Shown here: piece after piece, positions 1 through 52,218 of the stretch | Layout: each line of letters begins with the position of its first letter | Numbering within the stretch: position 1 is the stretch's first letter | NCBI GenBank assembly: GCA_903857495.1 | Contig: CAIOFF010000030.1 | Location: forward strand, 1 to 52,218 | Length of the DNA stretch: 52,218 nucleotides | Direction of reading: 5' to 3' | Source of the DNA: an uncultured Holophagaceae bacterium | GTDB taxonomy: Bacteria > Acidobacteriota > Holophagae > Holophagales > Holophagaceae | Notes under the pieces: model-generated | What the model saw: the letters and a program-made list of their open reading frames with translations, nothing else | Database searches by the model: none | What the model was told of the DNA's origin: nothing | Position numbers and translations under genes: made by a program

Positions 1-434
1 AGGAGCGGCCCCGCCGCACCTTCGGCTCCGCCGAGCGCCCCGCCCGGCCCCGCCGGGAAGAGGGCGACACCCGTCCCCGCACCGGCCCCAGCGACCGTCC
101 CGCTCGTCCGCGCCGCGACGAAGGCGAGGAGCGGCCGCGCCGCACCTTCGGTTCCGCCGAGCGCCCCGCCCGGCCCCGCCGGGAAGAGGGCGAGGCCCGT
201 CCCCGCACCGGTCCCAGCGACCGTCCCGCTCGTCCGCGCCGTGATGAAGGCGAAGAGCGGCCCCGCCGCACCTTCGGCTCCGCCGAGCGCCCCGCCCGGC
301 CCCGCCGGGAAGAGGGCGACACCCGTCCCCGCACCGGCCCCAGCGACCGTCCCGCTCGTCCCCGTCGCGACGAAGGTGAAGAGCGGCCCCGCCGCACCTT
401 CGGCTCCGCCGAGCGTCCCGCCCGGCCCGAGAGC
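1..434 (+). repeat. 126-bp in-frame tandem repeat (about 3.4 copies)
   Basis: Equivalent positions (GARGAGCGG) recur at 126, 252 and 378, an exact 126-bp period, with a partial copy before 126 and a degenerating copy after 378. Each unit encodes 42 residues and itself looks like two diverged 63-bp halves, each starting near RPARPRR. Copies differ by only a few substitutions, which points to recent expansion or gene conversion. The array is coding and is neither CRISPR nor a mobile element. Confidence 0.9.
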
Positions 435-560
435 CGCCCGCGTCCCGGCGGCGCGCCTGCTGGCGACCGCCCTCAGCGGACCTACACTGAGGGAGCCGCG
501 GGTCGACCCGCGCGCAAGCCGGCCCCCCGTCCCGGCAAGCCCAAGCCCCGGAAACCCTAA
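1..560 (+). CDS. C-terminal arginine-rich tail of a protein that begins upstream (partial)
   Basis: An open frame enters from the left edge (first full codon at 3) and ends at TAA 558-560. It encodes about 185 residues of low-complexity Arg/Pro/Glu/Gly sequence built from a 42-residue repeat (units such as RPARPRREEG and ERPRRTFGSAE), ending in a basic tail GKPKPRKP. This frame has the GC-rich third positions typical of the window; a second frame open over 241-597 does not end in a plausible protein. Tails like this occur on RNA-binding enzymes such as DEAD-box helicases and rRNA pseudouridine synthases, where they are thought to bind RNA. The catalytic part lies outside the window, so the enzyme cannot be named. 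Confidence 0.75.
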   Translation, partial: ERPRRTFGSAERPARPRREEGDTRPRTGPSDRPARPRRDEGEERPRRTFGSAERPARPRREEGEARPRTGPSDRPARPRRDEGEERPRRTFGSAERPARPRREEGDTRPRTGPSDRPARPRRDEGEERPRRTFGSAERPARPESRPRPGGAPAGDRPQRTYTEGAAGRPARKPAPRPGKPKPRKP

Positions 561-584
561 GTCCTTCCCTCCCTGGTGGGTTCC

Positions 585-1037
585 ATGCGCCTCCTGACCT
601 GCCTCCTAGTTTTCCTGCCGCTGGCGGCCCAGGATGCGGTCGGCTTGCCCGTTACCAGCCCAGGCTTCCGGTCCAGGTTCGAGACGGATCCCCTCACTCG
701 GGTGCAGCTTGTTTCCCCAGGGTGCTGGGAAGGTCTGCTGCTCAACGCCGCTCTTCGCCCTCTGCCGGCACCCCAGCGGCGCGCCGGACAGGCCACGGTG
801 GAGGTGTGGGATCTGGCCTACCACGAGACCCCCCGCCAGGAGACCTTCGGCCTCTATGAGCGGGATCTGCGGAAGAGCCTCACCCGGCTCATGACGCAGC
901 CGCCTTCCAGCCACGCCGCCATCGAACTAGGGGAGCTGATGTTCACAGACCCGGCGCACCCGGAACGGCTGGACCTGACCCGGGTGCAGTCTCTGCAGGA
1001 GCGGTTCAACCGACCGCCGGGCTCAACGCGGCGCTAG
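585..1037 (+). CDS. Small exported protein of unknown function
   Basis: A 150-residue protein. The ATG at 585 places a typical signal peptide at the N-terminus (MRLLTCLLVFLPLAAQDAVG), with cleavage likely near residues 16-20. An in-frame GTG at 576 would only add three residues. The mature part has two Arg/Leu-rich helical stretches (for example YERDLRKSLTRLM) and no motif I recognise. It lies 25 bp after the repeat-tail gene on the same strand and converges on the pterin dehydratase gene. The export prediction is reasonably safe; the function is unknown. Confidence 0.6.
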   Translation: MRLLTCLLVFLPLAAQDAVGLPVTSPGFRSRFETDPLTRVQLVSPGCWEGLLLNAALRPLPAPQRRAGQATVEVWDLAYHETPRQETFGLYERDLRKSLTRLMTQPPSSHAAIELGELMFTDPAHPERLDLTRVQSLQERFNRPPGSTRR

Positions 1038-1046
1038 TCCGGACCC

Positions 1047-1355
1047 TCAGATATGCTCCTGGTAGAGCTTGTCCAGGGCCAGGGCCATGTCCAGGTCGCG
1101 CTGAGTGACGCCGCGGCTGACGTGGGTCGTGAGAATGGCCACCACCCAGCGGTAGCCGAGGGTCAGGTCGGGATGGTGATTCGCCCGCTCGGCGTATTCG
1201 GCGGCGGCGACCACGAAGCCCAGACCCCGTGGGTAGGCGGAGAACACGTAGCGGCGGCGGAGGGTGAGCCCATGGGAGTCCCCCTGCGCCACCCACTCCG
1301 GGTGCAGCTGGATAAAGGCCTCGAGGGCGTCGGGACTGACCAGATCCTTGGACAT
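1047..1355 (-). CDS. phhB: 4a-hydroxytetrahydrobiopterin dehydratase (pterin carbinolamine dehydratase)
   Basis: A 102-residue protein, the usual length for this family. It carries the family signature NHHPDLTLGYRWV followed by LTTH, with the two adjacent histidines that bind the pterin carbinolamine and act in dehydration. The enzyme dehydrates 4a-hydroxy-tetrahydropterin to regenerate cofactor after aromatic amino-acid hydroxylation, and some bacterial members have other pterin-related roles. The start at 1355 was chosen because AGGAG sits 6 bases upstream and the frame above it (to 1400) is not conserved-looking. No aromatic amino-acid hydroxylase is present in the window, so the physiological partner is unknown. 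Confidence 0.9.
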   Translation of the reverse strand: MSKDLVSPDALEAFIQLHPEWVAQGDSHGLTLRRRYVFSAYPRGLGFVVAAAEYAERANHHPDLTLGYRWVVAILTTHVSRGVTQRDLDMALALDKLYQEHI

Positions 1356-1402
1356 CGGCACTCCTGTAAGCCATCCTACAGCTGCATCCTGTGAGTCCAT
1401 CC

Positions 1403-2161
1403 ATGCCCTTTGACCCTCTCCCCCTGCACGGCCGCACCGCCTTCGTCACCGGGTCCTCCCGGGGCATCGGTCGGGCCATCGCCGTGGAGCTCGGTCGCTG
1501 GGGGGCGGACGTGGTGGTCCACGCCCAGAAGAACCTGGACCTGGCCGAGTCCACTGCCGCCGAGATCCGGGGCCTGGGCCGCCGCTCCCTGGCCTTGTTG
1601 GCGGACGTGCGGGTGAAAGCCGACCTGGAGGCCGCCGCGGACCGCGTGAAGGCTGAGCTGGGGCCGGTGGACATCCTCGTGAACAACGTCGGCACCCGGC
1701 AGGACGGGCCCTTCATCCTCATGAGCGAGGAGAAGTGGGACGAGGTCATGAATGTGAACCTCCGCGGCACCGTCTACGCCACGAAGGCCTTTGTCCGGGG
1801 CATGATGGCGCGCAAGTGGGGCCGTATCGTCAACATCGTCAGCCCCACGGGCATCATCGGCATGGCCGGCCAGACCAACTATGGCGCCAGCAAGGGCGCC
1901 ATCATCGCCCTGACCCGCAGTCTGGCCCGGGAGATGGCCCCCTTCGGCGTCCTAGTGAACGCCGTGAACCCCGGCTTCATCCACACCGAGCTGACCGCGG
2001 ACGTCTCTGAGGAGACCAAGCGGGAGCTGCTGTCGCCCACCATCCTCAAGCGGCAGGGCGAGCCCGAGGAAGTGGCGAGCGTGGTGGCCTTCCTGTGCTC
2101 CAACTTCTCCAGCTACATGAGCGGCCAGATCGTGAACGTGGACGGCGGGCTCTGTCCATAG
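1403..2161 (+). CDS. SDR-family oxidoreductase (FabG-like 3-oxoacyl-ACP reductase)
   Basis: A 252-residue short-chain dehydrogenase. The N-terminal Rossmann motif TGSSRGIG binds NAD(P)H. NNVG replaces the common NNAG, the catalytic serine lies in VSPTG, and the catalytic pair is YGASK (YxxxK). The C-terminus [10 protein letters not shown] is typical of FabG-type enzymes. It probably reduces a 3-oxoacyl thioester or a similar carbonyl, but many SDRs share these features and the substrate is not settled. ATG 1403 is preferred to GTG 1391; neither has a good ribosome-binding site. It diverges from the pterin dehydratase gene and converges on folD. Confidence 0.85.
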
Positions 2162-2168
2162 GACGAGC

Positions 2169-3086
2169 CTAGGCCAGGGTCTGACCCGCCGCCCAGAGGG
2201 TGTTGGCCAGCAGCCCCGCGATGGTGAGAGGCCCCACCCCGCCGGGAACCGGGGTCACGGCAGAGGCGACTGCCATGGCCTCGCCGAACCGGACGTCGCC
2301 GCAGAGGACCGCGCCCTTGGTCCTCAGCACCTCCAGCTTCCGGGGCTCGGCGGCGAAGATGCGCTCGCCCAAGGCCAAGTCCTCGACCCGGTTGATGCCC
2401 ACGTCCAGCACCACCGCACCGGGCTTCACCCAGGAGCCTTCCACCAGGCCGGGCTGACCCACGGCGGCCACCAGCAGGTCCGCCTCCCGGCAGACCGCCG
2501 GCAGATCCCGGGTGCGGCTGTGGGCGATGGTCACCGTGGCGTGCTGCTCTAACAGCATGAGGGCCATGGGCTTGCCGACGATCTCGCTGCGGCCCAGCAC
2601 CACGGCCCGCAGCCCCTTCAGGGCCAGGCCATGGTGGGCCAGCAGGGACATGCAGGCGGTGGGGGTGCAGGGGCGCAGGCCCGGCAGACCCTCCAGCAGC
2701 AGGCCCTGGTTCATGGGATGGAACCCGTCCACGTCCTTGGCCGGGCTGATGCGGTGCAGGGCCCGCTTGGAATCGAGCCCCTTGGGCAGGGGCAGCTGCA
2801 CCAGGATGCCATCCACCGTGGGGTCCGCGTTCAGCCGGTCGATGAGGCCATCCACCTCGGCCTGAGGGGTGTCCGAGGCCAACCGGAACTCCAGGGACCG
2901 GATGCCCACCCGGCCACAGGCGGCGCCCTTGTTGCGGACGTAGACCTGGCTGGCCGGGTCCTCGCCCACCAGCACCACGGCCAGGGCGGGTGCGCGCAGC
3001 CCCTTGGCCAGCCGGGCCTCCACCCGGAGCCGCACCTCCTCGAGCATGCGGTCCGCGTGCGCCTTGCCGTCCAGGATCGTGGCCAT
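2169..3086 (-). CDS. folD: Bifunctional methylenetetrahydrofolate dehydrogenase / methenyltetrahydrofolate cyclohydrolase
   Basis: A 305-residue FolD. Recognisable parts are the substrate-binding segment [17 protein letters not shown] with the catalytic lysine in YVRNK, the [10 protein letters not shown] motif, the NADP-binding region [14 protein letters not shown], and the C-terminal [15 protein letters not shown]. It interconverts 5,10-methylene-, 5,10-methenyl- and 10-formyl-tetrahydrofolate in the cytosol, supplying one-carbon units for purines and formyl-Met. The start at 3086 has AAGGGGG upstream; the frame continues to 3137 but that extension is unlike the family. It diverges from the rimP operon. 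Confidence 0.96.
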
Positions 3087-3194
3087 GGTCGCCCCCTTCA
3101 CCTCCATTGAATCCGAGGGGCCCCCAGCCCTCACCAACTAATTGCATCCGGGCAGCAGCTTGTTTCCCGCCAGGGGACGCGCCGTTATGCCGCC

Positions 3195-3223
3195 TTGAGG
3201 TTCCTGGCAAAAGGCGGTAGACT
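3195..3223 (+). promoter_or_regulatory. Sigma-70-like promoter of the rimP-nusA-infB operon
   Basis: TTGAGG (3195-3200), a 17-base spacer and TAGACT (3218-3223) form a good housekeeping promoter. It would start transcription near 3230, giving a leader of about 80 nt that contains the hairpin at 3270-3298. Confidence 0.6.
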
Positions 3224-3269
3224 TCAGGCTCAATTCGGCCATGGCTTCCCGTCTCGGGTGCCAAGACTG

Positions 3270-3298
3270 GGTGGGTTCGACCCACCTTTTTTGTTTTT
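3270..3298 (+). terminator. Terminator-like attenuator in the rimP leader
   Basis: GGTGGGT-TCG-ACCCACC (3270-3286) is a perfect 7-bp stem with a 3-nt loop, followed at once by TTTTTTGTTTTT (3287-3298). It lies between the promoter and rimP, so it should terminate some transcripts before the operon. Control of nusA operons by NusA-responsive termination in the leader is known from other bacteria; applying that here is inference. Its position also argues against a rimP start at the upstream ATG 3241. Confidence 0.75.
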
Positions 3299-3312
3299 AT
3301 CCCGGAGTGTCA

Positions 3313-3882
3313 GTGGATCTGAAGAAAGTGCAGCCTCCTCTCGAGCGCCAGCTGGCCCTGCTGGGCTATGAGCTGGTGCAACTCGAGACCGCCCGCGAGG
3401 GCAAGGACGAAGTGCTGCGCCTCTACATTGACCACCTGGACGCCGAGACCAGCCGCCGCAAGGTCACCCTGGATGACTGCACGACCGCCCATGAGGGCCT
3501 CCTGCTCTGGCTCGACGTGGAGTTCCCGGACCTGCGCGAGAAGCTCGGCATCGAGGTCAGCAGCCCCGGCATGGAGCGTCCCCTGGTCAAGGCGGACCAC
3601 TTCCGCCGCTTCGCCGGCCGCCTCTGCCGCGTGCAGACCGCCGCGCCCATCAATGGGCAGAAGCGCTTCAAGGGCTGGATCGGCCCCCTGGAAGGCACGA
3701 ACATCACCCTGGAGGAGGACGGCGTCCTGAAGACCGTGCCCCTCGAGGCAATCCAGAAGGCGCGTCTTGCGCCTTTCGACGAGGAAAAGACCCCGCGGCC
3801 CAAGCAGTTGGCCGCCCGTTTCACTGAAGCACCTGATGCCGGCGGCGTAGAGACAAGCGCCGTCGAAGAAGAGGAGGCCTGA
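3313..3882 (+). CDS. rimP: Ribosome maturation factor RimP
   Basis: About 189 residues, the usual RimP size. The N-terminal domain has LGYELVQLETARE and the LDDCTTAHEGL segment; the middle has the family motif EVSSPGMERPL; the C-terminus has an SH3-like RFKGWIGPLEG region and an acidic tail. RimP assists 30S subunit assembly. GTG 3313 was chosen because CGGAG lies 5 bases upstream; GTG 3307 is possible, while ATG 3241 would put the leader terminator inside the gene. It ends one base before nusA, the standard operon order. Confidence 0.93.
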   Translation: MDLKKVQPPLERQLALLGYELVQLETAREGKDEVLRLYIDHLDAETSRRKVTLDDCTTAHEGLLLWLDVEFPDLREKLGIEVSSPGMERPLVKADHFRRFAGRLCRVQTAAPINGQKRFKGWIGPLEGTNITLEEDGVLKTVPLEAIQKARLAPFDEEKTPRPKQLAARFTEAPDAGGVETSAVEEEEA

Positions 3883-3883
3883 C

Positions 3884-5203
3884 ATGGCAACGGTAGCAAC
3901 GACCTTTTTTGACAGCGTGAAGATGATCGCTGCGGAAAAGGGGATCCCCGAGGAAGACGTCTTCGCGGCGGTGGAGGAAGCCCTCGCCAAGGCTGCGGAC
4001 AAGTACTTCAATGCCCAGGACTTCTACGGCAACTTCCAGGCCCAGATGGACCGGGAGACCGGCGAGTTCCACGTTTACGCCCTGAAGCAGGTCGTGGCCG
4101 AGGTTGAAGAAGAGGATCTTGAGATCAGCCTGACGGAAGCCCAGCAGCTGAACCCCGATGCCGCCGAGGGCGACACGCTCTGGCTGCCCCAGGACACCAG
4201 CCAGCTCGGTCGCATCGCCGCCCAGGCCGCCAAGCAGGTGCTGGTGCAGAAGGTCCGGGAAGCGGAGCGCGAGCGCATCTTCACCGAGTTCGCCGACCGC
4301 ATCGGCGAGGTGCTGGTGGCCGAGGTCAAGCGCTTCGAGAAGAGCGCCATCATCCTCGAGATCGACCGGGTGGAAGCCATGCTCCGCCGCAGCGAGGCCC
4401 TCCGCGGGGACCGCTTCGACAAGGGCCAGCGCATCAAGGTCGTCATCGTCAGCGTCGATCGCAGCGCCAAGGACCCCCAGGTCCAGGTCAGCCGCACCGA
4501 TCCGCGGCTGCTCATCAAGCTCTTCGAGAACGAGGTGCCCGAGATCCATGACGGCACTGTGGTCATCCGCAACTGCGTCCGGGAAGCCGGGGACCGCGCC
4601 AAGGTGGCCGTCCACAGCCTCGATCCCGATGTGGATCCCGTGGGCGCCTGCGTGGGCCTCAAGGGCAGCCGCGTCCAGGCCATCATCCGCGAGCTGAAGA
4701 ACGAGAAGATCGACATCGTGCGCTACTCGGACGACTCGGCCCAGTTCATCGCCAATGCGCTGAACCCGGCCAAGGCCCTCCGCGTGAACCTGGTGGATCC
4801 TGAGGGACGCCGGGTCGAGGTCGTGGTGGACGACGAGCAGCTCAGCGTCGCCATCGGCAAGCGGGGCCAGAACGTTCGCCTCGCCGCCAAGCTGACGGGC
4901 TGGAACATCGATGTCCGCAGCGAGTCCGACAAGCGGCGCGAAGCCGAGGCCGCCATGGGCCTGGCGCTTCCGCAGCCGGTTGCCGAAGCGGCCGAGGAAG
5001 AGGCTCCGGCCTCCTCCCTCCTCGACATCATCCAGGTCGACGGCCTGGATGCCACCCTCGCGGAGCGCCTAGCCGCCGCGGGTTATCCCGACGCCAAATC
5101 CCTCTACACTGTGACTGCCGAACAGCTCATGCAGGTGGAAGGTCTGGATCAGGATCTGGCCTTCCGTCTCATCGATGCCGTGCAGGCTCACTTCGGGGAG
5201 TAG
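3884..5203 (+). CDS. nusA: Transcription termination/antitermination factor NusA
   Basis: A 439-residue NusA. Order: N-terminal RNA-polymerase-binding domain (about 1-130), S1 domain (about 135-200), KH1 and KH2 domains with VGACVGLKGSRVQ and SVAIGKRGQNVRLA, then an Ala/Glu linker and a single C-terminal helix-hairpin-helix-type repeat (about 380-439, LLDIIQVDGLDATLAERL). NusA modulates pausing, intrinsic termination and antitermination. The start at 3884 follows rimP by one base with GAGGAG upstream. The leader hairpin suggests autoregulation. Confidence 0.97.
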   Translation: MATVATTFFDSVKMIAAEKGIPEEDVFAAVEEALAKAADKYFNAQDFYGNFQAQMDRETGEFHVYALKQVVAEVEEEDLEISLTEAQQLNPDAAEGDTLWLPQDTSQLGRIAAQAAKQVLVQKVREAERERIFTEFADRIGEVLVAEVKRFEKSAIILEIDRVEAMLRRSEALRGDRFDKGQRIKVVIVSVDRSAKDPQVQVSRTDPRLLIKLFENEVPEIHDGTVVIRNCVREAGDRAKVAVHSLDPDVDPVGACVGLKGSRVQAIIRELKNEKIDIVRYSDDSAQFIANALNPAKALRVNLVDPEGRRVEVVVDDEQLSVAIGKRGQNVRLAAKLTGWNIDVRSESDKRREAEAAMGLALPQPVAEAAEEEAPASSLLDIIQVDGLDATLAERLAAAGYPDAKSLYTVTAEQLMQVEGLDQDLAFRLIDAVQAHFGE

Positions 5204-5261
5204 GCTGTAGTCCTGCAGCCCCTCCCTTATTCCCACCCCCAGGCCGAGGTAGTCCGCTTAC

Positions 5262-8200
5262 ATGCTGCGTATCAACCAACTCGCCAAAGAGCTCGGAGTC
5301 GCCAATCAGGAGGTCATTGAGGCCTGTGAGAAGCGTCTGGGCCTCCAAGGGAAGAGCCATAGCTCCAACCTCACCGATGACCAGGCGGATCAACTGCGCC
5401 GGGGTTTCCAGGGCAAGCAGAAGGGCGAATCCGATGCCCCTCCCCTCGCCCTGCACAAGCCCTCCGCCGCCGTCCGGATCGTCAAGGGCCCACCCGCCGC
5501 GGCCAAGGCCGAGCCGGAGGCCCTGCCTGAGCCCCCCCGGCCCGCCCCCGCGGTCCTGGTGAAGAAGGCCGAACCCCGACCCGAGGTCGAGCCCACGCCG
5601 GAGCCGCGCCCCGAGCCCGTGGCCGCCGCCGAGCCGGCCCCCCGGCCTGAGCCCGCCCCCGAAGTCAGGGCCGAGGCTCCCGCCGCGGCCGCTGAAACGG
5701 CCCCGGCCAAGCCCGTCGTGGCCGCCCCGGAGCCCCAGGAGACCTTCTCCCGCCTGAAGGTGTCCTCCGGCACGCCCGCCCCGGCCCCCCGGGATGACAA
5801 GCCCGCCCGCTACATCCAGCTGCCTCCGGCCCGTCCCACGGGTCCCATGGCCCCGCGTCCGGCTCAGCCCCAGGTGACCGGTGCCGCCTCCGCGCCCCTG
5901 TCCTCCGGGCCCCGCCCCGAAGCCGGCGCGCGACCCATCGTGCAGCGGCCCGGCCAGACCCCGGGCAATGTCCAGCGGTCCGGAATGCCCCAGAAGGAAA
6001 AGGCCGTCCTCCAGATGGCCACCAACACCGGCCGCGGGGAAGTCCGCCACGAGCCCCTGCCCCCGACCAATCCCACGCGGCGCCCCTACATCCCGCCTGC
6101 CATCACCGAGATGAGGACAGACCAGGGCTACTCCCGCATCAAAATGTCGGATACCCCCGCCCCCGCCCCCCGAGTCCAGGAGCCCGCCCGCTACATCCAG
6201 CTGCCCCAGGCCCGTCCTGTGGGCGGCGTGCGGCCCCAGGGACCTGGTGGACGCCCCGGCGGTCCCGGCGGTCCCAGCCGTCCCGGCATGGGCCCCAGCC
6301 GTCCTGGCATGGGCCCCAGCCGTCCTGGCATGGGCCCCAACCGCGGTCCCGGCGGCCCCAGTCGCGGTCCCGGCGGCCCCCGTCCCGGCGGCCCTGGTCG
6401 TGGCCCCTCCCTCCCGGCCGCAGGCCCCATTGATCCCAACAGCCAGAAGGGCCCCGGTCGCGGCGCCCATCAGGGTGGCAAGAAGAAGAAGGGCGGCTAC
6501 GTCCGGAGCAAGGAAGAGGAACTCGACCTCAAGCTCCGCCAGCCCCGTTCCCGCGCTCAGCAGGTCGCCGGCGAATACATCGAAGACGAGATCGGCATCG
6601 TCATGCTGTCCGAAGGCGTGACCGTCAAGGAACTCGCCGAGAAGTGCAGCCGCCCCGCCAAGGATGTCGTGGCCAAGCTCCTCCACCGGGGCATCTTCGC
6701 CACCATCAACCAGCCTCTCGACACCGAGATGGCCAAGGAGATCGCCCGTGAGTTCGGGTTCCTGGCCGACATCGTCACCTTCGAAGAGGATGTCCAGATC
6801 ATGGCCGATGAGGCCGGCGAGGTACAGGGCGAGAAGCTGCCCCGGCCTCCCGTCGTCACCATCATGGGCCACGTCGATCACGGCAAGACCTCGCTCCTGG
6901 ACGCCATCCGCAAGACCAAGGTGGCCGCCGGGGAAGCGGGCGGCATCACCCAGCATGTGGGCGCCTACCACGTCGACGTGAAGGATCCCAACACGGGCCT
7001 GATGCGCCAGGTGGTCTTCCTCGACACCCCCGGTCACGAAGCCTTCACCAAGATGCGTGCCCGCGGCGCCAAGGTCACGGACATCGCCGTCCTGGTGGTG
7101 GCCGCCGATGACGGCGTCATGCCCCAGACCGTGGAGTCCATCAACCACGCCAAGGCTGCGGACGTGCCCCTCGTGGTCGCGATCAACAAGATCGACAAGC
7201 CCGGCTCCAACCCGGACAAGGTCCAGCAGGGCCTGCTCCAGTACAGCGTCCAGACCGAAGCCTACGGAGGCGACGTGCCCGCCGTCCTGGTGAGTGCCAA
7301 GACCAAGCAGGGCCTCGACGAGCTCCTGGAGACGCTGCTTCTGGTGGCCGACATGAAGGAGCTCAAGGCCGTCTACGACTGTCCCGCGGCCGGGTCCATC
7401 ATCGAAGGCCGTCTTGATCGCGGCCGGGGTCCCGTGGCCACGGTCCTGGTGCAGCGCGGCACCCTGCGCGCTGGCGACATCTTCGTGGCCGGTGCCACCA
7501 TGGGCCGCGTCCGCGCCATGTTCGACGACCTGGGCCGCAAGGTTTCGGAAGCGGGTCCGTCCAGCGCGGTGCAGATCCTCGGCTTCGAGGAAGTGCCCTC
7601 CGCCGGCGACAACTACCAGGTGGTGGAGGACGAGCCCAAGGCCCGCACCATCGTCACCTTCCGCCAGGAGAAGGCCAAGCAGGCCGCGCAGCAGAAGCAG
7701 CGCGCCACCCTCGAGACCCTCTTCAGCACGCTCAAGGATGGCCAGGTCAAGGAGCTGCCCCTCATCATCAAGGCTGACACTCAGGGTTCTGTCGAATCCC
7801 TCGTGGGCCAGCTGGAGCGGCTCAGCACCGAGAAGGTCCGCGTGCGCATCATCCACAGCGCCGCCGGCACCGTCACCGAGAACGATGTCCTCCTCGCCGA
7901 GGCCTCCAAGGCCACCATCATCGGCTTCCACACCAAGGCTGAGAAGAAGACCATGGAGCTGGCGCGTGAGGAAGGCGTGGATCTGCGCTTCCACGACATC
8001 ATCTACAAGGTCACCGAGGAGATCGAGCAGGCCATGGTCGGCCTCCTGGATGCCACCGACAAGGAGACCGTCCACGGCCAGGCGGAAGTTCGCCAGCTCT
8101 TCAAGATCGGCCGCGTCGTTATCGCCGGGTCCTTCGTCACTGAGGGCAAGGTCCAGAAGAGCAACAAGGTCCGCGTGAAGCGCGGCGAGGAGACCCTCTT

Positions 8201-8363
8201 CGAAGGCACCCTGAAGAGCCTCAAGCGCTTCAAGGAGGATGTCTCCGAGGTGAAGAACGGCCTCGACTGCGGCATCGCCATCGAGGGCTACGACGAGCTC
8301 AAGGAAGGCGACGTGCTGGAGTTCTTCAGCCGCGAGAAGGTCATCGCGACCAGCCTCAGCTGA
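5262..8363 (+). CDS. infB: Translation initiation factor IF-2
   Basis: A 1033-residue IF-2, long for the family because of its linker. Residues 1-50 are an IF2-N module. Residues 53-430 are a disordered Pro/Ala/Arg/Gly linker containing a duplicated segment (162-194 and 290-321, sharing PARYIQLP) and three GPSRPGM heptads at about 337-357. A second IF2-N module lies near 445-510. The G domain starts near 530 with GHVDHGKT (536-543), DTPGHEAF (from 588) and NKID (642-645). Domains II-IV follow. IF-2 brings initiator tRNA to the ribosome. It is third in the operon, 58 bp after nusA. Confidence 0.97.
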
Positions 8364-8385
8364 CGCGACCTTCGTTTCCACCCCG

Positions 8386-8412
8386 AAAAGGACCCGTTCG
8401 CGGGTCCTTTTT
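8386..8412 (+). terminator. Intrinsic terminator after infB
   Basis: AAAAGGACCCG-TTCG-CGGGTCCTTTTT: a 7-bp GC stem extended by A-T pairs, a UUCG tetraloop and a T-run. It closes the rimP-nusA-infB unit. Confidence 0.93.
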
Positions 8413-8438
8413 ATTGGGTTTCATGACGACGCCGTCGC

Positions 8439-8467
8439 TTGCATACGAGCAGGTGGTCCTATATGAT
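8439..8467 (+). promoter_or_regulatory. Sigma-70-like promoter of the DUF485-actP operon
   Basis: TTGCAT (8439-8444), exactly 17 bases, then TATGAT (8462-8467). Transcription would start near 8474, leaving an untranslated leader of about 85 nt before the ATG at 8560. I see no clear operator in the leader. Confidence 0.65.
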
Positions 8468-8559
8468 TTCTTCATCTACCAACCTGTACAGCAATGCCAT
8501 ACCCCTACTCCCCACACCGGGCAGGTAGGGCACCACTTTCACAAGGAGGGGCACCAGCC

Positions 8560-8880
8560 ATGAGCAGTGAGATGTATGAACTGATGCGGAGCAATCCCAA
8601 GTTCCAGACGCTGGTGAAGCGCCGGGGGCGCTTCGCCTGGACCATGTCTGCCATCACCCTGGTGATGTTCTATGGCTTCGTGCTGGTGGTGGCGTTCAAG
8701 CCCGCCCTGCTCGGCCGCCCCATCTCCGAAGGCTCCATGCTGACCGTCGGCGTCGTCGTCGAGTTCTTCATGTTCGTCTTCTTCTGGATCCTGACTGCGA
8801 TCTACGTGGTCCGGGCCAATGGCGAGTTCGACTCGCTGACCCAGGAAATCATCAAGGAAGCCCAGAAGGAGGGCAAGTAA
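8560..8880 (+). CDS. DUF485 membrane protein (YjcH-like), partner of ActP
   Basis: A 106-residue protein with two transmembrane helices (about residues 27-47 and 61-83) and the family-typical N-terminus NPKFQTLVKRRGRFAW. DUF485 proteins are encoded directly before SSS-family acetate symporters and are thought to assist them; the precise role is unsettled. ATG 8560 was chosen over the 22-codon longer frame because AAGGAGG lies upstream. The stop codon overlaps the actP start by one base, implying translational coupling. Confidence 0.93.
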   Translation: MSSEMYELMRSNPKFQTLVKRRGRFAWTMSAITLVMFYGFVLVVAFKPALLGRPISEGSMLTVGVVVEFFMFVFFWILTAIYVVRANGEFDSLTQEIIKEAQKEGK

Positions 8881-10571
8881 TGAGCCGTCTGAACCGCATC
8901 GTCACGGCTCTGGGCATGTTCGCCCTGTCCACCCTGGCCTTCGCCGGCCCGGCCCTGGACGGCATCCAGGCCAAACAGCCCACCAACTGGCACGCCATCG
9001 GCATGTTCTGTCTCTTCGTGGCACTGACCATGGGCATCACCTACTGGGCCTCGGGCCGCACCAAGTCCACCGCTGACTTCTACACGGCCGGCGGCGGCAT
9101 CACCGGCTTCCAGAACGGTCTCGCCATCGCTGGCGACTACATGTCCGCCGCGACCCTGCTGGGTCTGAGCGCCATGGTCTACACCCAGGGCTACGACGGC
9201 TACATCTACATGCTGGCCTTCTTCGCTGGCTGGCCGATCATCCTGTTCCTGATGGCTGAGCGCCTGCGGAACATGGGCAAGTTCACGTTCTCGGACATCA
9301 CCGCCTATCGCCTCGACCAGGGCAAGGTGCGCACCATGGCGGCAATCTCCTCGCTGACCGTGGTCTGCTTCTACCTGCTGGCCCAGATGGTGGGCGCCGG
9401 CCAGCTCATCAAGCTGCTGTTCGGCCTCGACTACAACATCGCCATCTTCGCGGTCGGCCTGCTGATGATGGTCTACGTCATCTTCGGCGGCATGGTGGCA
9501 ACCACCTGGGTGCAGATCATCAAGGCCTGCATGCTGCTCATCGGCGGCACCCTCGTCATGGTCCTGGCGATGAGCAAGTTCGGCTTCTCCTACCACAACC
9601 TCATGCAGCAGGCCATGGCAGCCCACAAGCTCGGCCCCAAGCTGATGCATCCCGGCAGCCTCCTGGCCGACCCCGTGACCGCCATCTCCCTGGGCCTGGG
9701 CCTCATGTTCGGCACTGCCGGCCTGCCGCACATCCTCATGCGGTTCTTCACCGTCACCAACGCCAAGGAAGCCCGCAAGTCCGTGCTCTACGCCACGGGC
9801 TTCGTGTCCTACTTCTTCAACGTGATCTTCCTCATGGGCTTGTGCGCCATGATCATCGTCGGCAAGAACGGTGCCTTCTTCACCGACGGCCAGGTGGGCG
9901 TCGTGGGCCCCGCCGCCAAGCTCATCGGCGGCGGCAACATGGTTGCCATGCACCTGGCCAAGGCTGTGGGCGGCAACATGCTGCTGGGCTTCCTGGCGGC
10001 GGTCGCCTTCGCCACCATCCTGGCGGTGGTCTCGGGTCTGGCCCTGGCGGGCGCCTCCGCCATCAGCCACGACCTCTATGCCCGCGTCATCATGAAGGGC
10101 AAGGCCTCGGAAGCCACGGAGATCAAGGTCTCCCGGGTGGCCACCATCTGCCTCGGCTTCGTCGCCATCGTCCTCGGCATCCTGTTCGAGAAGCAGAACA
10201 TCGCCTTCATGGTGGGCCTCGCCTTCGGCGTGGCGGCCGCGGCCAACTTCCCCGTGCTCATCCTCTCCATGTTCTGGAAGGGCCTGACCACCAGGGGCGC
10301 CCTCTGGGGCGGCTACGGCGGCCTCATCTCTGCCGTGCTCTTTGTGCTCTTCTCCAAGTCGGTCTGGGTGGATGTGATCCACATGTCCAAGCCACTCTTT
10401 CCCTACACCCAGCCCGCCCTCTTCGCCATGCCCATCGCCTTCGGCCTGGCCTACATCTTCTCCAAACTGGACGGCAGCGACCGCGCCAAGGCGGAGATCG
10501 ACGCCTTCGAAGACCAGTATGTCCGTGGCCAGACCGGCTTCGGTGCCTCCGGCGCCACCACCAAGCACTGA
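8880..10571 (+). CDS. actP: Cation/acetate symporter of the SSS family
   Basis: A 563-residue sodium:solute symporter with about 13-14 membrane helices. The start region resembles a cleavable signal sequence (LGMFALSTLAFAG) as in E. coli ActP. Typical segments are FYTAGGGITGFQNGLAIAGDYMSAA, GTAGLPHILMRFFTV and the alanine/glycine-rich LALAGASAISHDLYA. It probably takes up acetate and similar monocarboxylates across the inner membrane. It overlaps the DUF485 gene and is followed by a strong terminator. Substrate assignment follows from family and from the DUF485 partner. Confidence 0.93.
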   Translation: MSRLNRIVTALGMFALSTLAFAGPALDGIQAKQPTNWHAIGMFCLFVALTMGITYWASGRTKSTADFYTAGGGITGFQNGLAIAGDYMSAATLLGLSAMVYTQGYDGYIYMLAFFAGWPIILFLMAERLRNMGKFTFSDITAYRLDQGKVRTMAAISSLTVVCFYLLAQMVGAGQLIKLLFGLDYNIAIFAVGLLMMVYVIFGGMVATTWVQIIKACMLLIGGTLVMVLAMSKFGFSYHNLMQQAMAAHKLGPKLMHPGSLLADPVTAISLGLGLMFGTAGLPHILMRFFTVTNAKEARKSVLYATGFVSYFFNVIFLMGLCAMIIVGKNGAFFTDGQVGVVGPAAKLIGGGNMVAMHLAKAVGGNMLLGFLAAVAFATILAVVSGLALAGASAISHDLYARVIMKGKASEATEIKVSRVATICLGFVAIVLGILFEKQNIAFMVGLAFGVAAAANFPVLILSMFWKGLTTRGALWGGYGGLISAVLFVLFSKSVWVDVIHMSKPLFPYTQPALFAMPIAFGLAYIFSKLDGSDRAKAEIDAFEDQYVRGQTGFGASGATTKH

Positions 10572-10605
10572 GTCAGATACGTCTCCGGACGTTGGTCGGA
10601 AGAGT

Positions 10606-10637
10606 AGAAAAGGCCGGGGAAATCCCCGGCCTTTTCT
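10606..10637 (+). terminator. Intrinsic terminator after actP
   Basis: AGAAAAGGCCGGGG-AAAT-CCCCGGCCTTTTCT is a perfect 14-bp stem with T-rich downstream sequence. It may work in both directions. Confidence 0.93.
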
Positions 10638-10650
10638 ATTTAAAAAAACT

Positions 10651-10747
10651 ACCCTCGCAGAGATAAGGACGAGAAGGCGGAGGACCGCCGAGAAGGATCC
10701 TGTTTTCCTCCGGAGCCTCTGCCTTCTCTGCGCCCCTCTGCGAGAGT
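10651..10747. repeat. Dispersed palindromic element, copy A
   Basis: About 97 bp bounded by ACCCTCGCAGAG (10651-10662) and CTCTGCGAGAGT (10736-10747), which are reverse complements with one mismatch. The interior is purine-rich on the left and pyrimidine-rich on the right, so the whole element could form a long imperfect hairpin. A second copy with the same termini lies at 40513-40614. It sits between convergent actP and the exonuclease gene and encodes no protein. Confidence 0.75.
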
Positions 10748-10799
10748 GGTTCTCTCTGCCCGCCAAGGGATCCTGAGAAGGGACGCGCTGGAGGGTGTT

Positions 10800-11507
10800 C
10801 TAGAAGGACTGGTGGCCGTCGGATGCCGTGAGGTTCGCCAGCTGGCGATCGGGATGCCCGGCGCGGCAGAGGCCCGCCTGGTCCACGATGCCCGCCTGGG
10901 CCAGGAAGGGCAGGAGGCGCTGGAGCACCTGGGCCGTGACGTAGGCGTCCCCGATGGCCGAGTGCGCGGCCTCCACCTCGATCTCGAAGGCCCGGGCGAG
11001 GTCGAAGAGGCTGGGAGCCGTCGCCTCGAGGGAGAAGGCGGGATGCTCGGCGGCCCGGCGCCGGAGCCAGCCAAAAAGCGCCAGGGTATCCACGGCCCGG
11101 TTGCGGATCGGGGTCAGCGCCAGACGCCGGGCGTCCCGGTTCAGGAAGGCGAGGTCGAGGGCGATGCAGTGTCCCACCAGGACCGTGCCCTCCAGGTAGC
11201 TGAGGAAGGGCGGCAGGACCTCGTCAATGGGGGGCATCTCCTCCAGCTGCGAGGGCGTAATGCGGTGGACCACGACAGTGCGGCCATCGAGGACCGCCCC
11301 CGGCTTCACCAGGGCCTGGAACGTGTCCCCGACCCGGATCAGCCCGCCCCGCATGCGCAGGGCCCCGATGGAGACGATGTCATCGCGCCGATCGTCCAGA
11401 CCCGTCAGCTCCGTGTCGAGGACGGTGAAGGGGATCACCTCGAGCGGACGCTTGGCCTCGGAGGCTGGCCGCCCCACCATCCGATCCCACCAAGCTGGCC
11501 ATGCCAT
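10800..11507 (-). CDS. DEDDh 3'-5' exonuclease (DnaQ/PolC-epsilon-like)
   Basis: A 235-residue protein with all five catalytic residues of DEDDh exonucleases: D31 and E33 (DTELTG), D118 (HCIALDLAFLN), H182 and D187 (HSAIGDA). It should remove nucleotides from 3' ends using two metal ions. It lacks polymerase domains and is probably a stand-alone nuclease rather than the replicative proofreading subunit. It lies 10 bp after the cNMP/CBS/DUF294 gene on the same strand; this pair is found next to actP and acs in several proteobacteria, for example Vibrio. GAGGG precedes the start at 11507. Confidence 0.88.
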   Translation of the reverse strand: MAWPAWWDRMVGRPASEAKRPLEVIPFTVLDTELTGLDDRRDDIVSIGALRMRGGLIRVGDTFQALVKPGAVLDGRTVVVHRITPSQLEEMPPIDEVLPPFLSYLEGTVLVGHCIALDLAFLNRDARRLALTPIRNRAVDTLALFGWLRRRAAEHPAFSLEATAPSLFDLARAFEIEVEAAHSAIGDAYVTAQVLQRLLPFLAQAGIVDQAGLCRAGHPDRQLANLTASDGHQSF

Positions 11508-11517
11508 GGATCCGCCC

Positions 11518-13416
11518 TCAGAGGATGAAGCCCTTGTAGCGCTCCAGGACCTGGTCCTGGATCTTGAGGATGAGGCGGAAGGTGTTCTTCAGGGACTGCC
11601 GCTCGAGGCTGCTGAGGGCGTCCAGGCGGATAAAGTTGTCGATGGTCTTCCCGGCCTCCATGAGGCGGTATTGGTGGTGGACCCGCATCAAGGTGACGAA
11701 CTCGAAGGCCTGCTCCAGCTCGTCCACCCGCTCCGAGATGAGGGTGGTGCCACCGCGCAGTGCCTCGAGGCGCTCGATGGTCGACGCGGCGCGGACCCCC
11801 TTCTCCAGGGAGAAGAGTCGGGCGATGTCCACCAGGGGTGCCACGGCCTTGATCTTCAGGTTCAGGCCGTCCTTGTGCTCACCGCTGCGCTCCACGGCCA
11901 CCGAACCGAAGAAGCCGAGGGGCGGCCGGTTGCGCACGAGCATGTTGGCCATGAACCCCATGAAGGCCGGATACTCCGACACGAGCTCAGCCATGTGCTC
12001 CCGCAGCTCCCAGGCCAGAGACTCATCCCCGTAGAGCGGCCTGAAATCGAAGAAGATGAGCGACTTCAGCACGGCCTCCGGGGTGGGGTCGGAGATCCAG
12101 CCCGTGAAGTAGTGCTTCCACACCGAGAGCGGCTGCCGCCACTCGGGATTGCTGGCCATGTAGTTGGCGGGACAGGCCTCGAAACCGCAGCGGACCAGGC
12201 CCTGGCGCATGAATACGGTGAAGCGGCGGAAGTAGTCCTCCACCTTCGGGCGCAGCTCTTCCGCCACATCGGCATGGATCAGGGCGTTGTCCTGATCCGT
12301 ACGGAAGGTCTGTTCCTTCCGACCCTCACTGCCCAGCGATAGCCAGCAGTAGGGGGCGGGCGGTGGGCCGAACTCCTGCTCGGCCAGATCCAGCAACCGC
12401 CGGACCACGCGATCGTTGAGCTCCGAGATAATGCGGACGATGTTGGCGGCCCGGGCCCCTTCCCGCAGCAGGCCGCCGATGATGGTCAGCACCCTCTGGG
12501 ACACCGGGGCCAGCCCGTCGAGGCTGGTCTGCCGCTCGATGTCCTCGGAGAAGGCCAGGGGGCTCCGGCCCTGCAGCACCATGAAGTCATGGTTGGTCAC
12601 CATGCCCCGGAGGGCACCCTCCCGGGTCACAGCCACGTGGTGGATGTTGCCCTGCAGCATCTTGAGGACCACCTCGAAGCAGGGATCCTTCTCGTCCACG
12701 GAGACCACGGGATGACTCATCACGTAGGACACCGGCAGGTCGATGGACCAGCCCTGGGCCACGATCTTGGAGCGGAGGTCCGAGTCCGTGAGGATGCCGA
12801 TGGGGCCACCGCCGGGCCCGATGACCAGCGCCGCGCTCTGGCGGTCATCCGCCATGCGGCGGGCCGCCTGGCGGACCGTGGACTCCGGGCCGACCACGGT
12901 GGTGACCTTGCGGCAGATCTCCCCCACCTGGGCCGTGAACAGCAGGTGGTCGCTGCTGCCCAGGAACAGGCTCTTGCCCTGCATCTCACGCGAAGTCATG
13001 TCCACATACTTCGTGAGGTGGAACTGCAGCAGGTACTCGGCGATGGCGGGATGGGTGAGCACCAGCTCGTTCAGCCGCTCCTTGGGCAACAGGTAGCAGA
13101 TGGTGTCCTGCAGCGCGATGGCCGTGGTCTTTTGCTGGCCGCCCATGAGGGACACCAGGCCGAAGGACTCGCCCCGCTCCCGGTAGTCGACCACCACCTC
13201 CTCGGCCCCGCCCTTGGGCCGCAGGGTGATCTTGACCACGCCCTTCTGGATGATGTGCAGGCTGTCCCCGGAGGGTCCCTCCTGCTGGAGGATGATCGCT
13301 CCCTTGGGATGGAACACCAGGGTGAGGCTCTCGGCCAGCTCCCGCAGCGCGGGTCCCTCCAGGAACTGATAGGGGGGAATCTGGGAAAGGAACCGGACCG
13401 CCTCTTCGATCAGCAT
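11518..13416 (-). CDS. cNMP-binding/CBS-pair/DUF294 nucleotidyltransferase-like protein
   Basis: About 632 residues. Residues 10-135 are a cyclic-nucleotide-binding-like domain (EGPSGDSLHIIQKGVVKI, RGESFGLVSLM). Residues 170-285 are a tandem CBS pair that probably senses adenine nucleotides. The third part is a GlnD-like nucleotidyltransferase (GSEGRKEQTFRTDQDNAL at 362-379, with D374 and D376 as metal ligands) followed by the DUF294 C-terminal helical domain. It is a soluble signalling or modifying protein whose target is unknown in any bacterium. The start at 13416 matches the family N-terminus (IEEAVRFLSQIPPYQFL); an ATG at 13476 would add 20 residues. It pairs with the exonuclease downstream. 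Confidence 0.88.
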   Translation of the reverse strand: MLIEEAVRFLSQIPPYQFLEGPALRELAESLTLVFHPKGAIILQQEGPSGDSLHIIQKGVVKITLRPKGGAEEVVVDYRERGESFGLVSLMGGQQKTTAIALQDTICYLLPKERLNELVLTHPAIAEYLLQFHLTKYVDMTSREMQGKSLFLGSSDHLLFTAQVGEICRKVTTVVGPESTVRQAARRMADDRQSAALVIGPGGGPIGILTDSDLRSKIVAQGWSIDLPVSYVMSHPVVSVDEKDPCFEVVLKMLQGNIHHVAVTREGALRGMVTNHDFMVLQGRSPLAFSEDIERQTSLDGLAPVSQRVLTIIGGLLREGARAANIVRIISELNDRVVRRLLDLAEQEFGPPPAPYCWLSLGSEGRKEQTFRTDQDNALIHADVAEELRPKVEDYFRRFTVFMRQGLVRCGFEACPANYMASNPEWRQPLSVWKHYFTGWISDPTPEAVLKSLIFFDFRPLYGDESLAWELREHMAELVSEYPAFMGFMANMLVRNRPPLGFFGSVAVERSGEHKDGLNLKIKAVAPLVDIARLFSLEKGVRAASTIERLEALRGGTTLISERVDELEQAFEFVTLMRVHHQYRLMEAGKTIDNFIRLDALSSLERQSLKNTFRLILKIQDQVLERYKGFIL

Positions 13417-13503
13417 CGCCCCACCCAGAACAACAGGGGAGAGCCCCCCGGATTCACCTTCGGCCTGGCTAAACATACCACCTGCGGGCGCTTCCGCTCG
13501 GGC

Positions 13504-14217
13504 CTAGCCCTTCTTCTGGAAAAGCTTCAGCAGGGCCTCGACGTAGGCCTGAAGGCTGGCCTTCCGGGCCGCGGCCTCGCTGCGGTCTGCTTCCGGCAGG
13601 GGCCGCAGGTGGGGGCCCAGGTCCAGGTAGGCATGGCGCCTGCTGGCGACCACCGACTCCAGGGGCGGCGGGTTGCGCTCCAGCACCTCCCAGGTGGCGT
13701 CGAAGACCCAGGGGAGGTAGCCCAGCTTCTTCAGGAGGGCCTGGTTGTTCGCGTAGTGGGCTGGCCCGTAGGCCACCCCGCCAATCAGGCCCAGGCCAGC
13801 GCCGATCGGCATGGCGGCGAGACCCACTCCTCCCGCCATGCCCGGCAGCAGGGCCCCGTAGAGGGTGCCGGTACCCACGGTGGCGGCCCAGGTGGCCCCC
13901 AGCCCACGGCTCTCATAGGGGTTCTTGTGGCCCTCCAGGGTCAGGCGGAACACCCGGATGGAGCCCGGGGGCGGCTCGGCCGGCGGGTCCACGGGCACGC
14001 CCAGTCCTGCGGCCAGCTGCGTGGCCACGGTCCTCTCCTCCTCGGGCGTGGCGCCGTCGACCTTCAGGACCAGCTCCAGCCGCTGGACCGGCCGCTCCTG
14101 CATGGCAGTCTCCGGACGCTTGCAGGCCACGAGGAGCAGCGGTAGGAGCAGCGCCACTAGACCAAGCGAGCACCGGCTGATTCCACGCAAGGGTAACTCC
14201 CGGGCTGATTCTACCAT
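13504..14217 (-). CDS. Predicted lipoprotein with a glycine-rich hydrophobic segment
   Basis: A 237-residue protein. The signal peptide ends in the lipobox LVAC with the lipidated cysteine at 32, preceded by a leucine-rich core. A mature region of about 80 residues is followed by a glycine/alanine-rich hydrophobic segment (GATWAATVGTGTLYGALLPG and beyond) resembling a glycine zipper, then a charged C-terminal helix. It is probably anchored in the outer or inner membrane. No family is recognised. GGAAG precedes the ATG at 14217. Divergent from the pseudopilin gene. Confidence 0.75.
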   Translation of the reverse strand: MVESARELPLRGISRCSLGLVALLLPLLLVACKRPETAMQERPVQRLELVLKVDGATPEEERTVATQLAAGLGVPVDPPAEPPPGSIRVFRLTLEGHKNPYESRGLGATWAATVGTGTLYGALLPGMAGGVGLAAMPIGAGLGLIGGVAYGPAHYANNQALLKKLGYLPWVFDATWEVLERNPPPLESVVASRRHAYLDLGPHLRPLPEADRSEAAARKASLQAYVEALLKLFQKKG

Positions 14218-14244
14218 CCGGCTTCCGGTCGTCCCCGGGTGCGT

Positions 14245-14250
14245 TAAGCT
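14245..14250 (+). promoter_or_regulatory. TANNNT -10-like motif 6 nt before the pseudopilin ATG
   Basis: TAAGCT is followed by only GGAACC before ATG 14257 and there is no Shine-Dalgarno sequence. This spacing would place the transcript start at or next to the start codon (leaderless mRNA). Confidence 0.35.
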
Positions 14251-14256
14251 GGAACC

Positions 14257-14658
14257 ATGCGCCCTTCCCTGTCCCGCCAGCGCGGCTTCACCCTGATCGA
14301 ACTGGTCGTGATCATGACCATCCTGGCTCTGCTCGCCACGGTGGGCCTGGTGGGCTACCGCCACAAGCTGCTGACAGCCCGGGAGGCTGTCCTCAAGGAA
14401 AACCTCTTCCAGATGAACCATGCCCTGGAGCAGCACCGGGCGGATCGCGGCAAGTATCCCACCAGCCTCGCCCCTCTCAAGGAGTTCGGCTACCTGCGGG
14501 AGATCCCCGAAGACCCCATGACCCGCTCCCGGGACACCTGGCAGACCGAGCTGGAACCGCCGGATCCGGACAATCCCGATTCGGAGATGGGCGTCTATCG
14601 GGTGCGCAGCGGCTCCACGGACAAGGGCACGAACCAGATCCCCTACAACGAGTGGTAG
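14257..14658 (+). CDS. Type II secretion pseudopilin, GspG-like
   Basis: A 133-residue prepilin. The processing site is RG-FTLIELV (residues 9-16): a short basic leader, cleavage after glycine, then the conserved hydrophobic helix with glutamate at +5. The C-terminal part KYPTSLAPLKEFGYLREIPEDP and the final YNEW resemble GspG, the major pseudopilin, though no other type II secretion gene is nearby. It would be cut and methylated by prepilin peptidase and assembled in the inner membrane. It could equally be a minor pilin of a type IV pilus. Confidence 0.85.
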   Translation: MRPSLSRQRGFTLIELVVIMTILALLATVGLVGYRHKLLTAREAVLKENLFQMNHALEQHRADRGKYPTSLAPLKEFGYLREIPEDPMTRSRDTWQTELEPPDPDNPDSEMGVYRVRSGSTDKGTNQIPYNEW

Positions 14659-14709
14659 AAACAGCCCTCGCCTTCCGCCACTCCACCTCCCTCCGCCAAG
14701 GCCCGTAGC

Positions 14710-15243
14710 ATGAGCCCATCGATCCTTCGTCGCCTCGACCAGCTGGCTGTGCTGCTGCTCCTGCTCTGGGCCGGAGCGGCCCTGGGCTTCGGGATCTTCA
14801 GCGCGCCCATCCTCTTCCGGGAGCTGCCCAGCCGGGACGTGGCCGGCCGCATCGCGGGCCTGATCATCGGGCGCCTGGACTGGGCGGCCTGGGCGGTCTT
14901 CGCTCTGGCTGGCCTCAGCTGGGGCGGCCGCTGGGTGGCTGAGGTGAAGGACGACCTCGTCGGCCCCATCCGCCTCTGGAGCGCGGCCCTGACCGTGGCC
15001 CTCCTCATGTGCCTGGCCAGCTCCTTCATCCTGACGCCCAAGATCCAGGCCATCCGGGCCCGCATCAACGCCCCCATCGAGACCCTGGCCCCGGACCACG
15101 CCGATCGCGTGGCCTACAACAAGGCCCATGGGCTCAGCCGCAACCTCTTCTTCCTGCGGATCCTCCTGGCCCTGGGCATGGCGGCCACCGTGGGCCTGCT
15201 GCCCCGGAAGAATCCCGAGGCGGCCCCGGAAGCCCTGAGTTAG
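14710..15243 (+). CDS. DUF4149 membrane protein
   Basis: A 177-residue protein with four predicted membrane helices (about 10-30, 60-78, 88-110, 145-163) and the arrangement of DUF4149/TMEM205-like proteins: GFGIFSAPILFRELP after helix 1, and a charged loop before the last helix. The biochemical role of this family is unknown. It is preceded by the pseudopilin gene and its last four bases overlap the end of hflX on the other strand. Confidence 0.8.
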   Translation: MSPSILRRLDQLAVLLLLLWAGAALGFGIFSAPILFRELPSRDVAGRIAGLIIGRLDWAAWAVFALAGLSWGGRWVAEVKDDLVGPIRLWSAALTVALLMCLASSFILTPKIQAIRARINAPIETLAPDHADRVAYNKAHGLSRNLFFLRILLALGMAATVGLLPRKNPEAAPEALS

Positions 15244-16433
15244 ACCTCGGTCGGAACCTTCTCCGGCAGCTCCCAGGCCTCCAGCTCCCGGGGCCGGGGT
15301 GGTCCCGGAACCAGCTCCCGCAGCCAGGTCCTGATCTCGTCGAGACCGGTGCCTTCCGTGGCGCAGGACTGCACAGCACCGGGGTGGCGCTTCTTCAGGT
15401 CCAGCCGCTGGGGCCGGTGCAGGCGGTCCACCTGGTTGAGCACCAGCAGCCTCGGCTGGGCCTCGACGCCCTCAGCCTCGCAGCCGATCTCCCGCAGGGT
15501 GGCTCCCACGATCTTGAGGTGCTCCTCCAGATCCGGGTGGGCGGCATCGGCCACCACCAGGAGGGCATCCGTCGTGCGGACCTCGCCCAGGGTGCTGCGG
15601 AAGGCCGCCACCAGCTGGTGGGGCAGCTTCCGGATGAAGCCCACGGTGTCCGCCACCAGGCAGTGCCGGGGCTCCTGGGTGGCCTCGCCCGTCTCCGGAT
15701 CGAAGTCCTGACCCAGAAAGGCCTTGCGGGTGGTGGTGTCCAGGGTGGCGAAGAGCAGGTCCCGGGGCTCCCCCTCCCCGGTAAGGGCCTTCAGCAGGCT
15801 GGTCTTGCCCGCGTTGGTGTAGCCCACGAGGGCCACCCGGGGCAGGCCCTTGGGACGCCCCTGCCGCTGGGTCTTCCGGACCTGCTCCAGGTGGTTCAGC
15901 TCCCGCTTGAGCTGGCTGATGCGGGTGCGGACCATGCGCCGGTCAACTTCGATCTGGGTCTCGCCAGGACCGCCGCGCAGGCCTACACCGCCGCCCTGCC
16001 GCTCCAGGTGGGTCCACGCGCCCTTCAGTCGGGGCAGCTCGTATTCACAGCGGGCCAGCTCCACCTGGGCCTTGGCCTCCCGGGTCTGGGCCCGCTGTTC
16101 GAAGATCGCGAGGATCAGGCCCGTCCGGTCCATGCAGGCAAGGCCCGTGAGCTTCTCGATGGCGTTCACCTGGCTGCCGCTCAGCTCGTCGTTGCAGATC
16201 AGGTAGCCCACCTCGTGCCGCCGGGCCTCCTCGGCCAAAGCCTCCAGCTGACCGGAACCATAGAAAGTCTTGGGCGCGATCAGCGCCCGCCGCAGGCTCC
16301 GCCGCGCCTGCACCTCAAAGCCGCAGCTGCGGGCCAGCTCGGCCAGCTCCAGCAGGTGGTCCTGGATGCGCTCCTCCCGGTCCCCCTGACCCTGGCGGGC
16401 GATGAGCAGACAGCGGAGGGGGGTTTGATCCAT
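15240..16433 (-). CDS. hflX: GTPase HflX
   Basis: A 397-residue protein. The N-terminal HflX domain includes FYGSGQLEALAEEA and DRTGLILAIFEQRAQTREAKAQVELA; a glycine-rich joint RQGGGVGLRGGPGETQIE precedes the G domain with GYTNAGKTSLL (G1), DTVGFIRKLPHQL (G3) and NQVD (G4). HflX binds ribosomes and rescues or splits stalled ones under stress. The Met at 16433 was chosen because it starts the conserved domain; the frame above it is unlike HflX. A -10-like TATTGT lies upstream on this strand. Confidence 0.96.
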   Translation of the reverse strand: MDQTPLRCLLIARQGQGDREERIQDHLLELAELARSCGFEVQARRSLRRALIAPKTFYGSGQLEALAEEARRHEVGYLICNDELSGSQVNAIEKLTGLACMDRTGLILAIFEQRAQTREAKAQVELARCEYELPRLKGAWTHLERQGGGVGLRGGPGETQIEVDRRMVRTRISQLKRELNHLEQVRKTQRQGRPKGLPRVALVGYTNAGKTSLLKALTGEGEPRDLLFATLDTTTRKAFLGQDFDPETGEATQEPRHCLVADTVGFIRKLPHQLVAAFRSTLGEVRTTDALLVVADAAHPDLEEHLKIVGATLREIGCEAEGVEAQPRLLVLNQVDRLHRPQRLDLKKRHPGAVQSCATEGTGLDEIRTWLRELVPGPPRPRELEAWELPEKVPTEV

Positions 16434-16567
16434 ACGCCAAAGCTGCCCTGCCTGCGGACAATAATCAAGCCCCTGACCCCTGGGACGATGCGTTGAAAGA
16501 GGCGCCGTGCCAAGCTGACGCCACTTGCAAAGAAAAGTCCCCACCTGCCTCAGGGAGCCGTGCCTTC

Positions 16568-17902
16568 ATGGCCATGTTCGGAATGAAGAAAACCAAGCCG
16601 TCGGAGGGATCCGAGCTGGTGCTGGCCTACCTGGAAGACGCCCAGCGGGTCCGGGCCGCCCTGCTGCTGGTGGATCACCGGGGCCGTGAGGTGCCCGCCA
16701 CCTTCCTCTCGGTGATGGAGGACAAGGTCATCGTCGCGCCCCAGGGCTCCCTGACCGTGGACAAGGGGGGCGAGATCAACCTGCTCTTCATCCAGGAAGG
16801 GCTCCGCTTCAAGGCCCCGACCCGCCTGCTGGAAGCCAAGCCGGGCTCGGCGACCCTGGAGGTGCCCTCCTCCATCGCCCTGGCCGAGCGCCGGAAGAAG
16901 CCCCGGGCCCGGCTCAACCCCCGGGAAGGGGCCACCGTCACCGTGCTGACGGGGCTCTTCGACGGCGTGGGCATGAACGGGACCATCGAGAACATCTCGG
17001 AGACCGGCATCTGCGTCCGCGTGGACCGCGCCATGGACGTGAAGACCCAGCGGAAGATGCACATGGGCGCCAACATGCTGCCGGTGGGCCAGCCCCTCAT
17101 GCTCATCAAGATGGCCAAGCTGCCCAAGTGCCCCACCCTGGAGCTGGGCGGCACCGTGGCCTGGCTGGACGCCAGCCAGGGTGTGCTGCTGGGCATCGCC
17201 TTCGAGCCAGGCAAAGAGGGGATGCTGGGCTCCGTCCGCAGCCTCGTGGCCGGCCGCGCCGGAGCCATCCCCACCTCGGTGCCCCCCAAGGCCCGCCGCC
17301 AGTCCGAGGCGGCCCGGGAAGAAGAACAGGAAAAGTACACGCCCAAGCCGGCGGCCAAGAAGGAGCCCGAACCCGCCCCCAAGGTCGAGGCCGAACCTGT
17401 GGCCGAGGCGGCCCCGCCCCCGCCGGAGCTGCCGCCAGTCGCTGTTCCCGTGAGTGCCCCGGAGCCGGCCCCGGAACCGCCTCCTGTGGACGACCGCTCC
17501 CAGGCCCTGCTGCGGGTCAAGAAGCGGGCCCGCGGCCTGCTCCTGGCCATGCCCGCCGGGTCCAAGCGCGACGCCCTGGCCAGCTTCCTCAGCGCCGACG
17601 GCTACGGCCGGGTGCTCTGCGCCGACACGCTGACCGAGCTGCTTGAGCACGTGGGCCGGCCCGGCATCCACCTGATCCTCGTGGACGGCGGCGTGGCCGA
17701 GCTCCAGGGCCTGGCCCTGGCCTCTTTCCTGCGCAGCAGCCTCGATGACGCCATGCCCAAGGTGGTGCTGGCCGAGGACTCCGTGGACGCCGACCTGGTG
17801 ATCGGGGCCCAGGAAGCCAGCGTGGCGCAGATCCTCGTGAAGCCCTACGACCTGGACCTGGAGTTCCGCCGCATGCTCGAAGGGCACCTCGGGATCGGCT
17901 AG
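16568..17902 (+). CDS. PilZ-domain protein with C-terminal receiver-like domain
   Basis: A 444-residue protein. Residues 10-100 form a YcgR-like N-terminal barrel. The PilZ domain starts with R109-xxx-R113 (RRKKPRAR) and N142-I-S-E-T-G147, the two c-di-GMP-binding motifs. A Pro/Ala/Glu linker follows (about 245-315). The last 125 residues resemble a response-regulator receiver: the aspartate (LILVDGG) and lysine (ILVKPYD) are kept, but the acidic pair after strand 1 is missing (LLLAMPAG). It is probably a c-di-GMP effector for motility or surface behaviour. AGGGAG precedes the ATG. Confidence 0.83.
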   Translation: MAMFGMKKTKPSEGSELVLAYLEDAQRVRAALLLVDHRGREVPATFLSVMEDKVIVAPQGSLTVDKGGEINLLFIQEGLRFKAPTRLLEAKPGSATLEVPSSIALAERRKKPRARLNPREGATVTVLTGLFDGVGMNGTIENISETGICVRVDRAMDVKTQRKMHMGANMLPVGQPLMLIKMAKLPKCPTLELGGTVAWLDASQGVLLGIAFEPGKEGMLGSVRSLVAGRAGAIPTSVPPKARRQSEAAREEEQEKYTPKPAAKKEPEPAPKVEAEPVAEAAPPPPELPPVAVPVSAPEPAPEPPPVDDRSQALLRVKKRARGLLLAMPAGSKRDALASFLSADGYGRVLCADTLTELLEHVGRPGIHLILVDGGVAELQGLALASFLRSSLDDAMPKVVLAEDSVDADLVIGAQEASVAQILVKPYDLDLEFRRMLEGHLGIG

Positions 17903-17923
17903 AGCCCCACTCCACGCCCAGGC

Positions 17924-17929
17924 TACTCT
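17924..17929 (+). promoter_or_regulatory. TANNNT -10-like motif 6 nt before lolC/E
   Basis: TACTCT followed by GGTGCC and ATG 17936; no Shine-Dalgarno sequence. Candidate leaderless promoter. Confidence 0.35.
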
Positions 17930-17935
17930 GGTGCC

Positions 17936-19162
17936 ATGCCGCGCTTCGAGAGCATCATCGCCGACCGCTACCTGAAGACCCACCGCAAGGGGGCCTTCGT
18001 GCGGACCATGGTGCGCTTCGCCCGTGGCGGCACGGCCCTGGGTGTCTTCGCCATGGTGGTGGCCCTGGCGGTGATGAACGGCTTCCGCGAAGAGATCCAG
18101 GCCACGCTGTACAGCGCCACGGCCCACTTCACGGTCTTCAACCTGGCCGGAGACATCCCCGACACCGAAGCCACCCTGCGGACCATCCGCGCCGTCCCCG
18201 GCGTGCAGGCCGCCTCCCCCATCCGCCTGGAGAAGGGCCTGCTGCGCCGTCCCAACAGCGAGATGCCCCCGGAGACCGTCGTGGTGAAGGCCGTGGATCC
18301 CGCCACCGCCCACGGCACCTCCAGCATCTTCGACACCATGCAGCCCGCCCCCATCGAGCAGCTGAAGGAGGGCGAGATCATCCTGGGCAAGGAGCTGGCC
18401 CAGCGCCTTGCCTTGAGGGTGGGCGACACCGTGGCCCTGGCGGTGTTCCGCCTGGAGCTGGGCCTGGGCGGCCAGCAGCCCAAGGTGGCCGCCTTCCGCG
18501 TGGCGGGAACCTTCTACAGCCGCAGCTCCGAATACGACAAGGCCTGGGCCTTCATCCACCTGAATGACGCCACGCGCATGGCCCGCTCCGAGGGCCGGGC
18601 CGAGATGATCGAGGTGCGCAGCCGCAGCATCGACGCCATCGCCGAGGTGAAGCCCCGCCTGCTGAAGGCCCTCGGACCCGCCTACCACGCCGCGGACCTG
18701 CGGGACTCCAACCGGTCCCTCTTCGCGGCGCTCACCGTGGAGAAGTGGCTCTTCGCCGCCATCCTCAGCCTCATCATCCTGGTGGCCGCCTTCAACATCG
18801 TGGCCTCCCTGGTGCTGCTGGTGACCGAGAAGCGCCGGGACCTGGGCGTGCTGCTGGCCCTCGGGGCCACCCCGAAGCAGATCCAGCGGCTCTTCGAGTT
18901 GCAGGGCCTGCGCATCGGCGCTGTGGGCACGGCCTGGGGCCTGGGCACAAGCGTCCCCCTCTGCCTGGTCCTGGATCACTTCCGCCTGCTCAAGCTGCCG
19001 GCCGCGGTCTACGACTTCATCACCTACATGCCCTTCCGGCTCAAGGTGCTGGACATCGTGCTGGTGGCCGCCCTGCCCCTGCTGGTGTCCTGGCTGGCGG
19101 CCCGCTACCCCGCCAAGAAGGCCGCCGCCCTGGACCCCGTCGATGCGCTGAGGGCCGAATGA
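17936..19162 (+). CDS. lolC: Lipoprotein-releasing ABC transporter permease (LolC/LolE family)
   Basis: A 408-residue MacB/LolCE-type permease: one helix near the N-terminus (about 32-55), a large periplasmic domain (about 60-270), and three C-terminal helices with the typical ETEKRRDLGVLLALGATP-like segment (here VTEKRRDLGVLLALGATPKQ). It would extract outer-membrane lipoproteins from the inner membrane. Only one permease gene is present, so it may act as a homodimer, as with LolF in other lineages. Its stop overlaps the start of the ATPase gene (ATGA). Confidence 0.9.
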   Translation: MPRFESIIADRYLKTHRKGAFVRTMVRFARGGTALGVFAMVVALAVMNGFREEIQATLYSATAHFTVFNLAGDIPDTEATLRTIRAVPGVQAASPIRLEKGLLRRPNSEMPPETVVVKAVDPATAHGTSSIFDTMQPAPIEQLKEGEIILGKELAQRLALRVGDTVALAVFRLELGLGGQQPKVAAFRVAGTFYSRSSEYDKAWAFIHLNDATRMARSEGRAEMIEVRSRSIDAIAEVKPRLLKALGPAYHAADLRDSNRSLFAALTVEKWLFAAILSLIILVAAFNIVASLVLLVTEKRRDLGVLLALGATPKQIQRLFELQGLRIGAVGTAWGLGTSVPLCLVLDHFRLLKLPAAVYDFITYMPFRLKVLDIVLVAALPLLVSWLAARYPAKKAAALDPVDALRAE

Positions 19163-19809
19163 TCGGATACCCACTCACGGTCACCGACCTGCACAAGACC
19201 TACCCGGGCAACGCCCACCCGGTCTTCGACGGCTTCTCCCTGGACGTGGAGGCCGGCAGCCTCTGCGCCATCGTCGGCGTCTCCGGCGTGGGCAAGACCA
19301 CGCTGCTCAACTGCGTTGCGGGCCTGGACCACTGGGAGGGGGGCCGCATCACCGTGGGCGACGAGCCCGTCCCCGAGGGCGCCGAGGCCCGGGCCCTCTA
19401 CCGCCGCCGCCGCGTGGGCCTGGCCTTCCAGCAGCCCCACCTGCTGCCGGAGTTCACGGTGCGCGAGAACCTGCACATGCCCTTCCTCATCGACGGCACT
19501 TCCTCCGCCGAGGGCGAGGCCTGGATCAGCCAGCTGCTCAGCACCGTGGGCCTCGGCAGCCTGGGAGAGCGGTTTCCGAGCCAGCTGTCCGGCGGCGAGG
19601 CCGCCCGGGCCGGCCTCGCCCGCGCCCTGGTGCGCAAGCCCGCCCTGTGGCTGCTGGACGAGCCCACAGGCAACCTGGACCCCGCCACGGCCGAGGAGGT
19701 CTTCGGGTTCCTCACCAGCCTCCACGCCGAGCTGCGCCCCACCACCCTCCTGGTGACCCACAACCCCGGCCTCGCCGAGCGCTGCATGCGAACGGTAAGG
19801 CTGGGATAG
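19159..19809 (+). CDS. lolD: Lipoprotein-releasing ABC transporter ATP-binding protein
   Basis: A 216-residue ABC ATPase: Walker A GVSGVGKT (40-47), Q-loop QQPHLLPEFTVREN, signature LSGGE (143-147), Walker B LWLLDEP (163-169) and H-loop histidine 201. The LLPEF sequence after the Q-loop is characteristic of LolD/MacB-type ATPases. It powers the adjacent permease. The signature continues EAAR where LolD often has EQQR. Start overlaps the permease stop by 4 bases. Confidence 0.93.
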   Translation: MIGYPLTVTDLHKTYPGNAHPVFDGFSLDVEAGSLCAIVGVSGVGKTTLLNCVAGLDHWEGGRITVGDEPVPEGAEARALYRRRRVGLAFQQPHLLPEFTVRENLHMPFLIDGTSSAEGEAWISQLLSTVGLGSLGERFPSQLSGGEAARAGLARALVRKPALWLLDEPTGNLDPATAEEVFGFLTSLHAELRPTTLLVTHNPGLAERCMRTVRLG

Positions 19810-19835
19810 GCTTCGCCTGCTGATAGCCGTTAACC

Positions 19836-19859
19836 ATTCGCAATTCTCGAATTGCGAAT
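19836..19859. repeat. Perfect inverted repeat between convergent lolD and ruvX
   Basis: ATTCGCAATTC-TC-GAATTGCGAAT: 11-bp arms with a 2-nt loop, in a short AT-rich spacer. GCTGATAGCCG (19819-19829) just upstream recurs at 24123-24133. It may serve as a weak bidirectional terminator or be a fragment of a dispersed repeat. Confidence 0.7.
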
Positions 19860-19866
19860 TGCGGAT

Positions 19867-20304
19867 TTAATCCAACCGATCCGCGGGAACCCCCCTGGCC
19901 CGCCGGTCCTCCAGGACCTCCGCCAGGATCACCGCCGCCGCGGCCGCGTCCAGCATCGCCTTACGCTTCTCGGGCTTCACGCCGCGCTCGCGGAGGAGGC
20001 GCTCGGCTTCGGCGCTGCTGAGGTGCTCGTTCACCAGGCGCAGGGGCAGGCCGGTGCGCTGGGCCAAGTCCTCCCCGAAGGCTCGGGCGGCGGGGGCGGT
20101 CTCGCTCTCGGCGCCGTCCTTGTGGCGGGGCAGGCCCACGGCCAGGACCTGGACGCCTTCCTCGCGGCAGAGGCGCGCCAGGCGCTCCAGGGTGCGCTCG
20201 CCCTCCTGGGGCCAGACCTCGAAGGGCGATGAGAGGATCTCCAGCTCGTCTGAGAAGGCGAGGCCGATCTTCTTGGTGCCGTGGTCGATGCTGAGCCAGC
20301 GCAT
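19867..20304 (-). CDS. ruvX: YqgF/RuvX family RNase H-fold nuclease
   Basis: A 145-residue protein, the normal size. It begins with the RNase H-fold motif SIDHGTKKIGLAFSD (first catalytic Asp in DHG), keeps VGLPRHKDG and NEHLSSAEAE (second acidic residue), and ends with the DAAAAAVILAEVL helix with the third Asp. The family is an essential pre-16S rRNA 5'-end nuclease in E. coli. The start at 20304 has AAGGTC upstream, and TAGGCT six bases before the ATG could also be a leaderless -10 element. Confidence 0.94.
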   Translation of the reverse strand: MRWLSIDHGTKKIGLAFSDELEILSSPFEVWPQEGERTLERLARLCREEGVQVLAVGLPRHKDGAESETAPAARAFGEDLAQRTGLPLRLVNEHLSSAEAERLLRERGVKPEKRKAMLDAAAAAVILAEVLEDRRARGVPADRLD

Positions 20305-20310
20305 GACCTT

Positions 20311-20316
20311 AGCCTA
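20311..20316 (-). promoter_or_regulatory. TANNNT -10-like motif 6 nt before ruvX
   Basis: On the minus strand TAGGCT is followed by AAGGTC and ATG. The AAGGTC could be either a weak ribosome-binding site or simply the -10 to start spacer. Confidence 0.3.
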
Positions 20317-20406
20317 GTGCACCCCGCCCGCCGGGGCAGCTTCCTAAATGGCTTCCAGGCCCGCCGAGTGCTAGGCTTCACTCATCCATCCAGGACAGCG
20401 GGGAGC

Positions 20407-22011
20407 ATGGCCATGGTGTGGGACTACATCATCATCGGTTCCGGTTTCGGCGGCAGCGTCAGCGCGCTGCGGCTCACAGAGAAGGGCTACAAAGTCCTGG
20501 TCCTGGAGAAGGGCCGCCGCCTGCGCACGGGTGACTTCCCCAAGACCACCTGGAACCTGAAGCGGTTCTTCTGGGCGCCCTATGTGGGCTGCCGGGGCCT
20601 CTTCAAGATGACCTTCCTGCCTAACGTGACAGCCCTCTCGGGCGTGGGCGTGGGCGGCGGCTCCCTGGTCTACGCCAACACCCTGCCCATTCCCAAGGAT
20701 CCCTTCTTCCAGTCCCCCTCCTGGAGCAGCCTGGCGGACTGGAAGACCGAGCTGGCCCAGCACTATCAGACAGCCCTGCGCATGCTGGGGGCCACCCGCA
20801 ACCCCAGCCTCACCTACCCCGACGAGGTCCTGCAGGAAGTGGGCCGGCAGATTGGCCGGGGCGACACCTTCGAGCACACCAACGTGGCCGTGTACTTCGG
20901 CAAGAAGGGGGAGACCGTGCCGGATCCCTTCTTCGGCGGCGAGGGCCCCGACCGCACAGGCTGTGAGCTGTGCGGCGGCTGCATGGTGGGCTGCAACCAC
21001 GGCGCCAAGAACACCCTGGACAAGAACTACCTCTACCTGGCGGAGAAGCGGGGCCTGGAGATCGAGGCCGACACCGAAGTCACCTGGGTGCGCCCCCATC
21101 CCGAGGGCGGCTATGAGCTGGAGGCCCGGCATGGCACCTGGGCCATCCCTGCCCTCAATGCCCGCAAGACCTACCGGGCCGCCAAGGTGATCTTCGCCGG
21201 GGGCGTGACGGGTACCGTGCCCCTGCTGCTCCAGCTCAAGGAGCGCAGCGACGGACTGCCCCGCCTCTCCGACCGCATTGGGGACTTCATCCGCACCAAC
21301 AGCGAGGTCCTCATCGGTGTGGTGACGCCCCGCCGGGACAAGGACCTCTCCAGCGGCATCGCCATCGGGTCCATCCTCCACACCGACGAGCACAGCCATC
21401 TGGAGCCTGTGCGCTACTCAGCCGGCTCCGGGGTCTTCCGCACCCTGATGCTGCCCAACGCCCCGGGGGACACCCTCGTCCAGCGCATCCTCAGCGCCCT
21501 GGGCCTGGTGGCCCGCCACCCCATCCAGACCGTGCGGGCCTACCTGGTGCCGGACTGGGCCAAGTACACGATGATCCTGCTCTACATGCGCACGGTGGAC
21601 GGCCACATCCGCATGCGCCTGGGCCGCAGCCCCTTCACGGCCTTCTTCCGCGGGGCCATCACCACCAAGGGCGACGGGCCCCCGGCCAAGGCCTGGGCTC
21701 ATGAGGCCACGGACCTGGCCCGGCGGGTGGCCCACCAGCTGGATGGCTACCCCACCAGCCTCCTCACGGAGACCCTCCTGGGCATCCCCACGACGGCCCA
21801 CATCCTCGGCGGCGCCCCCATGGGGGACTCCCCGGAGACCGGCGCCATCGACCACCAGCATCGCCTCTTCGGCTACGAGGGCCTCTACGTCATCGACGGG
21901 GCGGCCATCTCCGCCAACATCGGCGTGAACCCCTCGCTCACCATCACCGCCCTGGCCGAGCGGGCCATGGCCCTCATCCCGCGCAAGGGGGAGGTCGCCG
22001 CGGCCTCATGA
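20407..22011 (+). CDS. GMC-type FAD-dependent oxidoreductase (cholesterol-oxidase-like)
   Basis: A 534-residue flavoprotein. FAD binding: DYIIIGSGFGGSVSALRL and VLEKGRR at the N-terminus, GVGVGGGSLVYAN in the middle, and the C-terminal GLYVIDGAAISANIGVNPSLTI. Between them is a cysteine motif C186-x2-C189-x2-C192-x3-C196 (CELCGGCMVGC), shared by a bacterial subgroup of cholesterol-oxidase-like proteins and laid out like an Fe-S cluster site. It oxidises an alcohol or sterol-like substrate that cannot be named. GGGGAG precedes the ATG. Stop overlaps ogt by 4 bases. Confidence 0.85.
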   Translation: MAMVWDYIIIGSGFGGSVSALRLTEKGYKVLVLEKGRRLRTGDFPKTTWNLKRFFWAPYVGCRGLFKMTFLPNVTALSGVGVGGGSLVYANTLPIPKDPFFQSPSWSSLADWKTELAQHYQTALRMLGATRNPSLTYPDEVLQEVGRQIGRGDTFEHTNVAVYFGKKGETVPDPFFGGEGPDRTGCELCGGCMVGCNHGAKNTLDKNYLYLAEKRGLEIEADTEVTWVRPHPEGGYELEARHGTWAIPALNARKTYRAAKVIFAGGVTGTVPLLLQLKERSDGLPRLSDRIGDFIRTNSEVLIGVVTPRRDKDLSSGIAIGSILHTDEHSHLEPVRYSAGSGVFRTLMLPNAPGDTLVQRILSALGLVARHPIQTVRAYLVPDWAKYTMILLYMRTVDGHIRMRLGRSPFTAFFRGAITTKGDGPPAKAWAHEATDLARRVAHQLDGYPTSLLTETLLGIPTTAHILGGAPMGDSPETGAIDHQHRLFGYEGLYVIDGAAISANIGVNPSLTITALAERAMALIPRKGEVAAAS

Positions 22012-22484
22012 TCCGCGAGCTGTCCTTCGCCACCCGGCTGGGTCGCCTCCGCCTGGGCTGGAGCCCCGAGGGCATCTGCCTGCTGCGCTTTGCCGAGACC
22101 CCGGGCCCAGACGAGGCCGCCACGGCGCCTGCCTGGGTCCACGACGCCGTGCGCCGGCTTATGGCTCACCTGGCTGGCCAGCACCAGGACCTGCGGGACC
22201 TCCCCCTGGACCTGTCGGACCTCACGCCCTTCCAGCGCCGGGTGGCGGACGTGCTGCGCGCCACCCGACCGGGAGAGACCCTCACCTACGGCGATGTGGC
22301 CCTGCTGGCGGGTCGGCCGGGCGCGGCCCGGGCCGTGGGCCAGGCCGTGAAGGCCAACCCCATCCTGATCCTCGTGCCCTGCCACCGCGTGGTGGCCGCG
22401 AGCGGCCCCGGCGGCTGGAGCGCCTTCGGCACCCCCGAGCGGAAGGCCCGGCTGCTGGCGCTTGAAGACCCTAAAGCTTGTTGA
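22008..22484 (+). CDS. ogt: Methylated-DNA-protein-cysteine methyltransferase
   Basis: A 158-residue suicide alkyltransferase. The active-site PCHRVV is present, preceded by the DNA-binding helix region (YGDVALLAGRPGAARAVGQAVKANP). The N-terminal domain is short, as in Ogt. It transfers O6-alkyl groups from guanine to its own cysteine. It is translationally coupled (ATGA) to the upstream flavoprotein gene; the functional link is unclear. Its last 14 bases overlap the convergent NAD(P)-binding protein gene. Confidence 0.94.
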   Translation: MIRELSFATRLGRLRLGWSPEGICLLRFAETPGPDEAATAPAWVHDAVRRLMAHLAGQHQDLRDLPLDLSDLTPFQRRVADVLRATRPGETLTYGDVALLAGRPGAARAVGQAVKANPILILVPCHRVVAASGPGGWSAFGTPERKARLLALEDPKAC

Positions 22485-23130
22485 TGTCGGGGGTCTCCAG
22501 GATGGCCTTGGGCGCCCCTGCCAGCGCCGCCTGAAGCATGGCCCGGCCGAGCTGCTCCGTGGTGGTGAAGCTGTCCGGTGAGAGCGCCTTCAGGAGCGGC
22601 CAGAAGGGCCCCAGCAGGACGTAGAGCAGGCGGTACAGGGTCGTCCGGGAGGTGATGCCGTGGAGGGGCCGGATGGCGCCGGGGCGGAAGAGGTAGACCC
22701 CCTTGAAGGGCAGCTGGAGCAGGGCGTTCTCGATGCGGCCCTTCACCCGGGCCCACATGACCCGGCCCTGTTCCGAGCTGTCGGCCCCGGCACCGGAGAT
22801 GTAGCAGAAGGTCATGGCCGGGTTCAGGCGGACCAGGGTCTGGGCCGCAGCCAGGGTGAGGTCGCAGGTCATGCGCTGGTAGGCCGCTTCGCTGAGTCCC
22901 GCTGAGGTGACGCCCAGGCAGAAGCAGCAGGCGTCCAGGCCCGTCAGCTCGCCCGCGACGGCCGAGTAGTCGAAGAAGTCCGCGTGGAGCAGCTCCCGCA
23001 GCTTGGGGTGGACCTGCCCGGACGGGCTGCGCCCGATCACGAGGACCTCAGTCACCCGCTGATCGAGCAGGCACTCGCGCAGGACCCCCTGCCCAATCAT
23101 GCCGGTCGCACCGAAGAGCAGCACCTTCAT
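22471..23130 (-). CDS. NAD(P)H-binding Rossmann-fold protein (atypical SDR)
   Basis: A 219-residue protein with the nucleotide-binding motif LLFGATGMIGQGVL at the N-terminus, YISGAGAD in place of the catalytic serine region, and YLFRPGAIRP later. This matches the atypical extended SDR group (NmrA/HTATIP2-like). These bind NAD(P) but often lack a complete YxxxK site; here ARVKGRIE follows where it might sit. Function unknown. GGGAGG lies upstream of the start at 23130. Divergent from murB. Confidence 0.82.
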   Translation of the reverse strand: MKVLLFGATGMIGQGVLRECLLDQRVTEVLVIGRSPSGQVHPKLRELLHADFFDYSAVAGELTGLDACCFCLGVTSAGLSEAAYQRMTCDLTLAAAQTLVRLNPAMTFCYISGAGADSSEQGRVMWARVKGRIENALLQLPFKGVYLFRPGAIRPLHGITSRTTLYRLLYVLLGPFWPLLKALSPDSFTTTEQLGRAMLQAALAGAPKAILETPDINKL

Positions 23131-23160
23131 CTGGAACCTCCCCAGTCCATACTGGACCCG

Positions 23161-24048
23161 ATGATGCACCCTTTCCCCGATGACCTGCTGGGCCTCCCGC
23201 ACCGCCGGGACGTGCCCTTTGCCCGGCTCACCACCCTGGGCGTGGGCGGCGTCTGCCGCTGGCTCTTCGAACCCACCACCGAGGCCGAGGCCCAGGCCTT
23301 CGTGCGGGCCTGCGTCCGCGAGGGGCTGCCCTGGCGCGTGCTGGGCGGCGGCTCGAACCTGGTGGTGCTGGGCGATGTGGAGACCCCGGTCCTGCGATTG
23401 GCCCTACCGAAGCTGGTTCAGCGCGAGGGATCCGAGCTGACGGCCCCCGCCAGCCATGGCCACATCGCCCTGGCCGAAGCCGCAGCGGCGGCGGGCCTGT
23501 CAGGACTCGAGTTCGCCAGCGGCATCCCCGGTTCCCTGGGCGGAGCCATCCGGATGAACGCCGGGGCCTACGGCCGCGAGTGGGTGGACGTGCTGACCCG
23601 CTTCCGCTTCCTCACCCCGGAGGGCGAGCTGGTGGAGCGCGCCCCCCAGCCCGGCGATTTCCGCTACCGCGGGAGCTTCCTCACAGCCGGTCACGTGGTG
23701 CTGTCCGCCACGGCGCGGCTGGCGGCCAGCGACCCCGCCGCGATCCGCGCGCAGGTGGCCGAGTACCGGGCGAAACGCGGCACCAGCCAGCCCCTCTCCC
23801 AGCGCAACGCCGGCTGCATCTTCAAGAATCCCCCTGGCCAGAGCGCCGGGCGTCTCATCGACGCGGCGGGCCTCAAGGGCCTCCGGGTGGGTGACGCCGA
23901 GGTCAGCCCCGAGCACGCCAACTTCCTGGTGAACCACGGCCATGCCACCGCCGCCCAGTTTGCCGAGCTCATGGAGCGGGTCCGCGCCCGGGTGCTGGAA
24001 GCCCATGGCGTGGAGCTGGAGCCCGAGGTGGAGATCTGGCGGGGCTGA
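23161..24048 (+). CDS. murB: UDP-N-acetylenolpyruvoylglucosamine reductase
   Basis: A 295-residue MurB. FAD-binding parts: TTLGVGGVCRWLFEP, VLGGGSNLVV, and the GLEFASGIPGSLGGAIRMNAGAYG stretch. RGSFL contains the catalytic serine, and NAGCIFKNPPGQSAGRLIDAAGLKG near the C-terminus is typical of the type II (short) enzyme; the catalytic Glu lies in ELEPEVEIWRG. It makes UDP-MurNAc for peptidoglycan. The start at 23161 (two consecutive ATGs) lacks a Shine-Dalgarno sequence. It heads a cell-division/wall cluster with ftsQAZ. Confidence 0.95.
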   Translation: MMHPFPDDLLGLPHRRDVPFARLTTLGVGGVCRWLFEPTTEAEAQAFVRACVREGLPWRVLGGGSNLVVLGDVETPVLRLALPKLVQREGSELTAPASHGHIALAEAAAAAGLSGLEFASGIPGSLGGAIRMNAGAYGREWVDVLTRFRFLTPEGELVERAPQPGDFRYRGSFLTAGHVVLSATARLAASDPAAIRAQVAEYRAKRGTSQPLSQRNAGCIFKNPPGQSAGRLIDAAGLKGLRVGDAEVSPEHANFLVNHGHATAAQFAELMERVRARVLEAHGVELEPEVEIWRG

Positions 24049-24057
24049 AGGCTCTCA

Positions 24058-24137
24058 GCTGTCAGCTATCAAAAGACCTATACCGATGGGCCTGCCAAGC
24101 CCCATCCGTTGACAGCCGATAGCTGATAGCCGACAGC
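24058..24137. repeat. Intergenic inverted-repeat element between murB and ftsQ
   Basis: GCTGTCAGCTATC (24058-24070) pairs with GATAGCTGATAGC (24118-24130) with one mismatch; a further GATAGCCGACAGC overlaps it to 24137. Inside, GATGGG and CCCATC form a second hairpin. The GCTGATAGCCG word is shared with 19819-19829. It is a probable dispersed repeat; TTGACA at 24109-24114 within it is a perfect -35 but no -10 lies at the right distance. Confidence 0.65.
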
Positions 24138-24145
24138 CAACCTGC

Positions 24146-24151
24146 TACCTT
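24146..24151 (+). promoter_or_regulatory. TANNNT -10-like motif 7 nt before ftsQ
   Basis: TACCTT, then CAACCCC, then ATG 24159. No Shine-Dalgarno sequence precedes the start. Candidate leaderless promoter. Confidence 0.3.
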
Positions 24152-24158
24152 CAACCCC

Positions 24159-24947
24159 ATGGCCATGCTCCCCCGAACCCGCCCCCGGCGGCCCTGGTTT
24201 CCCTGGGTCCGGGCGGGCCTCACCCTCACGGTCCTGGGCCTCGCGGGCTGGGGGCTGCTGGAGTTCGGCACGCGCTACCTGGGCCTCCAGAAGCTGGTCA
24301 TCGAGCAAGTGAATGTCAGCGGCTGCCGGGGCGAGCGGCAGCTGGAGATCCAGAAGCTGGCGGAGCAGCTGGTCCTGGGCAAGCCGCTCTTCTGGGTGGA
24401 TGCCGAGGAGCTGCGCAGCCGCATCGAGGCCAAGCGCTGGGTGCGCGGGCTGCAGATCCGCAAGGACCCGCCGGACCGCCTGAGCCTGGCCATCGAGGAG
24501 CGCCGCCCGGTGCTCTGGCTGGTGCGGCCCAACGGGGTCTTCCTGGTCTCGGATGACGGCGTGGTGCTCGACCGGGTCAGCCAGGCCAACCTAAATCCCA
24601 TTCCTGTGGTGGTGGATCCCGCCAGCCAGACAGACCAGGGACTGGCCCGCCTCGTGAGTGCCGCACGCATTCTTCGGGAAAAACAGCAGGGCTTTTATGA
24701 GCGCATCACCGAGCTGCGGGATGGCCCCAAGGGGCCTGTGGCCTACATCGACGGGCTTCCGGCCCCGATCTTCCTCTCCCGCCAGGATGTCACGAAAAAT
24801 GTGCCCAATTTCCAGGGGCTCTTCGTAGACCGCCTCGCCCAGCGGCCGGATCTGGCCCGGCTGCGGTACATCGACCTGCGCTGGGATGACGAGGTGGCCG
24901 TCGGAGAGCCCGAGGATGCCAGCGCTCCGCCCAAGGCACCGCGCTGA
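24159..24947 (+). CDS. ftsQ: Cell division protein FtsQ
   Basis: A 262-residue bitopic protein: a short basic cytoplasmic tail, one membrane helix (about 17-37), a POTRA domain starting at LVIEQVNVSGCRGERQLEIQ, then the FtsQ beta domain (LSLAIEERRPVLWL, FLVSDDGVVLDR). FtsQ links early and late divisome proteins in the periplasm. The location between murB and ftsA is the classical dcw order. It is a diverged member, as FtsQ usually is, and context carries much of the assignment. Confidence 0.9.
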   Translation: MAMLPRTRPRRPWFPWVRAGLTLTVLGLAGWGLLEFGTRYLGLQKLVIEQVNVSGCRGERQLEIQKLAEQLVLGKPLFWVDAEELRSRIEAKRWVRGLQIRKDPPDRLSLAIEERRPVLWLVRPNGVFLVSDDGVVLDRVSQANLNPIPVVVDPASQTDQGLARLVSAARILREKQQGFYERITELRDGPKGPVAYIDGLPAPIFLSRQDVTKNVPNFQGLFVDRLAQRPDLARLRYIDLRWDDEVAVGEPEDASAPPKAPR

Positions 24948-25010
24948 CCAACAGAAATAGAACGGGTGTTTTTTCCGCCCAGGAATGCTCAATTCCGGGG
25001 ATGGAAATGG

Positions 25011-25016
25011 TATAAA
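25011..25016 (+). promoter_or_regulatory. Possible -10 element of an ftsA promoter
   Basis: TATAAA lies 24 bases before the ftsA ATG in a 93-bp AT-richer gap after ftsQ. No convincing -35 is seen at 17 bases (sequence around 24988 is weak), so this is only a candidate for an internal ftsA-ftsZ promoter. Confidence 0.4.
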
Positions 25017-25040
25017 CCTAGAGCAAGGAAAAGGATCTTC

Positions 25041-26255
25041 ATGCCTCAGCGCGCCGTCCTCCTCGGACTCGATCTTGGTGCTAGCAAAGTGGTGGCGGTG
25101 GTGGCCGTCCACGAGGAAGACGGGACGATCAATGTAACGGGCATGGGTCAGGCGGCCTCCCAGGGCGGCATCACCCAGGGCCAGATCACGGACATGGACA
25201 TCAGCACCCGCGCTGTCGTGCGGGCCGTCGAGGAAGCCATGAACACCGCGGGGCAGACCCGGGTGGACGGCATCCGCGTGGCCGTGGATGGCATCCAGTT
25301 CAAGGGCGAGAACCTCCGCGACTCCATCACCATCTCCAGCAGCGACAAGATCATCTCCGCCGCCGACCGGGACCGCGTGCTCGAGCAGGCCACCAACGGC
25401 TGCAAGCTGGCCAAGGAGGAGCTGGTCCTCCACCGCATCCCGCAGATGTTCCACATCAAGGGCCAGCGCGACATCCGCAACCCCGTGGGCATGTTCGGCG
25501 AGACGCTCGAGGCCGAGGTCCGCATCATCGTGGCCCCCAATCCCGTGGTCACGAACATCCAGCTCGCGCTGAAGAACGCGGGGCTCCACGGCGCGGACCT
25601 GATGTATTCCCCCCTGGCGAGCGCCGAGGCCGTGCTGAGCCGGGAAGACCGCGACAACGGCGCCGTGGTGGTGGACATCGGGGAACAGCTCACCCACCTG
25701 GGCATCTTCCTGCACGGCACCCTGTTCCACTCGGCGATCATCCCCATCGGCGGAGCGCACTTCACCCGGGACCTCGAGATCACCAAGCACCTCGGCGGCA
25801 TCGCCGCAGCCGAGCGCATCAAGATCCGCTTCGGCACGGTGCTCCCGTCCCTCGTGCCCGCCGAAGAGTCGGTCGAGCTCGAGGAGGAAGGCCGCACGGT
25901 CTCCCGCCGCGAGATCGCCGAAGTCCTGCAGGCCCGCGCCGCGGAGCTGCTGAACCTGGTGCTCGCCGAGATGGGCCGCACCGGCCTCATGCACGAGATC
26001 CACGGCGGCGTCCACCTGGTGGGCGGCGGCGCTCTGCTCACGCACCTTGCCATCCTCGCCCAGACCCTGCTGGGCCGCCCCCGGGTCGTCCTGGGCCGGA
26101 TCCAGGGCGTGGCCGGCCTGCCCCAGGCCACGGGCAATCCCTACTTCGTGAACGCCCTCGGCGCCGTCAAGACCCTGGCCCGGGACCTCGCGGAGACCCG
26201 CGTCAAGCCTGATCGCGGGGGCAGCCTGCTCGAACGCATCCGGAATTTCTTCTAG
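25041..26255 (+). CDS. ftsA: Cell division protein FtsA
   Basis: A 404-residue actin-fold ATPase: LGLDLGASKVVAVVA (phosphate 1), the SHS2 insertion (about 85-165), VVDIGEQLTHLGIF (phosphate 2), and VHLVGGGALLTHL (adenosine motif). It ends in the amphipathic membrane-targeting helix LLERIRNFF. FtsA tethers FtsZ to the membrane. In phosphate 2 the usual DIGGGTT is replaced by DIGEQLT, a noticeable change. The start at 25041 has AAGGA upstream; the frame to 24966 is spurious. Confidence 0.95.
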   Translation: MPQRAVLLGLDLGASKVVAVVAVHEEDGTINVTGMGQAASQGGITQGQITDMDISTRAVVRAVEEAMNTAGQTRVDGIRVAVDGIQFKGENLRDSITISSSDKIISAADRDRVLEQATNGCKLAKEELVLHRIPQMFHIKGQRDIRNPVGMFGETLEAEVRIIVAPNPVVTNIQLALKNAGLHGADLMYSPLASAEAVLSREDRDNGAVVVDIGEQLTHLGIFLHGTLFHSAIIPIGGAHFTRDLEITKHLGGIAAAERIKIRFGTVLPSLVPAEESVELEEEGRTVSRREIAEVLQARAAELLNLVLAEMGRTGLMHEIHGGVHLVGGGALLTHLAILAQTLLGRPRVVLGRIQGVAGLPQATGNPYFVNALGAVKTLARDLAETRVKPDRGGSLLERIRNFF

Positions 26256-26279
26256 CCCATGACCCCTTCGGGAGCCCCG

Positions 26280-27536
26280 ATGTCTGAGACCCCCTACCTG
26301 CCCTGCCCCCACACCCTGCCTGGCGCCAACATCAAGGTGCTCGGCGTGGGCGGCGCTGGCTGCAACGCCATCAACCGCATGATCGACAGCGGCGTCACCG
26401 GCGTGCAGTTCATCGCCATGAACACCGATCAGCAGAGCCTCGCCCAGAGCAAGGCCCACCTGAAGCTGCCCCTGGGTCCCCAGAGCAGCCGGGGCCTCGG
26501 GGCCGGCGGCAACGCCGAGCGCGGCGCTGTGGCTGCAGAAGAGAGCCGCGAGGAAGTGCTGGCTGCCCTCCAGGGCGCCGACATGGTCTTCATCACCGCA
26601 GGCATGGGCGGCGGGACCGGGACCGGCGCGGCCCCTGTGCTGGCCAACTATGCCCGGGAGTTGGGCGCTCTCACCGTGGGCGTCGTCATCACGCCCTTCG
26701 CCTGGGAGGGCCGGAAGAAGGGCGACCTGGCCCTGGACGGCCTGGCCAACCTGCGGGAGACAGCTGACACCGTCATCGTGGTGAGCAACGAGCGCCTCAA
26801 GAGCGTCTGCGACGCCCGCGTCACCATGAAGGAAGCCTTCCGCGTCGCCGACGGCGTGCTGATCCAGGGCGTGCGCGGCATCGCCGACCTGATCCTGAAG
26901 CCCGGCATCATCAACGGTGACTTCGCCGACGTCGAGGCGGTGCTCCGCAACGGCGGGGAGGCCCTCATCGGCACCGGCGCTGGCCGGGGTGAAGAGGCCG
27001 TCATGGACGCCCTGCGCAAGGCCCTGGCCTGCCCCCTGCTGGAGCGCGCCCAGAGCGGTGCCGCCGCCAACGTCATGGTGTCCATCACCGCCGACTGGGA
27101 GGTCATGGAGGCCTCGGCCATCGAGACCGCCATGAACTACCTGCAGGAGCACTACAGCGGCCGGCCTGACATCAAGGCCTGCACTGTCGAAGGCGAGGGG
27201 ATGGAGGACCGCGTCCTGGTCACCGTGCTCGCCAGCGGCTTCGAGGACGACCAGCTCCTCCGGGACCGTCGCACCAGCACCCATCTGGGCGGCACCGCCG
27301 AAGTCCCGGTCCAGACCTACAGTGCGCTGCTGCCCGCGATCTCCCAGCCCCTCCCGCCCAACGCGGAGAGCGGCCGCTTCTACGGTGATGGACCAGCCGG
27401 GGAGCCCCAGGGCCCCACGCCCACCCGACTCATGCCCCAGGCCCCCACCCCCAGCGGCGAGCTGGCCGGCGGCGCCGAGGACCTCCACATCCCCGCCATC
27501 ATCCGCAACCGCCAGGGGCTGCTGCCCTTGGAGTGA
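26280..27536 (+). CDS. ftsZ: Cell division protein FtsZ
   Basis: About 418 residues. Tubulin signature GGGTGTGAAP, nucleotide contacts VGGAGCNAINRM and AMNTDQQSL, and T7 loop region INGDFADVEAVL where FtsZ usually has NLDFADV. A short linker leads to the conserved C-terminal peptide HIPAIIRN that binds FtsA. It polymerises into the division ring with GTP. ATG 26280 is preferred because GGGAG lies just upstream; ATG 26259 would add seven residues. It is cotranscribed with ftsA. Confidence 0.96.
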   Translation: MSETPYLPCPHTLPGANIKVLGVGGAGCNAINRMIDSGVTGVQFIAMNTDQQSLAQSKAHLKLPLGPQSSRGLGAGGNAERGAVAAEESREEVLAALQGADMVFITAGMGGGTGTGAAPVLANYARELGALTVGVVITPFAWEGRKKGDLALDGLANLRETADTVIVVSNERLKSVCDARVTMKEAFRVADGVLIQGVRGIADLILKPGIINGDFADVEAVLRNGGEALIGTGAGRGEEAVMDALRKALACPLLERAQSGAAANVMVSITADWEVMEASAIETAMNYLQEHYSGRPDIKACTVEGEGMEDRVLVTVLASGFEDDQLLRDRRTSTHLGGTAEVPVQTYSALLPAISQPLPPNAESGRFYGDGPAGEPQGPTPTRLMPQAPTPSGELAGGAEDLHIPAIIRNRQGLLPLE

Positions 27537-27577
27537 GGGGATTTTCGTTCAAGAATCCCTGGAAATGAGGCGAATAG

Positions 27578-27612
27578 GGCTCATAATCGGATCAGAGAAT
27601 GAGCCGATTATG
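27578..27612 (+). promoter_or_regulatory. Inverted-repeat operator candidate overlapping the fic promoter and start codon
   Basis: CATAATCGG (27582-27590) and CCGATTATG (27604-27612) are perfect 9-bp arms separated by 13 bases. An overlapping pair GGCTCAT (27578-27584) and ATGAGCC (27599-27605) adds 7 bp. The left arm contains CATAAT, a good -10 sequence, and the right arm ends in the fic ATG. A dimeric repressor bound here would block transcription. Confidence 0.55.
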
Positions 27613-28743
27613 AAACCCCAGTGGATCTGGCAGCACCCCGAATGGCCCCGATTCAAGTGGGACCTGGGGAGCCTTGCTGAGCCTTTGGCGCGGGCCACGG
27701 GGGCGCAGGGACAGCTCCGGATGGTCGGGAAGGTCATGGATAAGAGCCTGACCTGGGAGGCGCTGGCCGAGGTCCTTCAGAATGAAGGGATCAGCACCAG
27801 TGCCATAGAGGGGGAGCAGCTCAATCCGGCCTCTGTCGCAGCTTCTGTGGCGCGGCACTTGAACCTCCCGTGGGATCAGACGAGTCCCCTCTCCCGGGAT
27901 GCGGATGGCCTGGTGGGCGTCCTCTGCGATGCGACCGAACGGCATGCCGAACCCCTCAGTGCCGAGCGTCTTTGCGGGTGGCATAAGGCCCTCTTCCCCG
28001 AGTCAGCCTCCGGGATGGGGCGCCTCGCAACGGGAGTCCTGAGGCCAGGAGAAGTGGTCGTTCAATCCGGCCCGATGGGACGGGAGATGGTCCATTTCGA
28101 GGGTGTCCCCCGGAAGCGTCTGGAGCAGGACCTCAATGCATTCATCGCCTGGTTCAACGAATCCAGGGGCTCCGTCAATGGTCTGGTTCGAGCGGGAATC
28201 GCTCATCTATGGCTGGTGACCCTGCACCCCTTCGAGGACGGGAATGGCCGGCTCGCCCGAGCTGTGACCGACCTAGCCCTGGCCCAGGATGAAGGGCGGG
28301 GCGATTTCCTCTACCGGATGTCTTCCCGCATCAATGCTGTCAAAGGGCAGTATTACTCGGCCCTGCAGGAAGCCCAGGCCTTCGAGGGCGGGCTGGAGGT
28401 CACGCCCTGGTTGCAGTGGTTCCTGACTCAGGTCCCCGAGGCTTGCGAGGTGTCCGCAGGCGCCGTCAAACGGACACTCGCCAAGGTTGCCTTCTGGGCC
28501 CAGCACCGAGAACTCGACATGAACGAGCGCCAGAGAAAGGCGCTCAACCGACTGCTTGATGCAGGGCCAGGCGGGTTTGAGGGCGGGATCAACGCCCGGA
28601 AATACGAGAGCCTTGCCAAGACGACGAAAGCCACGGCCACGAGGGATCTTGCCCATCTGGTCCAGGCCGGGTGTCTCGTCCACATCGGCGGTGGAGGCCG
28701 CAGCACCTCCTACGACATCCCTTGGGAGCAGCTGCTCCAGTAG
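27610..28743 (+). CDS. Fic-domain protein with DUF4172 N-terminus (autoinhibited AMP-transferase)
   Basis: A 377-residue protein. The N-terminus WIWQHPEWPRFKWD is the DUF4172 signature. An inhibitory helix motif T63-SAI-E67-G68, the (S/T)xxxE(G/N) type, marks a class II self-inhibited Fic protein. The active site is HPFEDGNGRLAR (206-217), complete with the catalytic histidine, so it should transfer AMP (or another NMP) to a hydroxyl of a target protein. A winged-helix-like C-terminus (ARKYESLAKTTKATATRDLA) may bind DNA and the inverted repeat at its own start. ATG 27565 would give a longer form. Codon use is less GC3-biased than neighbours. Confidence 0.9.
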   Translation: MKPQWIWQHPEWPRFKWDLGSLAEPLARATGAQGQLRMVGKVMDKSLTWEALAEVLQNEGISTSAIEGEQLNPASVAASVARHLNLPWDQTSPLSRDADGLVGVLCDATERHAEPLSAERLCGWHKALFPESASGMGRLATGVLRPGEVVVQSGPMGREMVHFEGVPRKRLEQDLNAFIAWFNESRGSVNGLVRAGIAHLWLVTLHPFEDGNGRLARAVTDLALAQDEGRGDFLYRMSSRINAVKGQYYSALQEAQAFEGGLEVTPWLQWFLTQVPEACEVSAGAVKRTLAKVAFWAQHRELDMNERQRKALNRLLDAGPGGFEGGINARKYESLAKTTKATATRDLAHLVQAGCLVHIGGGGRSTSYDIPWEQLLQ

Positions 28744-28754
28744 GGAGCTCAAGC

Positions 28755-29087
28755 TCAGCTCAGCCGCAGGAACTTCCCCCGGGCGAGTCCCAGGAGGAAC
28801 TGGGCGGTCCGGAGCTGGGTATCGGCCTCACCGGGGTGGGTGACCTCCATGACCGCCACCACCTGGGCCACGGTCCGGAGCCCGTCGCAGGCCCGCCACA
28901 CGGCGCTGCCGCGGGCATCGAGCCGCACGCGGTAGGCGGGCTTCTTCATCAGCCGCAGCAGCCAGGCCCAGCGCGGCGAGACGATCTTCGGTCGGATCAG
29001 CACCAGGTTGCCCGCCTCGCCCGGCTCCGCCGCCACCGCCGGCGTGGGCACCAGGGCCAGGAAGGCCTCATCAGGAAAAGCGCGCAT
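28755..29087 (-). CDS. PqqD-like (RRE-fold) protein
   Basis: A 110-residue protein whose second half (RVRLDARGSAVWRACDGLRTVAQVV) matches the PqqD pattern: a beta strand, then LD..GS.VW..CDG..TV..I. PqqD-type domains bind leader peptides of ribosomally made, modified peptides and hand them to the enzyme. No radical SAM enzyme or precursor is visible nearby, so it may be an orphan with another role. GGAG precedes the start. It is downstream of the OPT transporter on the same strand, separated by a hairpin. Confidence 0.7.
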   Translation of the reverse strand: MRAFPDEAFLALVPTPAVAAEPGEAGNLVLIRPKIVSPRWAWLLRLMKKPAYRVRLDARGSAVWRACDGLRTVAQVVAVMEVTHPGEADTQLRTAQFLLGLARGKFLRLS

Positions 29088-29121
29088 GGCAGTTGCTCCA
29101 GGGCGGCAGGAAGGGTGTAAG

Positions 29122-29148
29122 CCAAGGCCCGGCTAAGCCGGGCCTTGG
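29122..29148 (-). terminator. Strong hairpin between the OPT gene and the PqqD-like gene
   Basis: CCAAGGCCCGGC-TTA-GCCGGGCCTTGG on the minus strand: a perfect 12-bp stem with a 3-nt loop. No T-run follows, so it may be a partial terminator or an mRNA-stabilising element for the transporter transcript. Confidence 0.6.
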
Positions 29149-29192
29149 CGCGGGGGCCCGGGGGTGTGCGCGCAGCGCGGAACCCCCGGACT

Positions 29193-31328
29193 CTAGAAGT
29201 TGGCGCTCGGTGGCGCGGGCTCGTCGGCGGCGCCGGCGTTGGCCAGGGGCACCCGCACAAGGTAGACGGCGATCCCGGCGAGGATCAGGAGGCTGATCCA
29301 GAAGGCGCCCGGGGCGTTGGTGGGACCCCAGACGAAGCGCGTGAGCTGGAACTTCACCTCGTAGAAGGCGAAGGCGGCGAAGACCAGGCCCACCAGGGCC
29401 TCCCCGGCGATGAGGCCTGCGGCCAGCAGCACGCCGTTGTTCTCGGTGCGCACCTTCTGGGCCTCGTTGAGGCCGCGCTTGGCACCGACCATCTCGACGA
29501 CGCCCTTGATCAGGCCGCCCAGGAAGATGGCGAAGGTCGTCTCCAGGGGCAGATACATGCCCACGGACACCAGCATCGGACTCTTCACCTGCATGAGGAT
29601 GAAGGCGAGACCCATCATCATGCCGACGATGATCAGCGGCCAGGCCATCTTGCCTTCCACGATGCCGCGACTGAGCAGGGCCATGAGGCCCGCCTGGGGC
29701 GCGGCCAGCTGCTTGGAGCCGAAGCCGGCGTCAAGGGACAGCACCGCCTTCTTCTGGTCCGCGGGGAGCTGCTTCACCTGGTCCAGCGTGTAGGTCGCGC
29801 CATCGGGGGCCGTCACCACCTGCACCTGCTGGGCGGTCAGCTCGGCGATGCGCTTGGTGCCCTGGGCGGAGATGTCACCCTCGTGCAGCACCATCAGGGG
29901 AATGAACAGCACGGCGGAAGCCAGGGCCACCCCGAGGAGGTCGCCCATCTCCATGCGCCAGGGCGTGCCGCCCAGGATGTGCCCGGCCTTGAGGTCCTGC
30001 AGCATCTCACCGGCAACGGCCGCGCTCACACAGACCACGGCGGCCACGCCCAGAACGGCGGCCACGCCCTCGCGGCCCTTGACGCCAAGAACCACCATCA
30101 CGAGGGCGGTGATCACCAGGGCCGTCAGGGTCAGGCCGGAGATGGGGTTGTTGCTCGATCCCATGATGCCGACGAGGTAGCCGCTGATGGCCGAGAAGAA
30201 GAAGCCCAGGATCACCACCACCAGGGCCGCCACGAGGGAGACCATGGGGCTCACCTGGAAGATGCGCCAGGTGATGAGGAAGGTCACCAGGGCGGCGAAG
30301 CCCAGGCCGAACATGACGTAGGTGAAGGGCAGGTCCTTATTGACGCGGTCGACCACGTGCTCACCGGAGGCGGCCTTCTTGACGTCCGAGATGGAGCGAC
30401 TGAGGCCCGTGGCCAGGCTCTTGCGCATCTTGAAGAGGGTGAAGCAGGCGCCCATGAGCATGCCGCCGATGGCGATGGGGCGGACGATGAACTTCCAGAC
30501 GGACACCGACAGGGCGATCCAGTCGCCTTCCGCGGCACCCTCGGGGAGGACGCCCGGCGCCAGGAAGTAGGTGATGATCGGCACCAGCAGGCCCCAGGCG
30601 ATGATGCCGCCGGAGAAGTTCAGGGCGCCCAGCTTGGGACCGATGATGTAGCCCACGCCCATGTAGGCGGGGCTGATGCCGGGCGAGCTGAGCAGCATGC
30701 CGCCGCCGACCTTGGCCTTCCAGCCGTGTACGAGGTTGATGGCCGTGGCCTTGAAGCTCACGAAGTGCTCCCAGGTGGTGGCGAAGAGCTGCACCTGCAC
30801 CAGGGCCTGGATCACCGCGCCGAGGCCCATGGCCCCGAACAGGAACTTGGTACCGCTACCACCGCGGGCGCCAGCCTTGTGGATCTCGGCGGCGGCCACA
30901 CTCTCGGGGTAGGGCAGCTCCGCGTCCTCGACCATGACCCGGCGGAGCAGGGCCACGAACATGATGCCGAGCACGCCGCCTGCGAACATGATCAGCGAGC
31001 TGGTGACGTAGTTGCCCATGGTGAAGAACTTCGGCCAGATGCCGCTGATGACGAAGGCGGGAATGGTGAAGATGGCGCCGGCGGCCACGGACTCGCCGAT
31101 GCTGCCCACGGTGCGGGCCATGTTCTCTTCGAGGATCGTGCCCTTCATGAGCTTGATGAGGGCCATGCCGATGACCGCGGCCGGGTAGGTGGCGGCGATG
31201 GTCATGCCCGCCTTCAGGCCCAGGTAGGCATTGGCAGAGCCGAGCACCACGGCCATGACGAGGCCGATGAGCACGGCCCGCAGCGAGAACTCCCGCAGGT
31301 TCTGGTCAGAGGGGACAAAAGGTTGCAT
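29193..31328 (-). CDS. OPT-family oligopeptide/metal-chelate transporter
   Basis: A 711-residue membrane protein with about 15-16 helices. The N-terminal FSLRAVLIGLVMAVVLGSANAYLGLKAGMTIAATYPAAV is typical of bacterial OPT proteins; conserved loops include NPISGLTLTALVITALV and FAGGVLGIMFVALLRR. OPT members take up oligopeptides or metal-peptide chelates by proton symport; the substrate here is unknown. AGGAG lies upstream of the start at 31328. It diverges from the trmH-lnt operon and precedes the PqqD-like gene, which may hint at a peptide-related role. Confidence 0.93.
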   Translation of the reverse strand: MQPFVPSDQNLREFSLRAVLIGLVMAVVLGSANAYLGLKAGMTIAATYPAAVIGMALIKLMKGTILEENMARTVGSIGESVAAGAIFTIPAFVISGIWPKFFTMGNYVTSSLIMFAGGVLGIMFVALLRRVMVEDAELPYPESVAAAEIHKAGARGGSGTKFLFGAMGLGAVIQALVQVQLFATTWEHFVSFKATAINLVHGWKAKVGGGMLLSSPGISPAYMGVGYIIGPKLGALNFSGGIIAWGLLVPIITYFLAPGVLPEGAAEGDWIALSVSVWKFIVRPIAIGGMLMGACFTLFKMRKSLATGLSRSISDVKKAASGEHVVDRVNKDLPFTYVMFGLGFAALVTFLITWRIFQVSPMVSLVAALVVVILGFFFSAISGYLVGIMGSSNNPISGLTLTALVITALVMVVLGVKGREGVAAVLGVAAVVCVSAAVAGEMLQDLKAGHILGGTPWRMEMGDLLGVALASAVLFIPLMVLHEGDISAQGTKRIAELTAQQVQVVTAPDGATYTLDQVKQLPADQKKAVLSLDAGFGSKQLAAPQAGLMALLSRGIVEGKMAWPLIIVGMMMGLAFILMQVKSPMLVSVGMYLPLETTFAIFLGGLIKGVVEMVGAKRGLNEAQKVRTENNGVLLAAGLIAGEALVGLVFAAFAFYEVKFQLTRFVWGPTNAPGAFWISLLILAGIAVYLVRVPLANAGAADEPAPPSANF

Positions 31329-31502
31329 CGGTGCTCCTGGAGGGCGCTTGGGGGAATCGATGAAAAGCTGCGTGGGTCGCCGATAGTCTAAACCGGATCC
31401 CTGCAGGAGCCCACGGCCTGCCGGTTAGGGTGGCAGATCAGCGCAGACCAGTCATGCCCCGGATGCCGGAAACCACGCAACCACGCCCTCCGCCCGAACG
31501 GG

Positions 31503-31508
31503 TACTCT
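31503..31508 (+). promoter_or_regulatory. TANNNT -10-like motif 9 nt before trmH
   Basis: TACTCT, then GAAAGCGCC and ATG 31518, without a Shine-Dalgarno sequence. Candidate promoter of the trmH-lnt-GNAT-maf operon giving a nearly leaderless mRNA. Confidence 0.3.
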
Positions 31509-31517
31509 GAAAGCGCC

Positions 31518-32291
31518 ATGTCGCCCACCCTCACCAGCAAGGCCAACCCGCGCTTCCAGGAGCTCCAGGCCCGCCTCCGGCCCGGCGGCGCCCGGCGGGG
31601 CGCCACCCTGCTGCTGGGGGAGAAGCTCATCGAGACCTGGGCCCAAGCCCGGCAGACCCCCGCCGGGGCGCGGCTCGGGCCCGCCCTCTGGCTGCGGCTG
31701 GAGCAGGCCGCGCCCCATCCCCTGGAGGCGGCCCTGGCCGTGCCCACCCAGGTGCTGGGCGAGGCGCTCATGCGGGAGCTCGCGGACGCCGGCAGCCCCC
31801 CGGAGCACGCCCTCCTGGTCGACCTGGGACCCGAGCCCACGGGCCCGCTGGCGCCTCGGGTCATCGGCGCCTGGGGCATCCAGGATCCCGGCAACCTCGG
31901 GGCGATCCTGCGCAGCGCCGCGGCCTTCGGCTTCCAGGAGGCCCTGCTGGGGCCGGGCTGCGCCGACCCCTTCCACCCCCGAGCCCTGCGGGGCGGCATG
32001 GGCGCGGCCTTCCTGCTGCCCCTGCGCCGGGTGGCCGCGCTGGTCCCCGATCAGGGCCACTGGTTCGCCCTCGACGGGGGACCCGGCGCCCTCCCCCTGG
32101 CCGAGGCGGACCTGGCCGAGCCCCTGCGCCTCTGGGTTGGTAATGAGGGCCATGGCTGGGCGGACGTGGCCCTGCCCGAGGGCGTGCAGCGCCTCGCCAT
32201 CCCCATCCAGGGCCTCGAGAGCCTCAACGCCGCCGTGGCAGCAGGCATCGCCTGCTTCGAGACCGCCCGGCGGGGCGGACCCCGCCCGTGA
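31518..32291 (+). CDS. SPOUT-family RNA 2'-O-methyltransferase (TrmH/SpoU)
   Basis: A 257-residue protein with the three SPOUT motifs: IQDPGNLGAILRSAAAFG (motif 1), LWVGNEGHG (motif 2) and IPIQGLESLNAAVAAGI (motif 3), which form the knotted SAM-binding site. The N-terminal part resembles the substrate-binding domain of TrmH/RlmB-type enzymes. It methylates a ribose 2'-OH in rRNA or tRNA; which RNA is not clear. Its stop overlaps the GTG start of lnt. Confidence 0.9.
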   Translation: MSPTLTSKANPRFQELQARLRPGGARRGATLLLGEKLIETWAQARQTPAGARLGPALWLRLEQAAPHPLEAALAVPTQVLGEALMRELADAGSPPEHALLVDLGPEPTGPLAPRVIGAWGIQDPGNLGAILRSAAAFGFQEALLGPGCADPFHPRALRGGMGAAFLLPLRRVAALVPDQGHWFALDGGPGALPLAEADLAEPLRLWVGNEGHGWADVALPEGVQRLAIPIQGLESLNAAVAAGIACFETARRGGPRP

Positions 32292-33814
32292 AGACGCCCT
32301 GGCTCCTGCGCCCCCTGGAAACCGCCGTGCTGGCATCGCTCTTCGCCCTGGCCTTCCGCTATCCGGGTGCGCTGGGAGGCTGGCTGGAACCCGTCGCGGC
32401 CCTGGCCTTCCCGGTGTTCTTGATGGAAGCCGTCTTCCGGGGCCGACACGCCTTCTGGACCTGGCTCACCCTGCTCGCAGGTCTGCTCATTCTCTACGCC
32501 TGGGTGCCCCAAACGCTGGCTTCGAAGGGAGGCCTGCCCTTTGGGGTGGCCCTGCTGGGGATGGTGCTGCTGAGTCTCTGGGAAGCCACGGGCCTCTGGG
32601 CCGTGATCCTGGGATCCCGCTGGCTGGGCCGCCGGAGCGGCCCCCTGGGCGCCGCCCTGGGCGCTGCCCTGCTCCTGCTGGCCTGGGAGTCCTGGGGCTT
32701 CCACGTTTATCCGTGGACCTGGGGCGCGGCCTTTGGCGCCCTGCCCTGGACTGCCCGCAGTGCCGCCTTCCTGAGCGCGTCCGGCCTGTCGGCCCTGGCC
32801 TGGGGCGCCGGTGCCTGGACGGGCGCGGCCCTGGCGGAAGGCGCCCCCCTCCGGCGCGTCCTGGCGGGCCCAGCCCTGGCGCTGGGCCTGCTGGCGCTGG
32901 GTGGCGGGGCCTGGCTCCTGCTGCCCCGAGGCCCTGTCCGCAGCCTGGATGTGGCGCTGATCCAGCCGAACTACCCCGCGGGCCAGCGCCTGCCGGGCAT
33001 GGAAGCCGACATGTGGCGGCGCAGCGACGCCCTGCTGCGTGCCAGCGGACTGCCGCACAAGGATCGCCCGACCCTGCTGCTCTGGCCCGAGAGCTCGGTC
33101 CTGGGCCGCGATGACCGCCAGCCCGACCCGCGCCTCACTGCCGAGGCCGCCCGCCGCGGCGTGGCCTGGCTCTACGGCACGGAGGGGGGCCTCTTCAACT
33201 TGGTGCGCGGCGAAGCCGCGGGCCAGCCGTCCTTCCTCTTCGCCAAGACCGAACCCATGCCCTTCGGCGAGCGGGTACCCGGACCCGAGCCCTTCCGCCG
33301 CTGGCTGGACCAGCAGCTGGGCTTCGTCTCGCAGGAAGCAGGCGAGCTGCGCGAGGGCTGCGCCTTCCCGGTGCCCGCGCCCAGCGGCCCCCTGCGCGTG
33401 CATCCTCTCCTGTGCAGCGAGGCTCTGCTGCCCGAGCGGACCCGCCGGGGGCTGGCGCTGGGCCAGGCGGAGCTGCTCTCCAACCACACCAACGACGGCT
33501 GGTTCGAGCGCAGCATCGCCACGGACCTGCACGCCGCCCAGATCCGCCTGCGCGCGACCGAGCTGGGCGTGCCCCTGGTGCGCGCCACCCTCACGGGCAA
33601 GTCCGGCCTCTTCCGGGAGGACGGCCGGTTCCAGCTCTGGGGTGACCCCCTCAGCGAAGACGCCCACGCCCTGGAGCTGCAGTGGCGCCCGGTGCATACC
33701 CCGGCCCGCTCGGGCTGGCTGCTGCCCCTCCTGGCCAGCACCCTCGCGCTGGGAATCCTCGCGTTGCGCCTCCTCCCGCGGCTAGGATGGGGAACCTTCT
33801 CTTGGAAACCCTGA
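32288..33814 (+). CDS. lnt: Apolipoprotein N-acyltransferase
   Basis: A 508-residue protein: six or so N-terminal membrane helices (to about 215), a periplasmic nitrilase domain (from VALIQPNYP at 222), and a final helix. The catalytic triad is visible as E268 (WPESS), K320 (FAKTEPMPFGE) and C376 (LLCSEAL). It adds the third acyl chain to lipoproteins in the inner membrane, which fits the Lol genes and predicted lipoproteins elsewhere in the window. The start is GTG 32288, overlapping the trmH stop. Confidence 0.94.
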   Translation: MKTPWLLRPLETAVLASLFALAFRYPGALGGWLEPVAALAFPVFLMEAVFRGRHAFWTWLTLLAGLLILYAWVPQTLASKGGLPFGVALLGMVLLSLWEATGLWAVILGSRWLGRRSGPLGAALGAALLLLAWESWGFHVYPWTWGAAFGALPWTARSAAFLSASGLSALAWGAGAWTGAALAEGAPLRRVLAGPALALGLLALGGGAWLLLPRGPVRSLDVALIQPNYPAGQRLPGMEADMWRRSDALLRASGLPHKDRPTLLLWPESSVLGRDDRQPDPRLTAEAARRGVAWLYGTEGGLFNLVRGEAAGQPSFLFAKTEPMPFGERVPGPEPFRRWLDQQLGFVSQEAGELREGCAFPVPAPSGPLRVHPLLCSEALLPERTRRGLALGQAELLSNHTNDGWFERSIATDLHAAQIRLRATELGVPLVRATLTGKSGLFREDGRFQLWGDPLSEDAHALELQWRPVHTPARSGWLLPLLASTLALGILALRLLPRLGWGTFSWKP

Positions 33815-34310
33815 TGGATCGCGACTTCCTCACACCCGAACCCCTGTCGACCCCTCATGGAACCATCGCGTTCCGGGACGAGACCTGGAGCATCGACCCG
33901 CGGGAGCTCCAGATCTTCTTCCAGGCGGAGGAAGTCTACTGGACCGCCGACCGCACCATCGAGCAGTGGCGACGGCTGCTGGCCTGCTCGCACCTGCTCA
34001 CGGCGCGGCTGGTGCCGGAGGGCAACAAGGGCGGTCGCCTGGTGGGCGTCACGCGGCTCTGGTCGGATCATGCCTACGAAGCCAAGCTCTACGACATGGT
34101 GACGGCCCGGGACATGATGGAGTACGACATCCCCGGACAGATGGTGCAATGGGGCCTGCGACACCCCTGGGTGGGCGAGGTCACCCGCTTCGTCCTCGAG
34201 ACCCGCGACCGCCAGCACTTCTACCCCCGCTTCGGCTTCCGGCTGGGCACCGAGGTCGAGAGCATCCACATGCGCGTGATGACGGCCGATCTCAAGACCC
34301 GGGGTCTGCG

Positions 34311-34314
<4 letters not shown>
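33814..34314 (+). CDS. GNAT-family N-acetyltransferase
   Basis: A 166-residue protein. The middle strand RLVGVTRLWSD and the C-terminal HFYPRFGFRLG (the common YxxxGF end of GNAT folds) support the assignment; the acetyl-CoA loop is atypical. It begins TAD-RTIEQWRRLLACS, as in a small-molecule acetyltransferase subgroup. The substrate is unknown. The start is coupled to the lnt stop (TGATG). An in-frame ATG at 33787 inside lnt is possible but less likely. Confidence 0.75.
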
Positions 34315-34934
<620 letters not shown>

Positions 34935-34942
34935 GCTCCCGC

Positions 34943-35017
34943 GGGCAAGGACGGGTGTCGGGCTGGCCCCTTCCAGCCCAGGGGTTGCCCTGTCCGGACC
35001 CCCGCCGGAGGGACCGG
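34943..35017 (+). other. Two consecutive GC-rich hairpins after maf (possible structured RNA or terminator)
   Basis: Outer stem GGGCAA (34943-34948) with TTGCCC (34985-34990) encloses GGGCTGG-CCCCTT-CCAGCCC (34960-34979). A second hairpin pairs CCGGACCC (34994-35001) with GGGACCGG (35010-35017) with one A-A mismatch. No T-run follows. It may stabilise the maf mRNA 3' end or be a small RNA. Confidence 0.4.
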
Positions 35018-35033
35018 AATCAGGGGACCTATC

Positions 35034-35123
35034 ATGGAGGAAATCGTTCTTTCGGATGAGGGAGATATAGACAACCCCAAAATCGTCTTAAATGCATGGA
35101 AGTGTCTCAGAAAAAATAGTTAA
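35034..35123 (+). CDS. Possible 29-residue peptide upstream of the respiratory operon
   Basis: ATG 35034 to TAA 35121-35123 encodes a 29-residue peptide (MEEIVLSDEGDIDNPKIVLN and nine more residues). AGGGGA lies 7 bases before the ATG. Its codons (ATA, TTA, AGA) are unlike the rest of the window. It may be chance, a leader peptide or a gene remnant. Confidence 0.2.
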   Translation: MEEIVLSDEGDIDNPKIVLNAWKCLRKNS

Positions 35124-35280
35124 ACAATCGTTTCCGCGTGCTCTATCATCGTGACCAACGGCACAACTTACCCAGGTTGTTGTCATCACAGCTCCAACCC
35201 GCTTCCTCTTTAAATTTCATTAATTATTTCTACACATGCGCTTATCGCAATAGTCCTGGCCCGAACACCGGCTCTGACAA
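35034..35280 (+). promoter_or_regulatory. AT-rich regulatory island before the ACIII-caa3 operon
   Basis: Bases 35041-35280 are about 43 % GC, far below the surrounding 68-70 %. ATCGT occurs four times within 110 bp (35043, 35082, 35127, 35148). TTAAAC (35120-35125), an 18-base spacer and TATCAT (35144-35149) make a candidate promoter, which would give a leader of about 190 nt. The rest of the 413-bp gap to actA shows nothing else that I can name. Confidence 0.45.
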
Positions 35281-35347
35281 CGTCCCACCTATTCCCCGAT
35301 GGTCTCCCGGCCTCACCCGCGGACCAGCGCTTCCCAAGGGGTTGTGC

Positions 35348-35911
35348 ATGCACCCGTTCGACCGAGCGTTCCGCTTCGTCCTGCCGGCCGCGGCCGTGGC
35401 GATCCTCGTCACGATCCTCTCCGTGGGCTGGCTCACGGAGCCGGACCGCTTCGCCAAGGGCTATGCCCCAGAACAGCCCATCCCCTTCAGCCATCAGCTG
35501 CATGCCGGCACCCTGCGCATGCAGTGCCAGTACTGCCACTCGGGCGTCGACAAGTCCCGGCACGCGGGCATTCCGAGCGTGGACCTCTGCATGGGCTGCC
35601 ACAAGGTCACCAAGGCCGACCGCCCCGCCATCCAGAAGCTGGCCCGCATCGCCCAGACCGGGGAGCCCCTGCCCTGGCAGCGGGTCCACACCCTGCCGGA
35701 CCACGTCTTCTTCGACCACCGGCCCCACGTGAACGCGGGCATCGCCTGCCAGAGCTGCCACGGAGAGGTCCAGACCATGAAGGTGATCACCCGCGAGATG
35801 GGCATGCGCATGGGCAACTGCCTGGCCTGCCATCGCGACCCCCACGCGGCGCTGCCGCCGGGCTCCAAGATCACCCGGGGCGCCGAAAACTGCGCCGCTT
35901 GCCACCGCTAG
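35348..35911 (+). CDS. actA: ACIII subunit ActA, pentaheme cytochrome c
   Basis: A 187-residue protein with one N-terminal membrane helix (about 10-28) and five CxxCH heme-attachment sites at 60-64, 81-85, 134-138, 158-162 and 182-186. This number and spacing match ActA of Alternative Complex III, which receives electrons from the Fe-S subunit in the periplasm. ATG 35348 was chosen because AAGGGG lies 7 bases upstream and the conserved helix starts there. First gene of the act-cta operon. Confidence 0.93.
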   Translation: MHPFDRAFRFVLPAAAVAILVTILSVGWLTEPDRFAKGYAPEQPIPFSHQLHAGTLRMQCQYCHSGVDKSRHAGIPSVDLCMGCHKVTKADRPAIQKLARIAQTGEPLPWQRVHTLPDHVFFDHRPHVNAGIACQSCHGEVQTMKVITREMGMRMGNCLACHRDPHAALPPGSKITRGAENCAACHR

Positions 35912-35930
35912 GACCCAGGGGAGACCGACC

Positions 35931-36119
35931 ATGGCCGACGCCGACCGCAAACCCCTCCTCGACCGGGCCGCCGCCCTGCTGGCGGGCCCCTTCCTGCTGG
36001 GTCGCCAGGCCCTGAGCCTGGCCTTCCCGTCCGACCGGGAAACCCCGGAGGCGCCTGCCTTGGCCCTCCAGCGGATTCCCGTCACGCCCCCCGAACACGC
36101 CATCAAGCGCCGTGGATGA
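35931..36119 (+). CDS. 62-residue protein of unknown function inside the ACIII operon
   Basis: Lies between actA and actB, 19 bp after the first and ending just before the actB ATG. GGGGAG sits 8 bases before its ATG. Codons follow the operon's GC3 preference, which supports real coding. It has a moderately hydrophobic stretch (AAALLAGPFLLGRQALSLAF, about residues 13-32) that might associate with the membrane, then a Pro-rich tail ending HAIKRRG. No family recognised. It may be an accessory ACIII subunit or assembly factor. Confidence 0.6.
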   Translation: MADADRKPLLDRAAALLAGPFLLGRQALSLAFPSDRETPEAPALALQRIPVTPPEHAIKRRG

Positions 36120-36123
36120 CCCG

Positions 36124-39105
36124 ATGAAGACCCGACTCCCCGATCATGGCCCCGTGGAAGCACCCCGCTTCTGGCGCACGCTGGAAGAGCGCGTGGAGAC
36201 GCCGGAGGCCCGCCAGGCCGCCCACGATGAGTTCCTGCCGGGCGCAGTCCCGGCCTACGATGACGTCCACGGCCTGCCCCCCCAGAGCGGCGTCTCCCGC
36301 CGCGACTTCCTGGGCCTGGTGAGCGCCGCAGCTGCCCTGGCCGCCACGGTTGGCTGCGACCGCAAGGGCCAGGGCACCGTGGTGCCCTACACCAAGCGCC
36401 CCGTGGAAGTGACCCCGGGCGTGGCCAACTACTACGCCAGCGCCTTCCAGGAGGGCCGCCGGGTCTACCCCGTCCTGGTCAAGACCCGGGAGGGCCGCCC
36501 CATCCACCTGACGGGCAACGACGAGCACCCCGGCGTGCGGGGCAAGACCAGCCCCCGCGCCATGGCCGATGTTCTGCGGCTCTACGATCCCGACCGCCTG
36601 CGCGCCCCCAAAGCCGAGGGCCGGACCATTGGCTGGACCGAGGCCGAGGCCAGGCTCCACGGGAGCCTGCAGGCCGCCAAGGCCACTGGCAAGCCCGTGC
36701 TGCTGCTCTCGGGCGCCGTCGCCTCGCCCACCCGAAAGGCCCTGCTGGCCGACCTCAAGGCCGCCTTGCCGACCCTCGAGCACCTGGCCTACGAGCCCGC
36801 CGCCGGGGACGCCGCCGAAGAGGCCGCCCGCGTGAGCTACGGTCAGAGCGTGGCCATTCAGCCCCGCCTGGCCAAGGCCAAGGTGATCCTGTCCCTGGGT
36901 GCGGACTTCCTCAATGGTGAGGATCCGGAGACCCTGGCTGCCTGGGGCGCGCAGCGCCGCCTGAAGAGCGCCAAGGAGCCCATCAATCGCCTCTGGGTGC
37001 TCGAAGGCCCCCTGACCCTGACCGGCACCAACGCCGACCACCGCTATCCGGTGGCGCCTTCCCGCCTGGCAGCCCTGGCCTTCACGCTGGCCCGGGAGCT
37101 GGCCGCCAAGGGTCTGCCCCTGCCCGCAGGTGCGAACCTCTCTGCCTTGCCCGGCGGGGCTCCGGCCGATGTCCCCACCCAGGCCTGGGCGAACCTGGTG
37201 AAGGACCTCCAGCATGCGGGCCGCAACGCCGTGGTGCTCTGCGGCGCCCAGATGCCCGCCGCCGCCCACCAGGCCGCCCACCTGCTCAACGCCATGCTCG
37301 GCTCCGAGGCCATGGCCCTGAGCCCCGCCGAGCCCCTGGCCACCACCAGGGACCTTGAGGCCGCTGTCCAGGGCATGGCCGCCGGCCGCTACGCCGCCGC
37401 GATCTTCTGGGATGTGAACCCCGCCTTCACCTATGCCCGAGCCACTGCATGGAAGGACGCTGTGGCCAAGGTGCCCCTGCGGGCCTGGATCGGCCTCATG
37501 GAGGACGAGACCGCCGCCCAGTGCCAGCTGGTCCTGCCGGAGAACCACTGGCTGGAGAGCTGGGGCGACTACGCCACCCCCGGCGCCACAGTGCTCCAGC
37601 AGCCCACGGTGGGCACCCTCTACGACACCCGTCAGGGCGAGGACGTGCTCCTGGGCCTCCTGAAGGCGCTGGGCGCCGCCCCGGCCGCGGACTACCACGC
37701 CTACCTCCGCGCCCGCTGGGAGAAGGCCGGGCTGCAGGGCGGCACCTTCGAGCAGGCCCTGCACGACGGCCTGGTGAAGACCGATGCCAAGCCCACCGCC
37801 CCGGCCTTCAGGGGTGCTTCGGTGGCCTCCGCCGAGCGCGCAGCGAAGGGCGCCGAGGGCTTTGAGCTCGTGCTCTTCCCGGGCTTCGCCCCCCATGATG
37901 GCCGCCACGCCAACAACAGCTGGCTGCAGGAGACGCCGGATCCCATCAGCAAGATGACCTGGGACAACCCCGTGGCCGTGTCCGTGCAGGACGCCCAGGC
38001 CCTGGGCATCCAGGAGGGGGACTTCGTCACCCTGACCCTGGAGGGCACCACCCTCCGGCTGCCCGCGGTGATCCAGCCCGGCCAGGCCAAGGGCGTGCTG
38101 GCCCTGGCCCTGGGCTACGGCCGCACCACCGGCGGGGTCGCCAAGGGTGTGGGCGCCAACGCCTACCCGTTCCTGGGTCTGGATCCGACTACCGCGAATG
38201 TCCGTCAGGGCGCGCGCCTGGCCAAGGCCGGCGGCCGGAAGGAGCTCTCCCGCACCCAGAGCCACCACCGCATGGAGGGCCGCGACATCGTGCGCTCCCT
38301 CACCATGGACGAGTTCCTGCATCACCCCCAGGGGCACCACCACCAGCCCGAATTGGTGACGCTCTACGAGGAGCAGAAGTTCCCGGACCATAAGTGGGGC
38401 ATGGTCATCGACCTCGCCGCCTGTGTGGGCTGCTCCGCCTGCGTGGTGGCCTGCCAGTCCGAGAACAACGTGCCGGTCGTGGGTCCCGAGCAGGTGGCCA
38501 AGGGCCGCGAGATGCACTGGATCCGCATCGACCGCTACTACGAGGGCGAGCTGGAGAACCCCAAGGTGGTCCACCAGCCCATGCTCTGCCAGCACTGCGA
38601 CAGCGCGCCCTGCGAGAACGTCTGCCCCGTGAACGCCACCAACCACAGCCCCGACGGGCTGAACCAGATGGCCTACAACCGCTGCGTGGGCACCCGCTAC
38701 TGCGCCAACAACTGCCCCTACAAGGTGCGCCGCTTCAACTTCCTGGAATACACCGCCTACAAGACCGAGCCCGAGACCCTGGCCTACAACCCGGAAGTCA
38801 CGGTGCGACCGCGCGGCGTCATGGAGAAGTGCTCCTTCTGCGTGCAGCGCATCAACGACGTGAAGATCCGCGCCAAGGGCGAGGGCCGCTCGATCCTGGA
38901 CGGCGAGGTCACCACTGCCTGCATGGCGGGCTGCCCCTCAGACGCCATCGTCTTCGGCGACCTCAAGGACCCCGAGAGCCGCATCGCCCAGTTGGTCACC
39001 GCCACCCGGGCCTACCGCGTGCTGGAGGAGGTGGGCGCCAAGCCCGCCATCACCTACCTGGCCGATCTGAAGAACCCCGTCGAGGGAGGTCACCATGCGA
39101 ACTGA
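36124..39105 (+). CDS. actB: ACIII subunit ActB, fused molybdopterin-oxidoreductase-like and Fe-S subunit
   Basis: A 993-residue periplasmic protein. A twin-arginine motif SRRDFLG (58-64) and a lipobox-like cysteine (ATVGC, C78) suggest Tat export and perhaps lipidation. Residues about 85-700 resemble molybdopterin oxidoreductases but, as in ActB generally, without a recognisable cofactor site. From C767 there is a ferredoxin-like domain with four cysteine groups (CVGCSACVVAC, CQHCDSAPCENVC, CVGTRYCANNC, CSFC/CMAGC) for Fe-S clusters. It wires quinol oxidation in ActC to hemes of ActA. GTG 36112 is an alternative start. Confidence 0.93.
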   Translation: MKTRLPDHGPVEAPRFWRTLEERVETPEARQAAHDEFLPGAVPAYDDVHGLPPQSGVSRRDFLGLVSAAAALAATVGCDRKGQGTVVPYTKRPVEVTPGVANYYASAFQEGRRVYPVLVKTREGRPIHLTGNDEHPGVRGKTSPRAMADVLRLYDPDRLRAPKAEGRTIGWTEAEARLHGSLQAAKATGKPVLLLSGAVASPTRKALLADLKAALPTLEHLAYEPAAGDAAEEAARVSYGQSVAIQPRLAKAKVILSLGADFLNGEDPETLAAWGAQRRLKSAKEPINRLWVLEGPLTLTGTNADHRYPVAPSRLAALAFTLARELAAKGLPLPAGANLSALPGGAPADVPTQAWANLVKDLQHAGRNAVVLCGAQMPAAAHQAAHLLNAMLGSEAMALSPAEPLATTRDLEAAVQGMAAGRYAAAIFWDVNPAFTYARATAWKDAVAKVPLRAWIGLMEDETAAQCQLVLPENHWLESWGDYATPGATVLQQPTVGTLYDTRQGEDVLLGLLKALGAAPAADYHAYLRARWEKAGLQGGTFEQALHDGLVKTDAKPTAPAFRGASVASAERAAKGAEGFELVLFPGFAPHDGRHANNSWLQETPDPISKMTWDNPVAVSVQDAQALGIQEGDFVTLTLEGTTLRLPAVIQPGQAKGVLALALGYGRTTGGVAKGVGANAYPFLGLDPTTANVRQGARLAKAGGRKELSRTQSHHRMEGRDIVRSLTMDEFLHHPQGHHHQPELVTLYEEQKFPDHKWGMVIDLAACVGCSACVVACQSENNVPVVGPEQVAKGREMHWIRIDRYYEGELENPKVVHQPMLCQHCDSAPCENVCPVNATNHSPDGLNQMAYNRCVGTRYCANNCPYKVRRFNFLEYTAYKTEPETLAYNPEVTVRPRGVMEKCSFCVQRINDVKIRAKGEGRSILDGEVTTACMAGCPSDAIVFGDLKDPESRIAQLVTATRAYRVLEEVGAKPAITYLADLKNPVEGGHHAN

Positions 39106-40495
39106 CGCCTCCGTCCACGCGGTCCCGATCCCCGAAGGCCTGCTGGAGCCCGCGCTCACCGTGGGCAAGGTCACGCCGGGCAGCCTTGACGACCAAGTGC
39201 TGGCCTTCCCCGAGACCAAGCCTCCGAAGCAGTGGTATCTGGCCCTGGCCGTCACCCTGACAGCGCTGGGCATCGGTCTGGCCTGCATCGGCTACACCTT
39301 CACCACCGGCATCGGCGCCTGGGGCAACAGCAGCCCGGTGTTCTGGGCCTTCGACATCATCAACTTCGTGTTCTGGGTGGGCATCGGCCACGCCGGGACG
39401 CTGATCTCCGCCATCCTCTTCCTCTTCCGGAAGCGCTGGCGCAACGCCATCGCCCGCTTCGCCGAGGCCATGACCATCTTCGCGGTCATGTGCGCCGTGA
39501 TCTTCCCCCTCATCCACGTGGGCCGGCCCTGGCTCGCCTACTGGCTGTTCCCCTACCCGAACGAGCGCGCCCTGTGGACCAACTTCCGCTCGCCGCTGCT
39601 CTGGGACGTCTTCGCGGTGAACACCTACTTCTCCGTGTCCCTGATGTTCTGGTACCTGGGCCTGATCCCCGACATCGCCTCCATGCGGGACCGCACCACC
39701 AGCAAGCTGCGCAAGACCATCTACACCGTCCTGGCCCTGGGCTGGCGCGGCGCCGCCTCCCACTGGCAGCACTACGAGAAGGCCTACCTGCTGCTGGCGG
39801 GCCTGGCCACGGGCCTGGTGCTCTCGGTGCACTCGGTGGTGAGCTTCGACTTCGCCACCTCCGTGGTGCCCGGCTGGCACATGACCATCTTCCCGCCCTA
39901 CTTCGTGGCGGGCGCGATCTTCGCCGGGTTCTCCATGGTGGTAATCGTGCTGGTGGTGGTGCGCGAGACCATGCAGCTCAAGAACCTGATCACCATGCGC
40001 CACCTGGACGTGATGAACAAGGTCATCCTCGCCATGAGCTGCATCATGGGCTACAGCTACATGATGGAGGGCTTCACGGCCTGGTATTCCATGAACGAAT
40101 ACCTGCACCACGGCTTCATGAACATCATCACCGGCACCTACGGCTGGGCCGGCTGGATCACCATCAGCTGCAACATTTTCATCCCCCAGCTGCTCTGGTT
40201 CAAAAAGTGCCGCAGCAGCTACTTCTGGATGATCCTGGTGGCCATCGGCGTGACCATCGGCATGTGGTTCGAGCGCTTCGTGATCATCGTGATCTCGCTG
40301 CACCAGGACTACCTACCCTCCGCCTGGCGCATCTACAAGCCGACCATGGTCGACTTCGGCATCCTGCTCGGCACCTTCGGCCTCTTCTTCACCCTGGTCC
40401 TGATCTTCGCCCGGGTGCTGCCGGTCATCGCCACCACCGAGGTGAAGGCCATCCTCCCGGACGCGCAGCCGAGCCACGGGGGCAGCCATGAATAA
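39095..40495 (+). CDS. actC: ACIII subunit ActC, NrfD-like quinol-binding membrane protein
   Basis: A 466-residue protein with about ten membrane helices of the NrfD/PsrC family, including GIGHAGTLISAILFLFRKRWRN and the loop FPLIHVGRPWLAYW. ActC holds the quinol oxidation site close to the Fe-S subunit. It overlaps actB by 11 bases and has GGGAGG before its ATG. It is followed by a 143-bp gap carrying a dispersed palindrome before the next operon gene. Confidence 0.93.
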   Translation: MRTDASVHAVPIPEGLLEPALTVGKVTPGSLDDQVLAFPETKPPKQWYLALAVTLTALGIGLACIGYTFTTGIGAWGNSSPVFWAFDIINFVFWVGIGHAGTLISAILFLFRKRWRNAIARFAEAMTIFAVMCAVIFPLIHVGRPWLAYWLFPYPNERALWTNFRSPLLWDVFAVNTYFSVSLMFWYLGLIPDIASMRDRTTSKLRKTIYTVLALGWRGAASHWQHYEKAYLLLAGLATGLVLSVHSVVSFDFATSVVPGWHMTIFPPYFVAGAIFAGFSMVVIVLVVVRETMQLKNLITMRHLDVMNKVILAMSCIMGYSYMMEGFTAWYSMNEYLHHGFMNIITGTYGWAGWITISCNIFIPQLLWFKKCRSSYFWMILVAIGVTIGMWFERFVIIVISLHQDYLPSAWRIYKPTMVDFGILLGTFGLFFTLVLIFARVLPVIATTEVKAILPDAQPSHGGSHE

Positions 40496-40512
40496 AAAAT
40501 TGAAAGGAAACC

Positions 40513-40614
40513 ACTCTCGCAGAGATCGCGGAGACAGCGGAGGGGCGCAGAGGAAATCGTTCGAGGGGTTGTCCTCCTCCTCTCTCCGCCCCCTCTGCGA
40601 CCCTCTGCGAGAGT
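40513..40614. repeat. Dispersed palindromic element, copy B, inside the ACIII operon
   Basis: Termini ACTCTCGCAGAG (40513-40524) and CTCTGCGAGAGT (40603-40614) are perfect 12-bp inverted repeats enclosing complementary purine and pyrimidine tracts. TTTTT follows the right arm, so the RNA could form a long hairpin with a short U-tract between actC and actDE. Shares termini and layout with 10651-10747. Confidence 0.8.
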
Positions 40615-40638
40615 TTTTCCTGTCCCCGGGGGCCTGCC

Positions 40639-41784
40639 ATGTCCGATAAAAAGGCCTACGCCGTCCTCGGCCTCTTCGAGACGCCCGACGCGCTGATGCA
40701 CGCTATCCCCAAGCTGCGGGCGGCGAAGCTCGGCACGGTCGAGGCCTACACGCCCTACCCCATCCACGGCATCGACGAGGCCCTGGGGCTGCGCCGCTCT
40801 CCCCTGGGCGGCATGGTGCTGGTCATGGGCGTGCTGGGCGCGCTCACCGCCTTCGGGTTCCAGTACTGGATCAGCGCCATCGACTACCCGATCATCACCG
40901 GCGGCAAGTCGGCGGCCTCCTGGGAAGCGTTCATCCCCATCATGTTCGAAGTGACGGTGCTCTTCGCCACCTTCACCGCGGGCCTGGGCATGCTGCTGCT
41001 GCTCAACCGGCTGCCCTTCTTCGGCCATCCCGTCCTGTCCGCCAAGGCCATGAAGGGGATCACCCGCGACCGCTACGCCCTGGCCCTGGAGGCCGAGAGC
41101 GAGGCCTTCGACAGCGCCGCCGCGGCCCAGGCCCTCGAGGCCGCGGGCGCGGTGGACATCGAGGTGCTGCCCGCCCCGGACCGCAGCCCCTTCCTCACCA
41201 GCGACTACATCCTGCGCACCCTGGGCGGCATCTTCGTGGCCTGCCTGGTGGCGGGCTTGGGGATCTTCTCCCTCATCAAGTGGTTCCCGCTGCTGGCGCC
41301 CATGAAGTACATGCAGGACCAGCCGCGCCTCAACGCCCAGAAGGCCTCGACCTTCTTCAAGGACGGCCATGGCATGCAACCGCCGGTGCCAGGCACCGTG
41401 GCCCGGGGCTACCTGCCCACGGCCACCGGCACCCAGGACGCATCGGCCAACCTGGTGAACCCCCTGCCCCGCACCAAGGACGTCTTCGCCCAGGGCCGGA
41501 AGGTCTATACCAACCGGTGCGAGGTCTGCCATGGCGCCCTGGCGAACGGCGCGGGCAGCCTCACCGCCGCCTACGGCGCCAAGCCCGCGAACCTGCAGGC
41601 CCAGCAGTTCCGCGACTACCCGGACGGCAAGATCTACTGGGCTGTCGTGAACGGCAAGAACGCCATGCCCGCCCACGCGGCCTACCTCACCGAGCCGCAG
41701 CGGTGGGCGGTGGTCCACTACGTGCGCGCCCTCCAGCGCGCCCAGAACGCCACGGACGAGGACCTGAAGGTGGTCGCACCATGA
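40639..41784 (+). CDS. actDE: Fused ACIII subunits ActD and ActE (DUF3341 plus monoheme cytochrome c)
   Basis: A 381-residue fusion. Residues 1-180 are ActD (DUF3341): AVLGLFETPDALMHAIPKLR, then two membrane helices (about 57-80 and 98-122). A helix at about 193-214 leads into ActE, recognised by GMQPPVPGTVARGYLP (245-260), the heme site CEVCH (294-298) and the likely axial methionine M343 in KNAMPAH. In most act operons these are two genes. It lies directly after the palindrome and overlaps actF by 4 bases (ATGA). Confidence 0.93.
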   Translation: MSDKKAYAVLGLFETPDALMHAIPKLRAAKLGTVEAYTPYPIHGIDEALGLRRSPLGGMVLVMGVLGALTAFGFQYWISAIDYPIITGGKSAASWEAFIPIMFEVTVLFATFTAGLGMLLLLNRLPFFGHPVLSAKAMKGITRDRYALALEAESEAFDSAAAAQALEAAGAVDIEVLPAPDRSPFLTSDYILRTLGGIFVACLVAGLGIFSLIKWFPLLAPMKYMQDQPRLNAQKASTFFKDGHGMQPPVPGTVARGYLPTATGTQDASANLVNPLPRTKDVFAQGRKVYTNRCEVCHGALANGAGSLTAAYGAKPANLQAQQFRDYPDGKIYWAVVNGKNAMPAHAAYLTEPQRWAVVHYVRALQRAQNATDEDLKVVAP

Positions 41785-42929
41785 GCCAGCAGAAACCGAC
41801 TCCCCCCATTCTCCTTGGCGCGGTCGCCCTGGGCGCCGCCGGCGTCCTGGGCACCTACTTCGCCGCGGGTCCCGAGCGCTTCTGGGCCAACTGGGTGCTC
41901 TGGTTCGTCCTGATGTTCACCCTGGGCCTGGGCTCGCTCTTCATCGTGGCCCTGGAGCACCTGGTCAGCGCCAAGTGGAGTGTGCCCATCCGCCGGATCC
42001 CCGAGCGGCTGGCCACCCTGCTGCTGCCCGCCATTCCTGTGGGCCTCATCGCCCTGGGCGCGGTGCCCGTGCTCTACCCGGGCTCCCGGCCCGAGGCGGC
42101 CCACCACCCGATCCTGGCGGGCAAGGCCTTCTGGCTGAGCCTGCCCTTCTTCTCCGTCCGCACCGTGGCGGCCTTCGTCCTCTGCGTCATCGCCCTCGCC
42201 GTGCTGGTGGGCGGGTCGCTCAAGCAGGACGTGAGCAGGGACCCCGCCTTCAACTTCCGCGCCCGCAAGTTCGCGCCGGCCTTCATGGCCATCTTCGCGC
42301 TGGTGATCACCCTGGTGGCCTTCGACTGGATCTCGGGCCTCACGCCCGAGTGGTACAGCGACATCTTCGGGGTCTACATCTTCGCCGGGGCCTTCCTCAG
42401 CGGCCTCTCGGCCACGGCGCTCTCCCTGCTGTATCTCCAGGGCGAGGGCCGGCTGGAGGGGGTGCGCCAGGACCATCTCTACAACCTCGGCGCCTTCCTC
42501 TTCGCCTTCACGGTGTTCTGGTCCTACATCGGCTTCGCCCAGTACATGCTGATGTGGTATGCCAACATGCCCGACGAGGTCATCTACTACAAGGTGCGCC
42601 TCACTGGCGCCTGGCGGGCCATCACCTTCGCGCTGGCGGGCCTCCACTTCATCCTGCCCTTCTTCGCCCTGGTCACCCGGGACGCCAAGCGGGATCCCAA
42701 GCGGCTCCGCCGCGTGGCCCTGCTGATGCTCGGCGCCCACGTCCTCGACATCTACTGGCTCATCTTCCCGGCGCTTGGCGGGAGCCCGCGCTTCAGCTGG
42801 CCCGAGCTGAGCTTCGCCCTCTTCTTCCTGGGCGGGATCCTCCTCTGGGTCCGGGGCGCCATGCAGAAGGGTGAGGACATGCCGGTGGGCGATCCCTTCC
42901 TCCGCGAGGGTCTGGAGTTCCGCCTATGA
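41781..42929 (+). CDS. actF: ACIII subunit ActF, second NrfD-like membrane subunit
   Basis: A 382-residue protein with about ten membrane helices, related to ActC but diverged. Typical features are the NWVLWFVLMFTLGLGSLFIVALEHL helix and the DIYWLIFPALGGSP loop near the end. ActF pairs with ActC in the ACIII membrane core and may form part of a proton path. Overlaps actDE and the following cytochrome gene by 4 bases each, so all three are translationally coupled. Confidence 0.93.
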   Translation: MSQQKPTPPILLGAVALGAAGVLGTYFAAGPERFWANWVLWFVLMFTLGLGSLFIVALEHLVSAKWSVPIRRIPERLATLLLPAIPVGLIALGAVPVLYPGSRPEAAHHPILAGKAFWLSLPFFSVRTVAAFVLCVIALAVLVGGSLKQDVSRDPAFNFRARKFAPAFMAIFALVITLVAFDWISGLTPEWYSDIFGVYIFAGAFLSGLSATALSLLYLQGEGRLEGVRQDHLYNLGAFLFAFTVFWSYIGFAQYMLMWYANMPDEVIYYKVRLTGAWRAITFALAGLHFILPFFALVTRDAKRDPKRLRRVALLMLGAHVLDIYWLIFPALGGSPRFSWPELSFALFFLGGILLWVRGAMQKGEDMPVGDPFLREGLEFRL

Positions 42930-43624
42930 TCGACCAGTATCTCTCCCCCAGCGAGCTCAAGCGCCTGCTGACCGCCCTCATGGTGGTCATCGGCTTCATC
43001 TTCATCGCCGCCTTCTTCGGCTTCACGGTGCTGCCGGGCCTGCGCTACCAGGCCCACACCCTGCCGGACGCCCCGGTCCAGGCCGTCCAGGGCGAGACCG
43101 GCTGGCTGGACCCCACGGACTACCCCGCCATGGCCCGGGAGGTGATTCCGCCCATCGATCCCCGCACGGTGCTGACGCCCAATCCGGCGCTGATGGCCCG
43201 GGGCAAGGCGGTCTACGCCCAGACCTGCGCCACCTGCCACGGCCCCGAAGGCAAGGGCGACGGCCCTGGCGGCACAGGCCTGAACCCCAAGCCCCGCAAC
43301 TTCACCCAGGGCACCGCCTGGAAGAACGGCACCCGCCTGGAAGACATCTACCGGACGCTGGACGAGGGCATCAAGGGCAGTTCCATGGTGTCCTACAACT
43401 ACCTCTCCAAGAAGGACCGCATGGCCCTGGCCCACGTGGTGCAGTCCCTGGGCACCTTCGAGCACGGCGCCAGCGATCCCAAGGCCATCGCCGCCCTGGA
43501 GAAGCTCTTCGCCAGCGCCGGTGAGGTCATCCCCACCCGCATCCCCGTGCGCCGGGCCGTGGACACCCTCTCCCGGGAATATGCCCTGACGCACCCGATC
43601 CCCCCCGCCTCAACCCCCCGCTGA
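42926..43624 (+). CDS. Membrane-anchored monoheme cytochrome c
   Basis: A 232-residue protein: an N-terminal helix (about 14-36), a linker, and a cytochrome c domain with one CATCH site (101-105) and a likely methionine ligand near SSMVSYNYLS. It is distinct from the ActE part of actDE. Extra monoheme cytochromes in act operons may carry electrons from ActA/ActE to the oxidase or be supernumerary subunits. It is translationally coupled to actF and followed closely by sco1. Confidence 0.85.
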   Translation: MIDQYLSPSELKRLLTALMVVIGFIFIAAFFGFTVLPGLRYQAHTLPDAPVQAVQGETGWLDPTDYPAMAREVIPPIDPRTVLTPNPALMARGKAVYAQTCATCHGPEGKGDGPGGTGLNPKPRNFTQGTAWKNGTRLEDIYRTLDEGIKGSSMVSYNYLSKKDRMALAHVVQSLGTFEHGASDPKAIAALEKLFASAGEVIPTRIPVRRAVDTLSREYALTHPIPPASTPR

Positions 43625-43632
43625 GAACCGCC

Positions 43633-44445
43633 ATGAGCCTCCCCTCCCTCCGCCGCCTCCTGCTGCCGCTCGCCCTCCTGGCCCTGGCCACGGGTCCGGT
43701 CGGCCTGAAGGCCCAGGCCGCCCCGGCCAGCGCCCCCGAGGAAGTGGGGATCGACGAGAAACTCGGCGCCAGCATCCCCCTGGACCTGGTCCTCAAGGCC
43801 GAGGACGGCACTGCCGTCACCCTGCGTTCGCTCATCAACAAGCCCACCATCCTGACTCTCAACTACTTCCGCTGCGCCGGCATCTGCACCCCGCAGCTGG
43901 GCGGCGTGGCCGAGGTGCTGAACCGCACCCAGGCCATCCCGGGCCAGGACCTCCAGGTGCTCACCGTGAGCTTCGACGAGCGGGACGAGCCCGAGGTCGC
44001 CGCCCAGAAGCGCACCAACTACCTGGCTGAGATCAAGCGCCCCTTCCCACCAGACGCCTGGCGCTTTCTCACGGGTCCCTCAGCCACCACCCGCGCCCTG
44101 GCCGACGCTGTCGGCTTCAAGTTCAAGCGCCAGAACGATGACTTCATTCATGCGGCCGCGATCATCTTCATCAGCCCCGAGGGCCGCGTCACCCGCTACA
44201 TGTATGGCACCACCTACCTGCCCGCCGATGTCCAGCTGGCGGCCCAGGAGGCGGCCCGGGGCGAGGCCCAGCCCACCATCAAGAAGTTCCTGAAGTTCTG
44301 TTTCAGCTATGACCCCGCGGGTCGGCGCTATGTCCTGAACACCACCAGCATCGGCGCCATCGTGATCCTCATGGCCGCCGGCGTGTTCCTGGTGTTTCTG
44401 GGGCGCGGACGCAAGGGCAAGACCAAGACCGAGGAGAACGCATGA
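43633..44445 (+). CDS. SCO1/SenC-family copper chaperone
   Basis: A 270-residue protein: a signal sequence (about 1-29), a thioredoxin-like domain with the copper-binding CAGIC (C81, C85) and H173 in DDFIHAAAI, then a C-terminal membrane helix (about 238-258) and a basic tail. SCO proteins insert copper into the CuA site of oxidase subunit II, here ctaC. The C-terminal anchor in place of an N-terminal one is seen in some bacterial members. Overlaps ctaD by 4 bases. Confidence 0.93.
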   Translation: MSLPSLRRLLLPLALLALATGPVGLKAQAAPASAPEEVGIDEKLGASIPLDLVLKAEDGTAVTLRSLINKPTILTLNYFRCAGICTPQLGGVAEVLNRTQAIPGQDLQVLTVSFDERDEPEVAAQKRTNYLAEIKRPFPPDAWRFLTGPSATTRALADAVGFKFKRQNDDFIHAAAIIFISPEGRVTRYMYGTTYLPADVQLAAQEAARGEAQPTIKKFLKFCFSYDPAGRRYVLNTTSIGAIVILMAAGVFLVFLGRGRKGKTKTEENA

Positions 44446-46067
44446 GCGGCACCCACGCCACCACCCCCGAGCCCAGCTACCTGGTGGACACCGGGACGCG
44501 CACGGGCGTCCTGGCCTGGCTCACCACCACGGACCACAAGCGCATCGGCCTGCTCTATCTCTACTCGATGATGACGTTCTTCTTCGTAGGCGTAGGCATC
44601 GGCCTGGTCATGCGCCTGGTGCAGCTCACCACCTTCCAGAAGCTGATCACGGCCCAGACCTACAATGCCCTTTTCACGGTCCACGGCGTGATCATGATCT
44701 TCCTGTTCGTGGTGCCCGGGCTGCCGGCCATCTTCGGCAACTTCTTCCTGCCCATCCTCATCGGGGCCAAGGACGTGTCCTTCCCCCGCCTGAACCTGGC
44801 CTCCTGGTACTTTTTCATCGCAGGCGCCATCCTCGCGGTGCTGTCCCTCTTCACGGGCGGCGGCGCCCCGGACACCGGCTGGACCTTCTACGCCCCCTTC
44901 AGCCTGAAGACCGGCACCAACGTCAGCCTCGCGGTCTTTGCGGCCTTCGTGCTGGGCTTCTCGTCCATGCTCACGGGCATCAACTTCATCACCACCATCC
45001 ACCGCATGCGGGCGCCTGGCATGCACTGGTTCCGCATGCCCCTGATGTGCTGGGCGCTCTACTCCACGGCCTGGATCCAGCTGCTGGCCACCCCCATCGT
45101 GGCCATCACCCTGCTGCTGGTGATCCTCGAGCGCTTCTTCGGTATCGGCATCTTCGACCCGGCCAAGGGCGGCGATCCCCTGCTCTACCAGCACCTCTTC
45201 TGGATCTACTCGCACCCGGCGGTCTACATCATGATCCTGCCGGCCATGGGCGCCATCTCCGAGATCCTGCCCACCTTCGCCAAGCGCCCCATCTTCGGCT
45301 ACAAGGCCATCGCCTTCAGCTCCATGTCGATCGCCGGCGTGGGCAGCCTGGTGTGGGCCCACCACATGTTCACCTCGGGCATGAGCGGCATGGCCCTCAT
45401 GATCTTCTCGCTGCTGACCATGGTCGTGGCGGTCCCCAGCGCCATCAAGGTCTTCAACTGGGTGAGCACCCTCTACAAGGGCAGCATCGACTTCCAGCCG
45501 CCCCTGCTCTTCGCCCTGACCTTCATCTTCCTGTTCTGCATCGGTGGCCTCACGGGCGTCATGCAGGGCGCCCTGGCCATCAACGTGCACATCCACGACA
45601 CCTACTTCATCGTGGGCCACTTCCACTACGTGATGTTCGGCGGCACGGGCATGGCGCTCTTTGCGGCGCTGCTCTACTGGTTCCCCAAGATGTTCGGGAA
45701 GATGTATTCAAAGAAGGCCATCTACGCTTCCTGGTTCCCCATGTTCATCGGCTTCAACATGCTCTACTTCGGCATGATGATCCTAGGGATGATGGGCATG
45801 CCGCGCCGCTACTACGTCCACCTGCCGCAGTTCCACACCATGCACGTGATCGCCACCGTGGGCAGCTGGCTCCTGGTGCTGGGCCTGGTCATCTTCTTCG
45901 CCACCCTGCTCTACGCCACCTTCAAGGGCGAGAAGGCCGAGGACAACCCCTGGGGCGGCGTCACCCTGGAGTGGACGATCCCCAGCCCGCCGCCGCTTGA
46001 GAACTTCGACGTGATCCCCACCATCACCCGGGGGCCCTACCACTTTGAGCAGGAGGAGCACCGATGA
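44442..46067 (+). CDS. ctaD: Cytochrome c oxidase subunit I, A2-type
   Basis: A 541-residue protein with 12 helices. Ligands: H81 and H395 (low-spin heme), H258, H307 and H308 (CuB), H393 (heme a3), with Y262 for the His-Tyr crosslink. The proton-path glutamate of HPEVY is replaced: the sequence is YSHPAVY (256-262), the YS motif that defines A2-type oxidases such as the Rhodothermus caa3 enzyme. It reduces O2 to water and pumps protons. Overlaps ctaE by 4 bases. Confidence 0.95.
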   Translation: MSGTHATTPEPSYLVDTGTRTGVLAWLTTTDHKRIGLLYLYSMMTFFFVGVGIGLVMRLVQLTTFQKLITAQTYNALFTVHGVIMIFLFVVPGLPAIFGNFFLPILIGAKDVSFPRLNLASWYFFIAGAILAVLSLFTGGGAPDTGWTFYAPFSLKTGTNVSLAVFAAFVLGFSSMLTGINFITTIHRMRAPGMHWFRMPLMCWALYSTAWIQLLATPIVAITLLLVILERFFGIGIFDPAKGGDPLLYQHLFWIYSHPAVYIMILPAMGAISEILPTFAKRPIFGYKAIAFSSMSIAGVGSLVWAHHMFTSGMSGMALMIFSLLTMVVAVPSAIKVFNWVSTLYKGSIDFQPPLLFALTFIFLFCIGGLTGVMQGALAINVHIHDTYFIVGHFHYVMFGGTGMALFAALLYWFPKMFGKMYSKKAIYASWFPMFIGFNMLYFGMMILGMMGMPRRYYVHLPQFHTMHVIATVGSWLLVLGLVIFFATLLYATFKGEKAEDNPWGGVTLEWTIPSPPPLENFDVIPTITRGPYHFEQEEHR

Positions 46068-46666
46068 GCGGGCACGTTCACCGCGACGACCTGGGCTCGC
46101 GCCTTGGCATGTGGCTCTTCCTGGTCACGGAGATGGTGCTCTTCGGGGGCCTCTTCATCGGCTACTCCTACATGCGCTACCGCTACCCCGCGGAGTTCCA
46201 CCACGGCGGCATGGAGCTGAACGCCACCCTCGGAGTGATCAACACCCTGGTTCTGCTCACCAGCAGCCTCACCGTGGTGCTATCCATCGTGGCAGTGCAG
46301 CGGGGCGAGAAGCAGCGCGCCATGGCGCTGCTCGGGACCACCTTGGGCCTGGGCCTCACCTTCCTGGTGATCAAGGGCTTCGAGTGGAGCGCCAAGTTCC
46401 ACCACGGGCTCTATCCGAACTCGGCCCACCTGGCCACCCTGCCCCCCGGGGAGCAGGTGTTCTTCGGGCTCTACTTCACCATGACGGGCCTGCACGGCGT
46501 GCACGTCATCGCCGGCCTGTCCGTGCTGAGCGTGATGCTCTGGTGGGTCGCCACGGACCGCATCCGCCAGGACCGCTACATCCACCTGGAGAACAGCGGC
46601 CTCTACTGGCATCTCGTGGACGTGATCTGGATCTTCCTCCTCCCGCTGTTCTACCTCGCTGCTTGA
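46064..46666 (+). CDS. ctaE: Cytochrome c oxidase subunit III
   Basis: A 200-residue protein with five membrane helices, the short form of subunit III. LGMWLFLVTEMVLFGGLFIGYSYMR and the GLHGVHVIAGL helix, together with YWHLVDVIWIFLLPLFYL at the end, are characteristic. It stabilises subunit I. Coupled to ctaD by an ATGA overlap. Confidence 0.94.
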   Translation: MSGHVHRDDLGSRLGMWLFLVTEMVLFGGLFIGYSYMRYRYPAEFHHGGMELNATLGVINTLVLLTSSLTVVLSIVAVQRGEKQRAMALLGTTLGLGLTFLVIKGFEWSAKFHHGLYPNSAHLATLPPGEQVFFGLYFTMTGLHGVHVIAGLSVLSVMLWWVATDRIRQDRYIHLENSGLYWHLVDVIWIFLLPLFYLAA

Positions 46667-46671
46667 TATCC

Positions 46672-46692
46672 TCCGGGGATCACACCCCCGGA
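46672..46692 (+). other. Hairpin between ctaE and ctaF
   Basis: TCCGGGG-ATCACAC-CCCCGGA is a perfect 7-bp stem with a 7-nt loop in the 76-bp gap. It lacks a T-run and might be a processing or stability element that sets different levels of oxidase subunits. Confidence 0.4.
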
Positions 46693-46742
46693 CCCCCACC
46701 TCGCCTCCAGCCAAGTTGGATGCTCGGTCTTAGGAACCTCCC

Positions 46743-47042
46743 ATGAATGACACCCTGCACTCCCACGAAGCCCCCATCGAGCACCCGGGCTATGGCACCT
46801 TCATCGGGGTCTGGCTGCTGCTGCTCCTGCTCACCGGCTGCCTGGTGGGCCTCAGCCATGTGAGTCAGACCTACGCCGTCTGGGGCCTCATGACCCTGAC
46901 TCCCCTGAAGGCCGGCCTGGTCTTCTACTACTTCATGCACCTGAAATACGAGGGGCCGGTGTTCAAGGTCGTGGTCCTGGTGACCCTCGGCACGCTGCTG
47001 ATCTTCTTCGCCCTGCTCTTTTCCGACGTCGCTTTCCGCTGA
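46743..47042 (+). CDS. ctaF: Cytochrome c oxidase subunit IV family protein
   Basis: A 99-residue protein with three helices, the bacterial subunit IV fold; the LTPLKAGLVFYYFMHLKYE segment is typical. It is a small structural subunit near subunits I and III. An in-frame ATG at the head has a moderate purine-rich upstream sequence (AGGAACC). It lies between subunit III and subunit II. Confidence 0.88.
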   Translation: MNDTLHSHEAPIEHPGYGTFIGVWLLLLLLTGCLVGLSHVSQTYAVWGLMTLTPLKAGLVFYYFMHLKYEGPVFKVVVLVTLGTLLIFFALLFSDVAFR

Positions 47043-47049
47043 GGCTCCC

Positions 47050-48006
47050 ATGGACTGGATGAACCAAGCCGCCCTGTCTGCCCAGAAGTCCGACGCGGTC
47101 TTTTTCTACGTGTTCGGGCTCTCGGTGGTGTTCCTGATCTTCATCACGGTGCTGATGATCTATTTCGTGGTGCGCTACAGCAAGAAGCGCAACCCCGTCG
47201 CCAGCCAGATCGAGGGCCACGTGGGCCTCGAGATCCTCTGGACCACCATCCCCCTGGTGCTGTTCCTGTCCATCTTCTACTACGGCTGGACCAACTACGA
47301 ATACATGCGCCAGGCCCCCCGAGACGCCATGGCCATCAAGGTCACCGCCCGCCAGTGGAGTTGGTCCTTCGAGTATCCCAACGGCAAGCAGACCAAGGTC
47401 CTCTTCGCCCCCCTGGGCAAGCCCATGCGCCTGGACGTGCGCAGCGCTGACATGATCCACGGGTTCTTCGTGCCCTCCTTCCGCCTCAAGATCGACGCCG
47501 TGCCCGCCCGCACCAACACCACCTGGTTCCAGGCCACCAAGCCCGGCTCCTATGACATCGAGTGCACGGTCATCTGCGGTGTGGACCACAGCCTCATGCT
47601 GAGCAAGGTCGTCGTCGTGCCCGAGGCTGAGTTCAAGGCCTGGTACTTCGGGGGCGAGGATGCCCCGGAACCCGGCAAGACCCTGCGCGCCGCCGAGGCC
47701 CACCCCGACCTGGCGAATCAGCCCATGGGCCTGGCCGTGCTGACCGCCAAAGGCTGCCTCGCCTGCCACTCCGTGGACGGTAAGCCCAAGGTGGGCCCCA
47801 CCCTCAAGGCCATCTACGGCCGCGAGGCCCAGGTGCTGGTCGCCGGCAACCTCCACACGATCACCGTCGACGACGCCTACCTCCGCCGCTCCATTACGGA
47901 TCCCTCGGCCCAGGTGGTGCGCGGTTATCCGCCCGCCATGCCCAAGACCGCGCTCACGGCCCAGGAGCTGGACGAGGTCGTGCGCTACATCAAGACCCTG
48001 GACTAG
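47050..48006 (+). CDS. ctaC: Cytochrome c oxidase subunit II with fused cytochrome c (caa3 type)
   Basis: A 318-residue protein: two membrane helices (about 17-42 and 61-81), a CuA domain with H137, C172, C176, H180 and M183 (in CTVICGVDHSLM), and a C-terminal cytochrome c with CLACH (236-240) and likely axial M297 (PPAMP). The fusion defines a caa3 oxidase. The residue between the two CuA cysteines that is usually Glu is Val; its role is through the backbone carbonyl, so function should be kept. It follows ctaD, ctaE and ctaF here, instead of preceding ctaD. Confidence 0.95.
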   Translation: MDWMNQAALSAQKSDAVFFYVFGLSVVFLIFITVLMIYFVVRYSKKRNPVASQIEGHVGLEILWTTIPLVLFLSIFYYGWTNYEYMRQAPRDAMAIKVTARQWSWSFEYPNGKQTKVLFAPLGKPMRLDVRSADMIHGFFVPSFRLKIDAVPARTNTTWFQATKPGSYDIECTVICGVDHSLMLSKVVVVPEAEFKAWYFGGEDAPEPGKTLRAAEAHPDLANQPMGLAVLTAKGCLACHSVDGKPKVGPTLKAIYGREAQVLVAGNLHTITVDDAYLRRSITDPSAQVVRGYPPAMPKTALTAQELDEVVRYIKTLD

Positions 48007-48009
48007 CCG

Positions 48010-48903
48010 ATGAGCGCCGCCGCCCTTCCCCTCCCCAAGTCCAACCCCATCTCGAACCTGCTGGAGCTGACCAAGCTCCGGATCTCCGGCGCCTCCACCT
48101 TCACGGCGGCGGCGGGCTACGTGGCCTTCCTGCGGGGAGGCGACAGCGGCCTGATCACCACCCTGCTCGGCATCCTGCTGCTGGCCATGGGCAGCAGTGC
48201 CCTGAACGAGGTGCAGGAGCATCGCTTCGACGCCCTGATGCCGCGCACCGCCACCCGCCCCATCCCCCGGGGCGACCTCACACCACTGCAGGCCACGGTC
48301 TTTGCCGTCTCTCTGGCCTTGGCGGGCTTCCTGATCCTGCTGCTGGCCCACAACCTGACCTCGGCCCTCCTCGGCGCCCTGGCCCTGGGCTGGTACAACG
48401 GCTTCTACACCCCCCTCAAGCGTGTCAGCGCCTTCGCGGTGGTGCCGGGCTCCCTCATCGGCGCCCTGCCCCCCGCCATCGGCTGGACCGCCGCCGGCGG
48501 GAGCGTCGCGGACCCTTCTGTCCTCGCCCTGGCCTTCGTCTTCTTCATCTGGCAGGTGCCCCACTTCTGGCTGCTGGTGGGCCTCCACGCCGAGGGCTAC
48601 GAGGAGGCCGGCTACCCCACTCTGGTGGGCCTCTTCGGACGACCCCGGCTGTCCCGCCTGACCTTCACCTGGACCTGCGGCACCGCCGCGGCCTGCGGCC
48701 TGCTGCCCCTCTTCCGGGTGCTGGTCTCCTGGCCCGCGGAGGTCATGCTGGGCCTCGGCGCCCTCTGGCTGGTGGCGGGCTCCCTGCCCCTCCTCAAGCC
48801 CGGCCAGGATGCGGTCCTCTACCGCCGCGTCTTCATGAACATCAACCTCTTCGCCCTGGTGCTGACCGCTGCCGTGGTCCTGGATCCGTTCTTCGCAAGG
48901 TAG
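48010..48903 (+). CDS. ctaB: Protoheme IX farnesyltransferase (heme O synthase)
   Basis: A 297-residue UbiA-family protein with about nine helices. The prenyl-diphosphate motif reads NEVQEHRFDALMPRTATRPIP, with Glu where the first aspartate of NxxxDxxxD often stands; the second motif region is HAEGYEEAG. It adds a farnesyl group to heme b, the first step to heme a for ctaD. Three bases after ctaC and the last gene of the operon, before a strong terminator. Confidence 0.93.
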   Translation: MSAAALPLPKSNPISNLLELTKLRISGASTFTAAAGYVAFLRGGDSGLITTLLGILLLAMGSSALNEVQEHRFDALMPRTATRPIPRGDLTPLQATVFAVSLALAGFLILLLAHNLTSALLGALALGWYNGFYTPLKRVSAFAVVPGSLIGALPPAIGWTAAGGSVADPSVLALAFVFFIWQVPHFWLLVGLHAEGYEEAGYPTLVGLFGRPRLSRLTFTWTCGTAAACGLLPLFRVLVSWPAEVMLGLGALWLVAGSLPLLKPGQDAVLYRRVFMNINLFALVLTAAVVLDPFFAR

Positions 48904-48952
48904 GGGGTCCGACTCGAGAGAGGAGACGGAGCCAAGGTCCCTCCAAAGAAGA

Positions 48953-48984
48953 CCAAGGGCCGACCTTGAGCGGTCGGCCCTTGG
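48953..48984. terminator. Bidirectional terminator between ctaB and the surface-protein gene
   Basis: CCAAGGGCCGACC and GGTCGGCCCTTGG form a perfect 13-bp stem with a 6-nt loop. TTT follows on the plus strand and TCTTCTTT on the minus strand, between two convergent genes. Confidence 0.88.
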
Positions 48985-49007
48985 TTTGGTGACTTCGGGT
49001 ACGGGTG

Positions 49008-52000
49008 TTACTGGATGGTGCCCACGACCGTGACGCAGACGGGGAAGCTGCCTGCGCTGTATTTGGTGGCGCCGAGCAGGACGCCCGTGGCCGGATCGAT
49101 GGCGCCAATGGCGACTTGGTTGCCGTTGTAGTTGGTCAGGAGTCCCCACTTGCCATTGCGGCTCACCACCAGGCTATCGGAGCCCGTCCCGCCGAAGAGC
49201 TCGTAGGGGCTGCTTTCCAGGGGCGTGAGCACGCCAGTCTGGAGGTTGTAGGCATAGGCCGCATAGTCGTCACCGGTGGTGGCCAGGGTGAGGTAGATGA
49301 CCGGCTGTGTGGGGTTCGCGGAGACGCCATGGTAGGAATCCGCCTGGGTGAGGCCCGTGTCCGTCGGAGCCAGCGGCAGGAGGCCACCGGCCTCGATCTC
49401 CACTGCGTAGGCATAGACGATGCATTCCTGGGCGGCGCCCCCAGCGGCGCCTTCGCTCTTGGTGAAGAGCACCTCACCCGTGTTGCTGAGTGCGAGCGAC
49501 AGGGCGCCAGCCCCGGAGGGCAGTCCCAGGGAGCTGTGGAGGGTCGGGACACCCGTGCTGGCAGTGATGCCAAAGACCTGGAGCTGGTCGCTGGTGCGGC
49601 CAACGGTGTAGAGCTGGCGGCCCGAAGGATGCACCAGCACATCACCTGTGCCACCGGCCGTGGTGACAGGCGTGCCGGCCGTGAGAGCCCCCGTCGCGGG
49701 GTTGATGGCGAAGACCGAGAGCGTGCTGTCGCAGCGCACGTAGAGGTAGCTCCCCGAGGGGTCCACGGCGCTGGCCCAGGGGTTGGTGCCCGTGGGATAG
49801 GTGGCCACCTTGGTCAGGGCCCCGGTGTCGGCGGCGATGGTGTAGGCAGTGAGGGTGTTCGGCACATCGGCCAGCCCGTCCCCATTGACCGCGAACAGGA
49901 ACTTGCCCTGGGGGTCGCTGGTGACATGCAGGGTATTCACCGCGACATCAATGGGCGAGGTCGCCAACTCGGTGAGCGTCCCCGTGCCATCACTGAGGGT
50001 GTAGGCCGAGATCCCTCCCCCGGAGTTGGCCACATAGGCGAACTTGCTGGTGAAGCCAAGCACCGTGACCGTCGTGGTGACCGTGGCGGTCGCCCCGGAG
50101 TCACTGGTGGTCGTCAGGGTATAGGTGGTCGTTGCGGCGGGGGAGACCGCCAGCTGCTCGCCGCTGGTAACCCTGACCCCACCGGGGGTGATCACGCCGG
50201 TTCCCGTGAACGAGAAGGTCAGCAGGGTGCCCTGCCCCGTCGTGATGGTGGCGGGATTGGCCTTGAAGAGGCTGATGCTGGGGGCGGTACCTACCGTGAT
50301 CGTGAGGGCCGCGGTGGTGGTGTCTCCAGCGGCGTTGGTGACGGTGAGGGTGTAGGTGGTGGTGGTGGCAGGGTTCACCGTCAAGGTGGCCCCGCTGGCG
50401 AGGGCCAGGCCGCCGGGCGTGATGACACCGGTGCCGCCCCGGTAGGTGGCGCTAAGGACGGAGGCTCCGGCGGCGGCCACATCGGCCTTGCTGGCGGAGA
50501 AGTCGCTGATGACTGCCAAGGGAACGATGGAGATGAGGGCGGTGTCCGAGAGGTTGGTGCTCCCGCCATCACTTACCGTGCAAGAGAGGCTCACCTGCCC
50601 GGTGGCCCCTGCGGTGAAGGTCACGCTGGAGGTCGCTGCCCCAGCCGTGATACGGCCGTTCTGGATGGTCCAGGCATACGTCATGCCTGACTGCGCAGCC
50701 ACCGAGGCGGTATAGCCCGCCTTGCCGGTGGTGACGCTGGCCGGGGCATCCACGGCGGGCTGGGCCGGGGGGGTCACGACCGTCACCGTGGTGGAGGCGG
50801 ACTTGGAGGGATCAGCCGAGCTGGTGGCCTTGATCGTGTAGGTTCCAGCCGTCTCGGGGGCGGTCCAGGTATTCCCCTGCCAGCTGCCCCCCGTGGCAGA
50901 CCAGATGACGCTGGTATTGGCCGCCCCGGTGACAGTGGCGGCGAAGGAGGTGCTGCTGTTGACCGAGACCACGGGAGCCAGCGGGCTGATGGCCGTGACT
51001 TTGACATCCTGGACCCGGACGGTGAGGGTGGCCGTGGCCGTGGTGCCGGCCTGGTTGGTCACGGTAAGGAGGAAGATCTTGGGATCGGTGAGGGTCCCGG
51101 TGGGGAAGGCGACGCCGCTGGTGACGGTGCCCACGCCGAGGTTTACGGTGCCGGTGCCTCCTGTGAAGGTAGGCGTGATGGTGGTCGAGCTGCCGAGCAG
51201 CACCGGGTTGACCGCTGCGACCAGGGTGGGGGTTGCAGGAGCGGCAACGATCGTGGCAGCAGCGGTCCCCGCGGCTGAGAGGCTCCCGAGGGAGTTGCTC
51301 GCCACGCAGCTGAGGCTCACGGTGCCCGTGGCTGCGGGTGTGAAGGTGATGGTGTTGGTGCCAGCGCCGGCGGTGATGGTGGCGCCGGTAGCTGTCCAGG
51401 TGAAGGTCATGCCGAACTGCGCGGGCACGGTGGCCGTGACACCGGCCAGGGAGCCCGTGACATAGGGGCTGAGCGTGATGACGGGCTTGTTCGGCAGGCC
51501 CACCACGGTGACGGTGGTCGTGGCCGTCTTGCTCACATCTTCCGTCGACGTGGCCGTGATGATCGCACTGCCGGCGGTGGCCGGTGCGGTCCAGACGCCG
51601 CCGGCGGTGATGGCACCGGACGTTGCCGTCCAGGCCACACCGTTGGTGATACCGCCGGTCACCGCGCTGCTGAAGGTGATTGCGGTGGAGACTGCGACGG
51701 TCGGCGCGGCGGGACTGATGGCGCCCACGCTGACGACCTTGGGGCTTACGGTGAGGGTGGTGGTGGCCGTGCTGCCCAGGCTGTTGGTGACGGTCAGGGT
51801 GAAGGTCTTGGCGGCGGTGAGGGCGCCGCTGCTGAAGGCCGTGCCGCTGGTGACTGCGCCCACGCCGTTGCTCACGCTGCCGGTGCCGCCGGTGAAGGTC
51901 GGGGTGATGGTGGTGCTGCCGCCGTAGGCCACGGGGTTGGTGGCGGCGAGCAGGCTGGTAGCCACGGGGGCGGCCACGATGGCCGGGCTGGCGCTGCCGG

Positions 52001-52218
52001 CGGCGGAGACCGCGCCGAGGCTGTTGGCAGCCACGCAGCTGAGACCCACGGTGCCGGTGGCACCCGCGGTGAAGGTGACGCTGGTGGTGCCAGCATCCGC
52101 CGTGAGGGTGCCGTTGGTGATGGACCACGCCAGGGTCATGCCGGCCTGTGCGGGCGCCGAGGCGATGTAGCCCCCCTGCCCGGCCGTGACGGACGCGGGC
52201 GCGGTGATCACCGGGGTG
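49008..52218 (-). CDS. Large Ig-like-repeat surface protein with C-terminal lactonase-like beta-propeller (partial, N-terminus outside)
   Basis: At least 1069 residues; the frame runs off the right edge. Counting from codon 52211, residues 1-718 are nine Ig/PKD-like modules of 75-85 residues rich in Thr, Ala, Gly and Val, arranged A-B-C, A-B-C, A-B-B. Residues about 720-1067 are a seven-bladed propeller of the 6-phosphogluconolactonase-like family (FAYVANSGGGISAYTL, repeated YTI..DTGALT and DPSGSYLYV). No anchor motif follows the propeller. It is probably secreted or cell-surface and may act in adhesion; enzymatic activity is doubtful. Confidence 0.85.
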   Translation of the reverse strand, partial: TPVITAPASVTAGQGGYIASAPAQAGMTLAWSITNGTLTADAGTTSVTFTAGATGTVGLSCVAANSLGAVSAAGSASPAIVAAPVATSLLAATNPVAYGGSTTITPTFTGGTGSVSNGVGAVTSGTAFSSGALTAAKTFTLTVTNSLGSTATTTLTVSPKVVSVGAISPAAPTVAVSTAITFSSAVTGGITNGVAWTATSGAITAGGVWTAPATAGSAIITATSTEDVSKTATTTVTVVGLPNKPVITLSPYVTGSLAGVTATVPAQFGMTFTWTATGATITAGAGTNTITFTPAATGTVSLSCVASNSLGSLSAAGTAAATIVAAPATPTLVAAVNPVLLGSSTTITPTFTGGTGTVNLGVGTVTSGVAFPTGTLTDPKIFLLTVTNQAGTTATATLTVRVQDVKVTAISPLAPVVSVNSSTSFAATVTGAANTSVIWSATGGSWQGNTWTAPETAGTYTIKATSSADPSKSASTTVTVVTPPAQPAVDAPASVTTGKAGYTASVAAQSGMTYAWTIQNGRITAGAATSSVTFTAGATGQVSLSCTVSDGGSTNLSDTALISIVPLAVISDFSASKADVAAAGASVLSATYRGGTGVITPGGLALASGATLTVNPATTTTYTLTVTNAAGDTTTAALTITVGTAPSISLFKANPATITTGQGTLLTFSFTGTGVITPGGVRVTSGEQLAVSPAATTTYTLTTTSDSGATATVTTTVTVLGFTSKFAYVANSGGGISAYTLSDGTGTLTELATSPIDVAVNTLHVTSDPQGKFLFAVNGDGLADVPNTLTAYTIAADTGALTKVATYPTGTNPWASAVDPSGSYLYVRCDSTLSVFAINPATGALTAGTPVTTAGGTGDVLVHPSGRQLYTVGRTSDQLQVFGITASTGVPTLHSSLGLPSGAGALSLALSNTGEVLFTKSEGAAGGAAQECIVYAYAVEIEAGGLLPLAPTDTGLTQADSYHGVSANPTQPVIYLTLATTGDDYAAYAYNLQTGVLTPLESSPYELFGGTGSDSLVVSRNGKWGLLTNYNGNQVAIGAIDPATGVLLGATKYSAGSFPVCVTVVGTIQ
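50057..52218 (-). repeat. A-B-C Ig-like super-repeat in the surface protein
   Basis: Module A starts at residues 2, 245 and 487 (PVITAP, PVITLSP, PAVDAP), a period of about 242-243 residues (roughly 727 bp). B modules share NPV..GSTTITPTFTGGTG, C modules share ISP.AP.V.V and TVTV. The last unit replaces C by another B-like module. Nucleotide similarity is visible between the two full units. Confidence 0.8.

Follow-up and report, generated by a model that had tools for sequence, protein, structure and literature searches.

A small conserved gene between actA and actB marks one branch of bacterial alternative complex III

Introduction

Alternative complex III (ACIII) stands in for cytochrome bc1 in many bacteria. 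To our knowledge, the list of its subunits rests on four organisms, Rhodothermus, Flavobacterium, Roseiflexus and Chloroflexus. We analysed a stretch of 52,218 nucleotides from a Geothrix-type bacterium of the Holophagaceae (contig CAIOFF010000030.1; hereafter the window), whose ACIII operon carries an open reading frame (ORF) of 62 codons between actA and actB. Is this ORF a gene, and if so, does its product belong to ACIII? A sequence-only reading of the window had pointed to its ribosome-binding site and tight spacing, had recognised no known ACIII subunit in it, and had proposed that it encodes a lineage-specific one.

Results

A 62-codon ORF in the act operon of the window

In the window, actA is followed by the small ORF, actB, actC, a fused actD-cytochrome gene and an unassigned gene in the place of actF, which together with additional genes for cytochromes, SCO and caa3 oxidase make up the ACIII operon. 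The features of interest are the following:

35348 to 35911, plus strand: actA, a pentahaem cytochrome c of 187 aa with five CxxCH motifs (Pfam Cytochrome_C7, 7.1e-16; motifs counted from the sequence)
35917 to 35923, plus strand: Shine-Dalgarno-like AGGGGAG, 7 nt 5' of the ATG of the small ORF (from the sequence)
35931 to 36119, plus strand: the small gene, 62 codons, for an ACIII-linked, Tat-like microprotein (conserved place in the genus, the family and several phyla; purifying selection)
35946 to 36026, plus strand: N-terminal motif DRKPLLD and hydrophobic helix, residues 6-32 (alignments; predicted helices; weak Tat-family matches of relatives)
36027 to 36074, plus strand: variable linker rich in Pro, about residues 33-48 (pN higher here than in the other two parts; pLDDT lowest)
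36075 to 36116, plus strand: conserved C-terminal peptide, residues 49-62, IPVTPPEHAIKRRG, with the core PPEHAIKRRG at 53-62 (conserved in the genus; Ignavibacteria counterpart (H/N)PxAVKR)
36112 to 36128, plus strand: putative actB coupling site, with a GTG (36112) over the stop and an ATG (36124) (from the sequence; lower C-terminal synonymous diversity)
36124 to 39105, plus strand: actB, with molybdopterin-like and Fe-S domains and its own RR Tat signal (Pfam; matches the ACIII ActB chains of 6LOD, 6F0K, 8K9E and 6BTM)
39095 to 40495, plus strand: actC, NrfD-like membrane subunit (Pfam NrfD, 6.7e-20)
40639 to 41784, plus strand: actD fused to a monohaem cytochrome c, ActDE (Pfam ActD, 3.5e-56; Cytochrome_CBB3, 1.4e-11)

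The small ORF opens with an ATG at 35931, 19 nt past the actA stop codon (35909-35911), and closes with a TGA at 36117-36119, 4 nt before the actB ATG; a GTG in frame with actB (36112) shares 8 nt with its end. The ribosome-binding site and the tight spacing claimed earlier are both borne out by these positions, and a Shine-Dalgarno-like site also precedes most orthologues of the ORF.

Further downstream, a palindromic interspersed repeat lies inside the operon, between actC and the actD-cytochrome fusion (40502-40624), and has about 20 or more other copies in its own genome, on both strands and at 68-91% identity. The gene at 41781-42926 occupies the place of actF, where a second NrfD-like subunit is expected, and has zero Pfam matches at E 1. 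The same ActDE fusion has been reported in Melioribacter roseus (PMC5492636) and, being common to both organisms, may be another mark of the ACIII branch of the window.

The ORF is kept under purifying selection in Geothrix

A protein search of 60 related genomes recovered the small ORF from almost every member of the genus and, at that sensitivity, from none outside it. The 33 readable orthologues (58-65 aa) share an identical place in the genus and keep start, stop and length, which lifts the ORF above chance. The median pairwise dN/dS in the genus is 0.53, with values below 1 in 99.8% of the 519 usable pairs. The observation named beforehand as speaking against a gene was a reading frame broken in close relatives; across Geothrix the frame is intact and under purifying selection, so this test failed to refute the gene. 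Judged by this conservation, a real gene lies at 35931-36119. On a separate point, one genome of the same genus (G004, 95% complete) gave zero ActB matches, and some members of Geothrix may therefore lack the act operon.

Relatives occupy the same place in several phyla

The search for a short ORF between actA and actB that had been suggested for the act operons of Acidobacteriota was run, and it found one in several families. Relatives in this gap are about 50-80 codons long and follow the same two-part plan. They are present in other genera of Holophagaceae (G083, G084, G095, G075, G092 and G088) and in Acidobacteriota outside that family (G146, G184, G122, G054 and G259). The gap holds no small ORF in G073, in G074 and in every second-type ACIII operon examined, nor in the f28 loci (Acidobacteriota outside the family) and the g17 loci. 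Two further genomes, G109 and G192 (loci L097 and L098), contain an ORF shrunk to 16 codons, MDERACEQDRSVKRGG and MDERACEQERSVKRGG, just past the actA stop; these read as a natural case in which the protein has been lost and the ribosome site of actB alone has been kept.

Beyond the Acidobacteriota, the small ORF is found in Elusimicrobia, a Myxococcales MAG, a Sericytochromatia MAG, Ignavibacteria including Melioribacter, and a MAG labelled Methylomirabilota (L127); the ActB of this last MAG falls within Holophagaceae, and its label may therefore result from a binning error. Thus the lineage-specific part of the earlier proposal does not hold: with relatives in Acidobacteriota, Ignavibacteria, Elusimicrobiota, Sericytochromatia and one Myxococcales MAG, this is a broad family missed by annotation.

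In a sample of 149 Ignavibacteria genomes, all 63 readable act loci with ActB of the window's type contain the small ORF. A family HMM returned 62 strong matches (E 4.5e-5 or better) from these genomes. Of these, 61 share contig and strand with such an ActB and either overlap it, by up to 13 nt, or precede it by up to 192 nt; the remaining match sits in the gap between actA and actB, where the contig breaks. Only one ActB of this type (in G500) lacks an HMM match, and there the small ORF is present by eye. Strong full-profile matches are confined to act loci, and the weaker ones, which mostly cover the N-terminal part of the profile and fall in other, usually longer, reading frames, look like the Tat signals of other proteins. 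That AT-rich Ignavibacteria have an ORF of 55-80 codons with the same terminal motif at the same place would not be expected by chance. Similarly, the ORF is present in 5/5 Sericytochromatia act loci of this type. In Myxococcota beyond the positive locus (L138) the type is rare, at 1/282 with a strict threshold, and two related Myxococcales act loci (L134 and L152) have no small ORF. Since these two loci, the G109/G192 relic and the f28 and g17 loci do without the protein, it is not essential to the chemistry. The Acidobacteriota and Ignavibacteria profiles align weakly (hhalign E 0.0034, probability 9.5%), and the homology we propose for the two forms comes from fixed position, shared plan and the ActB tree, not from a strong profile match.

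The small ORF follows the phylogeny of ActB

We built a maximum-likelihood tree of 128 ActB rows with a quick method and SH-aLRT support; it carries long-branch and composition warnings. On this tree the label 'small ORF present' changes 3 times, against a mean of 42 when shuffled, with two rows missed by the automatic caller set to present by hand: L066, inferred from close relatives, and L096, from the gap reading in L100. The ORF marks one ActB clade (74 rows), within which two Myxococcales MAGs and G109/L093 have lost it. Its distribution thus tracks ActB phylogeny (one clade, two losses on the tree), and the true loss count is higher, as the f28 and g17 loci are not among the tree rows.

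A second type of ActB, about 40-46% identical, occurs in several Holophagaceae and in Elusimicrobiota (L077-L084 and L237-L242), with no small ORF in the gap. The ActB proteins of the four organisms on which the subunit list rests fall outside the small-ORF branch. The solved chains 8K9E, 6LOD and 6F0K score 1089, 1057 and 881 bits against an ActB of the other type (L243), compared with 611, 648 and 618 bits against that of the window and 588, 629 and 627 bits against an Ignavibacteria ActB. The Bacteroidota rows of the tree, L145 excepted, are without the ORF, and 6BTM, from Flavobacterium, is of this Bacteroidetes type. Because the solved ActB chains fall outside the branch with the gene, the published structures probably could not show its product. 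We also noted four ActB matches with one in-frame TGA (G024:C8:217514-220435, G088:C1:958355-961165, G431:C2:368112-371012 and G531:C10:34889-37966), which could be alignment ends or real interruptions.

A Tat-like N-terminus and a conserved basic tail

Near its N-terminus the protein has an R-[R/K]-x-[F/I/L]-[F/L] motif of Tat type, which leads into a short hydrophobic helix; a variable linker connects this helix to a C-terminal motif of the form (H/N)P-x-A-V-K-R or PPxH(A/S)(V/I)KRRG. The N-terminal motif reads DRKPLLD in the window copy and NRREILG (in basal Geothrix relatives), ARRDILG or NRRKFF elsewhere. A twin arginine is found in deep-branching Holophagaceae and many others, and RK in the window copy and about half of the family. 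Overall, the second position is K in 45 and R in 30 of the small proteins, while ActB from the same operons has RR in 86/91. As R-K is the commoner form here and ActB keeps RR, Tat export of the small protein is only putative. Moreover, the stretch after the motif is weakly hydrophobic in the window copy (Kyte-Doolittle 1.33 over 17 residues), which, together with the basic tail, would allow for a cytoplasmic, membrane-peripheral protein.

The linker is Pro-rich in Acidobacteriota and basic in Ignavibacteria. At the C-terminus, Holophagaceae have PPxH(A/S)(V/I)KRRG, with P54, R60, R61 and G62 invariant in the genus set, and Ignavibacteria and Sericytochromatia have (H/N)P-x-A-V-K-R. No cofactor ligands are left in the sequence. 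AlphaFold2, given the window protein alone, predicts two helices (residues 2-23 and 25-31) and, beyond them, a tail in extended form (mean pLDDT 76, pTM 0.35).

The codons of the tail overlap the actB start

In most Acidobacteriota outside the genus, TCGGTGAAGCGCCGTGG places a Shine-Dalgarno sequence and a GTG start within the SVKRRG codons, and the end of the ORF reads like TCGGTGAAGCGCCGTGGATGA. Because GGTGA can act as Shine-Dalgarno sequence and GTG as the start of actB, these codons can double as the actB initiation site. Indeed, mean pS is lowest at the C-terminus (0.24, against 0.42-0.54 elsewhere in the ORF). Most genus members have lost the GTG and GGTGA and retain HAIKRRG. In Ignavibacteria, AVKR is nearly invariant with freely synonymous codons (four for Ala, four for Val and five for Arg), most of them upstream of the Shine-Dalgarno-like AAGGT of actB. 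That HAIKRRG is kept without GTG or GGTGA, and that the AVKR codons are free to vary in Ignavibacteria, argues for selection on the peptide itself. From these comparisons, the C-terminal end carries both a protein and a nucleotide signal.

Comparison with known families and subunits

The statement that the protein matches no known ACIII subunit stood up: neither the window protein nor its relatives matched any Pfam or NCBIfam model at threshold, the ActA-ActF models included. Among PDB sequences only chance matches were obtained (ribosomal L13a to the N-terminal helix, E 0.03, and Tat signals of other enzymes). A NuoI-like or Rieske fragment was also considered and found no support. A literature search, of limited coverage, found no paper describing the small gene.

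A close likeness is to TIGR02811, 'formate dehydrogenase region TAT target' (FdhX-type small proteins), whose members are likewise small (a 66-position model), have a Tat-like N-terminus and are encoded beside a periplasmic enzyme of the CISM family, as the small gene stands beside actB; 5/21 Ignavibacteria members match this model weakly. However, the best match (E 0.0012, 19.1 bits) is far below the cut-off of 48.45 bits and aligns the signal part alone (profile positions 1-33), and the small protein has another C-terminal motif and belongs to another operon. Tat signal peptides (TIGR01409, PF10518) share the R-R/K-x-F/I-F/L motif and the short hydrophobic stretch after it, and individual Ignavibacteria members match their profiles weakly; the matches to all three models are below the cut-off wherever one was shown. 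Unlike Tat signals, the small protein often has K as its second arginine, and what follows is a linker and a conserved C-terminal peptide rather than an enzyme.

Extra ACIII subunits have precedent in Rhodothermus marinus, where mass spectrometry confirmed ActG, which has one predicted transmembrane helix, although the map does not show it; ActH came to light solely through structure and mass spectrometry, and one periplasmic density was left unassigned (PMC5928083). ActG and ActH are cofactor-free, non-universal extra subunits, as the small protein would be. The small protein, which like the known subunits is encoded in the act operon, differs in its place between actA and actB, its Tat-like N-terminus and its ActB branch. 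Because the R. marinus ActB is of the other type, we do not claim the unassigned density for it.

Discussion

The coding status of the small ORF and its linkage to ACIII are well supported, and the question is what the protein does. As best explanation, which we put at about even odds (roughly 0.5), we propose a small accessory protein of one ACIII branch, co-translated with ActB, that would be a membrane-anchored subunit with its tail docked on ActB/ActA. Translational coupling, across the 4-nt gap or the 8-nt overlap, would make it in step with ActB. The N-terminal segment would insert in the membrane, or lie on it, as an uncleaved, Tat-derived signal anchor, and the linker would reach across to the periplasmic side, where the (H/N)PxAVKR or PPxHxxKRRG tail could dock on the electron-transfer module of ActB/ActA. 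So placed, a small structural subunit may stabilise ACIII itself or the contact that ACIII makes with the oxidase of the neighbouring genes. As the protein would be made in step with ActB and joins a Tat-like helix through a flexible linker to a short conserved tail, we infer that a membrane-anchored clip on the periplasmic ACIII module, or a factor that accompanies ActB during assembly, would be the simplest workings. The earlier reading thus stands in part: a real gene in the act operon that matches no known subunit and behaves as an ACIII component would, in one position, with one ActB clade and tightly coupled to actB, but not a lineage-specific one.

The main competitor, somewhat unlikely in our estimate, is an assembly or export factor that acts while ActB folds, receives its Fe-S clusters and passes to the Tat system, and is released later. 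Its N-terminus resembles a signal peptide, the gene stands directly before actB and would be translated in step with it, and some lineages dispense with the protein; a relaxed twin arginine would also be in keeping with a protein that contacts the Tat machinery or ActB in another role than that of normal cargo. However, a protein of 62 aa predicted to be mostly an extended tail has no fold of the known redox-enzyme chaperones, and a subunit would be just as likely to pair strictly one-to-one with a single ActB clade. Less probable still, and in our view improbable, is a mainly translational leader, in which ribosomes ending the ORF start actB and the peptide is a by-product. The SVKRRG codons that hold the actB GGTGA and GTG in most Acidobacteriota outside the genus, the reduced synonymous diversity at the C-terminus, and the 16-codon remnant of G109/G192, which keeps the actB site, are what a leader would leave. 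Against it, the N-terminal half is conserved across phyla, the tail persists in most genus members without GTG and GGTGA, the Ignavibacteria AVKR residues stay although their codons vary and lie upstream of the actB Shine-Dalgarno sequence, and other ActB branches manage with a gap of 10-50 nt and no leader.

The two remaining explanations fare much worse. A Tat-like N-terminus with no cofactor ligands could be the vestige of a larger, Tat-exported redox subunit that is now functionless, but this is very improbable and already contradicted by the purifying selection in the genus and by the small ORF with its C-terminal motif in 63/63 Ignavibacteria loci. Long spurious ORFs abound in the window, on either strand, and a chance ORF in a GC-rich intergenic stretch might have been suspected; yet frame, length, start, stop and sequence are conserved in the genus and across phyla, AT-rich genomes included, and we regard this explanation as refuted.

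How could such a gene be overlooked? In M. roseus, actA and actB have the consecutive locus numbers Mros0045 and Mros0044 (PMC3534657), and in an M. roseus MAG (locus L143) the small ORF MIIKKYNRKNFFNMIGKGSLYAFLASALPFKLFSSNRKSIKNINVQIHSSAVRRNNKV lies between the two genes. Assuming that the type strain has the gene order of the MAG, this suggests that the gene was not annotated and so was not searchable in proteomics, although the proteome of this organism has been published (PMC5492636). It is tempting to go further and to see in the product a phylum-crossing, Tat-anchored micro-subunit of one ACIII branch, one-to-one with ActB, its AVKR-type tail plugged into ActB/ActA, previously unrecognised and missed both by annotation and by structures from other branches; this bolder version we hold tentatively, at somewhat short of an even chance. 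In more general terms, the small gene probably encodes a component of one ACIII branch, or a helper in its assembly, that had gone unrecognised. If it is a subunit, the parts list of ACIII would be incomplete for Ignavibacteria, Acidobacteriota and others. The small protein also makes a structural question testable: which small proteins tether the periplasmic module to the membrane, and by what route the complex is assembled with Tat-exported ActB.
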